This document shows, in pieces, positions 1 to 64,000 of a stretch of DNA of 64,000 nucleotides. This DNA is from Alteromonadaceae bacterium XY-R5 (lineage in GTDB: Bacteria; Pseudomonadota; Gammaproteobacteria; Enterobacterales; Alteromonadaceae). Numbering within the stretch: the first letter of the stretch is position 1; every line of letters begins with the position of its first letter. The stretch is taken from the NCBI GenBank assembly GCA_001660395.1, contig LXWE01000012.1, forward strand, positions 1-64,000. Direction: 5' to 3'. A program made the position numbers and the translations under genes. The notes under the pieces are model-generated. The model saw nothing but the letters and a program-made list of their open reading frames with translations. It did not search any database and was not told the origin of the DNA.

Positions 1-31
1 TACCCGAAGGTCTCTCTCAAGCGGGATGCGC

Positions 32-59
32 ATTCTACGCCAACCCTATCAGGAGTCAA
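32..59 (-). promoter_or_regulatory. rRNA-type promoter (downstream of the pair), firing left
   Basis: Read on the minus strand: -35 TTGACT (59-54), a 16-bp spacer and -10 TAGAAT (37-32), followed by a GCGC discriminator, with A/T-rich DNA upstream of the -35 that resembles an UP element. The 16-bp spacer and GC discriminator are typical of stringently controlled stable-RNA promoters. The transcript leaves the window at its left edge. An rRNA operon is inferred because E. coli yrdA also lies beside an rrn operon. Confidence 0.75.
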
Positions 60-195
60 GCGATTTTTTCAAAATTTCTTTCTACTTAATCTCGCTCTAT
101 CCCGCTTCCCGTAAGCCTCCGCAGAGTCTTTACTCAGCGAACCGGAACCCGTTGGTTTTTGATTCCCTGCGGGGTATCCCCCGGAAGTGCGGCGC

Positions 196-223
196 ATTCT
201 ACACGCATCCTAAACACCGTCAA
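196..223 (-). promoter_or_regulatory. rRNA-type promoter (upstream of the pair), firing left
   Basis: Minus strand: -35 TTGACG (223-218), 16-bp spacer, -10 TAGAAT (201-196) and a GCGCCGC discriminator, with an A/T-rich block (224-245) upstream. It repeats the layout of the promoter at 32-59, about 164 bp further downstream on that strand. Two such promoters in tandem are the usual arrangement in front of 16S rRNA. Apart from these promoters, nothing else is supported in the first 342 bases. Confidence 0.75.
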
Positions 224-342
224 CACCTTATTTTAAAATCCTTTCTGACTGCTGCTTTAATGTTCAAAAACAGCTTTTTTGTCCATAAAACCAGCTGTTT
301 TTGCTAGCATGAGCAAAGTTCTATTTCTCAGAAAGGTAATTT

Positions 343-867
343 ATGCCAATTCGTCCTTATAAAGGAATTACTCCTACCCTCCCTGAAAGTTGTTATGTTG
401 ATAATAGTGCAGTCTTAGTAGGCGATATTATTTGCGGAGATGACGTCAGTATCTGGCCGTTAGTCGCGGCAAGAGGAGATGTAAATCATATTCGTATTGG
501 CAATAGATCAAATATTCAAGATGGGGCGGTATTACATGTCACGCGCAAATCGGCAAGTAATCCTGATGGCCACCCACTGATCATTGGTGAGGATGTCACG
601 GTTGGACATAAATGTATGTTACATGGATGTACCTTGGGTGATCGCATTCTTGTCGGAATGGGCGCCATTATTATGGACGGTGCAATCGTAGAAGATGATG
701 TCTTCGTGGGTGCAGGATCATTAGTACCTCCAAATAAGCGCTTAGAGAGTGGCTACTTATATGTAGGTAGTCCGGTTAAACAGGCAAGACCGTTGAATAA
801 TCAGGAAAGAGCCTTCCTAAAGCAATCCGCTGTTAATTATGTAGAACTAAAAGCAGACTACCAATAA
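343..867 (+). CDS. yrdA: Gamma-class carbonic anhydrase-like protein YrdA
   Basis: A 174-residue left-handed beta-helix protein built from hexapeptide repeats through most of residues 15-140. The three zinc-ligand histidines of gamma-carbonic anhydrases are in place (H65, H89, H94), with the R44/D46/Q59 set also spaced as in the archaeal enzyme Cam. Family members form trimers with metal sites at subunit interfaces; activity is demonstrated for only some of them, so CO2 hydration is inference. AAAGG lies about 7 nt before the ATG. It diverges from the leftward rRNA-type promoters and converges with yrdB, the same order as next to E. coli rrnD. Confidence 0.88.
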   Translation: MPIRPYKGITPTLPESCYVDNSAVLVGDIICGDDVSIWPLVAARGDVNHIRIGNRSNIQDGAVLHVTRKSASNPDGHPLIIGEDVTVGHKCMLHGCTLGDRILVGMGAIIMDGAIVEDDVFVGAGSLVPPNKRLESGYLYVGSPVKQARPLNNQERAFLKQSAVNYVELKADYQ

Positions 868-876
868 CCGCCCTTT

Positions 877-1116
877 TTAATAGAGGGTGACCTGGATTTT
901 CGAACAAGTCACCCTATCCACGCCTTCATAATCTTCAATAATCTCAGCAAACAGCTCTTCCATTGAAAATTGGTATTCTTCGTAAAAGCACTTTGCATCG
1001 TTCGAATAGATATCAGTAACAATACATTGCACCAATGCACCACTCACCATCGCGGTCAATATCAAGCCTTCTTCATTCACACTGAATCCATCTACGAATA
1101 AGATCCTCTGGTTCAT
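877..1116 (-). CDS. yrdB: DUF1488 family protein, YrdB-like
   Basis: A 79-residue acidic protein of unknown function with the size and position of E. coli YrdB (DUF1488). Its first 4 bp overlap the end of aroE (ATGA), so it is probably translationally coupled to it. No catalytic motif or membrane segment is visible. The family call rests mainly on length, on position beside aroE and yrdA, and on a general resemblance. Confidence 0.7.
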   Translation of the reverse strand: MNQRILFVDGFSVNEEGLILTAMVSGALVQCIVTDIYSNDAKCFYEEYQFSMEELFAEIIEDYEGVDRVTCSKIQVTLY

Positions 1117-1928
1117 AAATTTTTCCGCAGCAAATCAATAACCGGAGATATCTCTGGCATACGATCATGCCAGATGCGAAAGCTTTCAGCCGCCTGCCCG
1201 ACCAGCATACCCAAACCGTCAGATACATTTATCTCTTTATTTACCTGCTTTGCCCAGGACATGAAAGCGGTATCCCCTTTTTTATAAAACATATCGTAAG
1301 CCAAACACGCTCTCTTAAATATGGCGTCAGAAACGGACGGTAAGTCGCCAGACACACTTGAAGAGGTGGAGTTTATCGCTATATCGAATACGCTGTTATC
1401 GATCAGAGCCTCAGTGGCCATATAAACATTCTGCACATTTGCGTTTGCAATAAGCTCATCTACTTTACTCTGCGTTCGGTTATGTACAGCGATATCTGCG
1501 ACGCCTGCATCCAACAGTGGAAGTAATACACCTCGTGCAGCACCGCCAGCGCCAAGCAATAGCACACGTTTTCCAGATAAATCACCAATAATGCGAATCA
1601 GATCTTCAACCAAACCCTGCCCGTCAGTGTTGTCTCCCTGCAGCTTTCCATCAGCGAGACAACTGAGTGTATTTACCGCCCCAGCCATTTGGGCACGCTG
1701 TGACAATACGTCAGCCATCTCGAATGCATCGAGTTTAAATGGCAAAGTCACATTCGCCCCTTTGCCTCCAGAGGTAAAGAATGCCTTTGCTCCCTCGGCA
1801 AAGTTATCCTTGGGTAAACACACTGCATCGTACTCCAGCGTAATACGAAACTGCTTTGCAAACATCTGATGAATGGAAGGTGATAGACTATGGCTAATTG
1901 GATTTCCAAACACGGCAAACTTATTCAT
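1113..1928 (-). CDS. aroE: Shikimate 5-dehydrogenase
   Basis: A 271-residue AroE that reduces 3-dehydroshikimate to shikimate with NADPH in the chorismate pathway. The substrate-binding N-terminus has the SLSPSIH motif (S14, S16). Catalytic K65 (NVTLPFK) and D102 (GDNTDG) sit at the same numbers as in E. coli AroE. The NADP Rossmann loop is GAGGAARG near residue 126. yrdB follows with a 4-bp overlap. Its start codon shares bases with the start chosen for the divergent haemoglobin gene, so its promoter must lie inside that gene. Confidence 0.95.
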   Translation of the reverse strand: MNKFAVFGNPISHSLSPSIHQMFAKQFRITLEYDAVCLPKDNFAEGAKAFFTSGGKGANVTLPFKLDAFEMADVLSQRAQMAGAVNTLSCLADGKLQGDNTDGQGLVEDLIRIIGDLSGKRVLLLGAGGAARGVLLPLLDAGVADIAVHNRTQSKVDELIANANVQNVYMATEALIDNSVFDIAINSTSSSVSGDLPSVSDAIFKRACLAYDMFYKKGDTAFMSWAKQVNKEINVSDGLGMLVGQAAESFRIWHDRMPEISPVIDLLRKNL

Positions 1929-2367
1929 GGGATTGGTTTCTTTAATATCTAAGCTGGGTAAAAACTCCTCGCACTCTACTTCGACTCAAACGCCCTATCA
2001 AGCAATCGGTGGCGAAAAAGCCGTGTTTGCTTTAGCACATGGATTTTACGACATTATGGAGTCAGATCCGGCTGCGGCTGAGTTACTGGCCATACATCCA
2101 CAACCCATGGCTAGAATCCGTTCCGTATTTGTGCTGTATCTTTCAATGTGGCTAGGTGGACCTAACGAATACGAAAAGCAATTTGGTCATCCACGATTAC
2201 GCGCGCGCCATTTACCTTTCACAGTCACACCAAAATTAAAGGAACAATGGATGTATTGTATGCGTAAAGCTATGCATCAACACGTTAAGCAGGAAGCGAT
2301 CGCCACACAATTGCTGGCTGCACTCGACCAATTGGCCAGCCATATGATCAATAGCCCAGATAACTAA
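1927..2367 (+). CDS. Group 2 truncated haemoglobin (TrHbII/globin-like)
   Basis: About 146 residues with the 2/2 globin pattern: B10 Tyr in HGFYDIM, the CD/E helices with the conserved PMARIR and MWLGGP segments, the proximal F8 His in RARHLPF and the invariant G8 Trp in KEQWMYCM. No signal peptide, so it should be cytoplasmic; family roles include O2 binding and NO or peroxide detoxification. The upstream reading frame stays open to 1873, but that would extend into aroE. The ATG at 1927 is the best start, yet it overlaps the aroE start codon and lacks a clear ribosome-binding site. Confidence 0.85.
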   Translation: MGLVSLISKLGKNSSHSTSTQTPYQAIGGEKAVFALAHGFYDIMESDPAAAELLAIHPQPMARIRSVFVLYLSMWLGGPNEYEKQFGHPRLRARHLPFTVTPKLKEQWMYCMRKAMHQHVKQEAIATQLLAALDQLASHMINSPDN

Positions 2368-2395
2368 CGTTTGGTATGGAGTAAAAAGGAAAAAT

Positions 2396-2416
2396 GGCCC
2401 GAATTTTTATCGAGCC
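2396..2416 (-). terminator. Weak terminator after ompW
   Basis: On the minus strand GGCTCG and CGGGCC can pair (one G-U) around an A/T-rich loop, followed by ATTTTT. It lies 25 bp past the ompW stop, between the convergent haemoglobin gene and ompW. The stem is short, hence the modest confidence. Confidence 0.45.
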
Positions 2417-2441
2417 AATTAAAGTTGCAAATTACTGCTAT

Positions 2442-3119
2442 TTAGAAGGTGTAACCCAAAGTGATCGAATACACCCAGGGGTCAATAGTAATATCGTTCA
2501 CCTTGCCCGCAGTACCGTTCAGATTAAAGGAAGCTTCAGTATCGATATCAATCCACCGTACTGAAGCATTCACATACCAGTTATCTTCTAACTTATAGTC
2601 AGCACCAACTTGCGCTGAGAGACCAAACGAATTATCCAGTGATAGATCAGCAAGTCCCGCATTGTCGTTAGCAGATGTAAATTGCTCATCAAAAAAGATT
2701 GTGTAATTTATACCAGCGCCAATGTATGGCTGAAATGCCGAGGAGGCATCGTTAAAGTAATAGTTAACTGTCACTGTTGGAGGTAAATGCTTAACCTCTG
2801 CTAATTTATCACCCGTGCCTAAAGGATCGCTGACACTGAAATTTACATCGTGGCTAAAAGGTGTTGCAGCCAATACTTCAACATTAATGTTATCTGTTAA
2901 AAAATAGGCAAAGTTAAGGCCAAGCTGCGTATTGTTGTCGACGCTAAGACCTACGCCCAAGTCAGCCCCACCTACCTCAATATTAGAAGATGAATCGTCC
3001 GGTGCGACCGTTGTTAAGCCGACTCGAACCAGAATATCACCAGCCTGATGCGCTAATGCAGAAAATGACAGCAGACCTAAAGAAGCACAGATACATGCAG
3101 AAAGAATAGATTTTTTCAT
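2442..3119 (-). CDS. ompW: Outer membrane protein OmpW family
   Basis: A 225-residue precursor of a small eight-strand beta-barrel. The signal peptide ends at ALA (residue 23) before HQAGD, and the mature start and the repeats of alternating hydrophobic/aromatic strands fit OmpW. The chain ends in ITLGYTF with the C-terminal Phe used for BAM-dependent insertion. OmpW proteins form narrow hydrophobic channels and are induced by low oxygen in enterics. A candidate FNR box lies at about -41 of a plausible promoter (3149-3189). Confidence 0.88.
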   Translation of the reverse strand: MKKSILSACICASLGLLSFSALAHQAGDILVRVGLTTVAPDDSSSNIEVGGADLGVGLSVDNNTQLGLNFAYFLTDNINVEVLAATPFSHDVNFSVSDPLGTGDKLAEVKHLPPTVTVNYYFNDASSAFQPYIGAGINYTIFFDEQFTSANDNAGLADLSLDNSFGLSAQVGADYKLEDNWYVNASVRWIDIDTEASFNLNGTAGKVNDITIDPWVYSITLGYTF

Positions 3120-3148
3120 GGTAATTTCCCTTCGTTAACTTAACGCTG

Positions 3149-3189
3149 ATTGTAAGCTTCACTCTGGGCAAGAGATTGATCTGGCACAA
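3149..3189 (-). promoter_or_regulatory. Candidate FNR-dependent ompW promoter
   Basis: The 14-bp element at 3176-3189 (plus strand TTGAT-CTGG-CACAA) matches 8 of 10 bases of the FNR consensus TTGAT-N4-ATCAA. On the minus strand a -10 TACAAT lies at 3154-3149, giving a start near 3142. The centre of the FNR element would then be about 40.5 bp upstream, the spacing of class II FNR-activated promoters. ompW is a known FNR target in E. coli; here regulation is inferred only from the sequence. Confidence 0.5.
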
Positions 3190-3241
3190 ATTTCAACGGG
3201 GCTAAAGGGACAGACTGAGCTATCCCTTGAGGTGGATCAAA

Positions 3242-4743
<1,502 letters not shown>

Positions 4744-4841
4744 TATTCAATTACTTCTTTTAAAGGGGGACGGAAGTGTAATGGATTAAAACTGCCGAAG
4801 AAAACCCTCAATAGATGCAAATTTCCTATCGGACAGATAGA

Positions 4842-5408
4842 TTATTCTGGCACAAATTTATGCTGACAGGATTTAACAGGGCATATCAAACCATCTTTAC
4901 CGCTGATTTTCTTTTTCAGCATTATTGGCCAAAAACACTCGGGGCATTGATAATTTACCGGCTCGGAGTTCACCGCATATCGACACTTTGGAAAACCATT
5001 ACAGGCATAAAATGTCTTCCCAAATTTACTGGTGCGCGAAACCAAATGCCCACTTTTACATTCTGGGCAACTGATGTGAGTGTCAGCCTGAGGGCTCTTT
5101 AAAGAGCCAATGTAATGACAAGTAGGAAAATTTGAACAACCGATAAAAAGCCCGAACCGGCCTTTTTTAATCGCGAGTTCGGATGCACATAGCGGGCATG
5201 CGCTGCCATCCAGACGTTTTATCTCAGACGTCTCATGTTCGTGCAGGTTTTTAGTGTAGTGACATTCCGGATAATGCGAACACCCTATAAAAGGGCCGCT
5301 TTTTCCATGTCTAATACAAAGTTTGCCACCACACTCTGGACAAAGGCCATAGGCTTCTTCCAATGCATGTTCATCGGCAGCAAATAAAGAATGATCAATC
5401 TTAGACAT
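4842..5408 (-). CDS. yrdD: Topoisomerase I C-terminal-like zinc-ribbon protein (YrdD-like)
   Basis: A 188-residue protein made almost entirely of four successive C4 zinc ribbons, each CPxC-x(15-20)-C-x(4-5)-C, beginning near residues 21, 68, 114 and 154. These match the DNA-binding zinc ribbons at the C-terminus of topoisomerase IA, here as a free-standing protein. The function of YrdD is not established; nucleic-acid binding is inferred from the fold. It lies between smg and tsaC, as in E. coli. Confidence 0.85.
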   Translation of the reverse strand: MSKIDHSLFAADEHALEEAYGLCPECGGKLCIRHGKSGPFIGCSHYPECHYTKNLHEHETSEIKRLDGSACPLCASELAIKKGRFGLFIGCSNFPTCHYIGSLKSPQADTHISCPECKSGHLVSRTSKFGKTFYACNGFPKCRYAVNSEPVNYQCPECFWPIMLKKKISGKDGLICPVKSCQHKFVPE

Positions 5409-5427
5409 CTATTCCTAACGCAATTCG

Positions 5428-5904
5428 CTAGTGCAGCGGCCCCTCAGGCGCTTCGAATAACAAATCTTCCATCTGAGCATAGGCATTTTCCTTTCCTGGT
5501 ACGTTAAACAGCACCATCAAGACTACCCATTTCAAATCTTCAAGGCAGAACTCTTTTGAGTCGATTTCCATTACCCGGTCAATTACCATTTCTCGGGTAG
5601 CATTATCGAGTACATTAATTTGTTCTAAAAAGATAAGAAAGCCTCGGCACTCTGTGTCCAAACGCATTTCTTCTTCATGTGTGTATATACGGGTAACAAC
5701 ATCCGTAGTGCCCCTAACAAGATAAGGATTAATGTCCGTTTCTTGTAATGCCGCAAGTTTCTCTAACCAAGCTAGCGCTTTATAAATTTCATCATGATGA
5801 AAACCAGCACGTACCAATTCGTCAGTCAGGGCATCCTGATCGACGTGGATTTCTGTTTCACTATGGATGAAGTTCTCGAAGAGATACATGAGGATATCGA
5901 ACAT
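5428..5904 (-). CDS. smg: Smg family protein (DUF494)
   Basis: 158 residues starting [16 protein letters not shown], which is how Smg proteins begin; an upstream in-frame start would add ten residues overlapping dprA and is rejected. A GGGGGA ribosome-binding site lies inside the dprA end, and the ATG is one base past the dprA stop, so the two are probably coupled. The protein is acidic and alpha-helical with no known catalytic motif. The role of Smg is not established beyond its conserved location beside dprA. Confidence 0.9.
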
Positions 5905-5905
5905 G

Positions 5906-7045
5906 TTAATTGTCCCCCAATTTGATGTAGCCACCGGGAACGGCGGATACTAAACCACGCAACTCATATTCTAATAATTGTGCAAGTACGTCTGTTACTG
6001 CCATGCCGCTGCGTTCAGCTACCAGGTCAACGGATGTAGCCTCATAATCAACACTATCTAACAATTTGTCCGTTGCCAAGTTTTCCTTATCAGTTTTTTC
6101 AATGTTTTTTCGCTCCCTGATAGGTGGAATAAGATTAAGATGATGAAATTCCTCATTAATGTCACAAATATCTTCTGTCAACTTGGCACCTTGTTTGATC
6201 AGGTGATGGCACCCCTTAGTTTGCGGGTTGCGTATATTCCCAGGTATCGCGAAAACATCTTTACCCTGTTCAACGGCATACCTCGCTGTTATCAGTGAAC
6301 CACTTTTAATCGTTGCCTCTGCCACCAAACATCCAAGGCTTAACCCGCTGATTATACGATTCCTACGAGGAAAATGATCAGAGCGAGCTATCGTGCCAGG
6401 AGCAAACTCAGTAAGCAAACAGCCTCCATTATCAAGAATGTCATTCGCTAGTGCATGGTGACGTTTTGGGTATATAACATCAGGACCAGTCCCCATAACA
6501 GCTATCGTAAACCCATTTACTTCCAGTGCGGCTTTGTGAGCCGTCGCGTCAATTCCTGCAGCAAGCCCGCTGGTAATCACCCAACCAGACGCACATGCAT
6601 CTTTAGCTAACTGTCGGGTAACTTCCTGACCAGATAGACTGGGGCTACGCGAACCAATAATGGCCAATTGAGGCACTGACAATAATGACTGATTACCTAT
6701 ACCGAACAGCACCAATGGTGGATTAGCTATTTGTTTTAACTGATTTGGATAATTGGGCTCCCCCAAAACGACAACGAAGTGCCCAAAGCTTTTACCAAGC
6801 CATGTTTCCACAGAATGAATAACGCCAGAGGACTGCTTAATTGCCGTTGTTTGTTCGGAACTGAATCCCAGCTTCGCCAAACTGGCAGGCGGCAACGTCA
6901 TAACGGCTTCAACGTTAAGTCCATTTTCCAATAATGCTTGTAAGCGTTTAGGGCCAATACCAGGAATGGACAGAAGAGTGAGATAAGCCTTTTGTAATGA
7001 TGTTAGAGGAGAGTGGCCTTTTTTTAAAACGTATTGTTTCGTCAT
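5906..7045 (-). CDS. dprA: DNA-processing protein DprA
   Basis: A 379-residue DprA, which binds incoming single-stranded DNA during transformation and loads RecA. Domains: helix-hairpin-helix N-terminus ([17 protein letters not shown], near residues 27-43); Rossmann-like core with [34 protein letters not shown] and [21 protein letters not shown]; and a C-terminal winged helix (about 305-379). The length is typical of the full three-domain form. It follows the LysM gene by 17 bp and is coupled to smg. Confidence 0.95.
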
Positions 7046-7062
7046 CCACTCTCCTTAGTCCT

Positions 7063-8133
7063 TTAAGGGTGAGCTACAATCGCTCCTTTACGGATAATTT
7101 TAGCTGACTCAGTAATGAGTGCATAACTCACCTTATCAAAAACCTGAAAAACAACGAGCTGCCCCGTTTTTACAGCGGGTTGCTCCATTTCATCGCCAAA
7201 TAAAAAGTTAGTCACTTTATTTCCTTCATTAGCGTATGAAGGCGATGATTTATCGATAATGTTGGGACCCTTTTCATAGATACCCATAATCGTGCCAGGC
7301 TGAACATCACTCTCACCCAAATCCAGTACAACCACATTGTACTTTCCTAATAGGCTATGTTGTTCAAGACTTTCAATAATAAAACCTCGCTGCTGATCAG
7401 CACTGACCAAAGGCAGGGCTTGTTCCTGCTGAGGCGGTGCGCTCATCAGCTTATCACCTCTTCTAACTTCAAAATTGGATGTCGTCAGAGTGACGTAATC
7501 ATTTGCTGACGATGATGGCTCTACTTTGGCATCAGCGACATGTCGAACCTGAATACCTAATTCATCGCCATTTTTGTCCATTAACATAGACTGACGACGA
7601 ATAATGACTGGCTTATCTCCTGGGTTGAATACATTGCCATGACTCAGCAGGAAATCCCCTGGCGAATACTGCATATAACCATCCTGGTTACCGAGCACAT
7701 ATGGTAAAGCGTCATAGTCATCTTCGCTCATGACCCAATTATTTTGCACATACGGAGCAATCACATCCCAAGGTAATGTAGGAATGGGAGCCGGCATTTT
7801 TGCTACCTTTTCACCGCTCGGGCTAATATGAATGACCGGCTTAGGTGGCTGACGTACTACTTCAACTTCGGGTTCACCTTGTTCGTTATAACGCAAACGC
7901 AGTTCATCTCCCGGGTAGATTAAATGCGGGTTAACTAACTGGACGTTATTGCGCCATAACTCAGGCCACAACCAAGGACGGTCCAGGAACATATTTGAAA
8001 TATCCCATAAAGTATCGCCCGGCTTGACTATGTAAATCTCCGGCGCATCATTTTTTATGGTAATTTTGTCCGCAAATGCCATAAAAGGTACTAGTAACAA
8101 TACCAATAACAGCTTACCTATATTCCTCATCAT
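7063..8133 (-). CDS. LysM-domain secreted peptidoglycan-binding protein
   Basis: 356 residues with a signal peptide (cleavage after AFA, residue 21) and a single N-terminal LysM domain (about 33-82, YIVKPGDTLWDISNMFL to LIYPGDELRL), followed by a long beta-rich region without recognised catalytic residues. LysM binds N-acetylglucosamine chains of the cell wall, so an envelope location is expected. A LysM gene in this place, divergent from def and upstream of dprA, is common in Vibrio, Shewanella and Alteromonas relatives. No hydrolase motif is seen, so its job is unknown. Confidence 0.88.
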   Translation of the reverse strand: MMRNIGKLLLVLLLVPFMAFADKITIKNDAPEIYIVKPGDTLWDISNMFLDRPWLWPELWRNNVQLVNPHLIYPGDELRLRYNEQGEPEVEVVRQPPKPVIHISPSGEKVAKMPAPIPTLPWDVIAPYVQNNWVMSEDDYDALPYVLGNQDGYMQYSPGDFLLSHGNVFNPGDKPVIIRRQSMLMDKNGDELGIQVRHVADAKVEPSSSANDYVTLTTSNFEVRRGDKLMSAPPQQEQALPLVSADQQRGFIIESLEQHSLLGKYNVVVLDLGESDVQPGTIMGIYEKGPNIIDKSSPSYANEGNKVTNFLFGDEMEQPAVKTGQLVVFQVFDKVSYALITESAKIIRKGAIVAHP

Positions 8134-8165
8134 CTCGCACCACCCAAGGATTACGCCTTGTACTA

Positions 8166-8194
8166 TTATGTTTTTTACCCAATTACGCTAGAAT
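8166..8194 (+). promoter_or_regulatory. Candidate def promoter
   Basis: A -10 TAGAAT at 8189-8194 follows a poor -35 TTATGT (8166-8171) with a 17-bp spacer, in the 158-bp gap between the divergent LysM gene and def. Only the -10 is convincing. Confidence 0.35.
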
Positions 8195-8291
8195 AGCCCC
8201 ATATATAGGGGATTAAATAGCCCTTTCCATGGGTTAGTATAGGAATTGATACAATCCCTACGTTATCAACCAATTGTAGCTGAATTGAACC

Positions 8292-8801
8292 ATGGCAATA
8301 CTAGAAGTACTAAGATTTCCCGACGAGCGTCTTCGAACCGTAGCTAAACCGGTAGAAAAAGTTGACGCTGAAATAAAACAATTGATCGCAGATATGTTCG
8401 AAACCATGCGTGACGAACGCGGTATTGGTTTGGCTGCAACCCAAATCAATGTCCACAAACGCGTGATCGTGATGGATGTTTCAGAAGAACAAAATGAACC
8501 TCTTGTTTTTATTAATCCTGAACTAATTGAAAAACAAGGCTGCACTATCAGCGAAGAAGGCTGTCTGTCGGTACCAAATAACTACGCAAAAGTTGAGCGC
8601 GCTGAAAAAGTTACCGTTAAAGCGTTAGATAAAGACGGAAATCCTTTTGAACTAGATGCTGAAGGATTGTTAGCCATTTGCATCCAGCATGAAATGGATC
8701 ATTTGATGGGTAAGCTTTTTGTTGATTATCTATCTCCACTAAAGCGCCAGCGTATCCGCGCTAAGCTTGAAAAAGAAGCCCGTCTGGCGACGAAAGCCTG
8801 A
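8292..8801 (+). CDS. def: Peptide deformylase
   Basis: A 169-residue type 1 deformylase that removes the formyl group from the initiator methionine of new proteins. All three motifs are intact: GIGLAATQ (44-51), EGCLS with metal ligand C91, and QHEMDH with ligands H133 and H137 and catalytic E134. The length equals E. coli Def (169). It is the first gene of def-fmt-rsmB-trkA, followed 9 bp later by fmt, whose product adds the formyl group that Def removes. Confidence 0.97.
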
Positions 8802-8810
8802 GGAATAACC

Positions 8811-9752
8811 TTGACGACACCACTCAAAATTATTTTTGCCGGTACACCGGATTTTGCTGCTGGCCACCTGCAAGCATTGTTAGCGTCTGAACATGAAGTT
8901 GTAGCTGTATATTCTCAACCTGATCGTCCTGCTGGACGTGGGAAAAAACTGCAAGCCAGTCCGGTTAAGCAATTAGCGCTCGAGCATGATATTCCAGTCT
9001 ATCAACCGATTAGCCTGAAAACTCCTGAAGCACAGTCAGAATTTGCCAGCATCCAGGCAGATATAATGGTGGTCGTCGCCTATGGTCTGATTCTCCCCAA
9101 GGTAATCCTTGATACTCCGCGTCTTGGTTGTATCAATGTACATGGGTCTTTATTACCCAAATGGCGCGGCGCGGCGCCTATTCAGCGATCTATATGGGCC
9201 GGAGATAAAGTTAGCGGCGTGACCATTATGCAAATGGATGAGGGACTGGACAGTGGCGCCATGTTACTCAAACACGAGGTTGTGTTAGCTAAAGATGAAA
9301 CCAGTGCATCTTTATATGCAAAACTGGAAAAATCCGGTCCACAGGCGCTAATCGATACCCTTTTGAATCTTGAAAATATTAGTCCAGAGCAACAAAGCGA
9401 AGCTGATGTTACTTATGCAAAAAAGCTGACTAAAGAGGAAGCAAAAATTGACTGGCAGACAAGCGCAGTGCAAATCGAACGGAATATCCGCGCATTTAAT
9501 CCATGGCCAGTCGCCTTCTTCGAACATCAGGAACAGGCCATCAAAGTGTGGGCCGCAGATGTTGTTGATATAGCCCCAACACAACGCCCAGGCACAATTC
9601 TACAAGCAGATAAGCACGGCATTTTGGTTGCAACAGGTAATCAGGGCCTGCTGATCACCCAATTACAATTGCCCGGTAAAAAGGCTATGGCCAGTCATGA
9701 CGTTTTAAACTCCAGAGCCGACTGGTTCATTCCCGGAACACACTTAAAATGA
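8811..9752 (+). CDS. fmt: Methionyl-tRNA formyltransferase
   Basis: A 313-residue enzyme that formylates Met-tRNAfMet with 10-formyltetrahydrofolate. The folate-site signature [18 protein letters not shown] contains the catalytic Asn and His, and the Asp is in DEGLDSGAM; the C-terminal OB-like tRNA-binding domain follows. The start is a TTG preceded by GAGGAA, which gives the expected [18 protein letters not shown]-terminus. The last 4 bp overlap rsmB (ATGA), implying coupled translation. Confidence 0.97.
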
Positions 9753-11065
9753 GCACCAAAGTTAAGAGTCTCAAGCACTTAAGAGCCGATGCGGCACAGG
9801 CCCTGTTTCTGGTACTTGAGCAAGGCCAATCTGCTTCTGACGTACTACCTTTCTTGCAGGAACAACATAAAGATCAGGATAAGGCCTGGTTACAGGAAAT
9901 GGTTTACGGCGTGCTCCGCCAACTTCCACTACTGCAGCACTGGTTACGACAGATGCTGGATAAGCCGCTGAAAAATAGATTCAAGATAACCGAACACCTA
10001 CTTATTCTCGGCTTCTATCAACTTGCTTTTAGCCGTGTGTCTGAACATGCCGCGGTATCAGAGACCGTTGACGCTTGCAAAGCTCTTAACATTGAAGCAA
10101 TGCGTGGTTTGGTAAATGGCGTATTGCGTAATTTCATTCGCAATGAAACCAAACATCAGCTCCCTGATAATCCCCAAGTACTTTCAGGGTTGCCCAAATG
10201 GTTATACAAGCGCCTTGAACAACAATATCCGGAAAGTATCACTCAAATCGCAGAGAACCTGCAGGCTCGCCCACCCTTGTGGTTACGCATAAATCAGCGC
10301 ATCAAAACTCGCGCGGAATATGCAAAAGCATTGGAACAAGCAGGCATTAGCTTTCAATTATCACCTGAACATCCTGATGGCCTGATAATCGAAGATAAAT
10401 GTGATATCAAACAATTACCCGGCTTTGATGACGGCTGGTTTGCAGTCCAGGATGGAGCAGCTCAGTTAGCCGCCTATTTACTTTCACCAAAAGCCGGCGA
10501 ACGTGTATTAGATTGTTGCGCAGCTCCGGGCGGCAAAACCTGCCATATCCTCGAACTACAGCCAGATTTAGCGAAATGTATAGCCCTGGACGCCAGCGCC
10601 AATCGACTCACACGCGTGCATGAAAATCTGCAACGGCTAGGTCTCGAAGCGGACGTCATATGTGCTGATGCTGCCGACCCGGCCAGTTGGTGGGATCAGC
10701 ATCAGTTCGATCGAATTTTGTTGGATGCCCCCTGTTCTGCCACCGGAGTAATTCGCAAGCATCCAGACATCAAATGGCTACGCAAATCGGCTGACATTGA
10801 ACAACTGGCGTCTCTACAAAAAGAGATGTTGGATGCAATCTGGCCTCTACTCGCACCTGGTGGAACCCTACTCTACGCTACATGCTCGGTTCTCTCACAG
10901 GAGAACAGCGAACAAGTCGCCAACTTCTTGCAACGTACACCAGACGCTAGGTTAAGCCCGATTAGTGAGAACGAATCAGCCGAATTGCCCGGCCGTCAAA
11001 TTTTACCCGGTGAACAACAAATGGATGGTTTCTATTACGCCAGACTGGTAAAGTCTGATGAATAA
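9749..11065 (+). CDS. rsmB: 16S rRNA m5C967 methyltransferase RsmB
   Basis: 438 residues: an N-terminal NusB-like RNA-binding domain (about 10-140) and a C-terminal SAM methyltransferase with the SAM loop [13 protein letters not shown]. Both m5C catalytic cysteines are visible, in DAPCSATG (proline-cysteine motif) and LLYATCSVL (thr-cys motif). It methylates C967 of 16S rRNA. The start overlaps the fmt stop by 4 bp and trkA follows after 39 bp. Confidence 0.96.
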
Positions 11066-11104
11066 AAACACAATGAAATTAAGCGTTAGCAAACCTACTC
11101 CACT

Positions 11105-12484
11105 ATGAAGATAATCATTCTCGGCGCCGGTCAGGTTGGAGGTACCCTTGCAGAAAACCTGGTCGGAGAAAAAAACGAAATTACCGTTATCGATGCGGAT
11201 CCAGAAAAGCTGCGAAATCTGCAGGACAGATTGGATCTTCAGGTTGTTACCGGAGTCGGCTCACATCCGGATGTGCTGAAAAAAGCAGGTGCTGAAGACG
11301 CGGACATGCTTATTGCTGTTACTAATAGCGATGAAAGTAACATGATGGCGTGTCAGGTCGCCTATAGCTTATTCAAAACACCGACCAAAATCGCCCGAGT
11401 ACGCTCTGAACAGTACATTATCTATCAGGAACAACTGTTCAAACATCAGGACATCCCTGTTGATCATTTGATAGCCCCTGAACAGCTTGTGACTAACGCC
11501 ATCAAACGCCTAATCGATTACCCTGGAGCGCTCCAGGTAGTAGAGTTTGCTGAAGGAAAAGCCAGTTTGGTCGCAGTAAAAGCCTATTATGGAGGTTTAC
11601 TCGTTGGACACGCCCTGTCTGCGTTAAAGCAGCACATGCCAAATGTAGAAACCCGGGTTGCGGCTATTTATCGTCGTGGAAAACCCATTCGCCCGTTAGG
11701 CACTACCGTTATCGAAGCTGATGATGAAGTCTTTTTTATCGCAGCCACCAAACATATTCGTGCAGTAATGAGTGAACTGCAGAAACTCGAGTCATCTTAT
11801 AAACGCATCATGATTGCCGGCGGTGGTTTAATCGGTGCGGGTTTGGCCAAACGCCTCGAGCATGATCACAACGTTAAACTCATCGAATTCAGCCCAGAAC
11901 GAGCCAAATACTTATCAGCCCGATTAGATCGCACCATTGTTTTTTGTGGTGACGCATCAGATCATGAATTACTGACCGAAGAAAACGTCGATCAAGTGGA
12001 TGCGTTTATTGCCGTTACTAATGATGACGAAGCCAATATTATGTCGGCGATGCTGGCAAAACGTTTAGGCGCGCAAAAGGCCATGGTGCTGATTCAGCGT
12101 AGCGCCTACGTAGACCTGGTCCAGGGAGGGGAAATTGACATTGCGTTCTCGCCCCAACAAGCGACGATATCGGCCCTGCTGACCCACGTGCGCCGCGGTG
12201 ACATTGTTAATGTATATTCACTCCGCCGCGGTGCTGCGGAAGCGATTGAAGCCATCGCTCACGGGGATAGAAATACCTCAAAAGTGGTGGGCCGTGAAAT
12301 CCGTGAAATCCGACTACCTCCAGGTACGACTATTGGTGCCATTGTGCGCGGAGACGAAGTTATCATTGCCCACGGTGATACCCGTATTGAGGCCAATGAT
12401 CACGTAATCCTGTTTTTGGTAGATAAGAAATTTATCGGCGATGTGGAAAAACTATTCCAGCCCAGCGCTCTATTTTTTGGTTAA
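11105..12484 (+). CDS. trkA: Trk potassium uptake regulatory subunit TrkA
   Basis: A 459-residue peripheral membrane protein with two tandem RCK units. Each has a Rossmann nucleotide-binding domain ([13 protein letters not shown] at 6-18, [13 protein letters not shown] near 238) followed by a TrkA-C domain. TrkA binds NAD(H)/ATP and gates the TrkH channel. The usual length is about 458. A strong hairpin terminator follows immediately, shared with the convergent gene for its partner TrkH. Confidence 0.96.
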
Positions 12485-12486
12485 CA

Positions 12487-12512
12487 AAAGGCCCGCTAAT
12501 GCGGGCCTTTTT
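12487..12512. terminator. Bidirectional terminator between trkA and trkH
   Basis: AAAGGCCCGC and GCGGGCCTTT form a 10-bp stem around TAAT, with T/A runs on both sides, so it can end both convergent transcripts. Confidence 0.9.
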
Positions 12513-12520
12513 AATTAGAA

Positions 12521-13972
12521 TTAGCTACGCCAGAAAGTCGGAGAAAACAAAACAAGCAAGGAGAAAACCTCCAAGCGTCCGAAAAGCATTGCCAATATCA
12601 ATAACCACTTCGCACCATCAGACACTTCTGAAAAGGTGCCAGAAACAGACCCTAATCCCGGTCCCAGGTTATTTAACGTGGCTGCCGTGGCCGAAAATGC
12701 GGATAAATCGTCCATGCCTAAGGCAATTAGCCCAAGCATGATCACAACAAAGACTATGGCATATGTTGAGAAGAAGCCCCACACAGCCTCAACCACTCGC
12801 TCCGGAAGTGCCCGATCTCCCAACTTGACAGAGTAAATAGCTTTAGGATGAATAAGGCGATTCACTTCACGTTTTCCCTGCAAATAGAGCAGGAATACTC
12901 GAATAACTTTTAAACCACCACCGGTAGAACCGGCACATCCACCGATAAAACTTGAGAAAATCAGTAAGATAGGTAAAAACACTGGCCAGTTTGCAAAATC
13001 ACTGGTGGCAAAGCCCGCTGTTGTACTGATAGATACTGCCTGAAACAAGGCCTGATCCAGTGCTTCTAGTCCAGTTTCAAATCGATGATGGCTCATTAGT
13101 ACCAGAAAACAAATCGCCACTAACGCCAGCTGAATAACAAAAAATGCCTTCAATTCTGGATCAGCAATGTAGTTACGTAATGTGCGTCCAGAGACTGCTG
13201 CATAATGAAGTGCAAAATTAAGGGCTGCAATCCACAAAAAGACCACGCATACAAGGTTAATCGCAGGGCTATCAAAATAGCCCATGCTGGCATCGTAGTT
13301 AGAGAACCCGCCTATAGCGATGGTGGAAAACGCGTGACATACCGCATCAAACCATCCCATACCCGCAACCCAGTATGCGAGAGTGCAAGCAATAGTTAAT
13401 CCTAGATAGATATACCAAAGGTGTTTTGCAGTATCGGCTATTCTGGGAGTCATCTTAGAATCTTTTACCGGCCCAGGCGTCTCCGCCCGGTAAAGCTGCA
13501 TGCCACCTACGCCTAAAATAGGCAGAATCGCAACAGCTAAAACAATGATTCCCATGCCGCCAAGCCACTGTAGTTGCTGACGGTAGAACTGAACAGACTT
13601 AGGCAAGTAGTCAATGCCCTCAATAACAGTTGCACCAGTTGTAGTCAGGCCTGAGAAGGATTCAAAAAACGCATCCGAGACGGACATGCTCGGCTGATCC
13701 AACAACAAAAACGGCAACGCCGCAAAGCTCGCCAGAACAGACCAAAACAATACAACTATGAGAAAGCCTTCTTTGGCTCTTAGGTCTCGCCGGTGCTCAC
13801 GATTTGGGTACCAAAACGCTATCCCAGTGATTAGGCAAAGTATAAATGCCATTAAAAACGGTAAACCGCCACCATCTTTATATATAAGCGAAATAGCCGC
13901 TGGGGGAATCATTGTGACACTGAATAACGCCACGAGCAGTCCAAGAATACGAATAATCGTACGATACTGCAT
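12521..13972 (-). CDS. trkH: Trk potassium transporter membrane subunit TrkH
   Basis: A 483-residue integral membrane protein of the superfamily of K+ transporters, with four repeats of a TM-pore-TM unit. The filter regions are recognisable: SGLTTTGATV, STIAIGGFSN, SISTTAGFAT and ATLNNLGPGLG, each with the conserved glycine. It works with TrkA, encoded convergently. The pairing on opposite strands with a shared terminator differs from E. coli, where the two genes are far apart. Confidence 0.95.
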   Translation of the reverse strand: MQYRTIIRILGLLVALFSVTMIPPAAISLIYKDGGGLPFLMAFILCLITGIAFWYPNREHRRDLRAKEGFLIVVLFWSVLASFAALPFLLLDQPSMSVSDAFFESFSGLTTTGATVIEGIDYLPKSVQFYRQQLQWLGGMGIIVLAVAILPILGVGGMQLYRAETPGPVKDSKMTPRIADTAKHLWYIYLGLTIACTLAYWVAGMGWFDAVCHAFSTIAIGGFSNYDASMGYFDSPAINLVCVVFLWIAALNFALHYAAVSGRTLRNYIADPELKAFFVIQLALVAICFLVLMSHHRFETGLEALDQALFQAVSISTTAGFATSDFANWPVFLPILLIFSSFIGGCAGSTGGGLKVIRVFLLYLQGKREVNRLIHPKAIYSVKLGDRALPERVVEAVWGFFSTYAIVFVVIMLGLIALGMDDLSAFSATAATLNNLGPGLGSVSGTFSEVSDGAKWLLILAMLFGRLEVFSLLVLFSPTFWRS

Positions 13973-14164
13973 AAACCTAGCAATCCTTCGCTATAAGTGA
14001 AGCTTCAAAATATAAAGCGTATATGAAGACCATGTTATCTTGCGCCTGGGGCTGAGTTATGTGTTCCATCGATATAAAGCTTGCTCGCGCTGGCAGAAAC
14101 AAACCCTCCGCCATAATACCAGCGTAATGTACCCCAGTTTAACCAGTATCACACGGTTTATATA

Positions 14165-14563
14165 CTAGTTGTCCTGACTAAAGCCTTGTTCAAGAAGCCA
14201 TTTATTTGCTTCTTTCTGATTATCAAAAATTCTAAAATTTGCACCTGCAGCACGATAAATTCGACTAAACTGGGCCTCAACTACAGACGGTGTATCAGTG
14301 TTACCTACAACAAGTGCACATGCTTTCATCCCTTTAGCAATCCTCCACTTTACGGTATCAATTAGCGCCTGCTCAGCCTGAAAGGGCATTACGCCCGAGC
14401 AAAAAAAATCCCCTAGAAACGCCCAATCGTTGCCTTTTATTGTATCAATCGCACGCTTTAACTCTTTTGTGTAGAGGCTTACGGTGATCTCCCCCCACTG
14501 ACCATAGCCAGTAAATAATAGGACATTACCGACTACGCTAATTTCATAGGTCTTTAATCCCAT
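14165..14563 (-). CDS. SpoIIAA/STAS-like small protein
   Basis: A 132-residue soluble protein, N-terminus MGLKTYEISVVGNVLLF, with alternating beta strands and helices and a C-terminal FRIFDNQKEANKWLLEQG segment. That ending is typical of SpoIIAA-like/STAS-fold proteins found widely in marine gammaproteobacteria, whose targets are unknown. No signal peptide or transmembrane helix. It lies 36 bp downstream of the SufR-like regulator gene on the same strand and could be cotranscribed. The family call is by pattern only. Confidence 0.55.
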   Translation of the reverse strand: MGLKTYEISVVGNVLLFTGYGQWGEITVSLYTKELKRAIDTIKGNDWAFLGDFFCSGVMPFQAEQALIDTVKWRIAKGMKACALVVGNTDTPSVVEAQFSRIYRAAGANFRIFDNQKEANKWLLEQGFSQDN

Positions 14564-14599
14564 AGCCTTAGTGCTCCTATCAGAACATTAAAACAGCAA

Positions 14600-15229
14600 T
14601 TAGCGAATTGCGATTCGATATGCACAACGACGCTGTCCAGCAAGAATATGTTCACTGCGACTAACGGCAACCTCGTCACCAAAATAACGCTGCAACAGAT
14701 TAAGTTCACTGCCACAAAGATGGTGGCATCGACTTGCAGCAGAACCGACTGGGCAGTGATTTTCAATAAACCACCAGTCTTCACCCTGCTGGTAGAATTC
14801 AGCCATATAACCTTCTTGATTTCTTAGCATCGACAGCATACGAAGTTTAGCTTCCAACGAGGCTCCAGAATCTGAATATTGCAGATATTGTTCAAGCATA
14901 TCTGTCTCTCTACGCTGAATAAGACGCGCCAGCCCCTCTTCTCCGAATTCACGCTCCACGGCCCCTAACATAGTGATCAGTAATTGCCCGTGGCTATCTG
15001 GAAAATACTGCTCAGCGTCATCCGTTAGGCACCAGTATTGAATTGGGCGCCCTACTTTCTCCGAACGCATGTCATGCGTCACAATGCCGGAGGCCTGCAA
15101 TTGCAATAAATGCTGCCGAGCCCCCATAGGCGTCAACGCCAGATTATCAGCCAGCTGCTTTGTCGTTTGTGGGCCTTCGCTTTTCAACACATGCAGAATA
15201 CGTCGTGCCCTTTCCGATAAGGTGCTCAT
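14600..15229 (-). CDS. SufR-like iron-sulfur HTH transcriptional regulator
   Basis: A 209-residue regulator. The N-terminal winged helix (about 5-70) has the helix-turn-helix TTKQLADNLALTPMGARQHL and a wing around KVGRPIQYW. The C-terminal domain has four cysteines, C159, C168, C172 (HCPVG...CHHLC) and C202 (GQRRCAYRI), the arrangement expected for an iron-sulfur cluster ligand set as in SufR-type repressors. No suf genes are visible nearby, so the target may differ. It is 9 bp downstream of elbB and probably cotranscribed. Confidence 0.75.
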   Translation of the reverse strand: MSTLSERARRILHVLKSEGPQTTKQLADNLALTPMGARQHLLQLQASGIVTHDMRSEKVGRPIQYWCLTDDAEQYFPDSHGQLLITMLGAVEREFGEEGLARLIQRRETDMLEQYLQYSDSGASLEAKLRMLSMLRNQEGYMAEFYQQGEDWWFIENHCPVGSAASRCHHLCGSELNLLQRYFGDEVAVSRSEHILAGQRRCAYRIAIR

Positions 15230-15238
15230 AAACTCATA

Positions 15239-15895
15239 TTAGCTTAATAATTCGGCCAACTTAGCAATCATATTATCGATACTGTTAGCCGCTTCGCTAA
15301 TTGATCCCGCAAGCATGTAAGCGGGTGTGGACAACACTTGATGTGCCTGGTCGTAGATCACATCGGCTACATTTGCAGGTTTATGCACGGCTCCCATTGA
15401 TGCTAACGCCTTAGCAGTATCCGGATCATTCCCAATTGTTAATTCAACGCCTGGTCCATAAACATTTGAAATTAATGCAGGCGCAATACATGCGTACGCA
15501 GCGGGTTTTCCAGCTTTAGCAAATGCCTGACAAGCAGATAAAACATCCGGTGTCACTTTGCTGTCAGGGCCAACCAAGGCAAAGTTACATAAGTTCTTTG
15601 CAGCCCCAAATCCACCTGGCACTACTAACGCATCAAATTTATCCACATCAAGGGTTTTAACATCCTTTACATTCCCTCTGGCTATGCGCGCCGATTCAAC
15701 TAACACATTACGTGATTGTGTCGAATCCACCTCACCAGTGAGATGGTTAATCACGTGTAATTGTTCTATGTCCGGAGCAAAACATTGATATTCAATTGCA
15801 CGCTTATCCAAACCATAAAGAGTAAATACTGCTTCGTGAATTTCAGCCCCATCGAACACTCCACAACCACTTAGAATAACCGCCACCGATGCCAT
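15239..15895 (-). CDS. elbB: ElbB-type glyoxalase, DJ-1/PfpI superfamily
   Basis: 218 residues with the ElbB signature: N-terminal VILSGCGVFDGAEIHE (7-22), VPGGFGAAKNL (92-102) and a nucleophile-elbow Cys, C136, in YACIAPAL. E. coli ElbB has glyoxalase activity and was linked to isoprenoid synthesis; the physiological role is unclear. It leads a probable three-gene leftward unit with the SufR-like regulator and the STAS-like protein. Length matches the family (about 217). Confidence 0.9.
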   Translation of the reverse strand: MASVAVILSGCGVFDGAEIHEAVFTLYGLDKRAIEYQCFAPDIEQLHVINHLTGEVDSTQSRNVLVESARIARGNVKDVKTLDVDKFDALVVPGGFGAAKNLCNFALVGPDSKVTPDVLSACQAFAKAGKPAAYACIAPALISNVYGPGVELTIGNDPDTAKALASMGAVHKPANVADVIYDQAHQVLSTPAYMLAGSISEAANSIDNMIAKLAELLS

Positions 15896-16289
15896 ATGTG
15901 TCTCCTATGCCCTTGAATTATCGACTTATACAATTAGTTACGACTGATAATAAATATTGAGTATAAAAAAAATCATTTCCGAGTATTTCAAAGCTTACAG
16001 GTTATGGTAGAGTAACAGACCGTCCTCGCCAAGGAGCAATTCTTTGGTAAAGACGTTATCCACATGGAACCATAAGAAAAATAAACGGACCTGTGCTTCT
16101 CCTTTATTTTCGCAGTCTACAAATTATAAGGCTTATCGATACTTTGTCGGGATCCGAATAAGGTAGGATCTGTCTTAGATCAAACTTTTAATCAACAGAG
16201 TTATCCACAGATCCATTAATAGGATCCATAGTCTCTGACATTATTCTGTGGCATCCTAGCCACCAATTTCTAACGAATTAAGTTTTCCT
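15896..16289 (+). promoter_or_regulatory. elbB-polA intergenic region with two DnaA boxes
   Basis: This 394-bp non-coding stretch carries two perfect DnaA boxes TTATCCACA, at 16056-16064 and 16201-16209, both on the plus strand. Several GATC sites lie around the second one. A possible -10 TTATTCT lies near 16240, without a convincing -35. It must contain the divergent promoters of elbB and polA. DnaA stimulation of polA is reported in E. coli, so DnaA control is plausible. No gene is visible here. Confidence 0.6.
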
Positions 16290-19058
16290 ATGAGCAATCA
16301 CACCAGCAGACCGTTGATTTTAGTCGATGGCTCCTCTTATCTATTTCGCGCCTTTCATGCGATGCCCGACCTGACAAACTCGAAAGGCCAGCCAACTGGC
16401 GCTATTTACGGCGTCGTCAATATGTTGAGAAGTTTGGTCAAACAATATAACCCCAGCCATATGGCCGTTGTGTTTGATGCCAAAGGAAAAACGTTTCGCG
16501 ATGATATCTATTCAGAATACAAGGCTCATCGTCCACCGATGCCTGATGATCTGCGTAGCCAAATCGCACCATTGCACAAGATCGTTGAAGCCATGGGATT
16601 TCCGATCATCGTCCTGGAAGGAGTTGAGGCGGATGACGTCATCGGTACCTTATCAAAACAAGCGAGTGAACAAGGAATTGAAACTGTCATTAGTACTGGC
16701 GATAAGGACATGGCGCAACTGGTTAACACCCATGTAACCTTGATTAATACCATGACCAATACCACGATGGACTCACAAGGTGTTGTGGAAAAATTTGGTA
16801 TTCCTCCTGAGCTGATAATCGATTTCCTCGCGCTTAAAGGCGATAAAGTTGACAATATTCCTGGTGTACCGGGTGTGGGCGATAAAAGTGCGCTCGCGAT
16901 GTTACAAGGAATCGGTGGAATTGAAGCGATTTACCAGAACCTGGAAAAAATTGCCGACTTAGATTTCCGTGGCGCCAAGAAGATGGCCGATAAAATGCGG
17001 GAATTTGAAGAACAGGCTCGACTGTCATACTTGCTAGCAACGATTAAGTTAGACGTTGATATGCCCTATCAGCCAGCCAAGCTAGCTATTCAGGATCAAA
17101 ATAACAATGCATTGGCCGAATTATTTCAGGATCTTGAATTCAAGCGCTGGTATCAGGAAGTCAGCGGCAACATCAGCAGTGACACAACAGCGATTACACA
17201 AGCTTCATCAACGCAGTCGGTACCGGTAACCGTAAGTAAAATCAATCGCGAGGCTTATCAAGTCATTCTTACCCAGGCTGATCTCGATACCTGGATTGCA
17301 AAGCTCGAAAACAGTGAACTGTTTGCCATAGATACAGAAACAACCAGCATCAATTATATGGAAGCGGAGTTGGTTGGTTTTTCATTCGCCGTTGCAGAAG
17401 GTGAAGCTGCCTATTTACCCCTGGCTCATGATTATCCCGATGCTCCAGAGCAACTTGATAGAGCGGCGGTATTACAGCAACTTAAGCCTCTATTAGAAAA
17501 CACAAAACTGCAGAAAATCGGCCAGCATATCAAATATGATAAAAACGTATTGGCCAACTATGGTGTTAACCTCAGCGGTATATTCTCCGACACCATGCTG
17601 GAATCTTACGTGTTTAATAGTGTGGCTAGTCGTCATGACATGGATAGCCTGTCCTCCTATTATCTGGACCATCAAACGATTAAATTCGAAGATATTGCCG
17701 GAAAGGGGGCTAAACAACTCACCTTCAATCAAATTCCATTGGAACAGGCAGCCCCTTATGCAGCGGAAGATGCAGACGTTACATTGCGATTGCACCACGC
17801 CATTTACAATCAGCTTGAACCCATTTCTACATTGAAGAGTATTTTGTTAGATGTTGAAGTTCCCCTGGCCAGCGTTTTAGCGAGAATGGAACAATTTGGT
17901 GTCTTAATCGATAGCCAGCAACTTGGTCAGCAAAGTCAGCAGTTAGCCTCCCGAATTCTAGAATTAGAAAAAGAAGTACACGAAATTGCAGGTGAAGCCT
18001 TTAATTTGAGCTCAACCAAGCAACTACAAACCATCCTGTTTGAGAAGCTGAATCTACCGGTTTTGAAAAAGACACCTAAAGGGGCTCCATCAACATCAGA
18101 AGAAGTATTGCAGGAACTGGCGCTGGACTACCCTCTGCCCAAATTACTGATGGAATATCGTGGATTAACTAAACTGAAAAGTACCTATACAGATAAACTT
18201 CCCAAGATGATCGATGCTCGTACGGGTAGAGTGCACACTTCATATCATCAAGCGGTTACTGCAACGGGACGTTTATCTTCCACAGATCCCAATCTACAAA
18301 ACATTCCGATTCGAACTGAAGAAGGACGCAGAGTGCGCCAGGCGTTTGTGCCCCGTCCCGGATATAAAATTGTTGCGGCTGATTATTCTCAAATCGAGCT
18401 ACGTATTATGGCCCATCTCTCAGGAGATGAAGGCTTGGTTAAAGCCTTTGCAACTGGCCAGGATATTCACAAAGCGACAGCTTCAGAAGTGTTTGGAGTA
18501 GCATTAGAACAGGTCACTACGGAACAAAGACGTAATGCCAAAGCGATTAACTTTGGTCTGATATACGGCATGTCTGCATTCGGATTGTCTCGTCAATTAG
18601 GTATACCCCGCGCAGATGCCCAGCAGTACATGGATCTGTACTTTAAACGTTATCCCGGCGTACTCGATTATATGGAGACCACTCGCGATACGGCAAAAGC
18701 ACAAGGTTATGTAGAAACTGTATTTGGCCGACGTTTGTATCTGGCGGATATTCAGTCGAGCAATGCCATGCGCCGTAAAGGTGCAGAACGTGCCGCTATC
18801 AACGCCCCTATGCAAGGTACCGCGGCCGATATAATTAAAATGGCCATGCTCGCAGTAGATGATTGGATTAACAACTTGCCTGTAGATGAGGTCAGAATGA
18901 TCATGCAGGTTCACGATGAACTGGTCTTTGAAATCCGTGAAGACGTTTTGGACACCCATGTAAAGCAGATCGTTAAGCTGATGGAAGAAGCCGTTAAGTT
19001 ATCCGTTCCTCTGGTCGTTGAGGCCGGCGTCGGGAAAAACTGGGACGAAGCGCACTAG
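16290..19058 (+). CDS. polA: DNA polymerase I
   Basis: A 922-residue enzyme for Okazaki-fragment processing and repair. Domains: 5'-nuclease (about 1-290, [35 protein letters not shown]), 3'-5' exonuclease (about 325-520, with exo [10 protein letters not shown] intact, so proofreading is likely), and polymerase (motif [17 protein letters not shown], motif [17 protein letters not shown], motif [12 protein letters not shown]). Close in length to E. coli PolA (928). It is followed by spf, the classical gammaproteobacterial order, and preceded by two DnaA boxes. Confidence 0.98.
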
Positions 19059-19082
19059 TCGTTAATGGTAAAAAGCAACGCA

Positions 19083-19103
19083 TTCTGTAATTTTATTACA
19101 GAA
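19083..19103. repeat. AT-rich perfect inverted repeat between polA and spf
   Basis: TTCTGTAAT and ATTACAGAA are perfect complements separated by TTT. No T-run follows, so it is a poor intrinsic terminator. It ends 6 bp before the spf -35 hexamer, where an operator could sit. Its identity as a hairpin or an operator is unresolved. Confidence 0.55.
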
Positions 19104-19108
19104 ACAAC

Positions 19109-19136
19109 TTGATTTTGCTTTGCTCTGCGCTATTAT
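19109..19136 (+). promoter_or_regulatory. spf promoter
   Basis: A -35 TTGATT (19109-19114), 16-bp spacer and -10 TATTAT (19131-19136) place the start 7 nt downstream at G19144, exactly the first base of Spot 42. Confidence 0.8.
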
Positions 19137-19143
19137 TGACCGC

Positions 19144-19214
19144 GTAGGGTACAGAGGTAAGATGTTCTATCTTTCAGACCTTTGCTTGAACCCCGGCTAT
19201 GCCGGGGTTTTTTT
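19144..19214 (+). ncRNA. spf: Spot 42 small RNA, short form
   Basis: The first 40 nt (19144-19183), starting GTAGGGTACAGAGGTAAGAT, appear identical to the 5' part of E. coli Spot 42 as I recall that sequence. The RNA lies right after polA, its conserved site. In E. coli it is an Hfq-binding regulator of carbon-use genes, repressed by cAMP-CRP. Here the conserved head runs almost directly into a terminator (ACCCCGGC-TAT-GCCGGGGT then T7), giving about 70 nt against 109 in E. coli. The middle and third single-stranded segments are thus missing. Confidence 0.92.
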
Positions 19215-19321
19215 ATTCTTGTAATAAACTTCCAATATCTAATTAATTTACGACTTCGTAATTTTTTTACTTTATTTAAGAACGTTAAGTATGTGTTCGG
19301 CTAGCGGCTTATAATATAATT

Positions 19322-19446
19322 TGGAAGAAAATGAATAAAAAATGCGAGGGGAATGGAACTAACTGGAACAAGGGGACTCTGACTATACGGTTTTTATGTG
19401 TTTTCTCTCCTTATTACATCCCCGGTTTTTAACCGGGGATTTTTTT
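19322..19446 (+). ncRNA. Candidate GGA-rich small RNA between spf and engB
   Basis: A possible -10 TATAAT (19310-19315) precedes a 125-nt stretch that ends in a strong Rho-independent terminator: ATCCCCGGTT-TTT-AACCGGGGAT (19418-19440) followed by T7. The terminator points rightwards and cannot serve the leftward engB gene. Spot 42 has its own terminator 200 bp earlier. Five GGA motifs occur at 19323, 19350, 19355, 19365 and 19374, a density that could bind CsrA. No open reading frame with a ribosome-binding site is evident. The -35 is weak. Confidence 0.55.
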
Positions 19447-19453
19447 ATCTGAA

Positions 19454-20077
19454 TTATTCAGCTTCGTCTTGGTCCTGATCCTTAAGGTATCCAAACCAGG
19501 CATCAAGTACACCCTCGACATTGTCTAAACCCAATCCGTTTAAAGAAGAAAAAGCATGTACAGTCACATCGCCACAAAATGCGAGTGCAGCTTCTCTTGC
19601 CATCAGCAAAGTGGCTTTACGCTTACCTGATTTTAACTTGTCTGCTTTAGTCAGTAACGCAAGAACGGGAATATTCGCATCAACGGCCCATTGAATAAGT
19701 TGCTGGTCTAAATCTTTAAACGGATGACGAATATCCATCATCACAACTAACCCTTGCAGACTATTGCGGCTCTGTAGATACTCAGATAAAGCCTGTTGCC
19801 ATTTGAGTTTCATCGCCAGCGGCACTTGCGCAAACCCGTATCCAGGTAGATCAATCAGTCGACGCGTTTCATCAAGGCCGAACACATTGATCATTTGCGT
19901 ACGCCCTGGCGTTTTACTGGTTCTGGCCAAACTTTTCTGACGGGTTAACCGATTTAAAGCACTGGATTTACCTGCATTTGAACGACCAGCAAAGGCAATC
20001 TCAATTCCCTCATCTTCACCAAGATGACGAATATCCGGTGCACTTAATTCAAATTTTGCCCGACTGTAATGACTCAC
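19454..20077 (-). CDS. engB: Ribosome biogenesis GTPase EngB (YihA/YsxC)
   Basis: A 207-residue essential GTPase for 50S subunit assembly. G1 [12 protein letters not shown] (33-44), G2 region [10 protein letters not shown]3 [10 protein letters not shown] and G4 TKAD are all present; length fits (about 210 in E. coli). The gene is convergent with polA-spf, as in E. coli. The last residues are acidic. No terminator is seen for this strand beyond the stop. Confidence 0.96.
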
Positions 20078-20293
20078 TCTACCGCTCTCTTATGCCCGCC
20101 AGCGCCGGCAACTGAAATGAAAATTTACCCCAATTCGGCATTATATCATTTCCATCAACTATAATAACGCCTTGTAAATCTGAATAATTCCTTACTTTTT
20201 GTCCGGAAAATATTTTAACACTGTAGTAAATGTGTAGAATAAAATCACTCGGCTAAAATATAGCCAGTATTACAACTGCTTGGTGAGAATTTT

Positions 20294-20917
20294 ATGAAAA
20301 AAACGGGCCTGTTACTCTTCATTGGTTTAAGCATTTCTAATTATTCACTTGCGCTAGGTGACGCAGATGCAGGTAAAACAAAATCGGCTACTTGTGCCGC
20401 ATGCCACAATGCAGATGGTAACAGCGCCATTGAGATGAATCCTAAACTCGCAGGGCAGCACGCCAGTTACTTGCTCAAGCAGTTACAAGAATTCAAACTT
20501 GCTTCTCAGACAGGCGGTGAACAGGGTCGAAATAACGCCGTTATGAATGGCATGGCAGCCCCCTTATCGGAACAGGATATGGAAGATCTTGCTGCGTACT
20601 TTTCCAGCCAAACACAATCCCCAGGAAGTGCGCCAGAAAATATCATTGCAGCAGGAGCAAAGTTATATCAGGGAGGTGATTCTTCGCGTGGAATAACCGC
20701 CTGTATAGCCTGCCACGGTCCCCGCGGTGATGGTATGGGGTTGGCGAAGTTTCCAGACATTAGTGGCCAACATCCAACTTACATAAAGGCCCAGCTGGAA
20801 GCGTTTCGTTCAGGTCAGCGAGCAAATGACCCTAATGGAATGATGCGTGATATAGCCAAACGCTTAAGTAATGACGATATAGAACTACTTTCCAAATATA
20901 TCGCGGGTCTATATTAA
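20294..20917 (+). CDS. Dihaem cytochrome c4
   Basis: A 207-residue periplasmic electron carrier with a signal peptide (MKKTGLLLF... cleaved after SLA, residue 20). Two class I haem domains: CAACH at 34-38 and CIACH at 137-141, each followed by a distal Met region (MNGMAAPL near 84-91; MMRDIAKRL near the C-terminus). Cytochromes c4 donate electrons to terminal oxidases such as cbb3. A c4 gene beside engB/polA is also found in pseudomonads and Azotobacter. A GGTGAG ribosome-binding site precedes the ATG. Confidence 0.93.
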   Translation: MKKTGLLLFIGLSISNYSLALGDADAGKTKSATCAACHNADGNSAIEMNPKLAGQHASYLLKQLQEFKLASQTGGEQGRNNAVMNGMAAPLSEQDMEDLAAYFSSQTQSPGSAPENIIAAGAKLYQGGDSSRGITACIACHGPRGDGMGLAKFPDISGQHPTYIKAQLEAFRSGQRANDPNGMMRDIAKRLSNDDIELLSKYIAGLY

Positions 20918-21001
20918 TCCCATAGATATACCGGAAGTTATTAATTAAAAAGCAGTTTTCAGATAATTTTGTAAAACAATTGTAAACAAAATAATTTCGT
21001 G

Positions 21002-21007
21002 TATTCT
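21002..21007 (+). promoter_or_regulatory. -10 of the CsrC-like RNA promoter
   Basis: TATTCT at 21002-21007 is preceded at 16 bp by TTGTAA (20980-20985). The start would be near 21014. A direct repeat of TGTAAA lies over the -35 (20970-20985), where a regulator could bind; no inverted GacA/UvrY-type box was found. Confidence 0.5.
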
Positions 21008-21013
21008 AATGCG

Positions 21014-21267
21014 GCATTGCTTTTGTCATAGTATTGTCACTCAAAAGCATTAGTCTCGTGCGCGATTTGTCAGTAAGACGAATCTGAAAAACCAAAGGAA
21101 GCCCAATAAAGCGTCAGGAAGACCGATAACGATAATATGTCTTCGTTAAGAAAAGCAAAAAGAGAAGGCTCGCCAGGAAGGCAATGTTGTTTACGGAAAA
21201 ACTTGGAATGGGAGCTGTGTCTTAGGACACCAGAACATAGACAAGGTGGCTTTATGCCACCTTTTTC
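21014..21267 (+). ncRNA. csrC: CsrB/CsrC-like CsrA-titrating RNA candidate
   Basis: A 250-nt non-coding stretch between cytochrome c4 and the methyltransferase. GGA motifs start at 21097, 21117, 21176, 21195, 21205, 21211 and 21225, three of them as AGGAAG. It ends in a clean terminator: AAGGTGGC-TTTAT-GCCACCTT (21243-21263) with a T-run. In E. coli csrC, about 245 nt, lies in the same place between engB and yihI and on the same strand. The CsrC call combines synteny, size and motif density; similarity was not computed. A 98-codon antisense reading frame over it is taken as spurious. Confidence 0.68.
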
Positions 21268-21282
21268 TTTAGTATCCCTGCC

Positions 21283-21936
21283 ATGAAAATACCTAGTCTC
21301 TGCCCTCTCTGTCACCAATCCAGCATCACACATTATCATCGGGATAAACGTCGCGATTATTTTCAATGCACTAACTGCCTTCTAGTCTTTGTGCCACCAG
21401 AACAATTACCCCAAACAGCATCTGAAAAGCAGGAGTATGATCTTCATATCAACGAAATAGACGATCCTGGTTATCGCCGTTTTTTAGACAAAGTGTTTAC
21501 ACCACTTGTAACTAGACTCACAAGTGACGCTCAAGGCATAGACTTTGGCTGTGGCCCAGGACCTGCACTCCAGGCGATGCTTATTGAAGCAGGCTTTCCC
21601 ACTAATGTTTATGATCCATTTTATTTTCCTGACAGCCGCGTATTAGAGCAACAATACGACTTTATCAGCTGTACGGAAGCCATTGAACATTTTCACACTC
21701 CTGCAAAAGAGTGGGAAATGTTTATGAAAATGTTAAAAGTTGGGGGCATTCTTATAATTATGACTAAACGCGTCATTGACCAAACCAGATTCGCTAACTG
21801 GCATTACAAAAATGATCAGACTCACGTTAGCTTCTTCAGCAAGGACACATTCGAATATCTCGCTCATCAAGGGCAGCTTTCCATAGAATTTATTAGTGAT
21901 GATGTAGTTCTAATGCAGAAGCACAACAAGAAATAG
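21283..21936 (+). CDS. Class I SAM-dependent methyltransferase with N-terminal zinc ribbon
   Basis: 217 residues. The N-terminus has two CxxC pairs (C7-C10 and C29-C32) forming a probable zinc ribbon. A methyltransferase fold follows with the SAM loop GIDFGCGPGPAL near residue 86 and the post-motif FISCTEAIEHFHTP typical of the Methyltransf_23 group. The substrate is unknown. The start is just 15 bp past the terminator of the CsrC-like RNA, and yihI follows. Confidence 0.82.
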   Translation: MKIPSLCPLCHQSSITHYHRDKRRDYFQCTNCLLVFVPPEQLPQTASEKQEYDLHINEIDDPGYRRFLDKVFTPLVTRLTSDAQGIDFGCGPGPALQAMLIEAGFPTNVYDPFYFPDSRVLEQQYDFISCTEAIEHFHTPAKEWEMFMKMLKVGGILIIMTKRVIDQTRFANWHYKNDQTHVSFFSKDTFEYLAHQGQLSIEFISDDVVLMQKHNKK

Positions 21937-21994
21937 GGTAAAATAGGCGTATAGCCATTATGGCAATCCTATTGTTCTGTGTTTTGAGGTCAGC

Positions 21995-22504
21995 ATGTCC
22001 AGACAGAAGAAATCACGTAAAGTCGGCACCATAGGCGTTAAGAAAAGCCCAACCCGACCAACGACTCCCGCAAAAGTTAAGAAATCCTGGAAGAAACCCT
22101 CAGGAAAGCCTGCTGGTAGTCGCCACAGCGCCACTGAAGTTATTACAGCATCCAGAGGCCCACAGAAGAAAGATCCCAGAGTTGGCAGCAAAAAGCCCAT
22201 CGATTTATTTGCGTCTAATAGTCCTAAAAAGGAAGTAAAGAAAAAGTATTACTCCCCTGCCGAGGAGCTTGCTGCGATTGAACAAGATGTACGTTTAGAG
22301 AAGTTGCTGGATACTCTTGATAGTGGCACTCGCTTGTCACTTGAAGAACAGGCTTATGTCGACCAAAAGATGGCCCGACACCAAATTTTATGTGACCTGT
22401 TAGGTATTAAGCCAGAAGATGAAGAACAGACTGAAAGCCAGATTGACGAAGAAGATGATCTGCTCACTCAGTACGATAAAGCAGACCTAAGCAAATATCG
22501 TTAG
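21995..22504 (+). CDS. yihI: Der GTPase-activating protein YihI
   Basis: 169 residues: a very basic, disordered N-terminus (MSRQKKSRKVGTIGVKK...), the conserved KDPRVGSKKPIDL motif (about 55-67), then the YSPAEELAAIEQD...RLSLEEQAYVDQKM helical region and an acidic tail. This matches E. coli YihI in layout. YihI stimulates the GTPase Der (EngA) and so modulates 50S assembly; its neighbour engB acts in the same process. It is followed 2 bp later by the DUF2489 gene. Confidence 0.9.
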   Translation: MSRQKKSRKVGTIGVKKSPTRPTTPAKVKKSWKKPSGKPAGSRHSATEVITASRGPQKKDPRVGSKKPIDLFASNSPKKEVKKKYYSPAEELAAIEQDVRLEKLLDTLDSGTRLSLEEQAYVDQKMARHQILCDLLGIKPEDEEQTESQIDEEDDLLTQYDKADLSKYR

Positions 22505-22506
22505 TT

Positions 22507-22965
22507 ATGTCACTATTTTTACTAAAGATAATACTCTTGGCTATCGGACTGCTGATTATTGCAGGGCTGGCATACCACGCGGGAAAGCTGTTGTTTCAAC
22601 TTAAGCAACAAACCATCAAACAACAGCAAATTCGCGGCGAAAGAATCGCTTCTTTAACCGAAAGTATCCAAGTAATTGCCAAGGCAATGCAACAGCAACA
22701 ATGCGATATATCCGAAGGGTGCATTCGTATCTATCATCTGTTGGAATGTATGCCAGTATTACCTTTACCTGATTATCGCTCGCTTTATCCAGCGGTTTAT
22801 ACACTGTACGACCAGGTTAAAGATTTTGACATGCTGGATGCCAGAGCCAAGTTAACCAAGCAGGAACGTCGCCGGCAAGATAAAGCGCGAGAGGAAATCG
22901 AGTCTCAACATGAAAGTCTGGTGCTCAAAGATTGTCACCGTCTGGCTGAGTTTCAGGCCTTTTAG
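22507..22965 (+). CDS. DUF2489 membrane-anchored protein
   Basis: 152 residues with one N-terminal transmembrane helix (about 3-24, FLLKIILLAIGLLIIAGLAY) followed by a long helical, glutamine-rich segment and a conserved C-terminal part (CIRIYHLLECMPVLP, KLTKQERRRQDKAREEIE, HESLVLKDC). DUF2489 proteins of this size follow yihI in many gammaproteobacteria; the function is unknown. Its 3' end overlaps the end of tag by 4 bp on the other strand. Confidence 0.8.
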   Translation: MSLFLLKIILLAIGLLIIAGLAYHAGKLLFQLKQQTIKQQQIRGERIASLTESIQVIAKAMQQQQCDISEGCIRIYHLLECMPVLPLPDYRSLYPAVYTLYDQVKDFDMLDARAKLTKQERRRQDKAREEIESQHESLVLKDCHRLAEFQAF

Positions 22966-23537
22966 GTTCGCGCTAGTTCACAACATTGCTGGTAACAATC
23001 ACAGTCTACAAGGTGGTCGTTCACCAGCCCTACTGCCTGCATAAAAGCATAACAAATCGTTGTTCCCACAAAGTTGAATCCCGCCTGTTTAAGGCGTTTT
23101 GAAAGCATATCTGACATCGCCGTAGATGTGGGAAGATCCTTGTGTATCTTCCATCCATTGATTACGGTTTTCTGGCCAACTACATCCCAAATGAAATCTG
23201 AAAAGTTGATGCCCTTTTGCTCCATAGCAAGATAGGCTTTGGCGTTTTTGACAATAGATGCCAATTTCAACTTGTTACGAATAATGCCAGGATTTTGTAA
23301 CGCTGCGTTGAATTCGAATTCTGACATTGCGACGATTTTGGCAGGTAAAAACTGATGGAATACCTGCTCATAATTAGCCTGCTTTTTCAGTATGGTTAGC
23401 CAGCTTAGGCCGGCTTGTTGACCATCTAAACATAGTTTGGCAAAAAGCTGCTGTGAATCTGTCACTGGTCTTCCCCAAACCTGATCATGATAATCCTGGT
23501 AGATTTTGTCCTGCGTCACCCAATCACAGCGTTTCAT
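22962..23537 (-). CDS. tag: DNA-3-methyladenine glycosylase I
   Basis: A 191-residue constitutive glycosylase that excises 3-methyladenine from alkylated DNA. It starts MKRCDWVTQDKIYQDYHDQVWG, the usual Tag N-terminus, with a GGGAGAG ribosome-binding site; a GTG five codons upstream is rejected. Zinc ligands fit C4, H17 and the C-terminal HLVDCDCY set, and the pocket motif GLSWLTILKK is present. It diverges from glyQ, a common arrangement in the group. Confidence 0.94.
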   Translation of the reverse strand: MKRCDWVTQDKIYQDYHDQVWGRPVTDSQQLFAKLCLDGQQAGLSWLTILKKQANYEQVFHQFLPAKIVAMSEFEFNAALQNPGIIRNKLKLASIVKNAKAYLAMEQKGINFSDFIWDVVGQKTVINGWKIHKDLPTSTAMSDMLSKRLKQAGFNFVGTTICYAFMQAVGLVNDHLVDCDCYQQCCELART

Positions 23538-23662
23538 AAGCTCTCCCAACACATTTTTTCAGCGATCTTGACTCAATTATTCAACGATTTAGCCTACATT
23601 CAAGCGCAGACAAAAGGTATACTTAGCGACATTTTTATGAAGTTATTTTTGGCAGCAAGTTC

Positions 23663-24568
23663 ATGCAAAAGTTTGATATCAACACCTTTCAAGGCCTGAT
23701 CCTCGCCTTGCAGGATTATTGGGCGCGCCAGGGGTGCGTCATTATTCAGCCGCTAGACATGGAAGTGGGTGCAGGTACTTTCCATCCCATGACGTTTTTG
23801 CGTTCTATTGGTCCAGAACCTATTAGCAGCGCTTATGTACAGCCATGCCGTCGTCCAACTGACGGACGTTACGGTGAAAACCCCAATCGCCTGCAGCATT
23901 ACTATCAGTTCCAGGTAATGCTTAAGCCTTCTCCTGATAATATTCAGGAACTATATTTAGGCTCATTGCAGGAGTTGGGATTCGACCCACTGGTTCATGA
24001 CATTCGTTTTGTAGAAGATAACTGGGAATCGCCCACCCTTGGCGCCTGGGGTCTTGGCTGGGAAGTATGGTTAAATGGTATGGAAGTGACGCAATTTACC
24101 TATTTCCAGCAAGTTGGTGGGATTCCCTGCTCTCCAGTCACCGGTGAAATTACCTACGGTCTCGAGCGTTTGGCCATGTATATTCAGGGTGTAGACAGCA
24201 TCTATGACCTAGTCTGGACTGATGGGCCTATGGGCAAAGTGACCTATGGTGACGTATTCCATCAAAACGAAGTAGAACAATCTACATATAACTTTGAACA
24301 TGCAGATGTAACTGCACTTTTTGGTGCTTTCGACCAATGCGAAAAAGAAAGCCAGAAGCTGCTTGAACTTAACCTGCCGCTACCCGCTTATGAGCAGGTT
24401 ATGAAAGCTTCGCATGCTTTTAACCTGCTAGACGCAAGACACGCTATATCAGTTACAGAGCGTCAGCGATATATTTTGCGAGTTCGCACCCTCGCCAAAG
24501 CTTGTGCCGAAAGCTATTACCAAGCCCGTGAAGCGCTTGGTTTCCCAATGTGCAAAAAGGATCAGTAA
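23663..24568 (+). CDS. glyQ: Glycyl-tRNA synthetase alpha subunit
   Basis: A 301-residue catalytic subunit of the bacterial alpha2beta2 glycyl-tRNA synthetase. The typical N-terminus [22 protein letters not shown], then [21 protein letters not shown] and the class II motif [20 protein letters not shown] are present; the length matches E. coli (303). glyS begins within 3 bp of its stop, ensuring paired synthesis. Confidence 0.97.
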
Positions 24569-24570
24569 CC

Positions 24571-26637
24571 GTGCAATACGAAAACCTACTTATTGAAATT
24601 GGTACCGAAGAGTTACCTCCTAAAGCCCTTAAAGGACTTGCTGAAGCTTTCGCCGCAAACATGCAGGCAGAATTAGAGAAATCAGATTTAGCATTTGAAT
24701 CAATTGAATGGCACGCAGCTCCTCGTCGTCTGGCCTTGTCAGTCAAACAGCTGGCCAGTCAGCAACAAGATAAAGTTGTTGAGAAAAGAGGGCCTGCAGT
24801 AAATGCAGCATTCGATGCAGAAGGGAACCCCACAAAGGCCGCTGACGGCTGGGCACGTTCCAATGGTATCACTGTAGAGCAAGCCGAGCGTTTGACCACA
24901 GATAAAGGCGAGTGGTTAGTTTTCCAAGCCAACGTAGAAGGCCAACCTCTTAGCGTATTACTCGCCGATTTGGTAAGTCAGTCTTTGGCGAAATTGCCGA
25001 TCCCAAAACCTATGCGTTGGGGTAGCTACACCACTCAGTTTATCCGTCCTGTACATAGCATTACACTGTTATATGGCAGAGAAGTAATTCCAGGCACAGT
25101 GTTAGGCCTTAATGCTTCAAACATTGTTTTTGGTCATCGATTCCATGGTGAAAAGCAATTCACATTATCTCACGCTGATAACTATTTAGCTGAGCTAGAA
25201 GCCCATTACGTCATTGCTGATTTTGATAAGCGTCGCCAGGCAATCAAGTCGGGCATTGAGCAGCAAGCTGCTACATTAAATGCAGTTGCCGACATTGATA
25301 GCGACTTACTCGACGAAGTGACTGCCTTGGTAGAGTGGCCGGTCGTCTTAACAGCCAATTTTGAAGCGTCATTCCTTCAGGTGCCTAAAGAAGCTCTGAT
25401 TTACACGATGAAGGGCGATCAAAAGTATTTCCCTCTGTTGTCTGTGTCAGGGGAATTACTTCCAACGTTTGCTTTTGTCACTAACATTGAAAGTAGTGAT
25501 CCAATCCAGATTATCAAAGGTAATGAAAAAGTAATTCGCCCTCGTTTAGCTGATGCCGAGTTTTTCTTTAATACCGATAAAAAGCAAACTTTAGAGTCTC
25601 GCTTGGAATCATTGGGCACCGTATTGTTCCAAAAACAGTTGGGCACATTAAAAGATAAATCCGAACGTATCTCCGCGCTATCTGGTTATATTGGCAAGCT
25701 GCTTGGCGCCGACGTTGCACTATGTCAACGCGCAGGACTGCTGTCAAAAACCGATTTAATGTCCAATATGGTCATGGAGTTTCCTGACGTACAAGGCATT
25801 ATGGGTATGCATTATGCGCGTATTGATGGAGAGAATGAAGCTGTCGCAGTGGCGCTAAATGAGCAATACCAACCTCGATTCTCAGGTGATGTGCTGCCTA
25901 GTCAGGATGTCAGTCGTGCTGTATCTCTTGCAGATAAACTCGATACACTTGTAGGTATATTTGGTATTGGCCAGATACCAAAGGGAGATAAAGATCCATT
26001 TGCGCTTCGTCGAGCTGCAATTGGAGCGATCCGTATATTGGTTGAAGTGGAAAGCGCAATCGATCTAAATGATTTGGTCGCAGAAAGTATCCTTCTTTAC
26101 GGTGAGAAAGTAAGTGCAGAAAACTTACAGCAATCAGTCGTTGATTTTGTGTTGGCGCGCTTCCGTAACTATTATCAGGAACAAGGTATTAGCGTAGATA
26201 TCATTCAGGCAGTCATGGCCCTTACGCCAACTCAGCCTGCAGATTTCGCAGCTCGTATTAAAGCTGTATCTGCCTTCAAAGCTCTTCCTGAGGCAGAATC
26301 ACTTGCTGCTTCAAATAAACGAGTAGCCAATATCCTCGCTAAAAATAGTACATCGCAAACTACCATTGTAGATACTCTACTTACCGACCCTAATGAAATA
26401 GCACTTGCTTCAAGACTAGACGCATTAGAGGTGTCTACAGCGGCTTTAATCGAGGCTCGAGAGCATGAGCAGGTGTTGACCCTGTTAGCAGCTGTTAAAG
26501 ACGACGTTGATGCGTTCTTTGATAATGTGATGGTAATGGCTGATGAGGAAGACGTTAGAAACAATCGTCTTGCCTTGCTGGGCAAATTGCGTACATTATT
26601 TCTGTATACCGCGGATTTATCCCTCCTCAACGGATAG
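24571..26637 (+). CDS. glyS: Glycyl-tRNA synthetase beta subunit
   Basis: A 688-residue beta subunit that provides tRNA binding; it starts at the N-terminal pattern [18 protein letters not shown] and has the HD-like domain and a C-terminal DALR-type anticodon region ([13 protein letters not shown]). The GTG at 24571 is chosen: it lies 2 bp past the glyQ stop, AAGGA is 10 nt upstream, and the length equals E. coli GlyS (689). An upstream GTG at 24550 would overlap glyQ by 19 bp and is possible. Confidence 0.96.
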
Positions 26638-26654
26638 AGAAGGTCGCATTTACT

Positions 26655-27131
26655 ATGTTACATAACCTGAGAAATACAGGAGCCTTAGTCAGGAAGATAG
26701 CAAAAGTGTCTTCCTTTACTATGTTAGGTTTATTGGGGGGCTGTGCCAGCCAGGTAAGCTTACCCTTTTCCCAACCCAGCCAAGATTATTCCCAGTTATA
26801 TTTACGAGGAGTATTTAGCTGGTGGGAAGCGGAGGCGCAATTTAAAGTCGTAGAAAAGGATGATGATAGATTCTCAACCAGCATTAAGCTGATTGCAGAT
26901 GGTCAGCCTTATGACTTTAAATTTGCCGATGCGAATTGGACGCCAGGACTCAGCTGTGGGACAGCATCAGGCACCAAGGAAGATATCCAGTTAGACGTTA
27001 AAGCCGAGGCTAATTGTGATGGTAGTGGTGAAAATTTCAGGTTTACCCCTCCTGAAACCGGCACCTATGAATTTGTTATCGATTTTAGCGACGAGGATGA
27101 ACCATTAGTCAGTGTTGTACGCATAGGGTAA
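26655..27131 (+). CDS. Predicted lipoprotein, small beta-sandwich
   Basis: A 158-residue protein with a lipoprotein signal: hydrophobic segment MLGLLGG followed by lipobox Cys C30 (LGGC). The mature part has features of a small carbohydrate-binding-like beta sandwich (QLYLRGVFSWWEAEAQFKV, then ADGQPYDFKFADANW, and a C-terminal ETGTYEFVIDFSDEDEPLVSV), the pattern seen in starch- and pullulan-binding accessory domains. Two cysteines (about 103 and 122) may form a disulfide. It starts 17 bp after glyS and may be read from it. The function is not recognised. Confidence 0.7.
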   Translation: MLHNLRNTGALVRKIAKVSSFTMLGLLGGCASQVSLPFSQPSQDYSQLYLRGVFSWWEAEAQFKVVEKDDDRFSTSIKLIADGQPYDFKFADANWTPGLSCGTASGTKEDIQLDVKAEANCDGSGENFRFTPPETGTYEFVIDFSDEDEPLVSVVRIG

Positions 27132-27148
27132 AGCGAGATTGATTACAT

Positions 27149-27177
27149 AAAAAAGGCCTGACATTCAGGCCTTTTTA
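27149..27177 (+). terminator. Terminator after the lipoprotein gene
   Basis: AAAAGGCCTG and CAGGCCTTTT pair over 10 bp around ACATT, with an A-run before and a T-run after. It lies 20 bp past the lipoprotein stop and ends the glyQS transcript. Confidence 0.9.
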
Positions 27178-27236
27178 TTTCCTATCTCGCCTATTCACAA
27201 CTCTATTTCCGTCAAAAGACTATCCAGAATTATAGA

Positions 27237-27760
27237 TTCCCCCGGCTAAAGCCGGGGTTCTTTCAGTTACAGCTCCATTCGGAGCTGATCTGAATCCTTT
27301 CGACCTTGATGCTCAACGTAATTACGTATTGTGCGATCGTCTAAGCCTACGCTACTTACAAAGTAACCCGGCGACCAAACAAGATTCTCATTCCAATAAA
27401 CTTTTGATAACCATTTGAACGTCTTGCGCATATTTGACGCAGACCGGGCGTTGAGTTCGCCCATCACTTGAGATATTGAGTATTTTGGAGGGATTACCAT
27501 CACGAAATGAAGATGGTCATTATCAAAGCCCATCTACTCTATCGTTACGCCGGGCATACTTTACAGCAGCTTCGGCAACACTTTGCGCAAATACTCCACA
27601 ACGAAAGGCTTCAGTATCCGACGTCTGTATTTCGTCACCCAAACTACATGATACTGAAGTCGATATAATCTATGTGATGAGACTCTGACTTCCATAGATA
27701 CAGCATACAGACGTAGGACTCATTCATCCACGGGTAAACCCGTGGTGTTCTGTCGCTTCG
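27237..27760 (-). mobile_element. IS200/IS605-type insertion sequence remnant
   Basis: A degenerate TnpA gene (27267-27695) lies between two imperfectly similar subterminal hairpins: CCCCGGC-TAAA-GCCGGGG at 27240-27257 and CCACGGG-TAAA-CCCGTGG at 27728-27745. Both have TAAA loops. Such hairpins outside a single Y1 transposase gene are how IS200-family ends look. The boundaries given are approximate because this family leaves no target duplication or inverted repeat. No tnpB is present. Confidence 0.75.
27267..27695 (-). pseudogene. tnpA: Broken IS200-type Y1 transposase TnpA
   Basis: A single reading frame of 142 sense-or-stop codons starting at the ATG 27695 is interrupted by two in-frame stops: TAA at 27563-27561 and TAG at 27536-27534, nine codons apart. 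Upstream of the stops the frame reads RLQYHVVWVTKYRRRIL, the classical IS200 N-terminus. Downstream it has the HUH motif HLHFVMVIPP and the catalytic Tyr region IRNYVEHQ. The remaining 88-codon open part alone cannot form an active enzyme, so the copy should be immobile unless helped in trans. Confidence 0.85.
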
Positions 27761-27774
27761 TGACCGCCTACATA

Positions 27775-27801
27775 AAAAGCCGGCAATTAGCCGGCTTTTC
27801 T
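27775..27801 (-). terminator. Terminator after gyrB
   Basis: AAAAGCCGGC and GCCGGCTTTT pair over 10 bp around a 5-nt loop (27775-27799), with T/A runs on both sides. It lies 25 bp beyond the gyrB stop and can also stop rightward transcription leaving the IS remnant. Confidence 0.88.
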
Positions 27802-27823
27802 TTAATAAACAATGTGTTAGATT

Positions 27824-31337
<3,514 letters not shown>

Positions 31338-31353
31338 ACAATTGCTCTGTTAA

Positions 31354-32457
31354 TTAAAGACGCATTGGCATGATGACGTATAACGCCGAATCATCGTTAG
31401 CAGCCTCAATAAGACCACTGCTATTAGCATCTGATAAACTAATCTTAATATCGCCACTGGCCAAAGCATTAAACACATCGATCAAATAGGCTACGTTGAA
31501 ACCAATTTCTAAACTATCGCCTTGATATGGAATATCCAGAATCTCTTCTGCCTCTTCCTGCTCTGGGTTATTCGCTGTAATTTTAAGTTCGCCAGAACTA
31601 AGGTTTAAACGGACCCCTTTGAATTTCTCGTTAGACAAAATTGAAGCGCGAGCGAACGCATTCTTTAGTACATCTTTACCGGCGATAATTTCTTTATCAC
31701 CATCTTTAGGAAGCACTCGACGATAATCTGGAAAACGGCCATCCACCAACTTACTCGTGAAAATAAACTTAGTAGAAAAAATTCGTATATGATTATCACC
31801 GATCTGGATTTTCACGGCTTGCTCATCATCTTCGATAAGTCGTGAAATTTCCATCACCCCTTTTCGAGGAATGATAACTTGCTTCTCAGGTAATGGCGCA
31901 CCTTCATACTGTAAACGACACAAAGCAAGACGATGGCCATCAGTAGCAACAGTGCGAATAAGGTTGCCTTCAGTTTCCAAAGACATCCCGTTTAAATAAT
32001 ATCTAACATCCTGCTGCGCCATCGAAAAACTAGTAGCGTCAATTAATCGCTTCAAAGAAGATTGAGACACTTCGAATTCGACCTGTCCCTGCCAATCTTC
32101 TAAGTTTGGATAATCATTAGCAGAAAGCGTTGATAAACTGTATTTACTGCGACCAGATCGCAAAACAGCCTTACTGCCATCGACTTCAAACGTAATTTCG
32201 CTTCCGTCATTAAGACCACGGCAAATATCGAGTAATTTTTTAGCGGGTACAGTTATCTCACCATCTAAACTTTCGCCCGATAAGGCAACGTTAGAAATCA
32301 ACTCAACCTCTAAATCTGTACCGGTTAACCAGAGTGAATTATCACTAACCTTAATCAGAACATTGGCCAATATCGGTAAAGTATGCCGTCTTTCAACGGC
32401 TCCTGAAACCAGTTGAAGTGGTTGTAAAAAGTTTTCCCTACTAATGCTAAATTTCAT
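31354..32457 (-). CDS. dnaN: DNA polymerase III beta clamp
   Basis: A 367-residue sliding clamp subunit (E. coli 366), made of three repeats of the clamp fold. It starts MKFSISRENFLQPLQLVSGAVERRHTLPIL and ends with YVIMPMRL, the conserved C-terminal tail of the clamp pocket. It forms a dimeric ring around DNA for polymerase processivity. It lies 19 bp after dnaA and 16 bp before recF. Confidence 0.97.
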   Translation of the reverse strand: MKFSISRENFLQPLQLVSGAVERRHTLPILANVLIKVSDNSLWLTGTDLEVELISNVALSGESLDGEITVPAKKLLDICRGLNDGSEITFEVDGSKAVLRSGRSKYSLSTLSANDYPNLEDWQGQVEFEVSQSSLKRLIDATSFSMAQQDVRYYLNGMSLETEGNLIRTVATDGHRLALCRLQYEGAPLPEKQVIIPRKGVMEISRLIEDDEQAVKIQIGDNHIRIFSTKFIFTSKLVDGRFPDYRRVLPKDGDKEIIAGKDVLKNAFARASILSNEKFKGVRLNLSSGELKITANNPEQEEAEEILDIPYQGDSLEIGFNVAYLIDVFNALASGDIKISLSDANSSGLIEAANDDSALYVIMPMRL

Positions 32458-32476
32458 AACTCACTCTATCTTCTGG

Positions 32477-33862
32477 TTAGGACGATAAGGTACGAATCAA
32501 GTTCTGATAATCTTCTTTGATATCATGACTTTCTTCACGTAGTTGTACGATTTTACGACACGCATGCAGCACAGTTGTATGATCCCTGCCGCCGAAGGCA
32601 TCTCCAATCTCAGGTAAGCTGTGGTTTGTTAACTCTTTGGCTAATGCCATCGCTAATTGACGAGGCCTAGCTACACTTCTGCTTCGGCGCTTAGATAAAA
32701 TATCAGCGACTTTGATTTTGTAATATTCTGCGACAGTTTTCTGAATATTTTCAATGGTGACAAGCTTTTCTTGCAGCGCTAATAAATCGCGTAATGCTTC
32801 TCGAACAAAATCGATAGTAATAGGCCTACCCGTAAAATTAGCATTCGCAATTACGCGGTTTAAAGCCCCTTCTAATTCCCGCACATTGGAACGTAAACGC
32901 TTAGCAATAAAGAAGGCCACTTCATCTGGCAATCGAATATTATTTTCTATCGCCTTTCGCATCAAAATCGCGACTCGAGTCTCCAATTCCGGAGGCTCGA
33001 TCGCGATAGTCAAACCCCAACCGAATCGTGACTTAAGACGATCTTCAACCCCATCAATTTCTTTGGGATAACGATCTGAAGTCAAAATGATCTGCTGGTT
33101 TCCTTCTAACAGAGCATTAAAGGTATGAAAAAACTCTTCCTGAGAACGTTCTTTATTTGCAAAGAACTGAATGTCATCAATTAGCAGTGCATCTACCGAA
33201 CGATAATAACGTTTAAACTCTTCAATCGCATTATTCTGTAATGCCTTTACCATATCCTGTACAAAGCGCTCTGAATGCATATACACCACTTTAGCGTCTT
33301 GCTTACGCGCCATGATGCCGTTCCCAACCGCATGTAATAAGTGGGTCTTACCTAGACCAGTACCACCATAAATAAATAGCGGGTTATATGCGCCCCCCGG
33401 ATTGTCAGCGACCTGAGTTGCAGCAGCTCGAGCTAACTGGTTCGACTTACCTTCAACAAAGTTATCAAACTGATAATTAGGATTGATATTACTTTTATGA
33501 TCTGACGGATGTCTCTGATCTGGTAAAACTGAAGATGGACGCAAACCAGGATGAGCTTGTACTTGAGGCTGAACCATAGATTGTTGAACTAGAGGCTCAG
33601 GATTTCGATTTACGACCGGCTGACGATCACCCACTTCTAAACGTAATTGAGGACGATCAGGGCCACAAAACTCTGTAAACAGTTCTGATATTTTCCCCAA
33701 ATACTTGTCACGCACCCAGTCAGCAACAAAACGATTAGGCGCATACAAAGTCACAGTCGATGTGTCCTCACTGGCTTTTAGCGGCCTTATCCACATACTA
33801 AACTGCTGAGTTGGCAAATCTTGCTGTAACCTGCCAAGGCACTGATCCCACAAGGAAGTCAA
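32477..33862 (-). CDS. dnaA: Chromosomal replication initiator DnaA
   Basis: A 461-residue initiator that opens oriC. Domain I (1-80, [15 protein letters not shown]), a variable proline/glutamine-rich linker, the AAA+ domain III with Walker [16 protein letters not shown] and Walker [10 protein letters not shown], and domain IV with the DnaA-box-binding signature [15 protein letters not shown]. The start is a TTG at 33862 with AGGA 6 nt upstream; a weak start codon fits the low-level expression usual for dnaA. It heads dnaA-dnaN-recF-gyrB. Confidence 0.97.
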
Positions 33863-34379
33863 AATATCCTACTCCAACGCCGGTCAATATTAAGACCAGA
33901 AAGAAAATTGTCCCCAAATAAGAACGGCTTCTACATTTAAGAAAATTGATGTGAAATACACCAGTTTTAAGACTGGTTTTCATCAGGCTGTGAATTATGG
34001 CTCTAAACCAATATAGACTGCAACCCGGCAACTAAAATAAATCAACAAAGCTCAAAAAATAAAAAACAACACATTGTTTTAAAAGAATTTTTTAAAAAAC
34101 ACCAGACATAAAAGACCGCATCATCCAAGTACATCAAAACGGGAAAATTCACCTAAACGGAATGCACTATTTCGGCCAACTACAGATGATCTGTGGATAA
34201 TTATATCCAATAATCAAAAATTACTAACAGATCAGCTTAGGATCTAGGATCAATAATGCGAAATGCGCAATTGACATTCAATGACGAGATCTCTAGAATG
34301 CAGCGTCCTTTTACTGGGGTCTTTAAATCATTAGAGATAAAGGTCCTTAATAGCAATCCTTATGTAGCGAGACTAGGTC
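33863..34379. promoter_or_regulatory. dnaA-rpmH divergent control region
   Basis: This 517-bp A/T-rich non-coding region carries a perfect DnaA box on the minus strand (TGTGGATAA, 34192-34200), GATC sites at about 34211-34252, and the strong rpmH promoter. The DnaA box fits autoregulation of dnaA, known in E. coli. A small antisense reading frame over 33798-34031 is judged spurious. No convincing -35/-10 pair for dnaA was picked out by eye. Unlike in many bacteria, this is probably not the main origin, given the mioC-mnmG oriC. Confidence 0.6.
34271..34299 (+). promoter_or_regulatory. rpmH promoter
   Basis: A consensus -35 TTGACA (34271-34276), 17-bp spacer and -10 TAGAAT (34294-34299) with a GC-rich start region, as for ribosomal protein genes. 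It lies about 80 bp before rpmH. Confidence 0.85.
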
Positions 34380-34514
34380 ATGAAAAGAACTTTTCAACCA
34401 AGTAACTTAAAGCGTAAGCGTTCACACGGTTTTCGTGCCCGTATGGCGACAAAAAATGGCCGCAAAGTTTTGGCTAGTCGTCGTGCAAAAGGCCGTGCTC
34501 GTTTATCAGCCTAA
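34380..34514 (+). CDS. rpmH: 50S ribosomal protein L34
   Basis: A 44-residue, very basic ribosomal protein ([20 protein letters not shown] and ending ...RARLSA). Residues and length match L34 of other gammaproteobacteria (46 in E. coli). ATG at 34380 with AGGT before it. It starts the rpmH-rnpA-yidD-yidC cluster, divergent from dnaA. Confidence 0.97.
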
Positions 34515-34522
34515 TCATCAAA

Positions 34523-34891
34523 GTGGGTGAAAATCATTTTTCAAGGGAGTTAAGGCTTCTTACTCCCTCCCACTTTGAAAATGTCTTCAATCAAGCCATT
34601 CCAGCGGTTTCTCCGCAACTCACTTTATTAGCCAGACATAATTCCGTTAATCAACCGAGATTAGGGATTACCTTGTCTAAAAAACGTGTTAAAAAAGCCC
34701 ATGACCGAAATCGTCTAAAACGCGTTATTCGGGAAAGCTTCAGAACCACACGTAATCAACTTCCGGCAGTCGATATTGTCGTTGTTGGTAAACAAGGTCT
34801 GGACCAATTAACAAACCAACAATTGTTCTCATTGCTAAATAAACAATGGAAAAAGCTCGCAAAGCGTTGCAACGATTCTTCGTCGCGCTAA
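34523..34891 (+). CDS. rnpA: Ribonuclease P protein component
   Basis: A 122-residue basic protein that assists the RNase P RNA in 5' tRNA maturation. The RNR motif [18 protein letters not shown] and the [11 protein letters not shown] strand are intact. The start is GTG at 34523, 8 bp after rpmH. Its last 46 bp overlap yidD in another frame, a common arrangement in this cluster. Confidence 0.95.
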
Positions 34892-35100
34892 TAAAAGGCT
34901 ACCGACTTTTCATTTCACCTTTATTAGGTCCGAAGTGTCGTTTCCATCCAAGTTGTTCAGAATATGGTATTGAGGCAATAAATCGCCACGGAATTAGAAA
35001 TGGTGGTTGGTTAACCGTTAAACGCATATTAAAATGCCACCCTTTGCATCCCGGCGGGATTGATCCTGTACCGGACAAACAACACGACAATCATTCGTAG
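34846..35100 (+). CDS. yidD: Membrane protein insertion efficiency factor YidD
   Basis: 84 residues with the conserved core [20 protein letters not shown] followed by [11 protein letters not shown] and [17 protein letters not shown]. Family members help YidC-dependent membrane protein insertion. It begins inside rnpA (46-bp overlap) and ends 13 bp before yidC. Length matches E. coli (85). Confidence 0.95.
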
Positions 35101-35113
35101 TTAAAGAGTAAAT

Positions 35114-36745
35114 ATGGAATCCCAACGCAGCATATTGGTTATTGGCCTGCTTTTGGTCAGCTTCTTATTATGGCAGCAATGGCAAGTAGACCATGCCCCA
35201 GCGCCAGTACAAGCCGTCGAACAACATTTTGACGACACTCCACAAGCATCGGACGCCGACGTCCCCGCATCAGGAAGTGATGTATTACAAGCAAAGCCAC
35301 AGGCTACTAGTCAATACAAAACCATCTCAGTCAAAACTGACACACTGGATGTAGTGATTGATACAACAGGTGGAGACATCATATCTGCTAACCTGGTGAA
35401 ATTCCCTGTCAGTCAAAAAGGTCAGGAAAGCTATAGCTTGCTGCGTTCTACAGGTCATCTGTATATCGCTCAAAGCGGGTTAATTGGTGCAAATGGTCCA
35501 GATGCTAATTCAACTGGGCGTCCAGCTTATTCAGTACCACAAAATAGCTACACTATGACAAGTGGCGAGCTAGACGTACCAATGACGTACACCAGTGAAG
35601 AAGGACTACAGGTTACTAAAACTTTCATCTTCACTCCGGGTGAACATCAGGTAAAAGTACAATATACCCTGACCAACACCAGTCAAGGCAATAAGAGCGT
35701 TAAACAGTACGGTCAGTTAAAACAAAGTACCGCCAAAGATGACAGTGGCAATATGTTTATGCCGACTTATCGTGGCGCAGCTTTCTCAACTGCCGATACT
35801 CGCTATGAAAAATACAGCTTCGATAAGATTGCCGATAACAATCTTAATGAAGTAACCGTTGGTGGCTGGGTTGGCATGTTAGAGCATTATTTTGTCTCTG
35901 CATGGGTTCCCCCCCAAGATCAAACGAACAAGTTAGAAAGTCGTGAAAACAGCCGTGGTGACGCCATTATTCGCTTCATTGGTGAAGACGTAACAATTGC
36001 TCCGGGTGAAACTAAAACGATAGAGTCTACCTTGTATATGGGTCCGAAAGATCAGGACAAACTAGCCGCTATCGCCCGCGGCCTTGATCTGACTGTCGAC
36101 TACGGCATTCTGTGGTGGATTTCTAAACCGCTGTTTGCATTACTTCAGCTTATTCATTCACTGGTCGGCAACTGGGGTTTAGCTATTATTTTGATCACAC
36201 TGGTAGTTAAAGGGGCTATGTACCCTCTAACAAAAGCACAGTATGTATCAATGGCCAAGATGCGCGGTTTAGCACCGAAGATGAATGCAATTAAAGAGCG
36301 TTTTGGCGATGACCGTCAGAAAATGTCTCAGGCAATGATGGAGCTTTATAAAAAAGAAAAAGTTAACCCTATGGGTGGCTGTTTCCCACTATTACTTCAA
36401 ATGCCTATCTTCCTGGCACTATATTGGGTATTCCTGGAAAGTGTAGAACTGCGTCACGCTGACTTCTTCCTTTGGATTACCGATTTGTCTGTTAAAGACC
36501 CATACTTTGTACTTCCAGTACTGACAGGTGCAACCATGTTCCTGTTACAAAAACTTCAGCCGACTACAGTACAAGATCCTATGCAGCAAAAAATCATGCA
36601 GTTTATGCCTGTATTTATGAGCATATTCTTCCTGTGGTTCCCTGCAGGTTTGGTACTGTATTGGTTTATTAGTAACGTTATCACCTTAATCCAGGCGAAG
36701 ATTATTTATCGCGCAATGGACAAGCAAGGGTTGAAACGTTCCTAA
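35114..36745 (+). CDS. yidC: Membrane protein insertase YidC
   Basis: A 543-residue inner-membrane insertase. It has an N-terminal TM anchor (RSILVIGLLLVSFLLWQQWQ), a large periplasmic beta-sandwich domain (about 65-335), and the conserved five-TM core (GLAIILITLVVKGAMYPLTKAQYVSMAKM... to FISNVITLIQAK) with the conserved positively charged pocket Arg region. It acts with SecYEG and alone for small membrane proteins such as ATP synthase c subunit. A terminator follows. Confidence 0.97.
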   Translation: MESQRSILVIGLLLVSFLLWQQWQVDHAPAPVQAVEQHFDDTPQASDADVPASGSDVLQAKPQATSQYKTISVKTDTLDVVIDTTGGDIISANLVKFPVSQKGQESYSLLRSTGHLYIAQSGLIGANGPDANSTGRPAYSVPQNSYTMTSGELDVPMTYTSEEGLQVTKTFIFTPGEHQVKVQYTLTNTSQGNKSVKQYGQLKQSTAKDDSGNMFMPTYRGAAFSTADTRYEKYSFDKIADNNLNEVTVGGWVGMLEHYFVSAWVPPQDQTNKLESRENSRGDAIIRFIGEDVTIAPGETKTIESTLYMGPKDQDKLAAIARGLDLTVDYGILWWISKPLFALLQLIHSLVGNWGLAIILITLVVKGAMYPLTKAQYVSMAKMRGLAPKMNAIKERFGDDRQKMSQAMMELYKKEKVNPMGGCFPLLLQMPIFLALYWVFLESVELRHADFFLWITDLSVKDPYFVLPVLTGATMFLLQKLQPTTVQDPMQQKIMQFMPVFMSIFFLWFPAGLVLYWFISNVITLIQAKIIYRAMDKQGLKRS

Positions 36746-36756
36746 CCTAGAACATA

Positions 36757-36782
36757 AAAGGCCCGCTTAAGCGGGCTTTTTT
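36757..36782 (+). terminator. Terminator after yidC
   Basis: GCCCGC and GCGGGC pair around TTAA (36761-36776) extended by A/T pairs, with a T-run after. It separates yidC from yajQ. Confidence 0.9.
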
Positions 36783-36831
36783 AAATCGTTTACACTAATG
36801 ACAAGACACTCAAAGACAATGAGGAATCTTC

Positions 36832-37314
36832 ATGCCATCTTTTGATATTGTTTCCGAAATCGATTTAGTAGAGGTTCGTAACGCCGTAGAAAACGCAGAA
36901 CGAGCTTTAGCGGGTCGTTTTGACTTTCGAAACGTTCACGCCTCTTTTGAACTCAAAGAAAACAACGTAGTTCTGACATCAGAGTCAGATTTTCAAATTC
37001 AGCAGCTTATCGACATCCTGCGTAATAGTTGCGCCAAACGCAATGTTGATCCCAATGCTATCTCTGAAAAAGATACTCAGCGCGAAGGCAAATATTTCAA
37101 AGTTACCATCGAGTTTAAACAAGGGATCGAACAAGAAATTGCGAAGAAAATTACAAAGCTCTTCAAAGAATCTAAAATCAAAGTCCAGGCCAGTATCCAG
37201 GGCGATAAAGTGCGCGTTACTGGTAAAAAGCGCGACGATTTGCAAGAAGCGATGGCAATGATTCGTGCTGCAGACTTAGGCCAGCCTTTCCAGTTTAATA
37301 ACTTCCGAGATTAA
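36832..37314 (+). CDS. yajQ: YajQ family nucleotide-binding protein
   Basis: 160 residues matching YajQ/UPF0234: [20 protein letters not shown] at the start and a conserved ending [20 protein letters not shown]-like segment, with two RNA-recognition-like alpha/beta repeats. Relatives bind nucleotides, including c-di-GMP in Xanthomonas, but that role is not shown here. It lies between yidC and mnmE; in E. coli yajQ is elsewhere. Confidence 0.9.
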
Positions 37315-37320
37315 GTTTTG

Positions 37321-38682
37321 ATGCAACAGGACACCATTGTCGCGCAAGCTACCGCTCCTGGCAGGGGCAGCGTAGGGATAATTCGCGTATCCGGTGCGCA
37401 GGCTGAAACGATTGCACTTCGTATCCTAGGTAAAGTACCTAAGCCAAGGCAGGCCGATTATCTTCCGTTCAAAGACAGTAATGACATGATAATCGACCAA
37501 GGATTAGCGCTCTATTTTAAAGGACCTAATTCCTTTACCGGTGAAGATGTACTTGAACTCCAGGGGCATGGTGGTCAAATTGTTATGGACCTGTTGCTTC
37601 AGGAAATCCTGAAAGAAAAGAATCTGCGTCTAGCTCGCCCAGGCGAGTTTAGCGAACGAGCCTTTCTCAACGATAAAATGGACTTAGCCCAAGCGGAAGC
37701 CATTGCAGACCTGATTGATGCCAGTTCTATTCAGGCAGCGCGAAGTGCGATGCGCTCACTGCAAGGTGAATTTTCGAATCAAATTCATAAGCTAGTAGAA
37801 CTCGTCATTCACCTGCGCATGTATGTCGAAGCTGCCATCGATTTTCCGGATGAAGAAATTGATTTTCTCAGTGATGGTAAAGTCATGGGAGATCTCGATA
37901 CCATTATCGAACACCTAAACACTGTTCAGCGTCAGGCCAAACAAGGCAGCTTATTACGAGAAGGTATGCGGGTAGTAATTGCCGGTCGTCCCAATGCAGG
38001 AAAATCCAGTTTACTGAATGCCCTTGCTGGTCGAGAAGCCGCCATAGTAACCGACATTCCAGGTACAACCCGAGATGTATTAAAAGAGCATATACATATA
38101 GATGGCATGCCCTTGCATATCATCGATACCGCTGGCCTGCGTGAGAGCCCTGATAAAGTTGAACAGATAGGTATTGAACGCGCCTGGCAGGAAATAGAGC
38201 AAGCTGATCGTGTACTGTTTATGCTTGATAGCACGCAAACATCGATTGAAGACCCAATGCAGATTTGGCCTGAATTTATGCAACGTTTACCAGCGCATAT
38301 AGGAGTAACAGTGATCCGAAACAAAGCGGATTTATCTGGTGAACCTATTGGCAAACATATGCGTGGGGACATGCCGGTATTTCATATTTCTGCCGCTGAT
38401 AAACAAGGCGTTGAATTGGTAACCGAGCATCTGAAAGAATGTATTGGATTTGAACATGCCGGTGAAGGTCAATTCATTGCCAGAAGACGTCACCTTGATG
38501 CATTAGACAAAGCCACAGAACACCTATTAACGGGTAAACATCAGCTTGAAGAAAATATCGCGGGTGAATTATTAGCAGAAGAACTGCGTCTGGTTCAGCA
38601 ACATCTAAGTGAGATTACCGGCGAGTTTAGTTCGGATGATCTTCTTGGCCGGATATTCTCTTCATTTTGTATAGGTAAGTAA
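37321..38682 (+). CDS. mnmE: tRNA modification GTPase MnmE
   Basis: A 453-residue GTPase that, with MnmG, installs 5-carboxymethylaminomethyl groups on wobble U34 of tRNAs. The formyl-THF-binding N-domain begins [13 protein letters not shown]; the G domain has [22 protein letters not shown] and NKADL; the chain ends in the catalytic CIGK. ATG at 37321 is taken rather than the TTG one codon earlier. Its partner gene mnmG is just beyond oriC. Confidence 0.97.
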
Positions 38683-38847
38683 TACCTCAAAGGCAGGCTT
38701 TATAGCTTGCCTGTTATCTCTCCAGGCTAAATCCTTCCTCTAAAAATATTGTTCGTACATCATATAAATCTGCAGATTTCCTCATACCTCAGAATTCATT
38801 ACACTAAGCGCATAATAATGATTTTTCCACCATTTAAGGGGAGTAAC

Positions 38848-39285
38848 ATGACGCAAGTCGATATCGTGGTAGGTTCAATGCTAGGAGCCAGTGAATATGT
38901 CGCAGATGCCCTTAAAGCACTTCTGGAAGAACATGACTATCAGGCAACCATCCATCTTTCGCCTGATATTAAGGATTTGGCAGTCGACAGTATTCTCCTA
39001 ATTTGTACCTCTACCCACGGCGCAGGAGACTATCCCGACAACATCCAAAGTTTTGCTAGCAGTATTGAAAAAAAACCAGCCAACCTAAACGGACGCCATT
39101 TTCTACTTATTGGCTTAGGCGATAGCAGTTATGACACCTTTTGTGAAGCAGGTAAAAACCTGTTTAGCATGTTGAATAGCGCTGGGGCTCGCCCACTTAC
39201 CGACCCACTCTATATAGATGTGTTAGAACATGCTATTCCTGAAGAACATGCTACTGAATGGTTACAAAACTGGTTGTCAGCGTAA
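38848..39285 (+). CDS. mioC: Flavodoxin-like protein MioC
   Basis: A 145-residue FMN-binding flavodoxin-like protein. The phosphate-binding loop GSMLGASEYVAD (near residue 9) and the STHGAGDYPDN loop (near 56) are present. ATG at 38848 with AAGGGGAG as ribosome-binding site; the upstream open frame adds 33 non-homologous residues and is rejected. It lies next to the origin, as in E. coli, where mioC transcription enters oriC. Confidence 0.93.
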   Translation: MTQVDIVVGSMLGASEYVADALKALLEEHDYQATIHLSPDIKDLAVDSILLICTSTHGAGDYPDNIQSFASSIEKKPANLNGRHFLLIGLGDSSYDTFCEAGKNLFSMLNSAGARPLTDPLYIDVLEHAIPEEHATEWLQNWLSA

Positions 39286-39944
39286 TGAATGACTCTGAGT
39301 TAGAGATTCTGACCAACTATCCACTTAGCAATGAAGCAAAAGTGCTCTATTGCCTCGGATTGCGGCCGGGCATTAATCACCAAACAGGTGAGAGCCAACC
39401 ATTAAACTATAAAAAACTCCTGCACCTGCTTAATGGTAAAGAAGAAAAGCTAACATTAGGTCGCCAAATCAATTCTTTACTCAAAGAATTACATCAAGCT
39501 CAATTAATTACATTAGATTCTGACCAGAATCTCAGTCACAGTTTTAATGGTAAAAAATTATGTTTACCCCTAGCTGCGGACTTAACCAATAGTTACCAGC
39601 TGCTGCATATGCAATGGTCAAAAATGACTATGCACTGGTGCCCCAACCTGCCATTATTAGACGAATTGGCTAAGCTGGTCGGTATTATTGATTGCAGCTA
39701 TTCTCCTGAAGAACTGGGGGATTTTGTTGCATACTGGCTGGGCAGGCCAGAAAAGCAATTTAGCGATTTTCAATGGACGCAAAAATTTGTGTTTCATTTA
39801 AAACAAAAACGCCTGATTTCAGGCAAAACCATCAAACATCAAGTAGGGCACCAACTTGTTACACCACAAGCAACTGTGGAAGCTGACGACAATGCCAAAC
39901 AACTTGTAGCCAAATACAGCAGAGACAATCGTGAAAAGCCTTAA
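39285..39944 (+). CDS. DnaT-like primosomal protein
   Basis: 219 residues starting at the ATG that overlaps the mioC stop (TAATG). The N-terminal half resembles a winged-helix domain with NYPLSNEAKVLYCLGLRPGIN and the C-terminal part contains FSDFQWTQKFVFHLKQKR, like the FxW...F...L motif of the DnaT single-strand-binding domain. It is followed by a DnaC-like ATPase gene with a 14-bp overlap, the same pairing as E. coli dnaTC, but here next to oriC. The role in primosome assembly is inference. Confidence 0.7.
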   Translation: MNDSELEILTNYPLSNEAKVLYCLGLRPGINHQTGESQPLNYKKLLHLLNGKEEKLTLGRQINSLLKELHQAQLITLDSDQNLSHSFNGKKLCLPLAADLTNSYQLLHMQWSKMTMHWCPNLPLLDELAKLVGIIDCSYSPEELGDFVAYWLGRPEKQFSDFQWTQKFVFHLKQKRLISGKTIKHQVGHQLVTPQATVEADDNAKQLVAKYSRDNREKP

Positions 39945-40749
39945 AGACCGTATTCAGGATCTGGCAACCACATTAGGTAAACCATCGACAAGCGAAAGCT
40001 ACACTGATTACCGGGAGCTTCGCAAGGTCTACGAGCGCCAGGCTAATGAAGAAATCCGCAAACTACAGCAACAAGGTAAAATTGAGCGCATCCAAGCAAT
40101 ACATGGACGTTCCGATTTAAACCCTAAATGGACCTTCGCTAATTTACAGGAAGACAGTACCGACGTGATTGAAGCAGTCAGTATTGCCAAGTCATTTATC
40201 GCTGCACATGAGGATCCTAGCTGGCGCAATGACGGCTCACATATGATGATATTCTACGGTGATTATGGTCGTGGAAAGTCGCATATTGCCGGGGCTATTG
40301 CGCATGAATTAATTGATCAATATGAGATCAGCGTATTGTATCGACAACTCACTAGCTTGTTAGAAATGCGTTTCTTTTCATACGATTATTCTGCACAAGA
40401 CAATATCGGTGAAAAATTCAGACAGGCAAACAAAGAATTGTTAGATGTTGATCTACTGATTCTGGATGAAGTTGCCGTAAACGAAACCATGCTAAAGAAA
40501 AGTGCGCAGAGTTGGCTCGGTAACGTACTACGTCAGCGCTTAGTCAATCATAAAAATTGCATACTAATCACCAACCATGGCTTGGCTGAATTAGAACAAG
40601 CACTGGGTCCATATTGCTTTGAATCCATCAAAGAATACGATACATACAAGGTTAAATTTTCCGGCCCAAGCCGACGCAAAGAAATCGTACCCACAACTCC
40701 AGAACCGGTTCGTTATCGCGGTGGCTATCAACCCAATCAGGTAAAATAG
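39931..40749 (+). CDS. DnaC-like AAA+ helicase loader
   Basis: A 272-residue AAA+ ATPase. Walker A GDYGRGKSH (near residue 109) and Walker B LLILDEVA, then the arginine-finger region GNVLRQRLVNHKNCILITNHG. The fold and length match DnaC/IstB helicase loaders. It starts with GTG and overlaps the DnaT-like gene by 14 bp. Coupled to DnaT and adjacent to oriC, it is the best candidate for the DnaB loader of this genome. Confidence 0.85.
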   Translation: MKSLKDRIQDLATTLGKPSTSESYTDYRELRKVYERQANEEIRKLQQQGKIERIQAIHGRSDLNPKWTFANLQEDSTDVIEAVSIAKSFIAAHEDPSWRNDGSHMMIFYGDYGRGKSHIAGAIAHELIDQYEISVLYRQLTSLLEMRFFSYDYSAQDNIGEKFRQANKELLDVDLLILDEVAVNETMLKKSAQSWLGNVLRQRLVNHKNCILITNHGLAELEQALGPYCFESIKEYDTYKVKFSGPSRRKEIVPTTPEPVRYRGGYQPNQVK

Positions 40750-40758
40750 CCTTTTAGA

Positions 40759-40783
40759 GCCACCAAATAGAGCTGGTGGCTTT
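40759..40783 (+). terminator. Terminator after the dnaT/dnaC-like genes
   Basis: GCCACCA and TGGTGGC pair over 7 bp around an 8-nt loop, followed by a short TTT. It lies 10 bp past the DnaC-like stop and would shield oriC from readthrough. Confidence 0.6.
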
Positions 40784-40859
40784 GCGAACAGCTAATTACC
40801 ACTTCCAAATTCATCATAATTAGTCCGAAAACTCGCCTGCATTTATCTCATTTGCTAAT

Positions 40860-41460
40860 AGATAAAAACAAACAGATCAGATACTTTGATCGGCTTTCCC
40901 GATCTTATCCACATGTTGTGATCTAAATGCTCAATTCAGCGCCAACACGCTTAAATACTGATAATTAATCGCCACAAAAGCTAGTATACACTCTGCGATA
41001 CAACTGATCTCTTGATCAAAGTTTGATCCAAGTTATACCGATCTTATCGATAGGCAGATCACACCTTACACACAGTTAGATCAGATCAGCTATCCACATG
41101 TTGATAAAACAGGTGAAAACCTCTTTCAAACCTATAGTTATCCATTTAATTAAATTTAAAGCATTTGCACCTGTGGATAAAACAGCGACTTGATCCCACC
41201 TTATACCGGATAGATCAAACCTTACTCACACGATCTGATCTATAATAACCTATTGATATAAAAGACTTAAATAAGCTTACCCACAGATCTCGCCCTCCCT
41301 AATAGATCAAATAATAAAAGATCTCTAAGAGATAAGATCATAAATACAAGCCAGCTAAGATCTTAATCTCGTATTTTGATCTTAACCAAACGATCAAAAC
41401 ACTGACGGCCAATTCAAATGCAGGTAGAATAACGTCTCGCTAATGATCAACGGATACTTT
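40860..41460. other. oriC: Chromosomal replication origin oriC
   Basis: A non-coding region between the dnaTC-like genes and mnmG with two perfect DnaA boxes, 40905-40913 (plus, TTATCCACA) and 41172-41180 (minus), and single-mismatch boxes at 41090 (CTATCCACA) and 41277 (TTACCCACA), with more degenerate ones near 41066, 41138 and 41222. About 23 GATC sites occur in 575 bp. A/T-rich repeats containing AAGATC/GATC (41300-41400), nearest mnmG, look like the unwinding element. This is the layout of the E. coli mioC-oriC-gidA origin. Confidence 0.92.
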
Positions 41461-41467
41461 TTAACCG

Positions 41468-41496
41468 TTTTCAAATAGTCCAATTCCATATAGAAT
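41468..41496 (+). promoter_or_regulatory. mnmG (gidA) promoter at the edge of oriC
   Basis: A -35 TTTTCA (41468-41473), 17-bp spacer and -10 TAGAAT (41491-41496) with a GC-rich discriminator (ACGCGCCCC), a feature of stringently controlled promoters. In E. coli gidA transcription aids origin opening. Confidence 0.65.
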
Positions 41497-41535
41497 ACGC
41501 GCCCCATTTTCCCGGGTAACAGACTTGAGGTCCTT

Positions 41536-43425
41536 ATGTTCTATCAGCAACAATTTGATGTGATTGTCGTCGGCGGTGGTCATGCCGGTACAGAAGCCGC
41601 GTTGGCTTCAGCACGCATGGGCGTTAATACCTTATTGCTGACTCACAATGTTGAGACATTGGGACAAATGTCTTGTAACCCAGCTATCGGCGGTATTGGT
41701 AAAGGACACCTGGTAAAGGAAATTGATGCCTTAGGTGGTGCTATGGCGCTGGCTATTGATAAGGCAGGTATTCAGTTCCGAACTCTAAATTCAAGTAAAG
41801 GCCCTGCTGTGCGTGCAACGCGTGCGCAAGCAGATAGATCATTATATCGATCTACTGTCCGCGGCATGCTGGAACAACAAGCAAATTTAACCATTTTCCA
41901 GCAGGCTTGTGATGATCTGATCGTTGAGCAAGATCGCGTAGTGGGAGTGGTCACTCAAATGGGCCTTAAATTCCACGCGAAAGCCGTTGTACTGACCGTT
42001 GGTACCTTCTTAGGTGGAACCATTCATATTGGTCTGGAAAACTATCGTGGTGGCCGTGCAGGCGATCCTCCGTCTATTGCCCTGGCAGATCGTTTGCGCG
42101 AATTGCCGTTCCGTGTTGATCGACTAAAGACCGGTACACCAGCGCGTTTAGATGCGCGAACCTTAGATTTTTCAGTGATGCAGGAACAACCTGGTGATAC
42201 ACCTATCCCGGTTTTTTCATTTATCGGTAAAGCTGAAGATCATCCACGTCAGATCCCTTGTTACATTACCCATACCAATGAGCGCACTCATGAGATTATT
42301 CGTGGTGGTTTAGATCGGTCACCTATGTACACTGGGGTTATCGAGGGTATTGGACCGCGTTATTGTCCTTCGATTGAAGACAAAATTAATCGCTTTGCCG
42401 ATAAAGACTCGCACCAAATCTTTGTTGAGCCTGAGGGCCTGAATACAATTGAGGTTTATCCTAACGGTATTTCTACCAGCTTGCCGTTTGACGTTCAGTA
42501 TGCTTTGGTGCGTTCCATCAAAGGTTTTGAGAATGCCCATATTATTCGTCCGGGTTATGCGATTGAATATGATTTCTTTGATCCGAGAGATCTGAAGCAA
42601 ACCTTTGAAACCAAGTTTATTAATGGTTTGTTCTTTGCTGGCCAGATTAACGGTACAACCGGCTATGAAGAAGCCGGTGCACAGGGACTAATTGCCGGCG
42701 CAAATGCTGCATTACAGGTTCAAAACAAAGATCCTTTGATCCTACGTCGCGACGAAGCCTATGTTGGTGTGTTGATCGACGATCTGGCTACCATGGGGAC
42801 GAAAGAACCTTATCGCATGTTTACCAGTCGCGCTGAATACCGTTTGTTACTGCGTGAAGATAACGCTGATATTCGTCTAACCGCAAAGGGTCGAGAGATA
42901 GGTTTGGTTGACGACTACCGTTGGCAGGTATTTAACGAAAAGATGGAAGCCATTGAGCTGGAACGTCAACGTTTACGTTCAACCTGGGTTCATCCAAAGC
43001 ACGTCGCCGTTGATGAATTAAACGGCGTGTTGAAAAACCCCATTACTCGCGAAGCGTCTTTGGAAGAATTAATTCGTCGCCCGGAAATGACGTACGAACA
43101 ACTAATGTCTGTGCCATCTTTAGGCCCAGGTATTGAAAATCCGTTAGCTGCTGAACAGGTAGAAATTCAAATCAAATACGCGGGTTACATCGAAAGACAG
43201 AAATATGAGATCCAGAAAACGCAGCGTAACGAGAATACTTTGTTGCCAGCTGATTTTGATTATAAGCAAATTTCTGGCTTGTCTAATGAGGTTATCGCCA
43301 AACTGACAGATGCTCGCCCACAAACAATTGGTCAGGCATCGCGCATTTCTGGGATCACGCCTGCCGCCATCTCGTTATTACTTGTTTATCTTAAAAAGCA
43401 TGGCCTGCTGAGAAAATCTGCCTAA
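41536..43425 (+). CDS. mnmG: tRNA uridine-5-carboxymethylaminomethyl modification enzyme MnmG (GidA)
   Basis: A 629-residue FAD enzyme, partner of MnmE in wobble-U34 modification (E. coli 629). The FAD dinucleotide fold [17 protein letters not shown] (residues 13-29) and the [23 protein letters not shown] signature with its catalytic Cys are intact. A GAGG site precedes the ATG. The gene is divergent to no neighbour but starts directly at oriC and is followed by rsmG, sharing the last base of its stop. Confidence 0.98.
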
Positions 43426-44060
43426 TGCAAACTGACATCACGTTATTGAATTTATTGCGCCAGCATCTGGCGCAAACCTCTCTCGAAGTCTCAGAACAAC
43501 AACTCCAACAGTTGGTGCAGTATGTTCAGATGATGGATAAATGGAACAAAGCCTACAATCTCACTTCGGTGAGAGATCCCAAGCAAATGCTGAGTAAACA
43601 CATAGTGGATTCTGTGGTCGTTGCCCCGCACCTACAGGGGACATCTTTCATCGACGTTGGTACCGGACCTGGATTACCGGGTATTCCCCTGGCAATTATG
43701 TTGCCTGAAGCACACTTTGTGTTGCTTGACAGCTTAGGTAAGCGTGTCCGTTTTATGAAACAGGTGGGCTTTGAACTGGGCTTAAAAAATATAGAACCTG
43801 TGCAGTCCAGGGTCGAAGAGTACACTCAGCATGCACCTTTTGATGGTGTTTTAAGCCGAGCGTTCGCTTCTCTAAAAGATATGTTGCACTGGTGCCAACA
43901 TCTGGTAGATTTTCAAGGAACATATTTTGCCTTGAAAGGGCAATATCCCGAAGACGAACTTGCTGATCTACCTCAGGGCTTTGAATTTAAACAAGCGATT
44001 AAGCTTGATGTACCTGGATTGGAAGGCGAGCGTCACCTGATCAAACTTGCTAAACAGTAA
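43425..44060 (+). CDS. rsmG: 16S rRNA m7G527 methyltransferase RsmG (GidB)
   Basis: 211 residues with a SAM-binding domain: [18 protein letters not shown] (about 65-82), then [12 protein letters not shown]. Methylates G527 of 16S rRNA; loss gives low-level streptomycin resistance. ATG overlaps the mnmG stop (TAATG), so translation is coupled. parA follows after 12 bp in the usual origin-proximal order. Confidence 0.97.
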
Positions 44061-44072
44061 TGGAAGCTTATT

Positions 44073-44867
44073 TTGGCTAAGGTAATTGCAATTGCGAATC
44101 AAAAAGGTGGTGTGGGCAAAACCACCACCGCGGTGAACGTGGCTGCATCCATGGCGGCAACTAAGCGTAAAGTGTTGCTGATTGACTTAGATCCGCAGGG
44201 AAATGCCACTATGGGAAGTGGTGTAGATAAGTATGATGCACCAGCAACTTGTTACGAGTTATTGATCGAAGAGATGCCAATTGAGCAGGTGATCATCCGC
44301 AATACTGTGGGTAAATACGATTTGATTGCGGCTAATGGCGATGTTACTGCCTGTGAAATCAAATTAATGGAAATGTTTGCCCGCGAAGTGCGTTTGCGCA
44401 ATTCCCTTAAAGCCGTTCAGGACAAATACGATTATATATTTATCGATTGTCCACCATCACTGAACCAGCTGACCGTTAATGCCATGGGCGCTGCGGATTC
44501 GGTATTGGTTCCGATGCAGTGTGAATATTATGCTCTGGAAGGACTAACGGCGCTGATGGATACCATCCAAAAACTGGCGTCTGTGGTCAATCCCACTTTG
44601 GCTATCGAAGGTGTGTTGCGTACCATGTACGATCCGCGTAACCGACTGGCTAATGACGTTTCAGAGCAGCTGAAACGCCACTTTGGCGAACAGGTTTATC
44701 GTACAGTGATCCCGCGCAATGTCCGTTTAGCTGAAGCGCCTAGCTTTGGTACGCCCGCCATGTATTACGATAAATCCTCCAGCGGAGCGAAAGCCTATCT
44801 TTCTTTGGCCGGGGAAATATTACGCCGCACAGATAAAAAGGTAGCTGCCAGCGCGATAGCTGGTTAA
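44073..44867 (+). CDS. parA: Chromosome partitioning ATPase ParA (Soj)
   Basis: 264 residues with the deviant Walker [10 protein letters not shown] near the N-terminus ([16 protein letters not shown]), the [13 protein letters not shown] motif A' and the FIDCPPS Walker B. The start codon is TTG at 44073, giving the standard N-terminus [12 protein letters not shown]. ParA moves ParB-parS complexes along the nucleoid. It lies 12 bp from rsmG and upstream of parB. Confidence 0.96.
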
Positions 44868-44896
44868 ATACCTCACACAAGATTACAGAGGAAAAG

Positions 44897-45775
44897 ATGT
44901 CTCCAAAGAAACGAGGACTAGGACGTGGTTTAGACGCTTTATTGGCGACCAGTCGTGCATCTGCTGAAGCTATAGACAGTGATGTTGACGTGGAAGTGCC
45001 GAAGGGCGAATTACGTAAACTTGCCATTGAGTTACTACAACCTGGTAAATACCAGCCTCGTAAAGACATGTCTCCCGAAGCTCTGGAAGAATTGGCTTCG
45101 TCCATTCGTGCTCAGGGCGTTATTCAGCCCATCGTTGTGCGCACTCTGGCTGAAAATCAATATGAAATTATTGCTGGTGAGCGCCGTTGGCGAGCTTCAC
45201 AACTAGCTCAGCTGGATGTTGTTCCTTGTATAATCAAAGATGTACCTGATGAAGCTGCCGTTGCAATCGCCTTAATTGAGAATATTCAGCGTGAAGACCT
45301 GAATGCGATGGAAGAAGCGGTTGCATTAGACCGTTTAATGAATGAATTTGAACTCACGCATCAGCAAGTAGCAGATGCTGTGGGGAAATCTCGTGCTGCT
45401 GTAACCAATTTACTTCGCCTTAACAATTTGAATGATGATGTTAAAATCATGTTGGAACATGGCGATATCGAAATGGGGCATGCGAGAGCATTATTAGCAC
45501 TTGAAGGCCTGACGCAAACTGAAGCTGCACAGACTGTTGCTGGCAAAGGTTTGACCGTTAGAGATACCGAATCTTTAGTGCGTAAATTGTTGGAGCCCCC
45601 CAAGCCCAAAGCCCAGACTACGCCTGACCCGGACGTAAAAAGGTTAGCCACGCAACTATCTGAAACCCTTGGTGCTCAAGTAGACATTACTCACAATGCC
45701 AAAGGAAAGGGTAAACTGGTAATTAACTTCGCGTCTCTCGACGAGTTAGACGGCGTTTTGTTGCGCATTAAGTAA
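44897..45775 (+). CDS. parB: Chromosome partitioning protein ParB (Spo0J)
   Basis: 292 residues: an N-terminal basic tail, the CTPase/nuclease-like domain with GERRWRASQLA and NIQREDLNAMEEA motifs, the helix-turn-helix domain (THQQVADAVGKSRAAVTNLLRLN) and a C-terminal dimerisation domain ending GVLLRIK. It binds parS; two matching consensus sites lie in recF. Next to parA as a typical pair, followed by the atp promoter. Confidence 0.96.
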   Translation: MSPKKRGLGRGLDALLATSRASAEAIDSDVDVEVPKGELRKLAIELLQPGKYQPRKDMSPEALEELASSIRAQGVIQPIVVRTLAENQYEIIAGERRWRASQLAQLDVVPCIIKDVPDEAAVAIALIENIQREDLNAMEEAVALDRLMNEFELTHQQVADAVGKSRAAVTNLLRLNNLNDDVKIMLEHGDIEMGHARALLALEGLTQTEAAQTVAGKGLTVRDTESLVRKLLEPPKPKAQTTPDPDVKRLATQLSETLGAQVDITHNAKGKGKLVINFASLDELDGVLLRIK

Positions 45776-45809
45776 ATTTCCAATATCAGTAACATTTATC
45801 CCGTTTTGG

Positions 45810-45837
45810 TTGTAAAAGTTTACTAATTCAGTATACT
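45810..45837 (+). promoter_or_regulatory. atp operon promoter
   Basis: A -35 TTGTAA (45810-45815), 16-bp spacer and -10 TATACT (45832-45837), about 40 bp before atpI. It would start transcription near 45844. Confidence 0.6.
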
Positions 45838-45878
45838 TTTGGCGCTTTTTATGGGGTTTTGAAATAAAGAGTAGGCAA

Positions 45879-46265
45879 GTGGTCGCCAAATTGGCCGCAA
45901 CAGGGCAAAAACTATCAATAAAAATGCTGTTGTCGCAACTTGCCATTGGCTGTTTATTAGCCGTGGTTTTGGCAATATTGTTTGGACACAAAGCTGGCCT
46001 TTCAGCCTTTTATGGCTGCCTTATATGTTTGTTACCAAACCTAATATTCGTCCGATTTGCGTTTCGTTACGCTGGCGCCAGACAAAGTAAACTGGTCGTC
46101 AAGAGCTTTAATCAGGGACTAAAGCTCAAGTTATGTTTAACGATAATTCTTTTTGTTGTTGCGTATCAATGGCTCAAGCCTGAGTTTATCCCACTATTTA
46201 GTGGCTTTGTCGCAACAACCATAGCTCAGTGGTTAGGCCTGTTGGCAAACCCTAAGCTGAAATAG
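45879..46265 (+). CDS. atpI: ATP synthase assembly protein AtpI
   Basis: A 128-residue membrane protein with four hydrophobic segments (LLSQLAIGCLLAVVLAILF, LSAFYGCLICLLPNLIFV, KLCLTIILFVVAYQW, PLFSGFVATTIAQWLGLL). AtpI is not a subunit but helps c-ring assembly. Start at GTG with GAGTAGG upstream. It is the first gene of the atp operon, as in E. coli. Confidence 0.9.
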   Translation: MVAKLAATGQKLSIKMLLSQLAIGCLLAVVLAILFGHKAGLSAFYGCLICLLPNLIFVRFAFRYAGARQSKLVVKSFNQGLKLKLCLTIILFVVAYQWLKPEFIPLFSGFVATTIAQWLGLLANPKLK

Positions 46266-46294
46266 ACCGATTTTTAAATTAAACATTAGGTTAA

Positions 46295-47134
<840 letters not shown>

Positions 47135-47167
47135 ACAATTTCCTTTAACTTTTAACTTTAAACTTAA

Positions 47168-47410
<243 letters not shown>

Positions 47411-47460
47411 TTAGTTAGCCAATTCCGATTTTAGCGAACAACAACTGAGGAGGAGCGGTC

Positions 47461-47931
47461 GTGAACATTAACGCCACTCTAATAGGTCAATTAATCGCAT
47501 TCGCCGTTTTCGTTTGGTTCTGCATGAAGTATGTATGGCCGCCGTTGATGGCTGCGATTGAAGAACGTCAGAAGAAGATAGCCGATGGCTTGGCCGCTTC
47601 TGAGCGTGCTGAAAAAGATCTGCAGATTGCTCAGGAGAAAGCGACTGAGCAATTGAAAGAGGCGAAAGCGCAAGCCGCAGAAATTATCGAGCAGGCCAAG
47701 AAACGTGCAACTCAAATCGTTGATGAAGAGACCACACGTGGCCATGCTGAGCGTGAGAAAATCATTGCTCAAGGTTATTCTGAGATTGAAGCTGAGCGCA
47801 ACCGTGCAAAAGAAGACCTGCGTAAGCAAGTTGCTGCGTTGGCAATTGCCGGTGCCGAGAAGATTCTTGAGCGTCAAATCGATGCAGCTGCACAAAGTGA
47901 CATAGTTGAAAAACTTGTCGCTGAGCTATAA
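47461..47931 (+). CDS. atpF: ATP synthase F0 subunit b
   Basis: 156 residues: one N-terminal transmembrane helix ([24 protein letters not shown]) and a long alanine/glutamate-rich coiled coil forming the peripheral stalk. Start is GTG preceded by GAGGAGC. Length identical to E. coli (156). Confidence 0.96.
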
Positions 47932-47944
47932 GGGGAACTGAGCT

Positions 47945-48478
47945 ATGTCTGAATTAACGACTATTGCTCGCCCTTATGCTAAAGCAGCTTTCGATTATGC
48001 GGTCGAAAACAACGCCGTAGCACACTGGGCTGAAATGCTGGTGTTTGCGGCGGAAGTTGCCAAAAACGACACCATGAAAGAACTTCTTTCTGGTGCCGTG
48101 GCAGCGGAAACATTGTCAGAATTGTTTATCAATATCTGCGGTGAACAAATCGACCAAAATGGTCAGAACCTGATAAAGGTATTGGCTGAGAACCGACGCT
48201 TACAAGCGCTTCCTGATGTTGCTTTTCAATATACTGTATTGAAAGCGGAATATGAGAAAGAAATCGATGTAGAAGTGACTTCTGCTGCCGAACTTTCTGA
48301 TAAGCAAAAAGCTGACATCAGCGCGTCTCTTGAGAAACGTCTTGCACGAAAAGTTAAGCTGAATTGTAACGTAGACCCTAGCCTGGTGGCTGGCTTTATT
48401 ATTAAAGCTGGTGACACTGTGATTGACGGATCTGTGAAAAGTAAATTAGACCGTCTGGCCGACGCGTTACAAGCATAA
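47945..48478 (+). CDS. atpH: ATP synthase F1 subunit delta
   Basis: 177 residues, the stator protein linking F1 to subunit b. It has the conserved N-terminal [14 protein letters not shown] and the C-terminal [28 protein letters not shown]. Length as in E. coli (177). 13 bp from atpF. Confidence 0.96.
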
Positions 48479-48491
48479 CGGGGAAAAGAGC

Positions 48492-50033
48492 ATGCAACTG
48501 AATTCCACTGAAATTGCTGAACTGATCAAAAAGCGAATTGAGCAGTTTGAAGTAGTAAGTGAAGCTCGTAACGAAGGTACTATCGTCGCAGTAACTGACG
48601 GTATTATCCGTATTCATGGCCTTGCTGATGTAATGCAAGGTGAAATGATCGAGCTTCCTGGTAATCGCTATGCTATTGCATTGAACTTAGAGCAAGACTC
48701 TGTAGGTGCAGTAGTTATGGGTCCTTATGCAGATTTGCAGGAAGGCGTAAAAGTTAAATCTACTGGTCGTATCCTAGAAGTTCCAGTTGGCCGTGGTCTG
48801 TTAGGCCGTGTGGTTAACACACTAGGTCAGCCAATCGATGGTAAAGGCGCTATCGAAGCTGACGGCTTTGAGCCGGTAGAAAAAATTGCACCTGGCGTTA
48901 TCGAGCGTCAATCAGTAGATCAGCCAGTTCAAACTGGTTATAAGTCTGTTGATGCCATGATCCCTGTAGGTCGTGGTCAGCGTGAGCTGGTTATCGGTGA
49001 CCGTCAGACAGGTAAAACTGCATTAGCAGTTGATGCCATTATCAATCAGAAAGACTCTGGTATTAAGTGTATTTACGTAGCGGTTGGCCAAAAAGCCTCT
49101 ACTATCGCTAACGTAGTGCGTAAGCTGGAAGAGCACGGTGCAATGGATCACACTATCGTGGTTGCTGCATCTGCGTCTGAATCGGCTGCACTGCAATACC
49201 TGGCACCATACTCTGGTTGTACTATGGGTGAATACTTCCGTGACCGCGGTGAAGATGCGCTGATCGTATACGATGATTTGTCTAAGCAAGCTGTTGCTTA
49301 CCGTCAAATTTCATTGTTACTGCGTCGTCCACCAGGTCGTGAAGCTTACCCAGGTGACGTATTCTATTTACACTCGCGCCTGTTAGAGCGTGCTGCTCGC
49401 GTTAACGCTCAGTACGTTGAAAAGTACACTAACGGTGAAGTGAAAGGTAAAACAGGTTCTTTGACTGCTCTACCTATCATTGAAACTCAAGCGGGTGACG
49501 TATCTGCATTCGTACCGACCAACGTAATCTCTATTACTGACGGTCAGATCTTCCTTGAAACTGATCTGTTTAACTCAGGCATCCGTCCTGCAGTAAACGC
49601 AGGTATCTCTGTTTCTCGTGTAGGTGGTGCAGCGCAGACCAAAATCATCAAGAAACTGGGCGGTGGTATCCGTCTGGCATTGGCTCAATACCGTGAATTG
49701 GCTGCGTTCTCACAGTTCGCATCTGATCTGGACGACGCCACTCGTGCACAGTTAGAGCACGGTGAGCGCGTAACTGAACTGATGAAGCAAAAGCAATACG
49801 CTCCACTGTCAATCGGTGATATGGGTGTATCCTTGTTTGCCGTTGAAAAAGGCTTCCTGAAAGATATCGAGCTGAACAAAGTGCTTGATTTCGAAGCAGC
49901 CCTGCACTCGTTCATGAACAGCGAATATGCAGAGCTGATGGCCAATATCAATCAAACCGGTAACTATAACGGCGAGATCGAAGCCAGTCTGACTGAAGCT
50001 TTAGAGAAATTTAAAGCGACGCAAACTTGGTAA
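48492..50033 (+). CDS. atpA: ATP synthase F1 subunit alpha
   Basis: 513 residues, equal to E. coli AtpA. P-loop [13 protein letters not shown] (about 169-181), the conserved [17 protein letters not shown] signature and a non-catalytic nucleotide site. Located 13 bp after atpH and 61 bp before atpG. Confidence 0.98.
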
Positions 50034-50094
50034 TCAATCACCCCTTGTAGCTTTGGCTGGAAGGGGTTGTCGTTGAGAAATCGGAGAGATAGTT

Positions 50095-50955
50095 ATGGCC
50101 AGCGGTAAAGAGATAAAAGGTAAGATCGGGAGTATCAAGAATACTCAGAAGATCACCAGCGCAATGGAAATGGTTGCTGCGTCAAAAATGAAAAAGGCGC
50201 AAGACCGTATGGCATCAAGCCGTCCATACGCTGAAAGCATGCGTGCAGTGATCGGTCACCTGGCAAACGCTAACCTAGAATATCGCCATCCTTATCTGGA
50301 AGAACGCGAGGTTAAGCGTGTCGGCTATATCGTCATCTCAACTGACCGTGGACTGTGTGGTGGTTTGAACACCAATGAGTTCAAAAAGGTCGTACAAGAT
50401 GCGAAGAAATGGCAAGACCAAGGCGTGGGCATTGATTTTGCCGCGCTGGGTTCTAAAGCCTGTGGCTTCTTTAGTCGTTTCGGCGGTAACGTAGTTGCTG
50501 CTGAATCAGGCCTTGGCGACGCTCCATCAGTAAGCGACGTAGTCGGTACTGTTCGAGTGATGCTGGATGCCTTCGACGAAGGAAAAATCGACCGCCTGTT
50601 TTTAGTGTATAACAACTTTGTTAACACTATGGCGCAAACGCCGAAGATCGAACAATTGCTACCTTTGCCAAAATCAGATGATAAAGCACTGAAGCACCGT
50701 TGGGACTACATCTATGAGCCAGATCCAAAACCTATTTTGGATACGTTGTTGGTTCGTTACGTAGAGTCTCAGGTATATCAAGGCGTAGTTGAAAATGCTG
50801 CCTCAGAACAAGCAGCACGTATGGTGGCGATGAAAGCCGCTACCGATAACGCCGGTGACCTGATCGACGAGTTGCAACTGGTATATAACAAAGCCAGACA
50901 AGCCGCTATCACACAAGAAATCAGTGAGATTGTTGGCGGCGCAGCAGCGGTGTAG
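50095..50955 (+). CDS. atpG: ATP synthase F1 subunit gamma
   Basis: 286 residues forming the rotating central shaft. N-terminal [20 protein letters not shown] and C-terminal [20 protein letters not shown] helices, both conserved, form the coiled coil. Length as in E. coli (287). Confidence 0.97.
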
Positions 50956-50974
50956 GCAAAAGGTTTTAAATTAA

Positions 50975-52372
<1,398 letters not shown>

Positions 52373-52417
52373 GACGTATCCTCGGATACGTCTTTCTAAC
52401 CCCAGGAGGTTTGGAGA

Positions 52418-52834
52418 ATGGCAGCGATGACAGTACATCTGGATGTGGTAAGCGCAGAAGAGAAAATCTTTTCTGGTCGCGTTGAGACCCTTCAGGTGAC
52501 GGGAAGTGAAGGTGAGCTGGGTATTCACCCTGGCCATGCACCTTTAATTACTGCCCTGAAACCTGGCATGGTGCGTTTGGTTAAACAACACGGTCACGAA
52601 GAAGTGATTTATATCGCCGGTGGTGTACTTGAAGTACAACCGGGCCAGGTAACTGTGTTGGCTGATACTGCGGTACGTGCAGACGATCTGGACGAACAGG
52701 CAGCATTAGACGCAAAACGCCGTGCTGAAGAGCACATTGCCAATCCAGGCACTGACCTGAATTACGCTGAAGCCGCTGCAGAGTTGGCCGAGGCTATTGC
52801 CCAGCTTCGATTAATTCAAAAGTTGCGCAAGTAA
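52418..52834 (+). CDS. atpC: ATP synthase F1 subunit epsilon
   Basis: 138 residues: beta-sandwich ([41 protein letters not shown]) and a C-terminal helical hairpin that can inhibit rotation. Preceded by AGGAGG and followed by the operon terminator. Confidence 0.96.
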
Positions 52835-52850
52835 AATTCATTGCAGTAAA

Positions 52851-52875
52851 AACCCGGCAGATGCCGGGTTTTTTT
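52851..52875. terminator. Bidirectional terminator after atpC
   Basis: AACCCGGC and GCCGGGTT pair over 8 bp around AGAT, with T7 on the right and A5 on the left. It ends the atp operon and the convergent DUF2126 gene. Confidence 0.92.
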
Positions 52876-52890
52876 ATGCCTTAAATTAAC

Positions 52891-55800
52891 TCACACATTT
52901 GGAGGCCTGCGTAGATCAAGGGTGTGCAAACTTTCCGGGTGACTGGTTTCAGGTATGATCTGATAATGACCCGGAGTATGTCCAAAGGCGCTAAAGCGGG
53001 CTAAACGGCGGGCTTCGGCCTCGTTGCTGTTTACCGGGAAGGTTTCATAATTGCGTCCTGCTGGGTGCGCTACATGATAGGTACAGCCACCAATCGCCCG
53101 CTGCGACCAGGTATCATAAATATCAAAGGTTAGTGGTGCGTCGACTGGCAATACCGGGTGTAATGCCATGCCTGCCTGCCAGGCTTTATAACGCACACCA
53201 CCGACGGACACGCCATTAATATGGGTTTTCTGAAGCGGTATGGGGCGCTGATTGCAAGTGACGATATAACGACTGGGATCGGCACAGGTCAGTTTTACCT
53301 GTAAGCGCTCGGTCGAGCTATCGGTATAGCGCACTGTCCCGCCAATGGCGCCAGTCTCGCCCAGCACATGCCAGGGCTCTAAGGCCTGACGCAATTCCAG
53401 ATGTACGCCCTCAAGCTGGACTTCACCACAAAATGGGAAGCGGAATTCTGCCTGAGCTTTAAACCATTCAGTGTCCATATCAAAGCCGTGCTGTTTCAGA
53501 TCTTCCACCACATCTTCAAAGTCCTGCCAGAGATAAAATGGCAGCATAAAGCGGTCGTGTAAGTTGGTACCCCAGCGCACCAGATGGCCTTTGGCTGGGG
53601 ATTGCCAGAAGCGCGCAATCAGACTGCGTACCATTAATTGCTGGGCCAAACTCATGCGCGGATCCGGTGGCATTTCAAAACCACGGAACTCCACCAGCCC
53701 CAAACGCCCCGTAGGGCCATCGGGAGAATAGAGTTTATCGATACAAATTTCGCTGCGATGGGTATTACCCGTCACATCCACCAGCATATTGCGCAGCAAT
53801 CTGTCCACCAGCCAGGGCGCAGGTGAATGGCCTTCACCCGGGGCGGTAATCTGTGCCAGGGCAGTTTCCAGTTCATACAGATTATCGGTACGGCCTTCAT
53901 CTACCCTTGGTGCTTGGCTGGTGGGCCCAATAAATAGCCCTGAGAACAAATAGGATAGGCTAGGATGACGTTGCCAGTGTAGGATCAGGCTTTTGAGCAA
54001 GTCTGGTCGGCGTAAAAACGGCGAATCCATAGTGGTGGCACCGCCTACTACCACATGGTTGCCTCCACCTGTGCCAGTGTGACGGCCGTCAATCATAAAT
54101 TTATCTGCGCCTAACCGGGTTTGTCGCGCTTCTTCATATAGAGCTTCGGTGGTAGCGACACAATCTCGCCAACTGGAAGCCGGATGGATATTGACCTCAA
54201 TTACGCCAGGATCCGGTGCCACGCGGATCACATTAATACGTGGATCAGATGGCGGTGGATAGCCTTCTATGTGAAGACTTACTTTCATTTCATTAGCCGA
54301 TTTTTCAACCTTTGAGATCAATTCTAGATAATCTTCAAGCGTCTCCGTTGGCGGCATAAATACACACAATTTGCCATCTCGCGGTTCAATGCTCATCGCT
54401 GTTCGAACTGCGGTAGTGCTGGTGCTGACAAAACCTAATTGTTCAACCCTGTTCTGACGCTCATTATCCTCGCTACTGCGGTAGACAAAAGGCTGCTGAT
54501 GGAAATCTGGTAAAGGCTCGAGTTCTTCGGTTGGATCCGTTGGATGTATATAGGGATATTGGGCCGGAGACACATAAGGAAGCGATTCAAGTGGTAAACG
54601 AAAACCCGAAGGGCTATCCCCGGGGATAAGGTACAAATGTCCACGACGCAGTGACCATTTCTCTGAGCGCCATTGTCTTCCCTGTGCTTTGCTCTGCCAG
54701 CGTTGTACCGGCAGGACATAGCTGGTGGGCTGACCTAAGCCCCGGTTGAATACCCTGGCAAGTCTGTGTCTTTCCTCAGCATCTTTGAGCTTGTTATTGG
54801 CCGGACTTACATTGTCAGGCAAATTGGCTTCTTTGAGTAACCAGTGGGCAGGATCTTCATAGGCTGGTGTCACCATGTCAGCTTCAATGCCCAATTGTTC
54901 GGCGACACCACGTAACAAGGATTCCGCATGTGTGACTGTTACATCTTCTTTGGGCGCTTCTAAGGCAATTAGATCCTGATCCTGCCAAATTGGCAGTCCA
55001 TCTTTGCGCCAATACAAAGAGAAGGTCCAGCGAGGTAGGGATTCTCCCGGGTACCATTTTCCCTGACCATAATGCAGCATGCCCCCAGGGGCAAACCTGT
55101 TACGCAGGCGACGGATTAAGCCGTCGGCTAATCCCCGTTTAGTTGGGCCCACTGCATCAGTATTCCATTCACCTGACTGAAAATCATCAATCGAGACAAA
55201 GGTGGGTTCGCCCCCCATGGTCAGACGCACATCCTGTTGCTGTAGAAGCTTGTCAACTTTATCGCCAGCACTTAGCAGGCGCTGCCAGCTTTGGTCTGAG
55301 AACGGCTTGGTAATACGTGGGTGTTCGGCAACACGATTCACCTGCATATCGAAACTGAAATCGACTTTGGCTTCGCTGGCAAAACCACTGATGGGAGCCG
55401 CGTTGCGAAAATGGGGGGTTGCAGCCAGAGGAATATGACTTTCACCTGTCAGTAAGCCTGAGGTGGGATCTAGGCCTATCCAGCCCGCTCCGGGGATATA
55501 AGCTTCAACCCATGCATGCAGGTCGGTAAAGTCGTGATCTGTACCCTGAGGGCCATCCAGGGCCTGTAAGTCGGGCTTTAACTGGATTAAATAGCCAGAC
55601 ACAAAGCGTGCGGCTATGCCTAAATGGCGTAGCACCTGCACCAATAACCAGCTTGAATCTCTGCATGATGCACTGGCTTTTTTCAATGTTTCTTCTGCCG
55701 TTTGTACCCCTGGCTCCATCCGAATCACATAGCCGATGTCCTGATTAACTCTGGCGTTTAAGTCCACCAAAAAATTCACCGTATTGTCAGCGGATTTCGG

Positions 55801-56202
55801 CAAGGTACCTAGAAATGCCTGAAGCAATGGCCCCTGCTCTTCAGGTTGTAAATAAATACTCAGATCGTCGCGAATTTCCTCGGCATACTCAAACGGCCAT
55901 GACTCAGCTTGCTTCTCAACAAAGAAATCAAAGGGATTATAAACCGTCATATCGGCAATCAAATCCACTTCTATCTTGAGCTCCATCACAGGTTCAGGAA
56001 ATACAAAACGCGCCAGCCAGTTACCATATGCATCCTGCTGGTGGTTCACAAAATGATTATCCGGTGACACCTTCAGGCTGTGAGAGAGCACTTTGGTGCG
56101 AGAATGGGGCGCAGGTCTCAACCGAATAATTTGCGGTTGTAGTGTTACTGGCCGATCGTACTTGTAATGGGTCAGGTGATAAATACTGGCTTTGATGGAC
56201 AT
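52891..56202 (-). CDS. Large transglutaminase-like protein with DUF2126
   Basis: About 1103 residues. N-terminus: Bact_transglu_N domain ([24 protein letters not shown]...) followed by a transglutaminase core with the catalytic Cys in [18 protein letters not shown], His in DLHAWVEAY, and Asp in GLDPTSG. The C-terminal two-thirds is DUF2126, with [10 protein letters not shown]. Such proteins are usually encoded beside a circularly permuted ATP-grasp protein and an alpha-E protein, which are not seen here. The ATG at 56202 is preferred to the open frame extending 24 codons upstream. Confidence 0.88.
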
Positions 56203-56346
56203 GGGGTGTTCATCCTTGAAGAAGGTTACATCAATCGCTGGCGAATTGTTCTTATTTGGACAAAAACCCATCAATTAATCAATAGCCTGCGATTAATATT
56301 TATACTGGCAGGCGATTGGTTAGTCGAACAGATGTATGGAGTTGGA

Positions 56347-57369
56347 ATGAAGCATTTAGGAATTCTGTTTTTGCTCGTGCTACTCGCGGGGGATTTCGCG
56401 ACTGCAGCTGTTGCACCCGTTCCCCTATATCGTGATCCTGTGTTTGACGGTGCTGCTGATGTGTCCATTGTCTGGGATAAACAACAGCAGCAATGGCGTA
56501 TGTTCTATACCAATCGCCGTGCTAGCCTAAGGCTGGATGACCCGAAGGATGTAGCCTGGGTGCACAGCACAAAAATTGGTGTCGCTGTATCGCAAGGCGG
56601 CAGCCAGTGGCAATATCAAGGTACGGCTAATATTCCAACTGAGTGCACCGGCGAAACGCTGTGGGCACCAGAAATCTTCACCGACGGTAACACTTACCAT
56701 ATGTGGTTAACTGTGGTGCCTGGGATTTTTCATCGCTGGGGGGAAAAAGAGGCAAAGGCCTTTTTAGTGCATTTAACCAGTCAGGATCTGAATCAGTGGC
56801 AATGTGCGGACAGATTATCCCTCGATTCTGACAGAGTGATTGATGCCAGTGTGATTAAACTCGACGACCAATATCGTCTCTGGTTTAAAAGTGAGCACGC
56901 CGGGAGTCGCATTTATGCGGTTAATAGCCCAGACCTGGTTCACTGGTCATCTCGACCTGAGCACCCCATTCTGGATTTGCGTGGTGAAGGCCCCAAGGTA
57001 TTTCGTTTTAAAGGCCAATACTGGATGATTGTAGATGTATGGAAAGGGTTGGCGGTACTGAGATCAGATGATGCTGAAAACTGGCAGCAACAACACACCA
57101 GGCTACTGGCAACTCCTGGCATAAGGCCCACTGACACAGCCAAAGGTCAGCATGCGGACGTGGTGGTTTCCCGGGGGCCTGATGGAGACGAGAAAGCCTA
57201 TATTTTTTATTTTGTGCATCAAAGTGAAGAACCTGAAGCAAAAACTAGCAGAAGTTGGGGGCAGCGCACTGTCATTCAGGTGGCAGAACTTCAGTATCAA
57301 AACGGTGAATTAATTGCTGAGCGCAACTCACCCACCGACCTGGCGTTGTACCCGCCTACTGCAGATTAA
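56347..57369 (+). CDS. Secreted five-bladed beta-propeller, GH43/GH32-clan-like protein
   Basis: 340 residues with a signal peptide (MKHLGILFLLVLLAGDFATAA). The mature chain has repeated blades beginning YRDPVFDGAADVSIVWDKQQQQWRMFYTNRR, LWAPEIFTDGNTYHMWLT, VIDASVIKLDDQYRLWF and GEGPKVFRFKGQYWMIVD, the acid-bearing pattern of furanosidase-type propellers. Whether it hydrolyses sugar cannot be told. ATG at 56347 with GGAG upstream is taken; the longer open frame overlapping the DUF2126 start is rejected. Ends overlapping the small convergent gene by 4 bp. Confidence 0.75.
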   Translation: MKHLGILFLLVLLAGDFATAAVAPVPLYRDPVFDGAADVSIVWDKQQQQWRMFYTNRRASLRLDDPKDVAWVHSTKIGVAVSQGGSQWQYQGTANIPTECTGETLWAPEIFTDGNTYHMWLTVVPGIFHRWGEKEAKAFLVHLTSQDLNQWQCADRLSLDSDRVIDASVIKLDDQYRLWFKSEHAGSRIYAVNSPDLVHWSSRPEHPILDLRGEGPKVFRFKGQYWMIVDVWKGLAVLRSDDAENWQQQHTRLLATPGIRPTDTAKGQHADVVVSRGPDGDEKAYIFYFVHQSEEPEAKTSRSWGQRTVIQVAELQYQNGELIAERNSPTDLALYPPTAD

Positions 57370-57548
57370 CCGGTGCGTTTAAAGCTTTCGCTAAAAGACT
57401 GACAACCTTGAGTGACAGTAAACACCGCCTGCTCAGGTAATTCGAATTCTTTACGGAAATTCGCAATCGCCTCAGCGGCGCTTTTGGCGCTGACATAATG
57501 ACGAACCCACTTATTGCGGGTATAGACACTAATGGTAAATACAGACAT
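57366..57548 (-). CDS. Small hypothetical protein (60 aa)
   Basis: A 60-residue protein starting MSVFTISVYTRNKWVRHYVSAKSA, with AAEAIANFRKEFELPEQAVF and a C-terminal positive patch. The predicted order is strand-helix-strand. The start is the ATG at 57548; the open frame continues 15 codons upstream without similarity. Not a recognised family, but the clean start and the plausible fold suggest a real gene. It converges with the beta-propeller gene with a 4-bp overlap. Confidence 0.55.
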   Translation of the reverse strand: MSVFTISVYTRNKWVRHYVSAKSAAEAIANFRKEFELPEQAVFTVTQGCQSFSESFKRTG

Positions 57549-57749
57549 GGAAACTCTTAGGGTTACGCCCATCCTTGTGCCTGAACAATTCATTGCGTTT
57601 GAATAGACAGATTGTCGATATATCCGTTCACTCAGTTAAGTGTCTTTGCACACTCTTTACGCACTTTTACCAGCCTTGTTCATTTCTTTGCACTCAGCTC
57701 GATAGACTAATTCGTCAGCCCCGGTGGATGAGTCAGTGTAGAGGTTTAA

Positions 57750-58682
57750 GTGAAAATTCGTCCTGTATTTATTATGGGGTGCCAACGGAGCGGTACCACA
57801 ATGTTAGCTTCTCAGCTTGGCTTAGCCGCCAATGCTGTCGCATTCCCCGAAATGCAATTTGTCCATCGTCTGTTAAACGCGGAATATCGCCAATCTCGTT
57901 CTGTAGAGCAGGCCTACAAAGACTTGGTTGGGCATTTCCGCTTCCGTGCAGCTGGCCTGAAAATGGAAAAACAGTTATTTATCCGTGCTTATGAATCTTC
58001 GTCACTGGCAGAAGTCATCTGTTCGTTGATTAAACAAAATGCTCCCCATCTTGCGGATGCCAAAGAAGTTGTGTGGATTGAACATAATCCACATAACCGG
58101 GACGGTGTTATGGATCTGCTTAATGCCTTCCCTGAGGCATTGTTTGTGCATATTTATCGCGATCCGAGGGCTGTTTACTGGTCGATGAAATCCAATCCGC
58201 GCTGGAAATATGGCGAGCCGAGTAAGTTCGCCAACCTCTGGAATGATGCGGTTAGCAAATGTTACCTGTACGCACAGCAACTTACCGATCGTTGTCTGGA
58301 AATTTGTTATGAAGACTACGTCAGCCATCCGCAGGAACAACTGATCCGCTTGTGTGAATTTGTGAGATTACCTTATCAGGAAAGTATGCTGAATGGCGGC
58401 GGTGTGCGTCTGCCAGGCTACACCGAACAACAACATAAGCTCACGACCAAACCGGCTGATGTCAGCCGCATTGGGCGATGGCAGGGGCGCTTATCTGAAC
58501 TAGAGGAAAGCTATATCAAGGTGCATTGCTACGACTGGATGCGACAGTATGGCTATTTGACTGAACAGCGTCAGATCCGTAAGTTTCGTGGTAAGGAAAA
58601 ACTGCAATTCTACTTTTCAGGTCTTAAAGCAAAATGGCAGGCCAAATTTGTACGAGGCTACCAAAATCGTATGAGCGTGTAA
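57750..58682 (+). CDS. Sulfotransferase family protein
   Basis: 310 residues. The 5'-phosphosulfate-binding loop CQRSGTTMLASQLG (11-24) and the 3'-phosphate motif YRDPRAVYWSMKSNPRWKYG (about 133-152) define a PAPS-dependent sulfotransferase. No signal peptide or TM segment. It starts with GTG, preceded by AGAGG. The substrate is unknown; marine relatives sulfate glycans and lipids. The gene stands alone between the small protein and the haemoglobin lipoprotein. Confidence 0.85.
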   Translation: MKIRPVFIMGCQRSGTTMLASQLGLAANAVAFPEMQFVHRLLNAEYRQSRSVEQAYKDLVGHFRFRAAGLKMEKQLFIRAYESSSLAEVICSLIKQNAPHLADAKEVVWIEHNPHNRDGVMDLLNAFPEALFVHIYRDPRAVYWSMKSNPRWKYGEPSKFANLWNDAVSKCYLYAQQLTDRCLEICYEDYVSHPQEQLIRLCEFVRLPYQESMLNGGGVRLPGYTEQQHKLTTKPADVSRIGRWQGRLSELEESYIKVHCYDWMRQYGYLTEQRQIRKFRGKEKLQFYFSGLKAKWQAKFVRGYQNRMSV

Positions 58683-58684
58683 GA

Positions 58685-59104
58685 TTAAATATGTACTATC
58701 TGATGTCGCATCGGCGCTAATCTGGCCAACAATAGATTTTGGGTAGGCAGTGGCACCTGATTGGTTGTCATTGCCTGCTGTAATAATTCCACCATACGGT
58801 TAAAGTCAGCTTCACTGATGTGCATGCCTGTATGCACATCTTCCATGTTATCTCCTGTATAGACACATGGCCCATCACTGATAAAACAAAGATGTTCAAT
58901 CAACTTGTTTCGAAAACGACTGACTTTAGTTTCTGCAAAAAAATGGAATAGCTGCTTATCCTCACCAATTAATCCGATTAAATCCTCAACAATTGCGCTA
59001 ATTCCGGATTCTTCGCCCAACTTTTCATACAATGTGCCTGAGGATTGCAGGGAACAGGCGCTAATGCTGATAAGCAGACTTAATATGAAAAAGAGCGTTT
59101 TCAT
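58685..59104 (-). CDS. Group 1 truncated haemoglobin lipoprotein
   Basis: 139 residues with a lipoprotein signal (MKTLFFILSLLISISAC, lipobox Cys C17), so the protein should be anchored in the envelope facing the periplasm. The rest is a short globin: YEKLGEESGISAIVEDLIG (A/B helices), FRNKLIEHLCFISDGP (E helix) and VHTGMHISEADFNRMVELL with the proximal His. Periplasmic truncated haemoglobins are uncommon. It is the last gene of the operon starting with the cupredoxin-like gene and shares one base with the DUF3034 stop. Confidence 0.87.
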   Translation of the reverse strand: MKTLFFILSLLISISACSLQSSGTLYEKLGEESGISAIVEDLIGLIGEDKQLFHFFAETKVSRFRNKLIEHLCFISDGPCVYTGDNMEDVHTGMHISEADFNRMVELLQQAMTTNQVPLPTQNLLLARLAPMRHQIVHI

Positions 59105-59937
59105 TATAAATATCCATTCACGGACAGATACCAGCCTGTCTGATTGTTCGCCCCGGCAATACTGCCCAGATCCAGCCAGGCCAGAGTGAAGCTGACCGTT
59201 TTATTCGGAAACCAGGCGATGAAAATATCCTGCCAGTCATCTTCTTTTATCCCAAGTTGATCGGGCTTTTGTCGATATTCGATACCGAATGCCAGATGAT
59301 TGTTAAGCAACACAGCGGTAGAGGTCTCAAATTGGAGACTTGCATGTTTATTCTCTGCTCCGAAACCTAATAAACCGAGCTGATTTGCCTGGGTATAACG
59401 ACCCGTAAGGTTCCATAGCCAGTTGTAACCAAACGCAGCACCTAAGTGCAGTTTACTCGCAGAAAGGTAAAGGTCTGTTCCTTGCTCATGGCGGGCACCT
59501 AACAAATTAGCCACCAGCGGGTCCTGTAGTCTTTTATGCTGAATGCCGGCACTTAACTGAGGCCAGCGACTGTAGACCAAATCACCATATATACGGATCT
59601 TGGCTGCGAATATATTCTGTTCTATTTGCAGTTCCAGCGCTGGCACATCAAAGCGCTGGTGGGCATATGACAATTCTATCCGATCATGCCAGTTCAACTG
59701 GGCGCCACACACATCCAGGCGATAATCCGATACGCTGGCACGGCTACAAAAACCATTTATCGCGATTTCATCTTCACTGGCATATCCGGCCAATTGCGCC
59801 CAGGGCACTAAACCGCCACCAGCACTGCCTTCGACCTGACTAACCCCTGGCGTGGCCAATAGTTTGCCGTTTGCAGCGCCACATAGGTGGCTGAAAAATA
59901 ACAATGTCAGCGGGAAAAGATATAAGTACTTAGTCAT
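59104..59937 (-). CDS. DUF3034 outer-membrane-type protein
   Basis: 277 residues with a signal peptide (MTKYLYLFPLTLLFFSHLCGA). The mature chain is beta-rich with TPGVSQVEGSAGGGLVPWAQLAGYAS, the start motif of DUF3034 proteins, and amphipathic strands ending ...TGWYLSVNGYL, consistent with an outer-membrane barrel. Function unknown. It overlaps the GGDEF/EAL gene by 8 bp and shares one base with the haemoglobin lipoprotein gene, so the four genes are translationally linked. Confidence 0.8.
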   Translation of the reverse strand: MTKYLYLFPLTLLFFSHLCGAANGKLLATPGVSQVEGSAGGGLVPWAQLAGYASEDEIAINGFCSRASVSDYRLDVCGAQLNWHDRIELSYAHQRFDVPALELQIEQNIFAAKIRIYGDLVYSRWPQLSAGIQHKRLQDPLVANLLGARHEQGTDLYLSASKLHLGAAFGYNWLWNLTGRYTQANQLGLLGFGAENKHASLQFETSTAVLLNNHLAFGIEYRQKPDQLGIKEDDWQDIFIAWFPNKTVSFTLAWLDLGSIAGANNQTGWYLSVNGYL

Positions 59938-62242
59938 CCACTGTCATTCCTTTTTCGTGTGGATTGAAGTTCTTCAACCACGAGCAAATATCCTGTCCCG
60001 GTATAGGCTTGCTTAAGTAATAACCCTGAATACTGTCACAACCCATTTGTCTTAGCAGGTCTAAAGATGCCTGATTTTCAACGCCTTCAGCCACGACACT
60101 GAAGCCAAGTTTGTGCGCCAGTTGAATGGTGGAACTGACAATTGCCTGATCATTGGGGTTTTGATCGAGCTGAAGCACAAAGCTTTTATCTATTTTCAGT
60201 TCCTCAATTGGCAGCATGGTCAATTTAGAAAGCGAAGATTGCCCTACACCATAGTCATCAATGGAAATACAAAAGCCGATTTCACGCAGTCGCTCTAGCA
60301 GTAAGGTGGTATTGGCTTCGTTGGTCATTAAATCCCGTTCAGTCAGCTCAAGGGTGACGTGTTCTGGGGTGATATCAAAATGGCCAATGCCGGCGAGCAA
60401 GTCGCTGTAAAAGCCCGGGCGATTAATATCCTGGGCGGAAAGGTTAATAGCAGCCTGAATCTTTACTCCCTGCTTTTGCCACTCAGCTAGCTGTTTCAGC
60501 ACTGTGGATATCACCCATTGGGTCAGTTGTTGAATCAGCCCTGCTTGCTCCGCCAAACTCACGAATAACTCTGGCGATACCCAGCCATGATTAGGTCGCT
60601 GCCAGCGGATCAGACTTTCTACCTTGTGGATCTTACCGTCTTTAAGGTTCATTTTGGGCTGATAGACCATGCGTAATTGACCATCATCCACTTTTAATGC
60701 TTCACGCAAGTCTTCGAGCAGACTTAACCTTTCCATATGGGCTTCATCTTCGCCTGTTACATACATGCGTAAATCCAGACCTTCGCTGTGCGCCAGATCC
60801 ATGGCGATTAATGCCCGCTTAATGAGTTGAATGGCATTTTCGCCGTCCTCAGGAAAGCGACTGATACCGCAGTGATAAGTGAGTTTGAGGTGCAAATCAT
60901 CAATATCAAAACTATTGGCCATTAAGGCGGAAAATTGCATCAGGCTGAGGGATTCAAGCTGATCATCTGCTAAGGGCAAAATGGCAATAAATTCGTCACC
61001 GCCAATGCGTGCATAAAGGCCCTGCTCGTGCATTTTGCGTAACCGAGCTGCAATTTCTAGCAAACATTTATCCCCGGTTTGTGGACCAAAGCTATCGTTG
61101 ACGTGCTTAAATTCGCGAATGTTCAGGGCAAAGCATAAATAGGTGCCCGGTGTATTATCCAACGCCTGTTGCAGGTATTGGCGTAAGCTATAGCGATTAA
61201 GCAGTCCGGTCAGTTGATCATGTTCGGCCTGATAGCGTATTTGCCGCTCTCGGGCATACACTTCATTGCCCATATCGATCATCGCCTGGCTGAGGGTTTG
61301 GATTTCCTCGGTGCCGTTTGGGCCTTGCTTATGTTGGTAATCTCCCGCTGCAAACTTTCGCGCCATATTCAGGAGCTGTTGTAATGGGACTGTCAGATTA
61401 CGGGCTAATAAAATGCTGGCGGTGACAGCGATAACGAAGATGATGCCCGAAATCAGCATAATACCCAGTAATAAGCGGCTCATTTGGGATTGGCGTAAAT
61501 GCTGATCCGATGACAACATCACCGAAATATGGCCGTCTGCGGTAAGCTCTTCACGACGATGAACATAGTTAGAATGATTGAGTAACGAATACTCAGGCAT
61601 ATCCGCTTGCGACAATATTTCCGATGGTTGACCCAGCGAACTCACCAGTAGCTGACGTGATGGCCCCAGAAAACTGATCCCAAGATTGGTCAGACGCGAC
61701 AGCTCCATAGCCACATCCTGGTTAATCTGAAAACCAATAATTGCATATGCGCTGGGTCTGGGGGTGTGCACAGGCAATAATAACAATTGATATAAGTGTC
61801 GATTAAATATCACAAAGTCTGTGCTACCTTGCTTGCGGGTGAGCTGACTAACGGTGGCCAGTAATTCCTGGTCATTGGTGATACCTGCCGGACTGGCGCT
61901 GATCAACTGGCCCTGCAGATTAGTCAGGAGCATGATTTGGCTGCCAATGCGGGCCGCATGATTTTCGAGTACGCTGACGATGGTTTGCTTGTCTGCGCTG
62001 ACAATGGCCTGTTTAAAGCCAAAATCTGCGGTAAGTACTCTGGCAGCGGTCAATAATATCTGTTCTTTCGCCCGCAGATACTGCTTTAAAATTTCCTGCC
62101 CCTGGGTGACATCCTGCTCAACCTGAATGCGGCTGTATTTCTCTGTCGACCACCAGGTCACACTAAGTATGGCTCCTGAGGTAATGAAAATTAACCCGCA
62201 GCATAACCAGATAATCTGACTTCGAAGGCTATGGTTTTTCAT
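59930..62242 (-). CDS. Membrane GGDEF/EAL cyclic-di-GMP enzyme
   Basis: 770 residues: TM helix (about 8-30), periplasmic sensor (about 31-255), second TM (RLLLGIMLISGIIFVIAVTAS), HAMP, GGDEF domain (active-site ARIGGDEF intact; no RxxD I-site before it) and EAL domain (EAL variant ESL, AINLSAQD, ELTERDL, DDYGVGQSSL, LKIDKSF, AEGVE). The key EAL acids look present, so phosphodiesterase activity is likely and cyclase activity possible. The start at ATG 62242, with AGG upstream, replaces a 47-codon longer open frame inside the cupredoxin gene. Confidence 0.9.
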   Translation of the reverse strand: MKNHSLRSQIIWLCCGLIFITSGAILSVTWWSTEKYSRIQVEQDVTQGQEILKQYLRAKEQILLTAARVLTADFGFKQAIVSADKQTIVSVLENHAARIGSQIMLLTNLQGQLISASPAGITNDQELLATVSQLTRKQGSTDFVIFNRHLYQLLLLPVHTPRPSAYAIIGFQINQDVAMELSRLTNLGISFLGPSRQLLVSSLGQPSEILSQADMPEYSLLNHSNYVHRREELTADGHISVMLSSDQHLRQSQMSRLLLGIMLISGIIFVIAVTASILLARNLTVPLQQLLNMARKFAAGDYQHKQGPNGTEEIQTLSQAMIDMGNEVYARERQIRYQAEHDQLTGLLNRYSLRQYLQQALDNTPGTYLCFALNIREFKHVNDSFGPQTGDKCLLEIAARLRKMHEQGLYARIGGDEFIAILPLADDQLESLSLMQFSALMANSFDIDDLHLKLTYHCGISRFPEDGENAIQLIKRALIAMDLAHSEGLDLRMYVTGEDEAHMERLSLLEDLREALKVDDGQLRMVYQPKMNLKDGKIHKVESLIRWQRPNHGWVSPELFVSLAEQAGLIQQLTQWVISTVLKQLAEWQKQGVKIQAAINLSAQDINRPGFYSDLLAGIGHFDITPEHVTLELTERDLMTNEANTTLLLERLREIGFCISIDDYGVGQSSLSKLTMLPIEELKIDKSFVLQLDQNPNDQAIVSSTIQLAHKLGFSVVAEGVENQASLDLLRQMGCDSIQGYYLSKPIPGQDICSWLKNFNPHEKGMTVDD

Positions 62243-62891
62243 GAAACCTGCTCTCAAAAGTATCTCTTGGCGGCGGGGACTGTGTTGGGATTGATAATGT
62301 AATTTCACCTGATGCATTTGCTGTTGGCAGCTGCGCCAGTGGCAATTGCTCGCGAAACTCCGGGCGTTGTTGCTGCATGGCATGCCACAGACTGATCACT
62401 GTGCTGTCAGCGGGTAGTGTTAAGGTAACAATGCCGTTTTTATCGCTACTTGCCACCGGGTTATTATTGGCTACATAGATATAGCCCACCATAGCATCAT
62501 GTATGTTGCATCCTAATACCACTACGCCAGCCTGTTCAAAAGCCAGGGGGTCCTTGGGCTGACCTGCATAAAGTTTCAATTCAAATGCTTTGGCCGGAGA
62601 AAATGAGTAAACATGATGTCGAATATCATCACTATTAGGAAAGCTGACCAATTGCCCTTTTTGCACCAGCAGGAGTGTTGGCACAAAGCGTTTATTCTGC
62701 TGATCCATGATCATATTCGATGGGCTGGGTGCGTTTATGTTTAAAGATGAAAAAGCTTCTACAACTGCGTTCTCGAGAGGATGACCATGCTGGTCAGTGA
62801 TGTGTAAGGTTAAGCTGGTGGCAAGAGCAAATGGGCAGCTTACGAATCCCAGTAACAGCAGCGCTATGTTCCGTTTAGCCAACTTAATCAA
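62229..62891 (-). CDS. Periplasmic cupredoxin-like protein
   Basis: 220 residues with a signal peptide (MIKLAKRNIALLLLGFVSCPFALA). A cupredoxin-type beta-sandwich: FPNSDDIRHHVYSFSPAKAFELKLYAG and VVVLGCNIHDAMVGYIYV. The His-Cys-His-Met ligands of a type 1 copper site are present. Annotated relatives are often called methylamine-utilisation or plastocyanin-like proteins. Its 14-bp overlap with the GGDEF/EAL gene argues for co-translation and a shared pathway; partners in electron transfer are unknown. Confidence 0.83.
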   Translation of the reverse strand: MIKLAKRNIALLLLGFVSCPFALATSLTLHITDQHGHPLENAVVEAFSSLNINAPSPSNMIMDQQNKRFVPTLLLVQKGQLVSFPNSDDIRHHVYSFSPAKAFELKLYAGQPKDPLAFEQAGVVVLGCNIHDAMVGYIYVANNNPVASSDKNGIVTLTLPADSTVISLWHAMQQQRPEFREQLPLAQLPTANASGEITLSIPTQSPPPRDTFESRFHEKP

Positions 62892-62980
62892 TGGCTTGTC
62901 TCCTTTGTGTCTGCAATTGGCTGACAGGAATATGTGGATGTTTTCCTTACTCTCCCAGTCTAGACCAAAAAATACAAAGG

Positions 62981-63012
62981 GGGCGCAGACGACTTAAAAT
63001 CGTCTTGCGCCC
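62981..63012 (-). terminator. Terminator after the TonB receptor gene
   Basis: On the minus strand GGGCGC-A-AGACGA pairs with TCGTCT-GCGCCC across a small loop, a 12-bp stem with one bulged A, followed by a T-rich stretch (TTTGTATTTTTT). It separates the receptor from the cupredoxin operon. Confidence 0.85.
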
Positions 63013-63018
63013 TAACAC

Positions 63019-64000
63019 TTACCAGTCCAATACCTGATGGAATTTCAGGCCAAATTCACTTCTGTCATTGCTGCGCATTACGCCAACAAAGCCAGTTTGT
63101 ACCAGTCGGCCCTGGTCATAGACTTCGTTGAAAATATTTTCGCCATACAGGGTCAGGCGCCAGTCCCCGCCTGCATTTTCATAGCTTAGGCTGGCACCGA
63201 AAATTTCACGTGAATCTATGGTTTCATAAGGGCTGTAAGCGGTTTGTCCCTGCATCTCATCCCGGAACGAATAGTCAGCGCGCGCTGTTAGGCTGGCTCC
63301 GCCCTCCAGCTCCATCACATAACTTGGGGCAATAGATACCGTCCATTTTGGCGTTAATGCCAGGCTATCGCCTTTGTTTATGCCGATAACCGAATCATCC
63401 ACTTCGGTGATCTCTGCATCGATATAACCAACCGCCGCTTTAAGCGATAAACCTTCAATAAGCTGTAGTTGGGTTTCAATTTCCAATCCCTTGGCTTCGG
63501 CTTTTCCGGCATTTTCGACAATAGTGACAAAGCCGCCACCCGAGGTGGTATCAGAAAATGGTAACGCCAAGTCTGTGTAGTCAGTGAAAAATGCCGACAC
63601 CATTAGCGTGCTGTGGGCATAAAGCTGACCTTTGAAGCCAATTTCATAGTTCGTTGCGTGGGTTTCGGCAAAAGGCTCAAACTGGGCTGAGCCGCCAAAG
63701 GGGCGCGGCGGTAAGCCGCCGGTCTGATAACCGCGCTGGACCTGGCCATACACATTCAGGTTTTTCGCCAGGCTGTAACTCAGGTTCACGTCCCAGGTCA
63801 GCGCATCTGAGTCGACTTCGCGGTACGCTCTTTCAGCAAACGTCGGGAATAGGGCATTGGCATCTTTGTGATCGTCCGAGTAACGCAAACCACCCCCTAA
63901 AGTTAACTCCTCACTCAGCTGATAGGAGGCATTGGCATAAATGGCATAAGAGTCGGTTTCCTGATGAATATCAAAGTAACCATAGTCGCCAAAAGAAGGG
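63019..64000 (-). CDS. TonB-dependent outer-membrane receptor, C-terminal part
   Basis: The frame runs past the right edge; only the C-terminal 326 or so residues are in the window, and the 5' end is missing. The visible part consists of antiparallel beta strands typical of the 22-strand barrel: NVYGQVQRGYQTGGLPPRPFG, NYEIGFKGQLYAHSTLMVSAF, GLEIETQLQLIEGLSLKAAVGY, GASLTARADYSFRD and the C-terminal SEFGLKFHQVLDW. The last residue is Trp rather than the usual Phe. The ligand cannot be told. Confidence 0.9.
   Translation of the reverse strand, partial: PSFGDYGYFDIHQETDSYAIYANASYQLSEELTLGGGLRYSDDHKDANALFPTFAERAYREVDSDALTWDVNLSYSLAKNLNVYGQVQRGYQTGGLPPRPFGGSAQFEPFAETHATNYEIGFKGQLYAHSTLMVSAFFTDYTDLALPFSDTTSGGGFVTIVENAGKAEAKGLEIETQLQLIEGLSLKAAVGYIDAEITEVDDSVIGINKGDSLALTPKWTVSIAPSYVMELEGGASLTARADYSFRDEMQGQTAYSPYETIDSREIFGASLSYENAGGDWRLTLYGENIFNEVYDQGRLVQTGFVGVMRSNDRSEFGLKFHQVLDW

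Follow-up and report, generated by a model that had tools for sequence, protein, structure and literature searches.

CsrC is a decoy RNA of Escherichia coli for the carbon-regulator protein CsrA, and csrC encodes a separate trans-acting RNA. The Rsm-type RNAs of Pseudomonas function with few GGA motifs. Discovery of Csr RNAs is hindered by their sequence variation between genera, according to the accessible part of a study on Pseudoalteromonas fuliginea, in which the RNA Pf1 is reported to bind CsrA and affect glycogen synthesis in E. coli (PMC9927453). Excerpts of other reports describe the UvrY-dependent CsrB1 and CsrB2 of Shewanella oneidensis at SO_1615-SO_1617, together with a predicted CsrC at mutM/SO_4727 (PMC3171408), several Csr RNAs per genome (CsrB, CsrC and CsrD) in Vibrio (PMC6262261), and Aln1a-c of Alteromonas macleodii Te101, three Csr-type RNAs in one 404-nt intergenic region, Te101_04650-04655 (PMC5864184). 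The portion of the published literature covered here contains no report of an RNA at the engB–yihI spot outside enterobacteria.

The candidate RNA between engB and yihI

The window, i.e., the whole 64,000-nt stretch of DNA that was analysed, carries polA and a weak match to Spot 42, followed by engB on the minus strand, a cytochrome c4-like gene, the candidate RNA, a methyltransferase gene, yihI, and DUF2489. The E. coli series polA, spf, yihA (engB), csrC, and yihI agrees with this in order and strands. The candidate lies between engB and yihI on the yihI strand, and by place it is thus a positional orthologue of csrC. The relevant features are as follows.

19454..20077, minus strand: engB (yihA) GTPase, MMR_HSR1 match
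20294..20917, plus strand: cytochrome c4-like gene with cytochrome c domains
20969..20985, plus strand: direct repeat TTGTAA-N5-TTGTAA, exact in 11 of the 14 aligned sequences; the second copy (20980-20985) is the likely -35 element
21000..21007, plus strand: putative extended -10 element TG-TATTCT, 16 nt past the -35 element, in a conserved TGTA.TCT column block
21014..21270, plus strand: predicted csrC-like small RNA of ~257 nt with seven GGA; 5' end placed from the -10 element
21113..21123, plus strand: hairpin 1, GUC-AGGAA-GAC, with GGA in the loop; all cells paired in 14 sequences
21140..21168, plus strand: hairpin 2, CUUC/GAAG stem with an A-rich loop; both-side changes at 5 of 5 pairs, 90% of cells paired
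21172..21182, plus strand: hairpin GCC-AGGAA-GGC with GGA in the loop, read directly from the sequence and outside the consensus fold
21210..21214, plus strand: GGGAG; GGGA invariant in 14 of 14 sequences, GGGAG in 13 of 14
21217..21230, plus strand: hairpin 3, GUGUC-UUAG-GACAC; 92.9% of cells paired, double changes at 2 of 6 pairs
21243..21270, plus strand: intrinsic terminator (21243-21263) and T-run
21283..21936, plus strand: methyltransferase gene (Methyltransf_23), starting 13 nt past the terminator T-run
21995..22504, plus strand: yihI, Der GTPase activator (Pfam YihI, 120 bits)

An earlier note on this DNA had described a non-coding stretch with seven GGA motifs and a terminator between engB (with cytochrome c4) and yihI, in the place and on the strand of E. 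coli csrC. The stretch was confirmed, with its GGA motifs on the plus strand only, and the matching yihA (engB)–csrC–yihI order supports the place and strand. The methyltransferase gene, which separates the RNA from yihI, is absent from that description. With regard to the Csr/Rsm-type features of a non-coding RNA with its own promoter and intrinsic terminator, the sequence offers a terminator, a promoter-like block, and no stable reading frame. A strict consensus promoter scan did not report the extended -10 element at 21000..21007.

There are seven GGA on the plus strand of 21016-21270 and none on the minus strand. The mean expected from 5000 dinucleotide shuffles is 3.9 (P = 0.044); under mononucleotide shuffles, P is 0.13, and 2.7% of all 255-nt windows across the 64 kb contain at least seven GGA. 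The fold stability of the single sequence is not unusual (z = -1.43; 18 of 200 shuffles were equally stable). The Rfam CsrB/CsrC models, which the earlier note had suggested running over this region, gave a negative answer for the candidate. CsrC (RF00084) had no match at the gathering score in the window, nor at E <= 10 within 18600-22000. CsrB (RF00018) did not match at the candidate, and its only match at E <= 1 in the same genome is on another contig (C372). The best Csr-clan match was PrrB_RsmZ with an E value of 9.1. The Rfam scans covered the window, 56 loci of relatives, and then 15 and 14 further loci. Among these, the loci of E. coli, Enterobacter, and Yersinia were the only ones with a Csr family at the engB–yihI spot (RF00084 in the E. 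coli and Enterobacter loci), and a Rahnella locus was negative. A plain DNA search for paralogues of the RNA in its own genome gave a next best E value of 0.175. The genome has three other GTCAGGAWGACC matches, of which two fall within coding sequence and one just past a gene's terminator; none was judged to be a Csr RNA. Because the GGA count is marginal and an Rfam match is missing, the window alone makes a weak case, and the assignment rests on the comparison with relatives.

Conservation and spread at the engB–yihI spot

engB was detected in 57 of 59 genomes including the window's own, and 56 further engB regions were compared with the window. The order engB–cytochrome c4–gap–(methyltransferase)–yihI is common among the relatives. 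One RNA with covarying hairpins is common to the window and 13 relatives, and its core (21103-21270 in the window) was aligned and modelled. The 14 sequences have a conserved series of TTGTAA repeats, a TATTCT-like box, AUAAAGNGUCAGGANGACC, the CUUC/GAAG hairpin with its A-rich loop, GGGAGAAGUGUC with its hairpin, and the terminator; one relative (L063) differs in the 3' part. In the consensus structure, which was derived from the same alignment as that used for measuring covariation, 93.4% of 334 cells are paired and both-side changes occur at 14 of 24 pairs. Neither value was reached in any of 500 shuffles, and pairing falls to 33-54% when the partners are slid. A fifth covariation measure, the number of further pair types, was ordinary (159 of 500 shuffles were as high). 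Hairpin 1 has double changes at one of its three pairs, the other two being invariant, and its loop GGA is present in 12 of the 14 sequences. Each RNA has 3-9 GGA. There is no long reading frame common to the 14 sequences, in which the longest frames (24-66 aa) vary in length and strand.

Two models were prepared from 13 of the 14 sequences, R1 and, without the terminator, R2. L063 was excluded from both because of its different 3' part, and it was still matched by R1 (33.9 bits) and R2 (31.1 bits). In the 59 whole genomes, R1 found a match at E <= 1 in 46 and none in 13. Genomic place was assessed at E <= 1e-3, where 18 non-training matches were obtained besides the 13 training matches. Seventeen of the 18 are directly upstream of yihI or of a methyltransferase–yihI pair. 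Seven are flanked by cytochrome c4 on one side and the methyltransferase gene or yihI on the other, and one follows cytochrome c4 at a place where yihI was not detected. The remaining ten come from genomes with engB elsewhere (L279-L288, Colwellia-like by the nearest named locus), and all ten are directly upstream of yihI on its strand. At E <= 0.01, R1 also matches Aliidiomarina sanyensis upstream of a displaced yihI.

Next to engB and on the expected strand, R1 matched 44 of 80 named loci at E <= 0.01, one of which (L125) belongs to a training genome. Two loci (L183 and L202) have additional reverse-strand matches around the terminator at this threshold. R1 matches E. coli csrC with 35.5 bits via the terminator and one GUCAGGAAGAC hairpin, and a reverse-strand match around the same terminator also scores 23.5 bits. 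With R2, all seven Shewanella and all five Pseudoalteromonas loci were matched at E <= 0.001. For Vibrio, R2 matched one of 13 loci at E <= 0.01, with six more between 0.05 and 0.85. No enterobacterial csrC locus was matched by R2 at E <= 1, which leaves position, strand, GGA clustering, and the terminator as the basis of the link to enterobacteria. Of 58 colinear named loci, 32 have GGA motifs clustered at the spot on the expected strand (P <= 0.01), among them some but not all of those from Vibrio, Shewanella, Pseudoalteromonas, and enterobacteria; the other 22 of the 80 named loci, where engB and yihI are not colinear within 3.3 kb, were left out of this count. The reverse strand never reaches eight GGA in the 58 loci. 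Three named Alteromonas loci showed no GGA enrichment (5-6 per 250 nt, P = 0.085-0.5), and the gap contains 0-3 GGA at the loci of Psychromonas, Motilimonas, Brenneria, and Prodigiosinella.

The earlier note had called the RNA CsrC-like and proposed that its location has been kept since before the split of enterobacteria and this group. An RNA resembling CsrC does occupy the csrC place, and 17 of 18 R1 matches at yihI and the GGA-dense spot in 32 of 58 loci suggest that the place was probably occupied before the Enterobacteriaceae and this group separated. Homology to enterobacterial csrC was not borne out at the level of sequence, with nothing at E <= 1 once the terminator is removed.

A predicted Csr-type RNA is present at the engB–yihI spot in seven Shewanella loci (L183, L194, L197, and L199-L202). 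The neighbouring yihI provides a handle for finding Csr-type RNAs, and at the scanned loci of Shewanella, Pseudoalteromonas, Colwellia-like genomes, and Vibrio, those at this spot are unflagged by Rfam. The distribution also raises the question of why the RNA keeps with yihI when engB does not.

The CsrB-type RNA and other small RNAs of the genome

The genome has one csrA gene and one UvrY homologue, which is 63% identical to that of E. coli. It also has a predicted CsrB-type RNA on contig C372 (8345-8586 of locus L261), with 26.2 bits, below the cut-off of 71. The region contains 32 GGA in 601 nt, and its neighbours are syd, a GNAT gene, DUF3301, DUF3549, yqcC, truC, and yqcA. This is also the place of csrB in E. 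coli, where it is flanked by syd and yqcC. CsrB and CsrC of E. coli would thus each have a counterpart at the corresponding chromosomal place in a distant relative. A UvrY-like box (11/12, P = 0.003) precedes the CsrB-type RNA, and five of seven CsrB loci of the clade have such a box with at least 11/12. At the csrC spot, the UvrY-box scan gave no hit at P < 0.05 in 17 clade loci, nor in eight enterobacterial csrC loci, where the box of E. coli is 9/12. The scan is weak because E. coli csrC itself does not pass, and the result for the clade is therefore not taken as a loss of UvrY control. The CsrB-type RNA of this genome escaped a stricter CsrB scan of the relatives, so that absence from that scan is hardly informative. 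Shewanella marisflavi has a CsrB-type match beside DUF3301. Three Vibrio genomes, whose engB-spot places were matched by coordinates to L188, L138, and L150, have three RNAs each above the CsrB cut-off elsewhere, and the RNA at the engB spot is a further one with 17-39 bits (cut-off 71).

The sibling found for the csrC-type RNA is this CsrB-type RNA, instead of the candidate at 19322 with which the earlier note had proposed a pair around engB. That pairing was not supported, and the candidate at 19322 was rejected as a Csr partner. The relatives carry a different small RNA there. In the window, its GGTTTTTATGTGTTTTCTCT element begins at 19388; of the six GGA at this place, five are upstream of the element and the sixth is within its terminator. 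In the Spot 42–engB gap, GGTTTTTATGTGTTTTCTCT is exact in 3 of 13 relatives, and the remaining relatives have variants of it before a terminator as judged by eye. Among 17 named loci examined, five have it up to the last base. The whole gap contains 0-3 GGA in 12 of the 13 relatives; the other one (L061) has 12 in a gap of 1068 nt.

The element at 19388-19447 is a second conserved small RNA, consisting of CGGTTTTTATGTGTTTTCTCT and a terminator between Spot 42 and engB, and it is also found at Alteromonas loci. Its place resembles that of VSsrna24 of Vibrionaceae as given in the accessible text of its report (PMC3295665). A Spot 42-like RNA at 19134-19214 scores 49.3 bits against the Rfam cut-off of 80, and 12 of 13 relatives share its start, GTAGGGTACAG. 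At 33290-33370, there is an Rfam match to AsdA, the antisense RNA of dnaA, with 61.3 bits, which exceeds the cut-off of 52.

Proposed function and relation to known Csr systems

We interpret the ~257-nt predicted RNA as a positional orthologue of csrC that would act as a small CsrA decoy and also as a leader of methyltransferase–yihI, with a probability of roughly 0.8. As judged from its motifs, the candidate is a short form of CsrC with few decoy motifs and without a recognisable UvrY box. Transcription would start from the promoter-like block with the TTGTAA repeats. CsrA may be bound via the GGA motifs in the hairpin loops at 21116-21120 and 21175-21179 and via GGGAG, which would leave less free CsrA. 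Because seven GGA hold few CsrA dimers, the bulk decoy is probably the CsrB-type RNA with 32 GGA in 601 nt. Next to it, the csrC-type RNA would serve as a smaller decoy with a promoter signal (the TTGTAA repeats) different from the UvrY-like box of the CsrB-type RNA.

A second role as a read-through leader of the following genes is likely, because the methyltransferase gene starts 13 nt past the terminator. Transcripts of this gene would pass through the RNA, whether they arise by read-through or initiate within it. In seven of eight further clade members with the gene, its start is 10-50 nt past the terminator, and there is consequently little room for a promoter; for L057, L060, and L061, the distance was taken from the start of the BLAST match, with no start codon found before it. 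In the eighth member (L065), the open frame extends back into the terminator, 29 nt past which the BLAST match begins. In the Shewanella and Vibrio loci, the gap after the RNA is 50-278 nt, which is mostly enough for a separate promoter.

The same distances, and the association of the RNA with yihI in all ten genomes where engB is elsewhere, also fit an RNA that is mainly a cis-acting 5' leader, in which CsrA or another factor would set the read-through of the terminator into methyltransferase–yihI with no significant role in trans. We consider this unlikely, though with a real chance of being correct, since E. coli csrC is a separate trans-acting RNA with the same neighbours, the next gene varies between the methyltransferase gene and yihI, and the Shewanella and Vibrio gaps mostly leave space for a promoter of their own. 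A csrC descendant that no longer serves as a CsrA decoy appears rather improbable. Such an RNA might be a base-pairing or Hfq-dependent small RNA working via the A-rich hairpin and the GGGAGAAGUGUC element, and it would be consistent with 3-9 GGA per sequence alongside conserved hairpins 2 and 3 and GGGA, as well as with the GGA-rich RNA elsewhere in the same genome. However, 12 of 14 sequences retain the GGA in the hairpin 1 loop and all 14 retain GGGA, and few GGA suffice for the Rsm-type RNAs of Pseudomonas.

It is very improbable that a GGA-bearing RNA unrelated to csrC arose independently at the same spot. The similarity to enterobacterial csrC is indeed confined to the terminator and one short hairpin, but relatives occupy the spot through Shewanella, Pseudoalteromonas, and weakly Vibrio, and the RNA is tied to yihI where engB is elsewhere. 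The reading as a csrC-type decoy and leader is preferred. A bolder version of it, which we hold to be speculative and improbable as it stands, is that csrC–yihI is an ancient functional unit. The RNA would be both decoy and leader, the occupancy of the nascent RNA by CsrA would set terminator read-through, and in the Alteromonas-like clade the decoy part would have shrunk with the leader becoming dominant. If true, this unit would wire carbon status to YihI, a regulator of the ribosome-assembly GTPase Der.

Among the described systems, Aln1a-c probably correspond to the CsrB locus and not to the csrC-type spot. The CsrB-type RNA is 163-164 kb from csrA in two Alteromonas genomes, one of them assigned by its nearest named locus, a distance that fits the Te101 numbers in the available part of the report if the tags step by five (csrA 05290). 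In one of the two genomes, csrA and the engB spot are at least 1.13 Mb apart. The 404-nt length is left unexplained by this assignment, as the gap seen here is longer. The engB–yihI RNA of the seven Shewanella loci, which are from other species, is placed elsewhere than CsrB1, CsrB2, and the predicted CsrC of S. oneidensis as far as these are given in the accessible text. In comparison with CsrB, CsrC, and CsrD of Vibrio, as partially documented, the engB-spot RNA is additional to the three RNAs above the CsrB cut-off in the three genomes examined here. Pf1, a Csr-type RNA of a related genus, has 21 GGA and a putative GacA box in the part of its description available (PMC9927453), compared with seven GGA in the window RNA. 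Relative to E. coli CsrC, the window RNA has fewer GGA, no Rfam match, and no recognisable UvrY box (that of E. coli scores only 9/12), and cytochrome c4 and methyltransferase genes are added around it. The two are nevertheless alike in their engB/yihA–yihI place and strand, length (246 nt annotated for RF00084 and ~257 nt predicted here), GGA hairpins (predicted here), and terminator with its tail.
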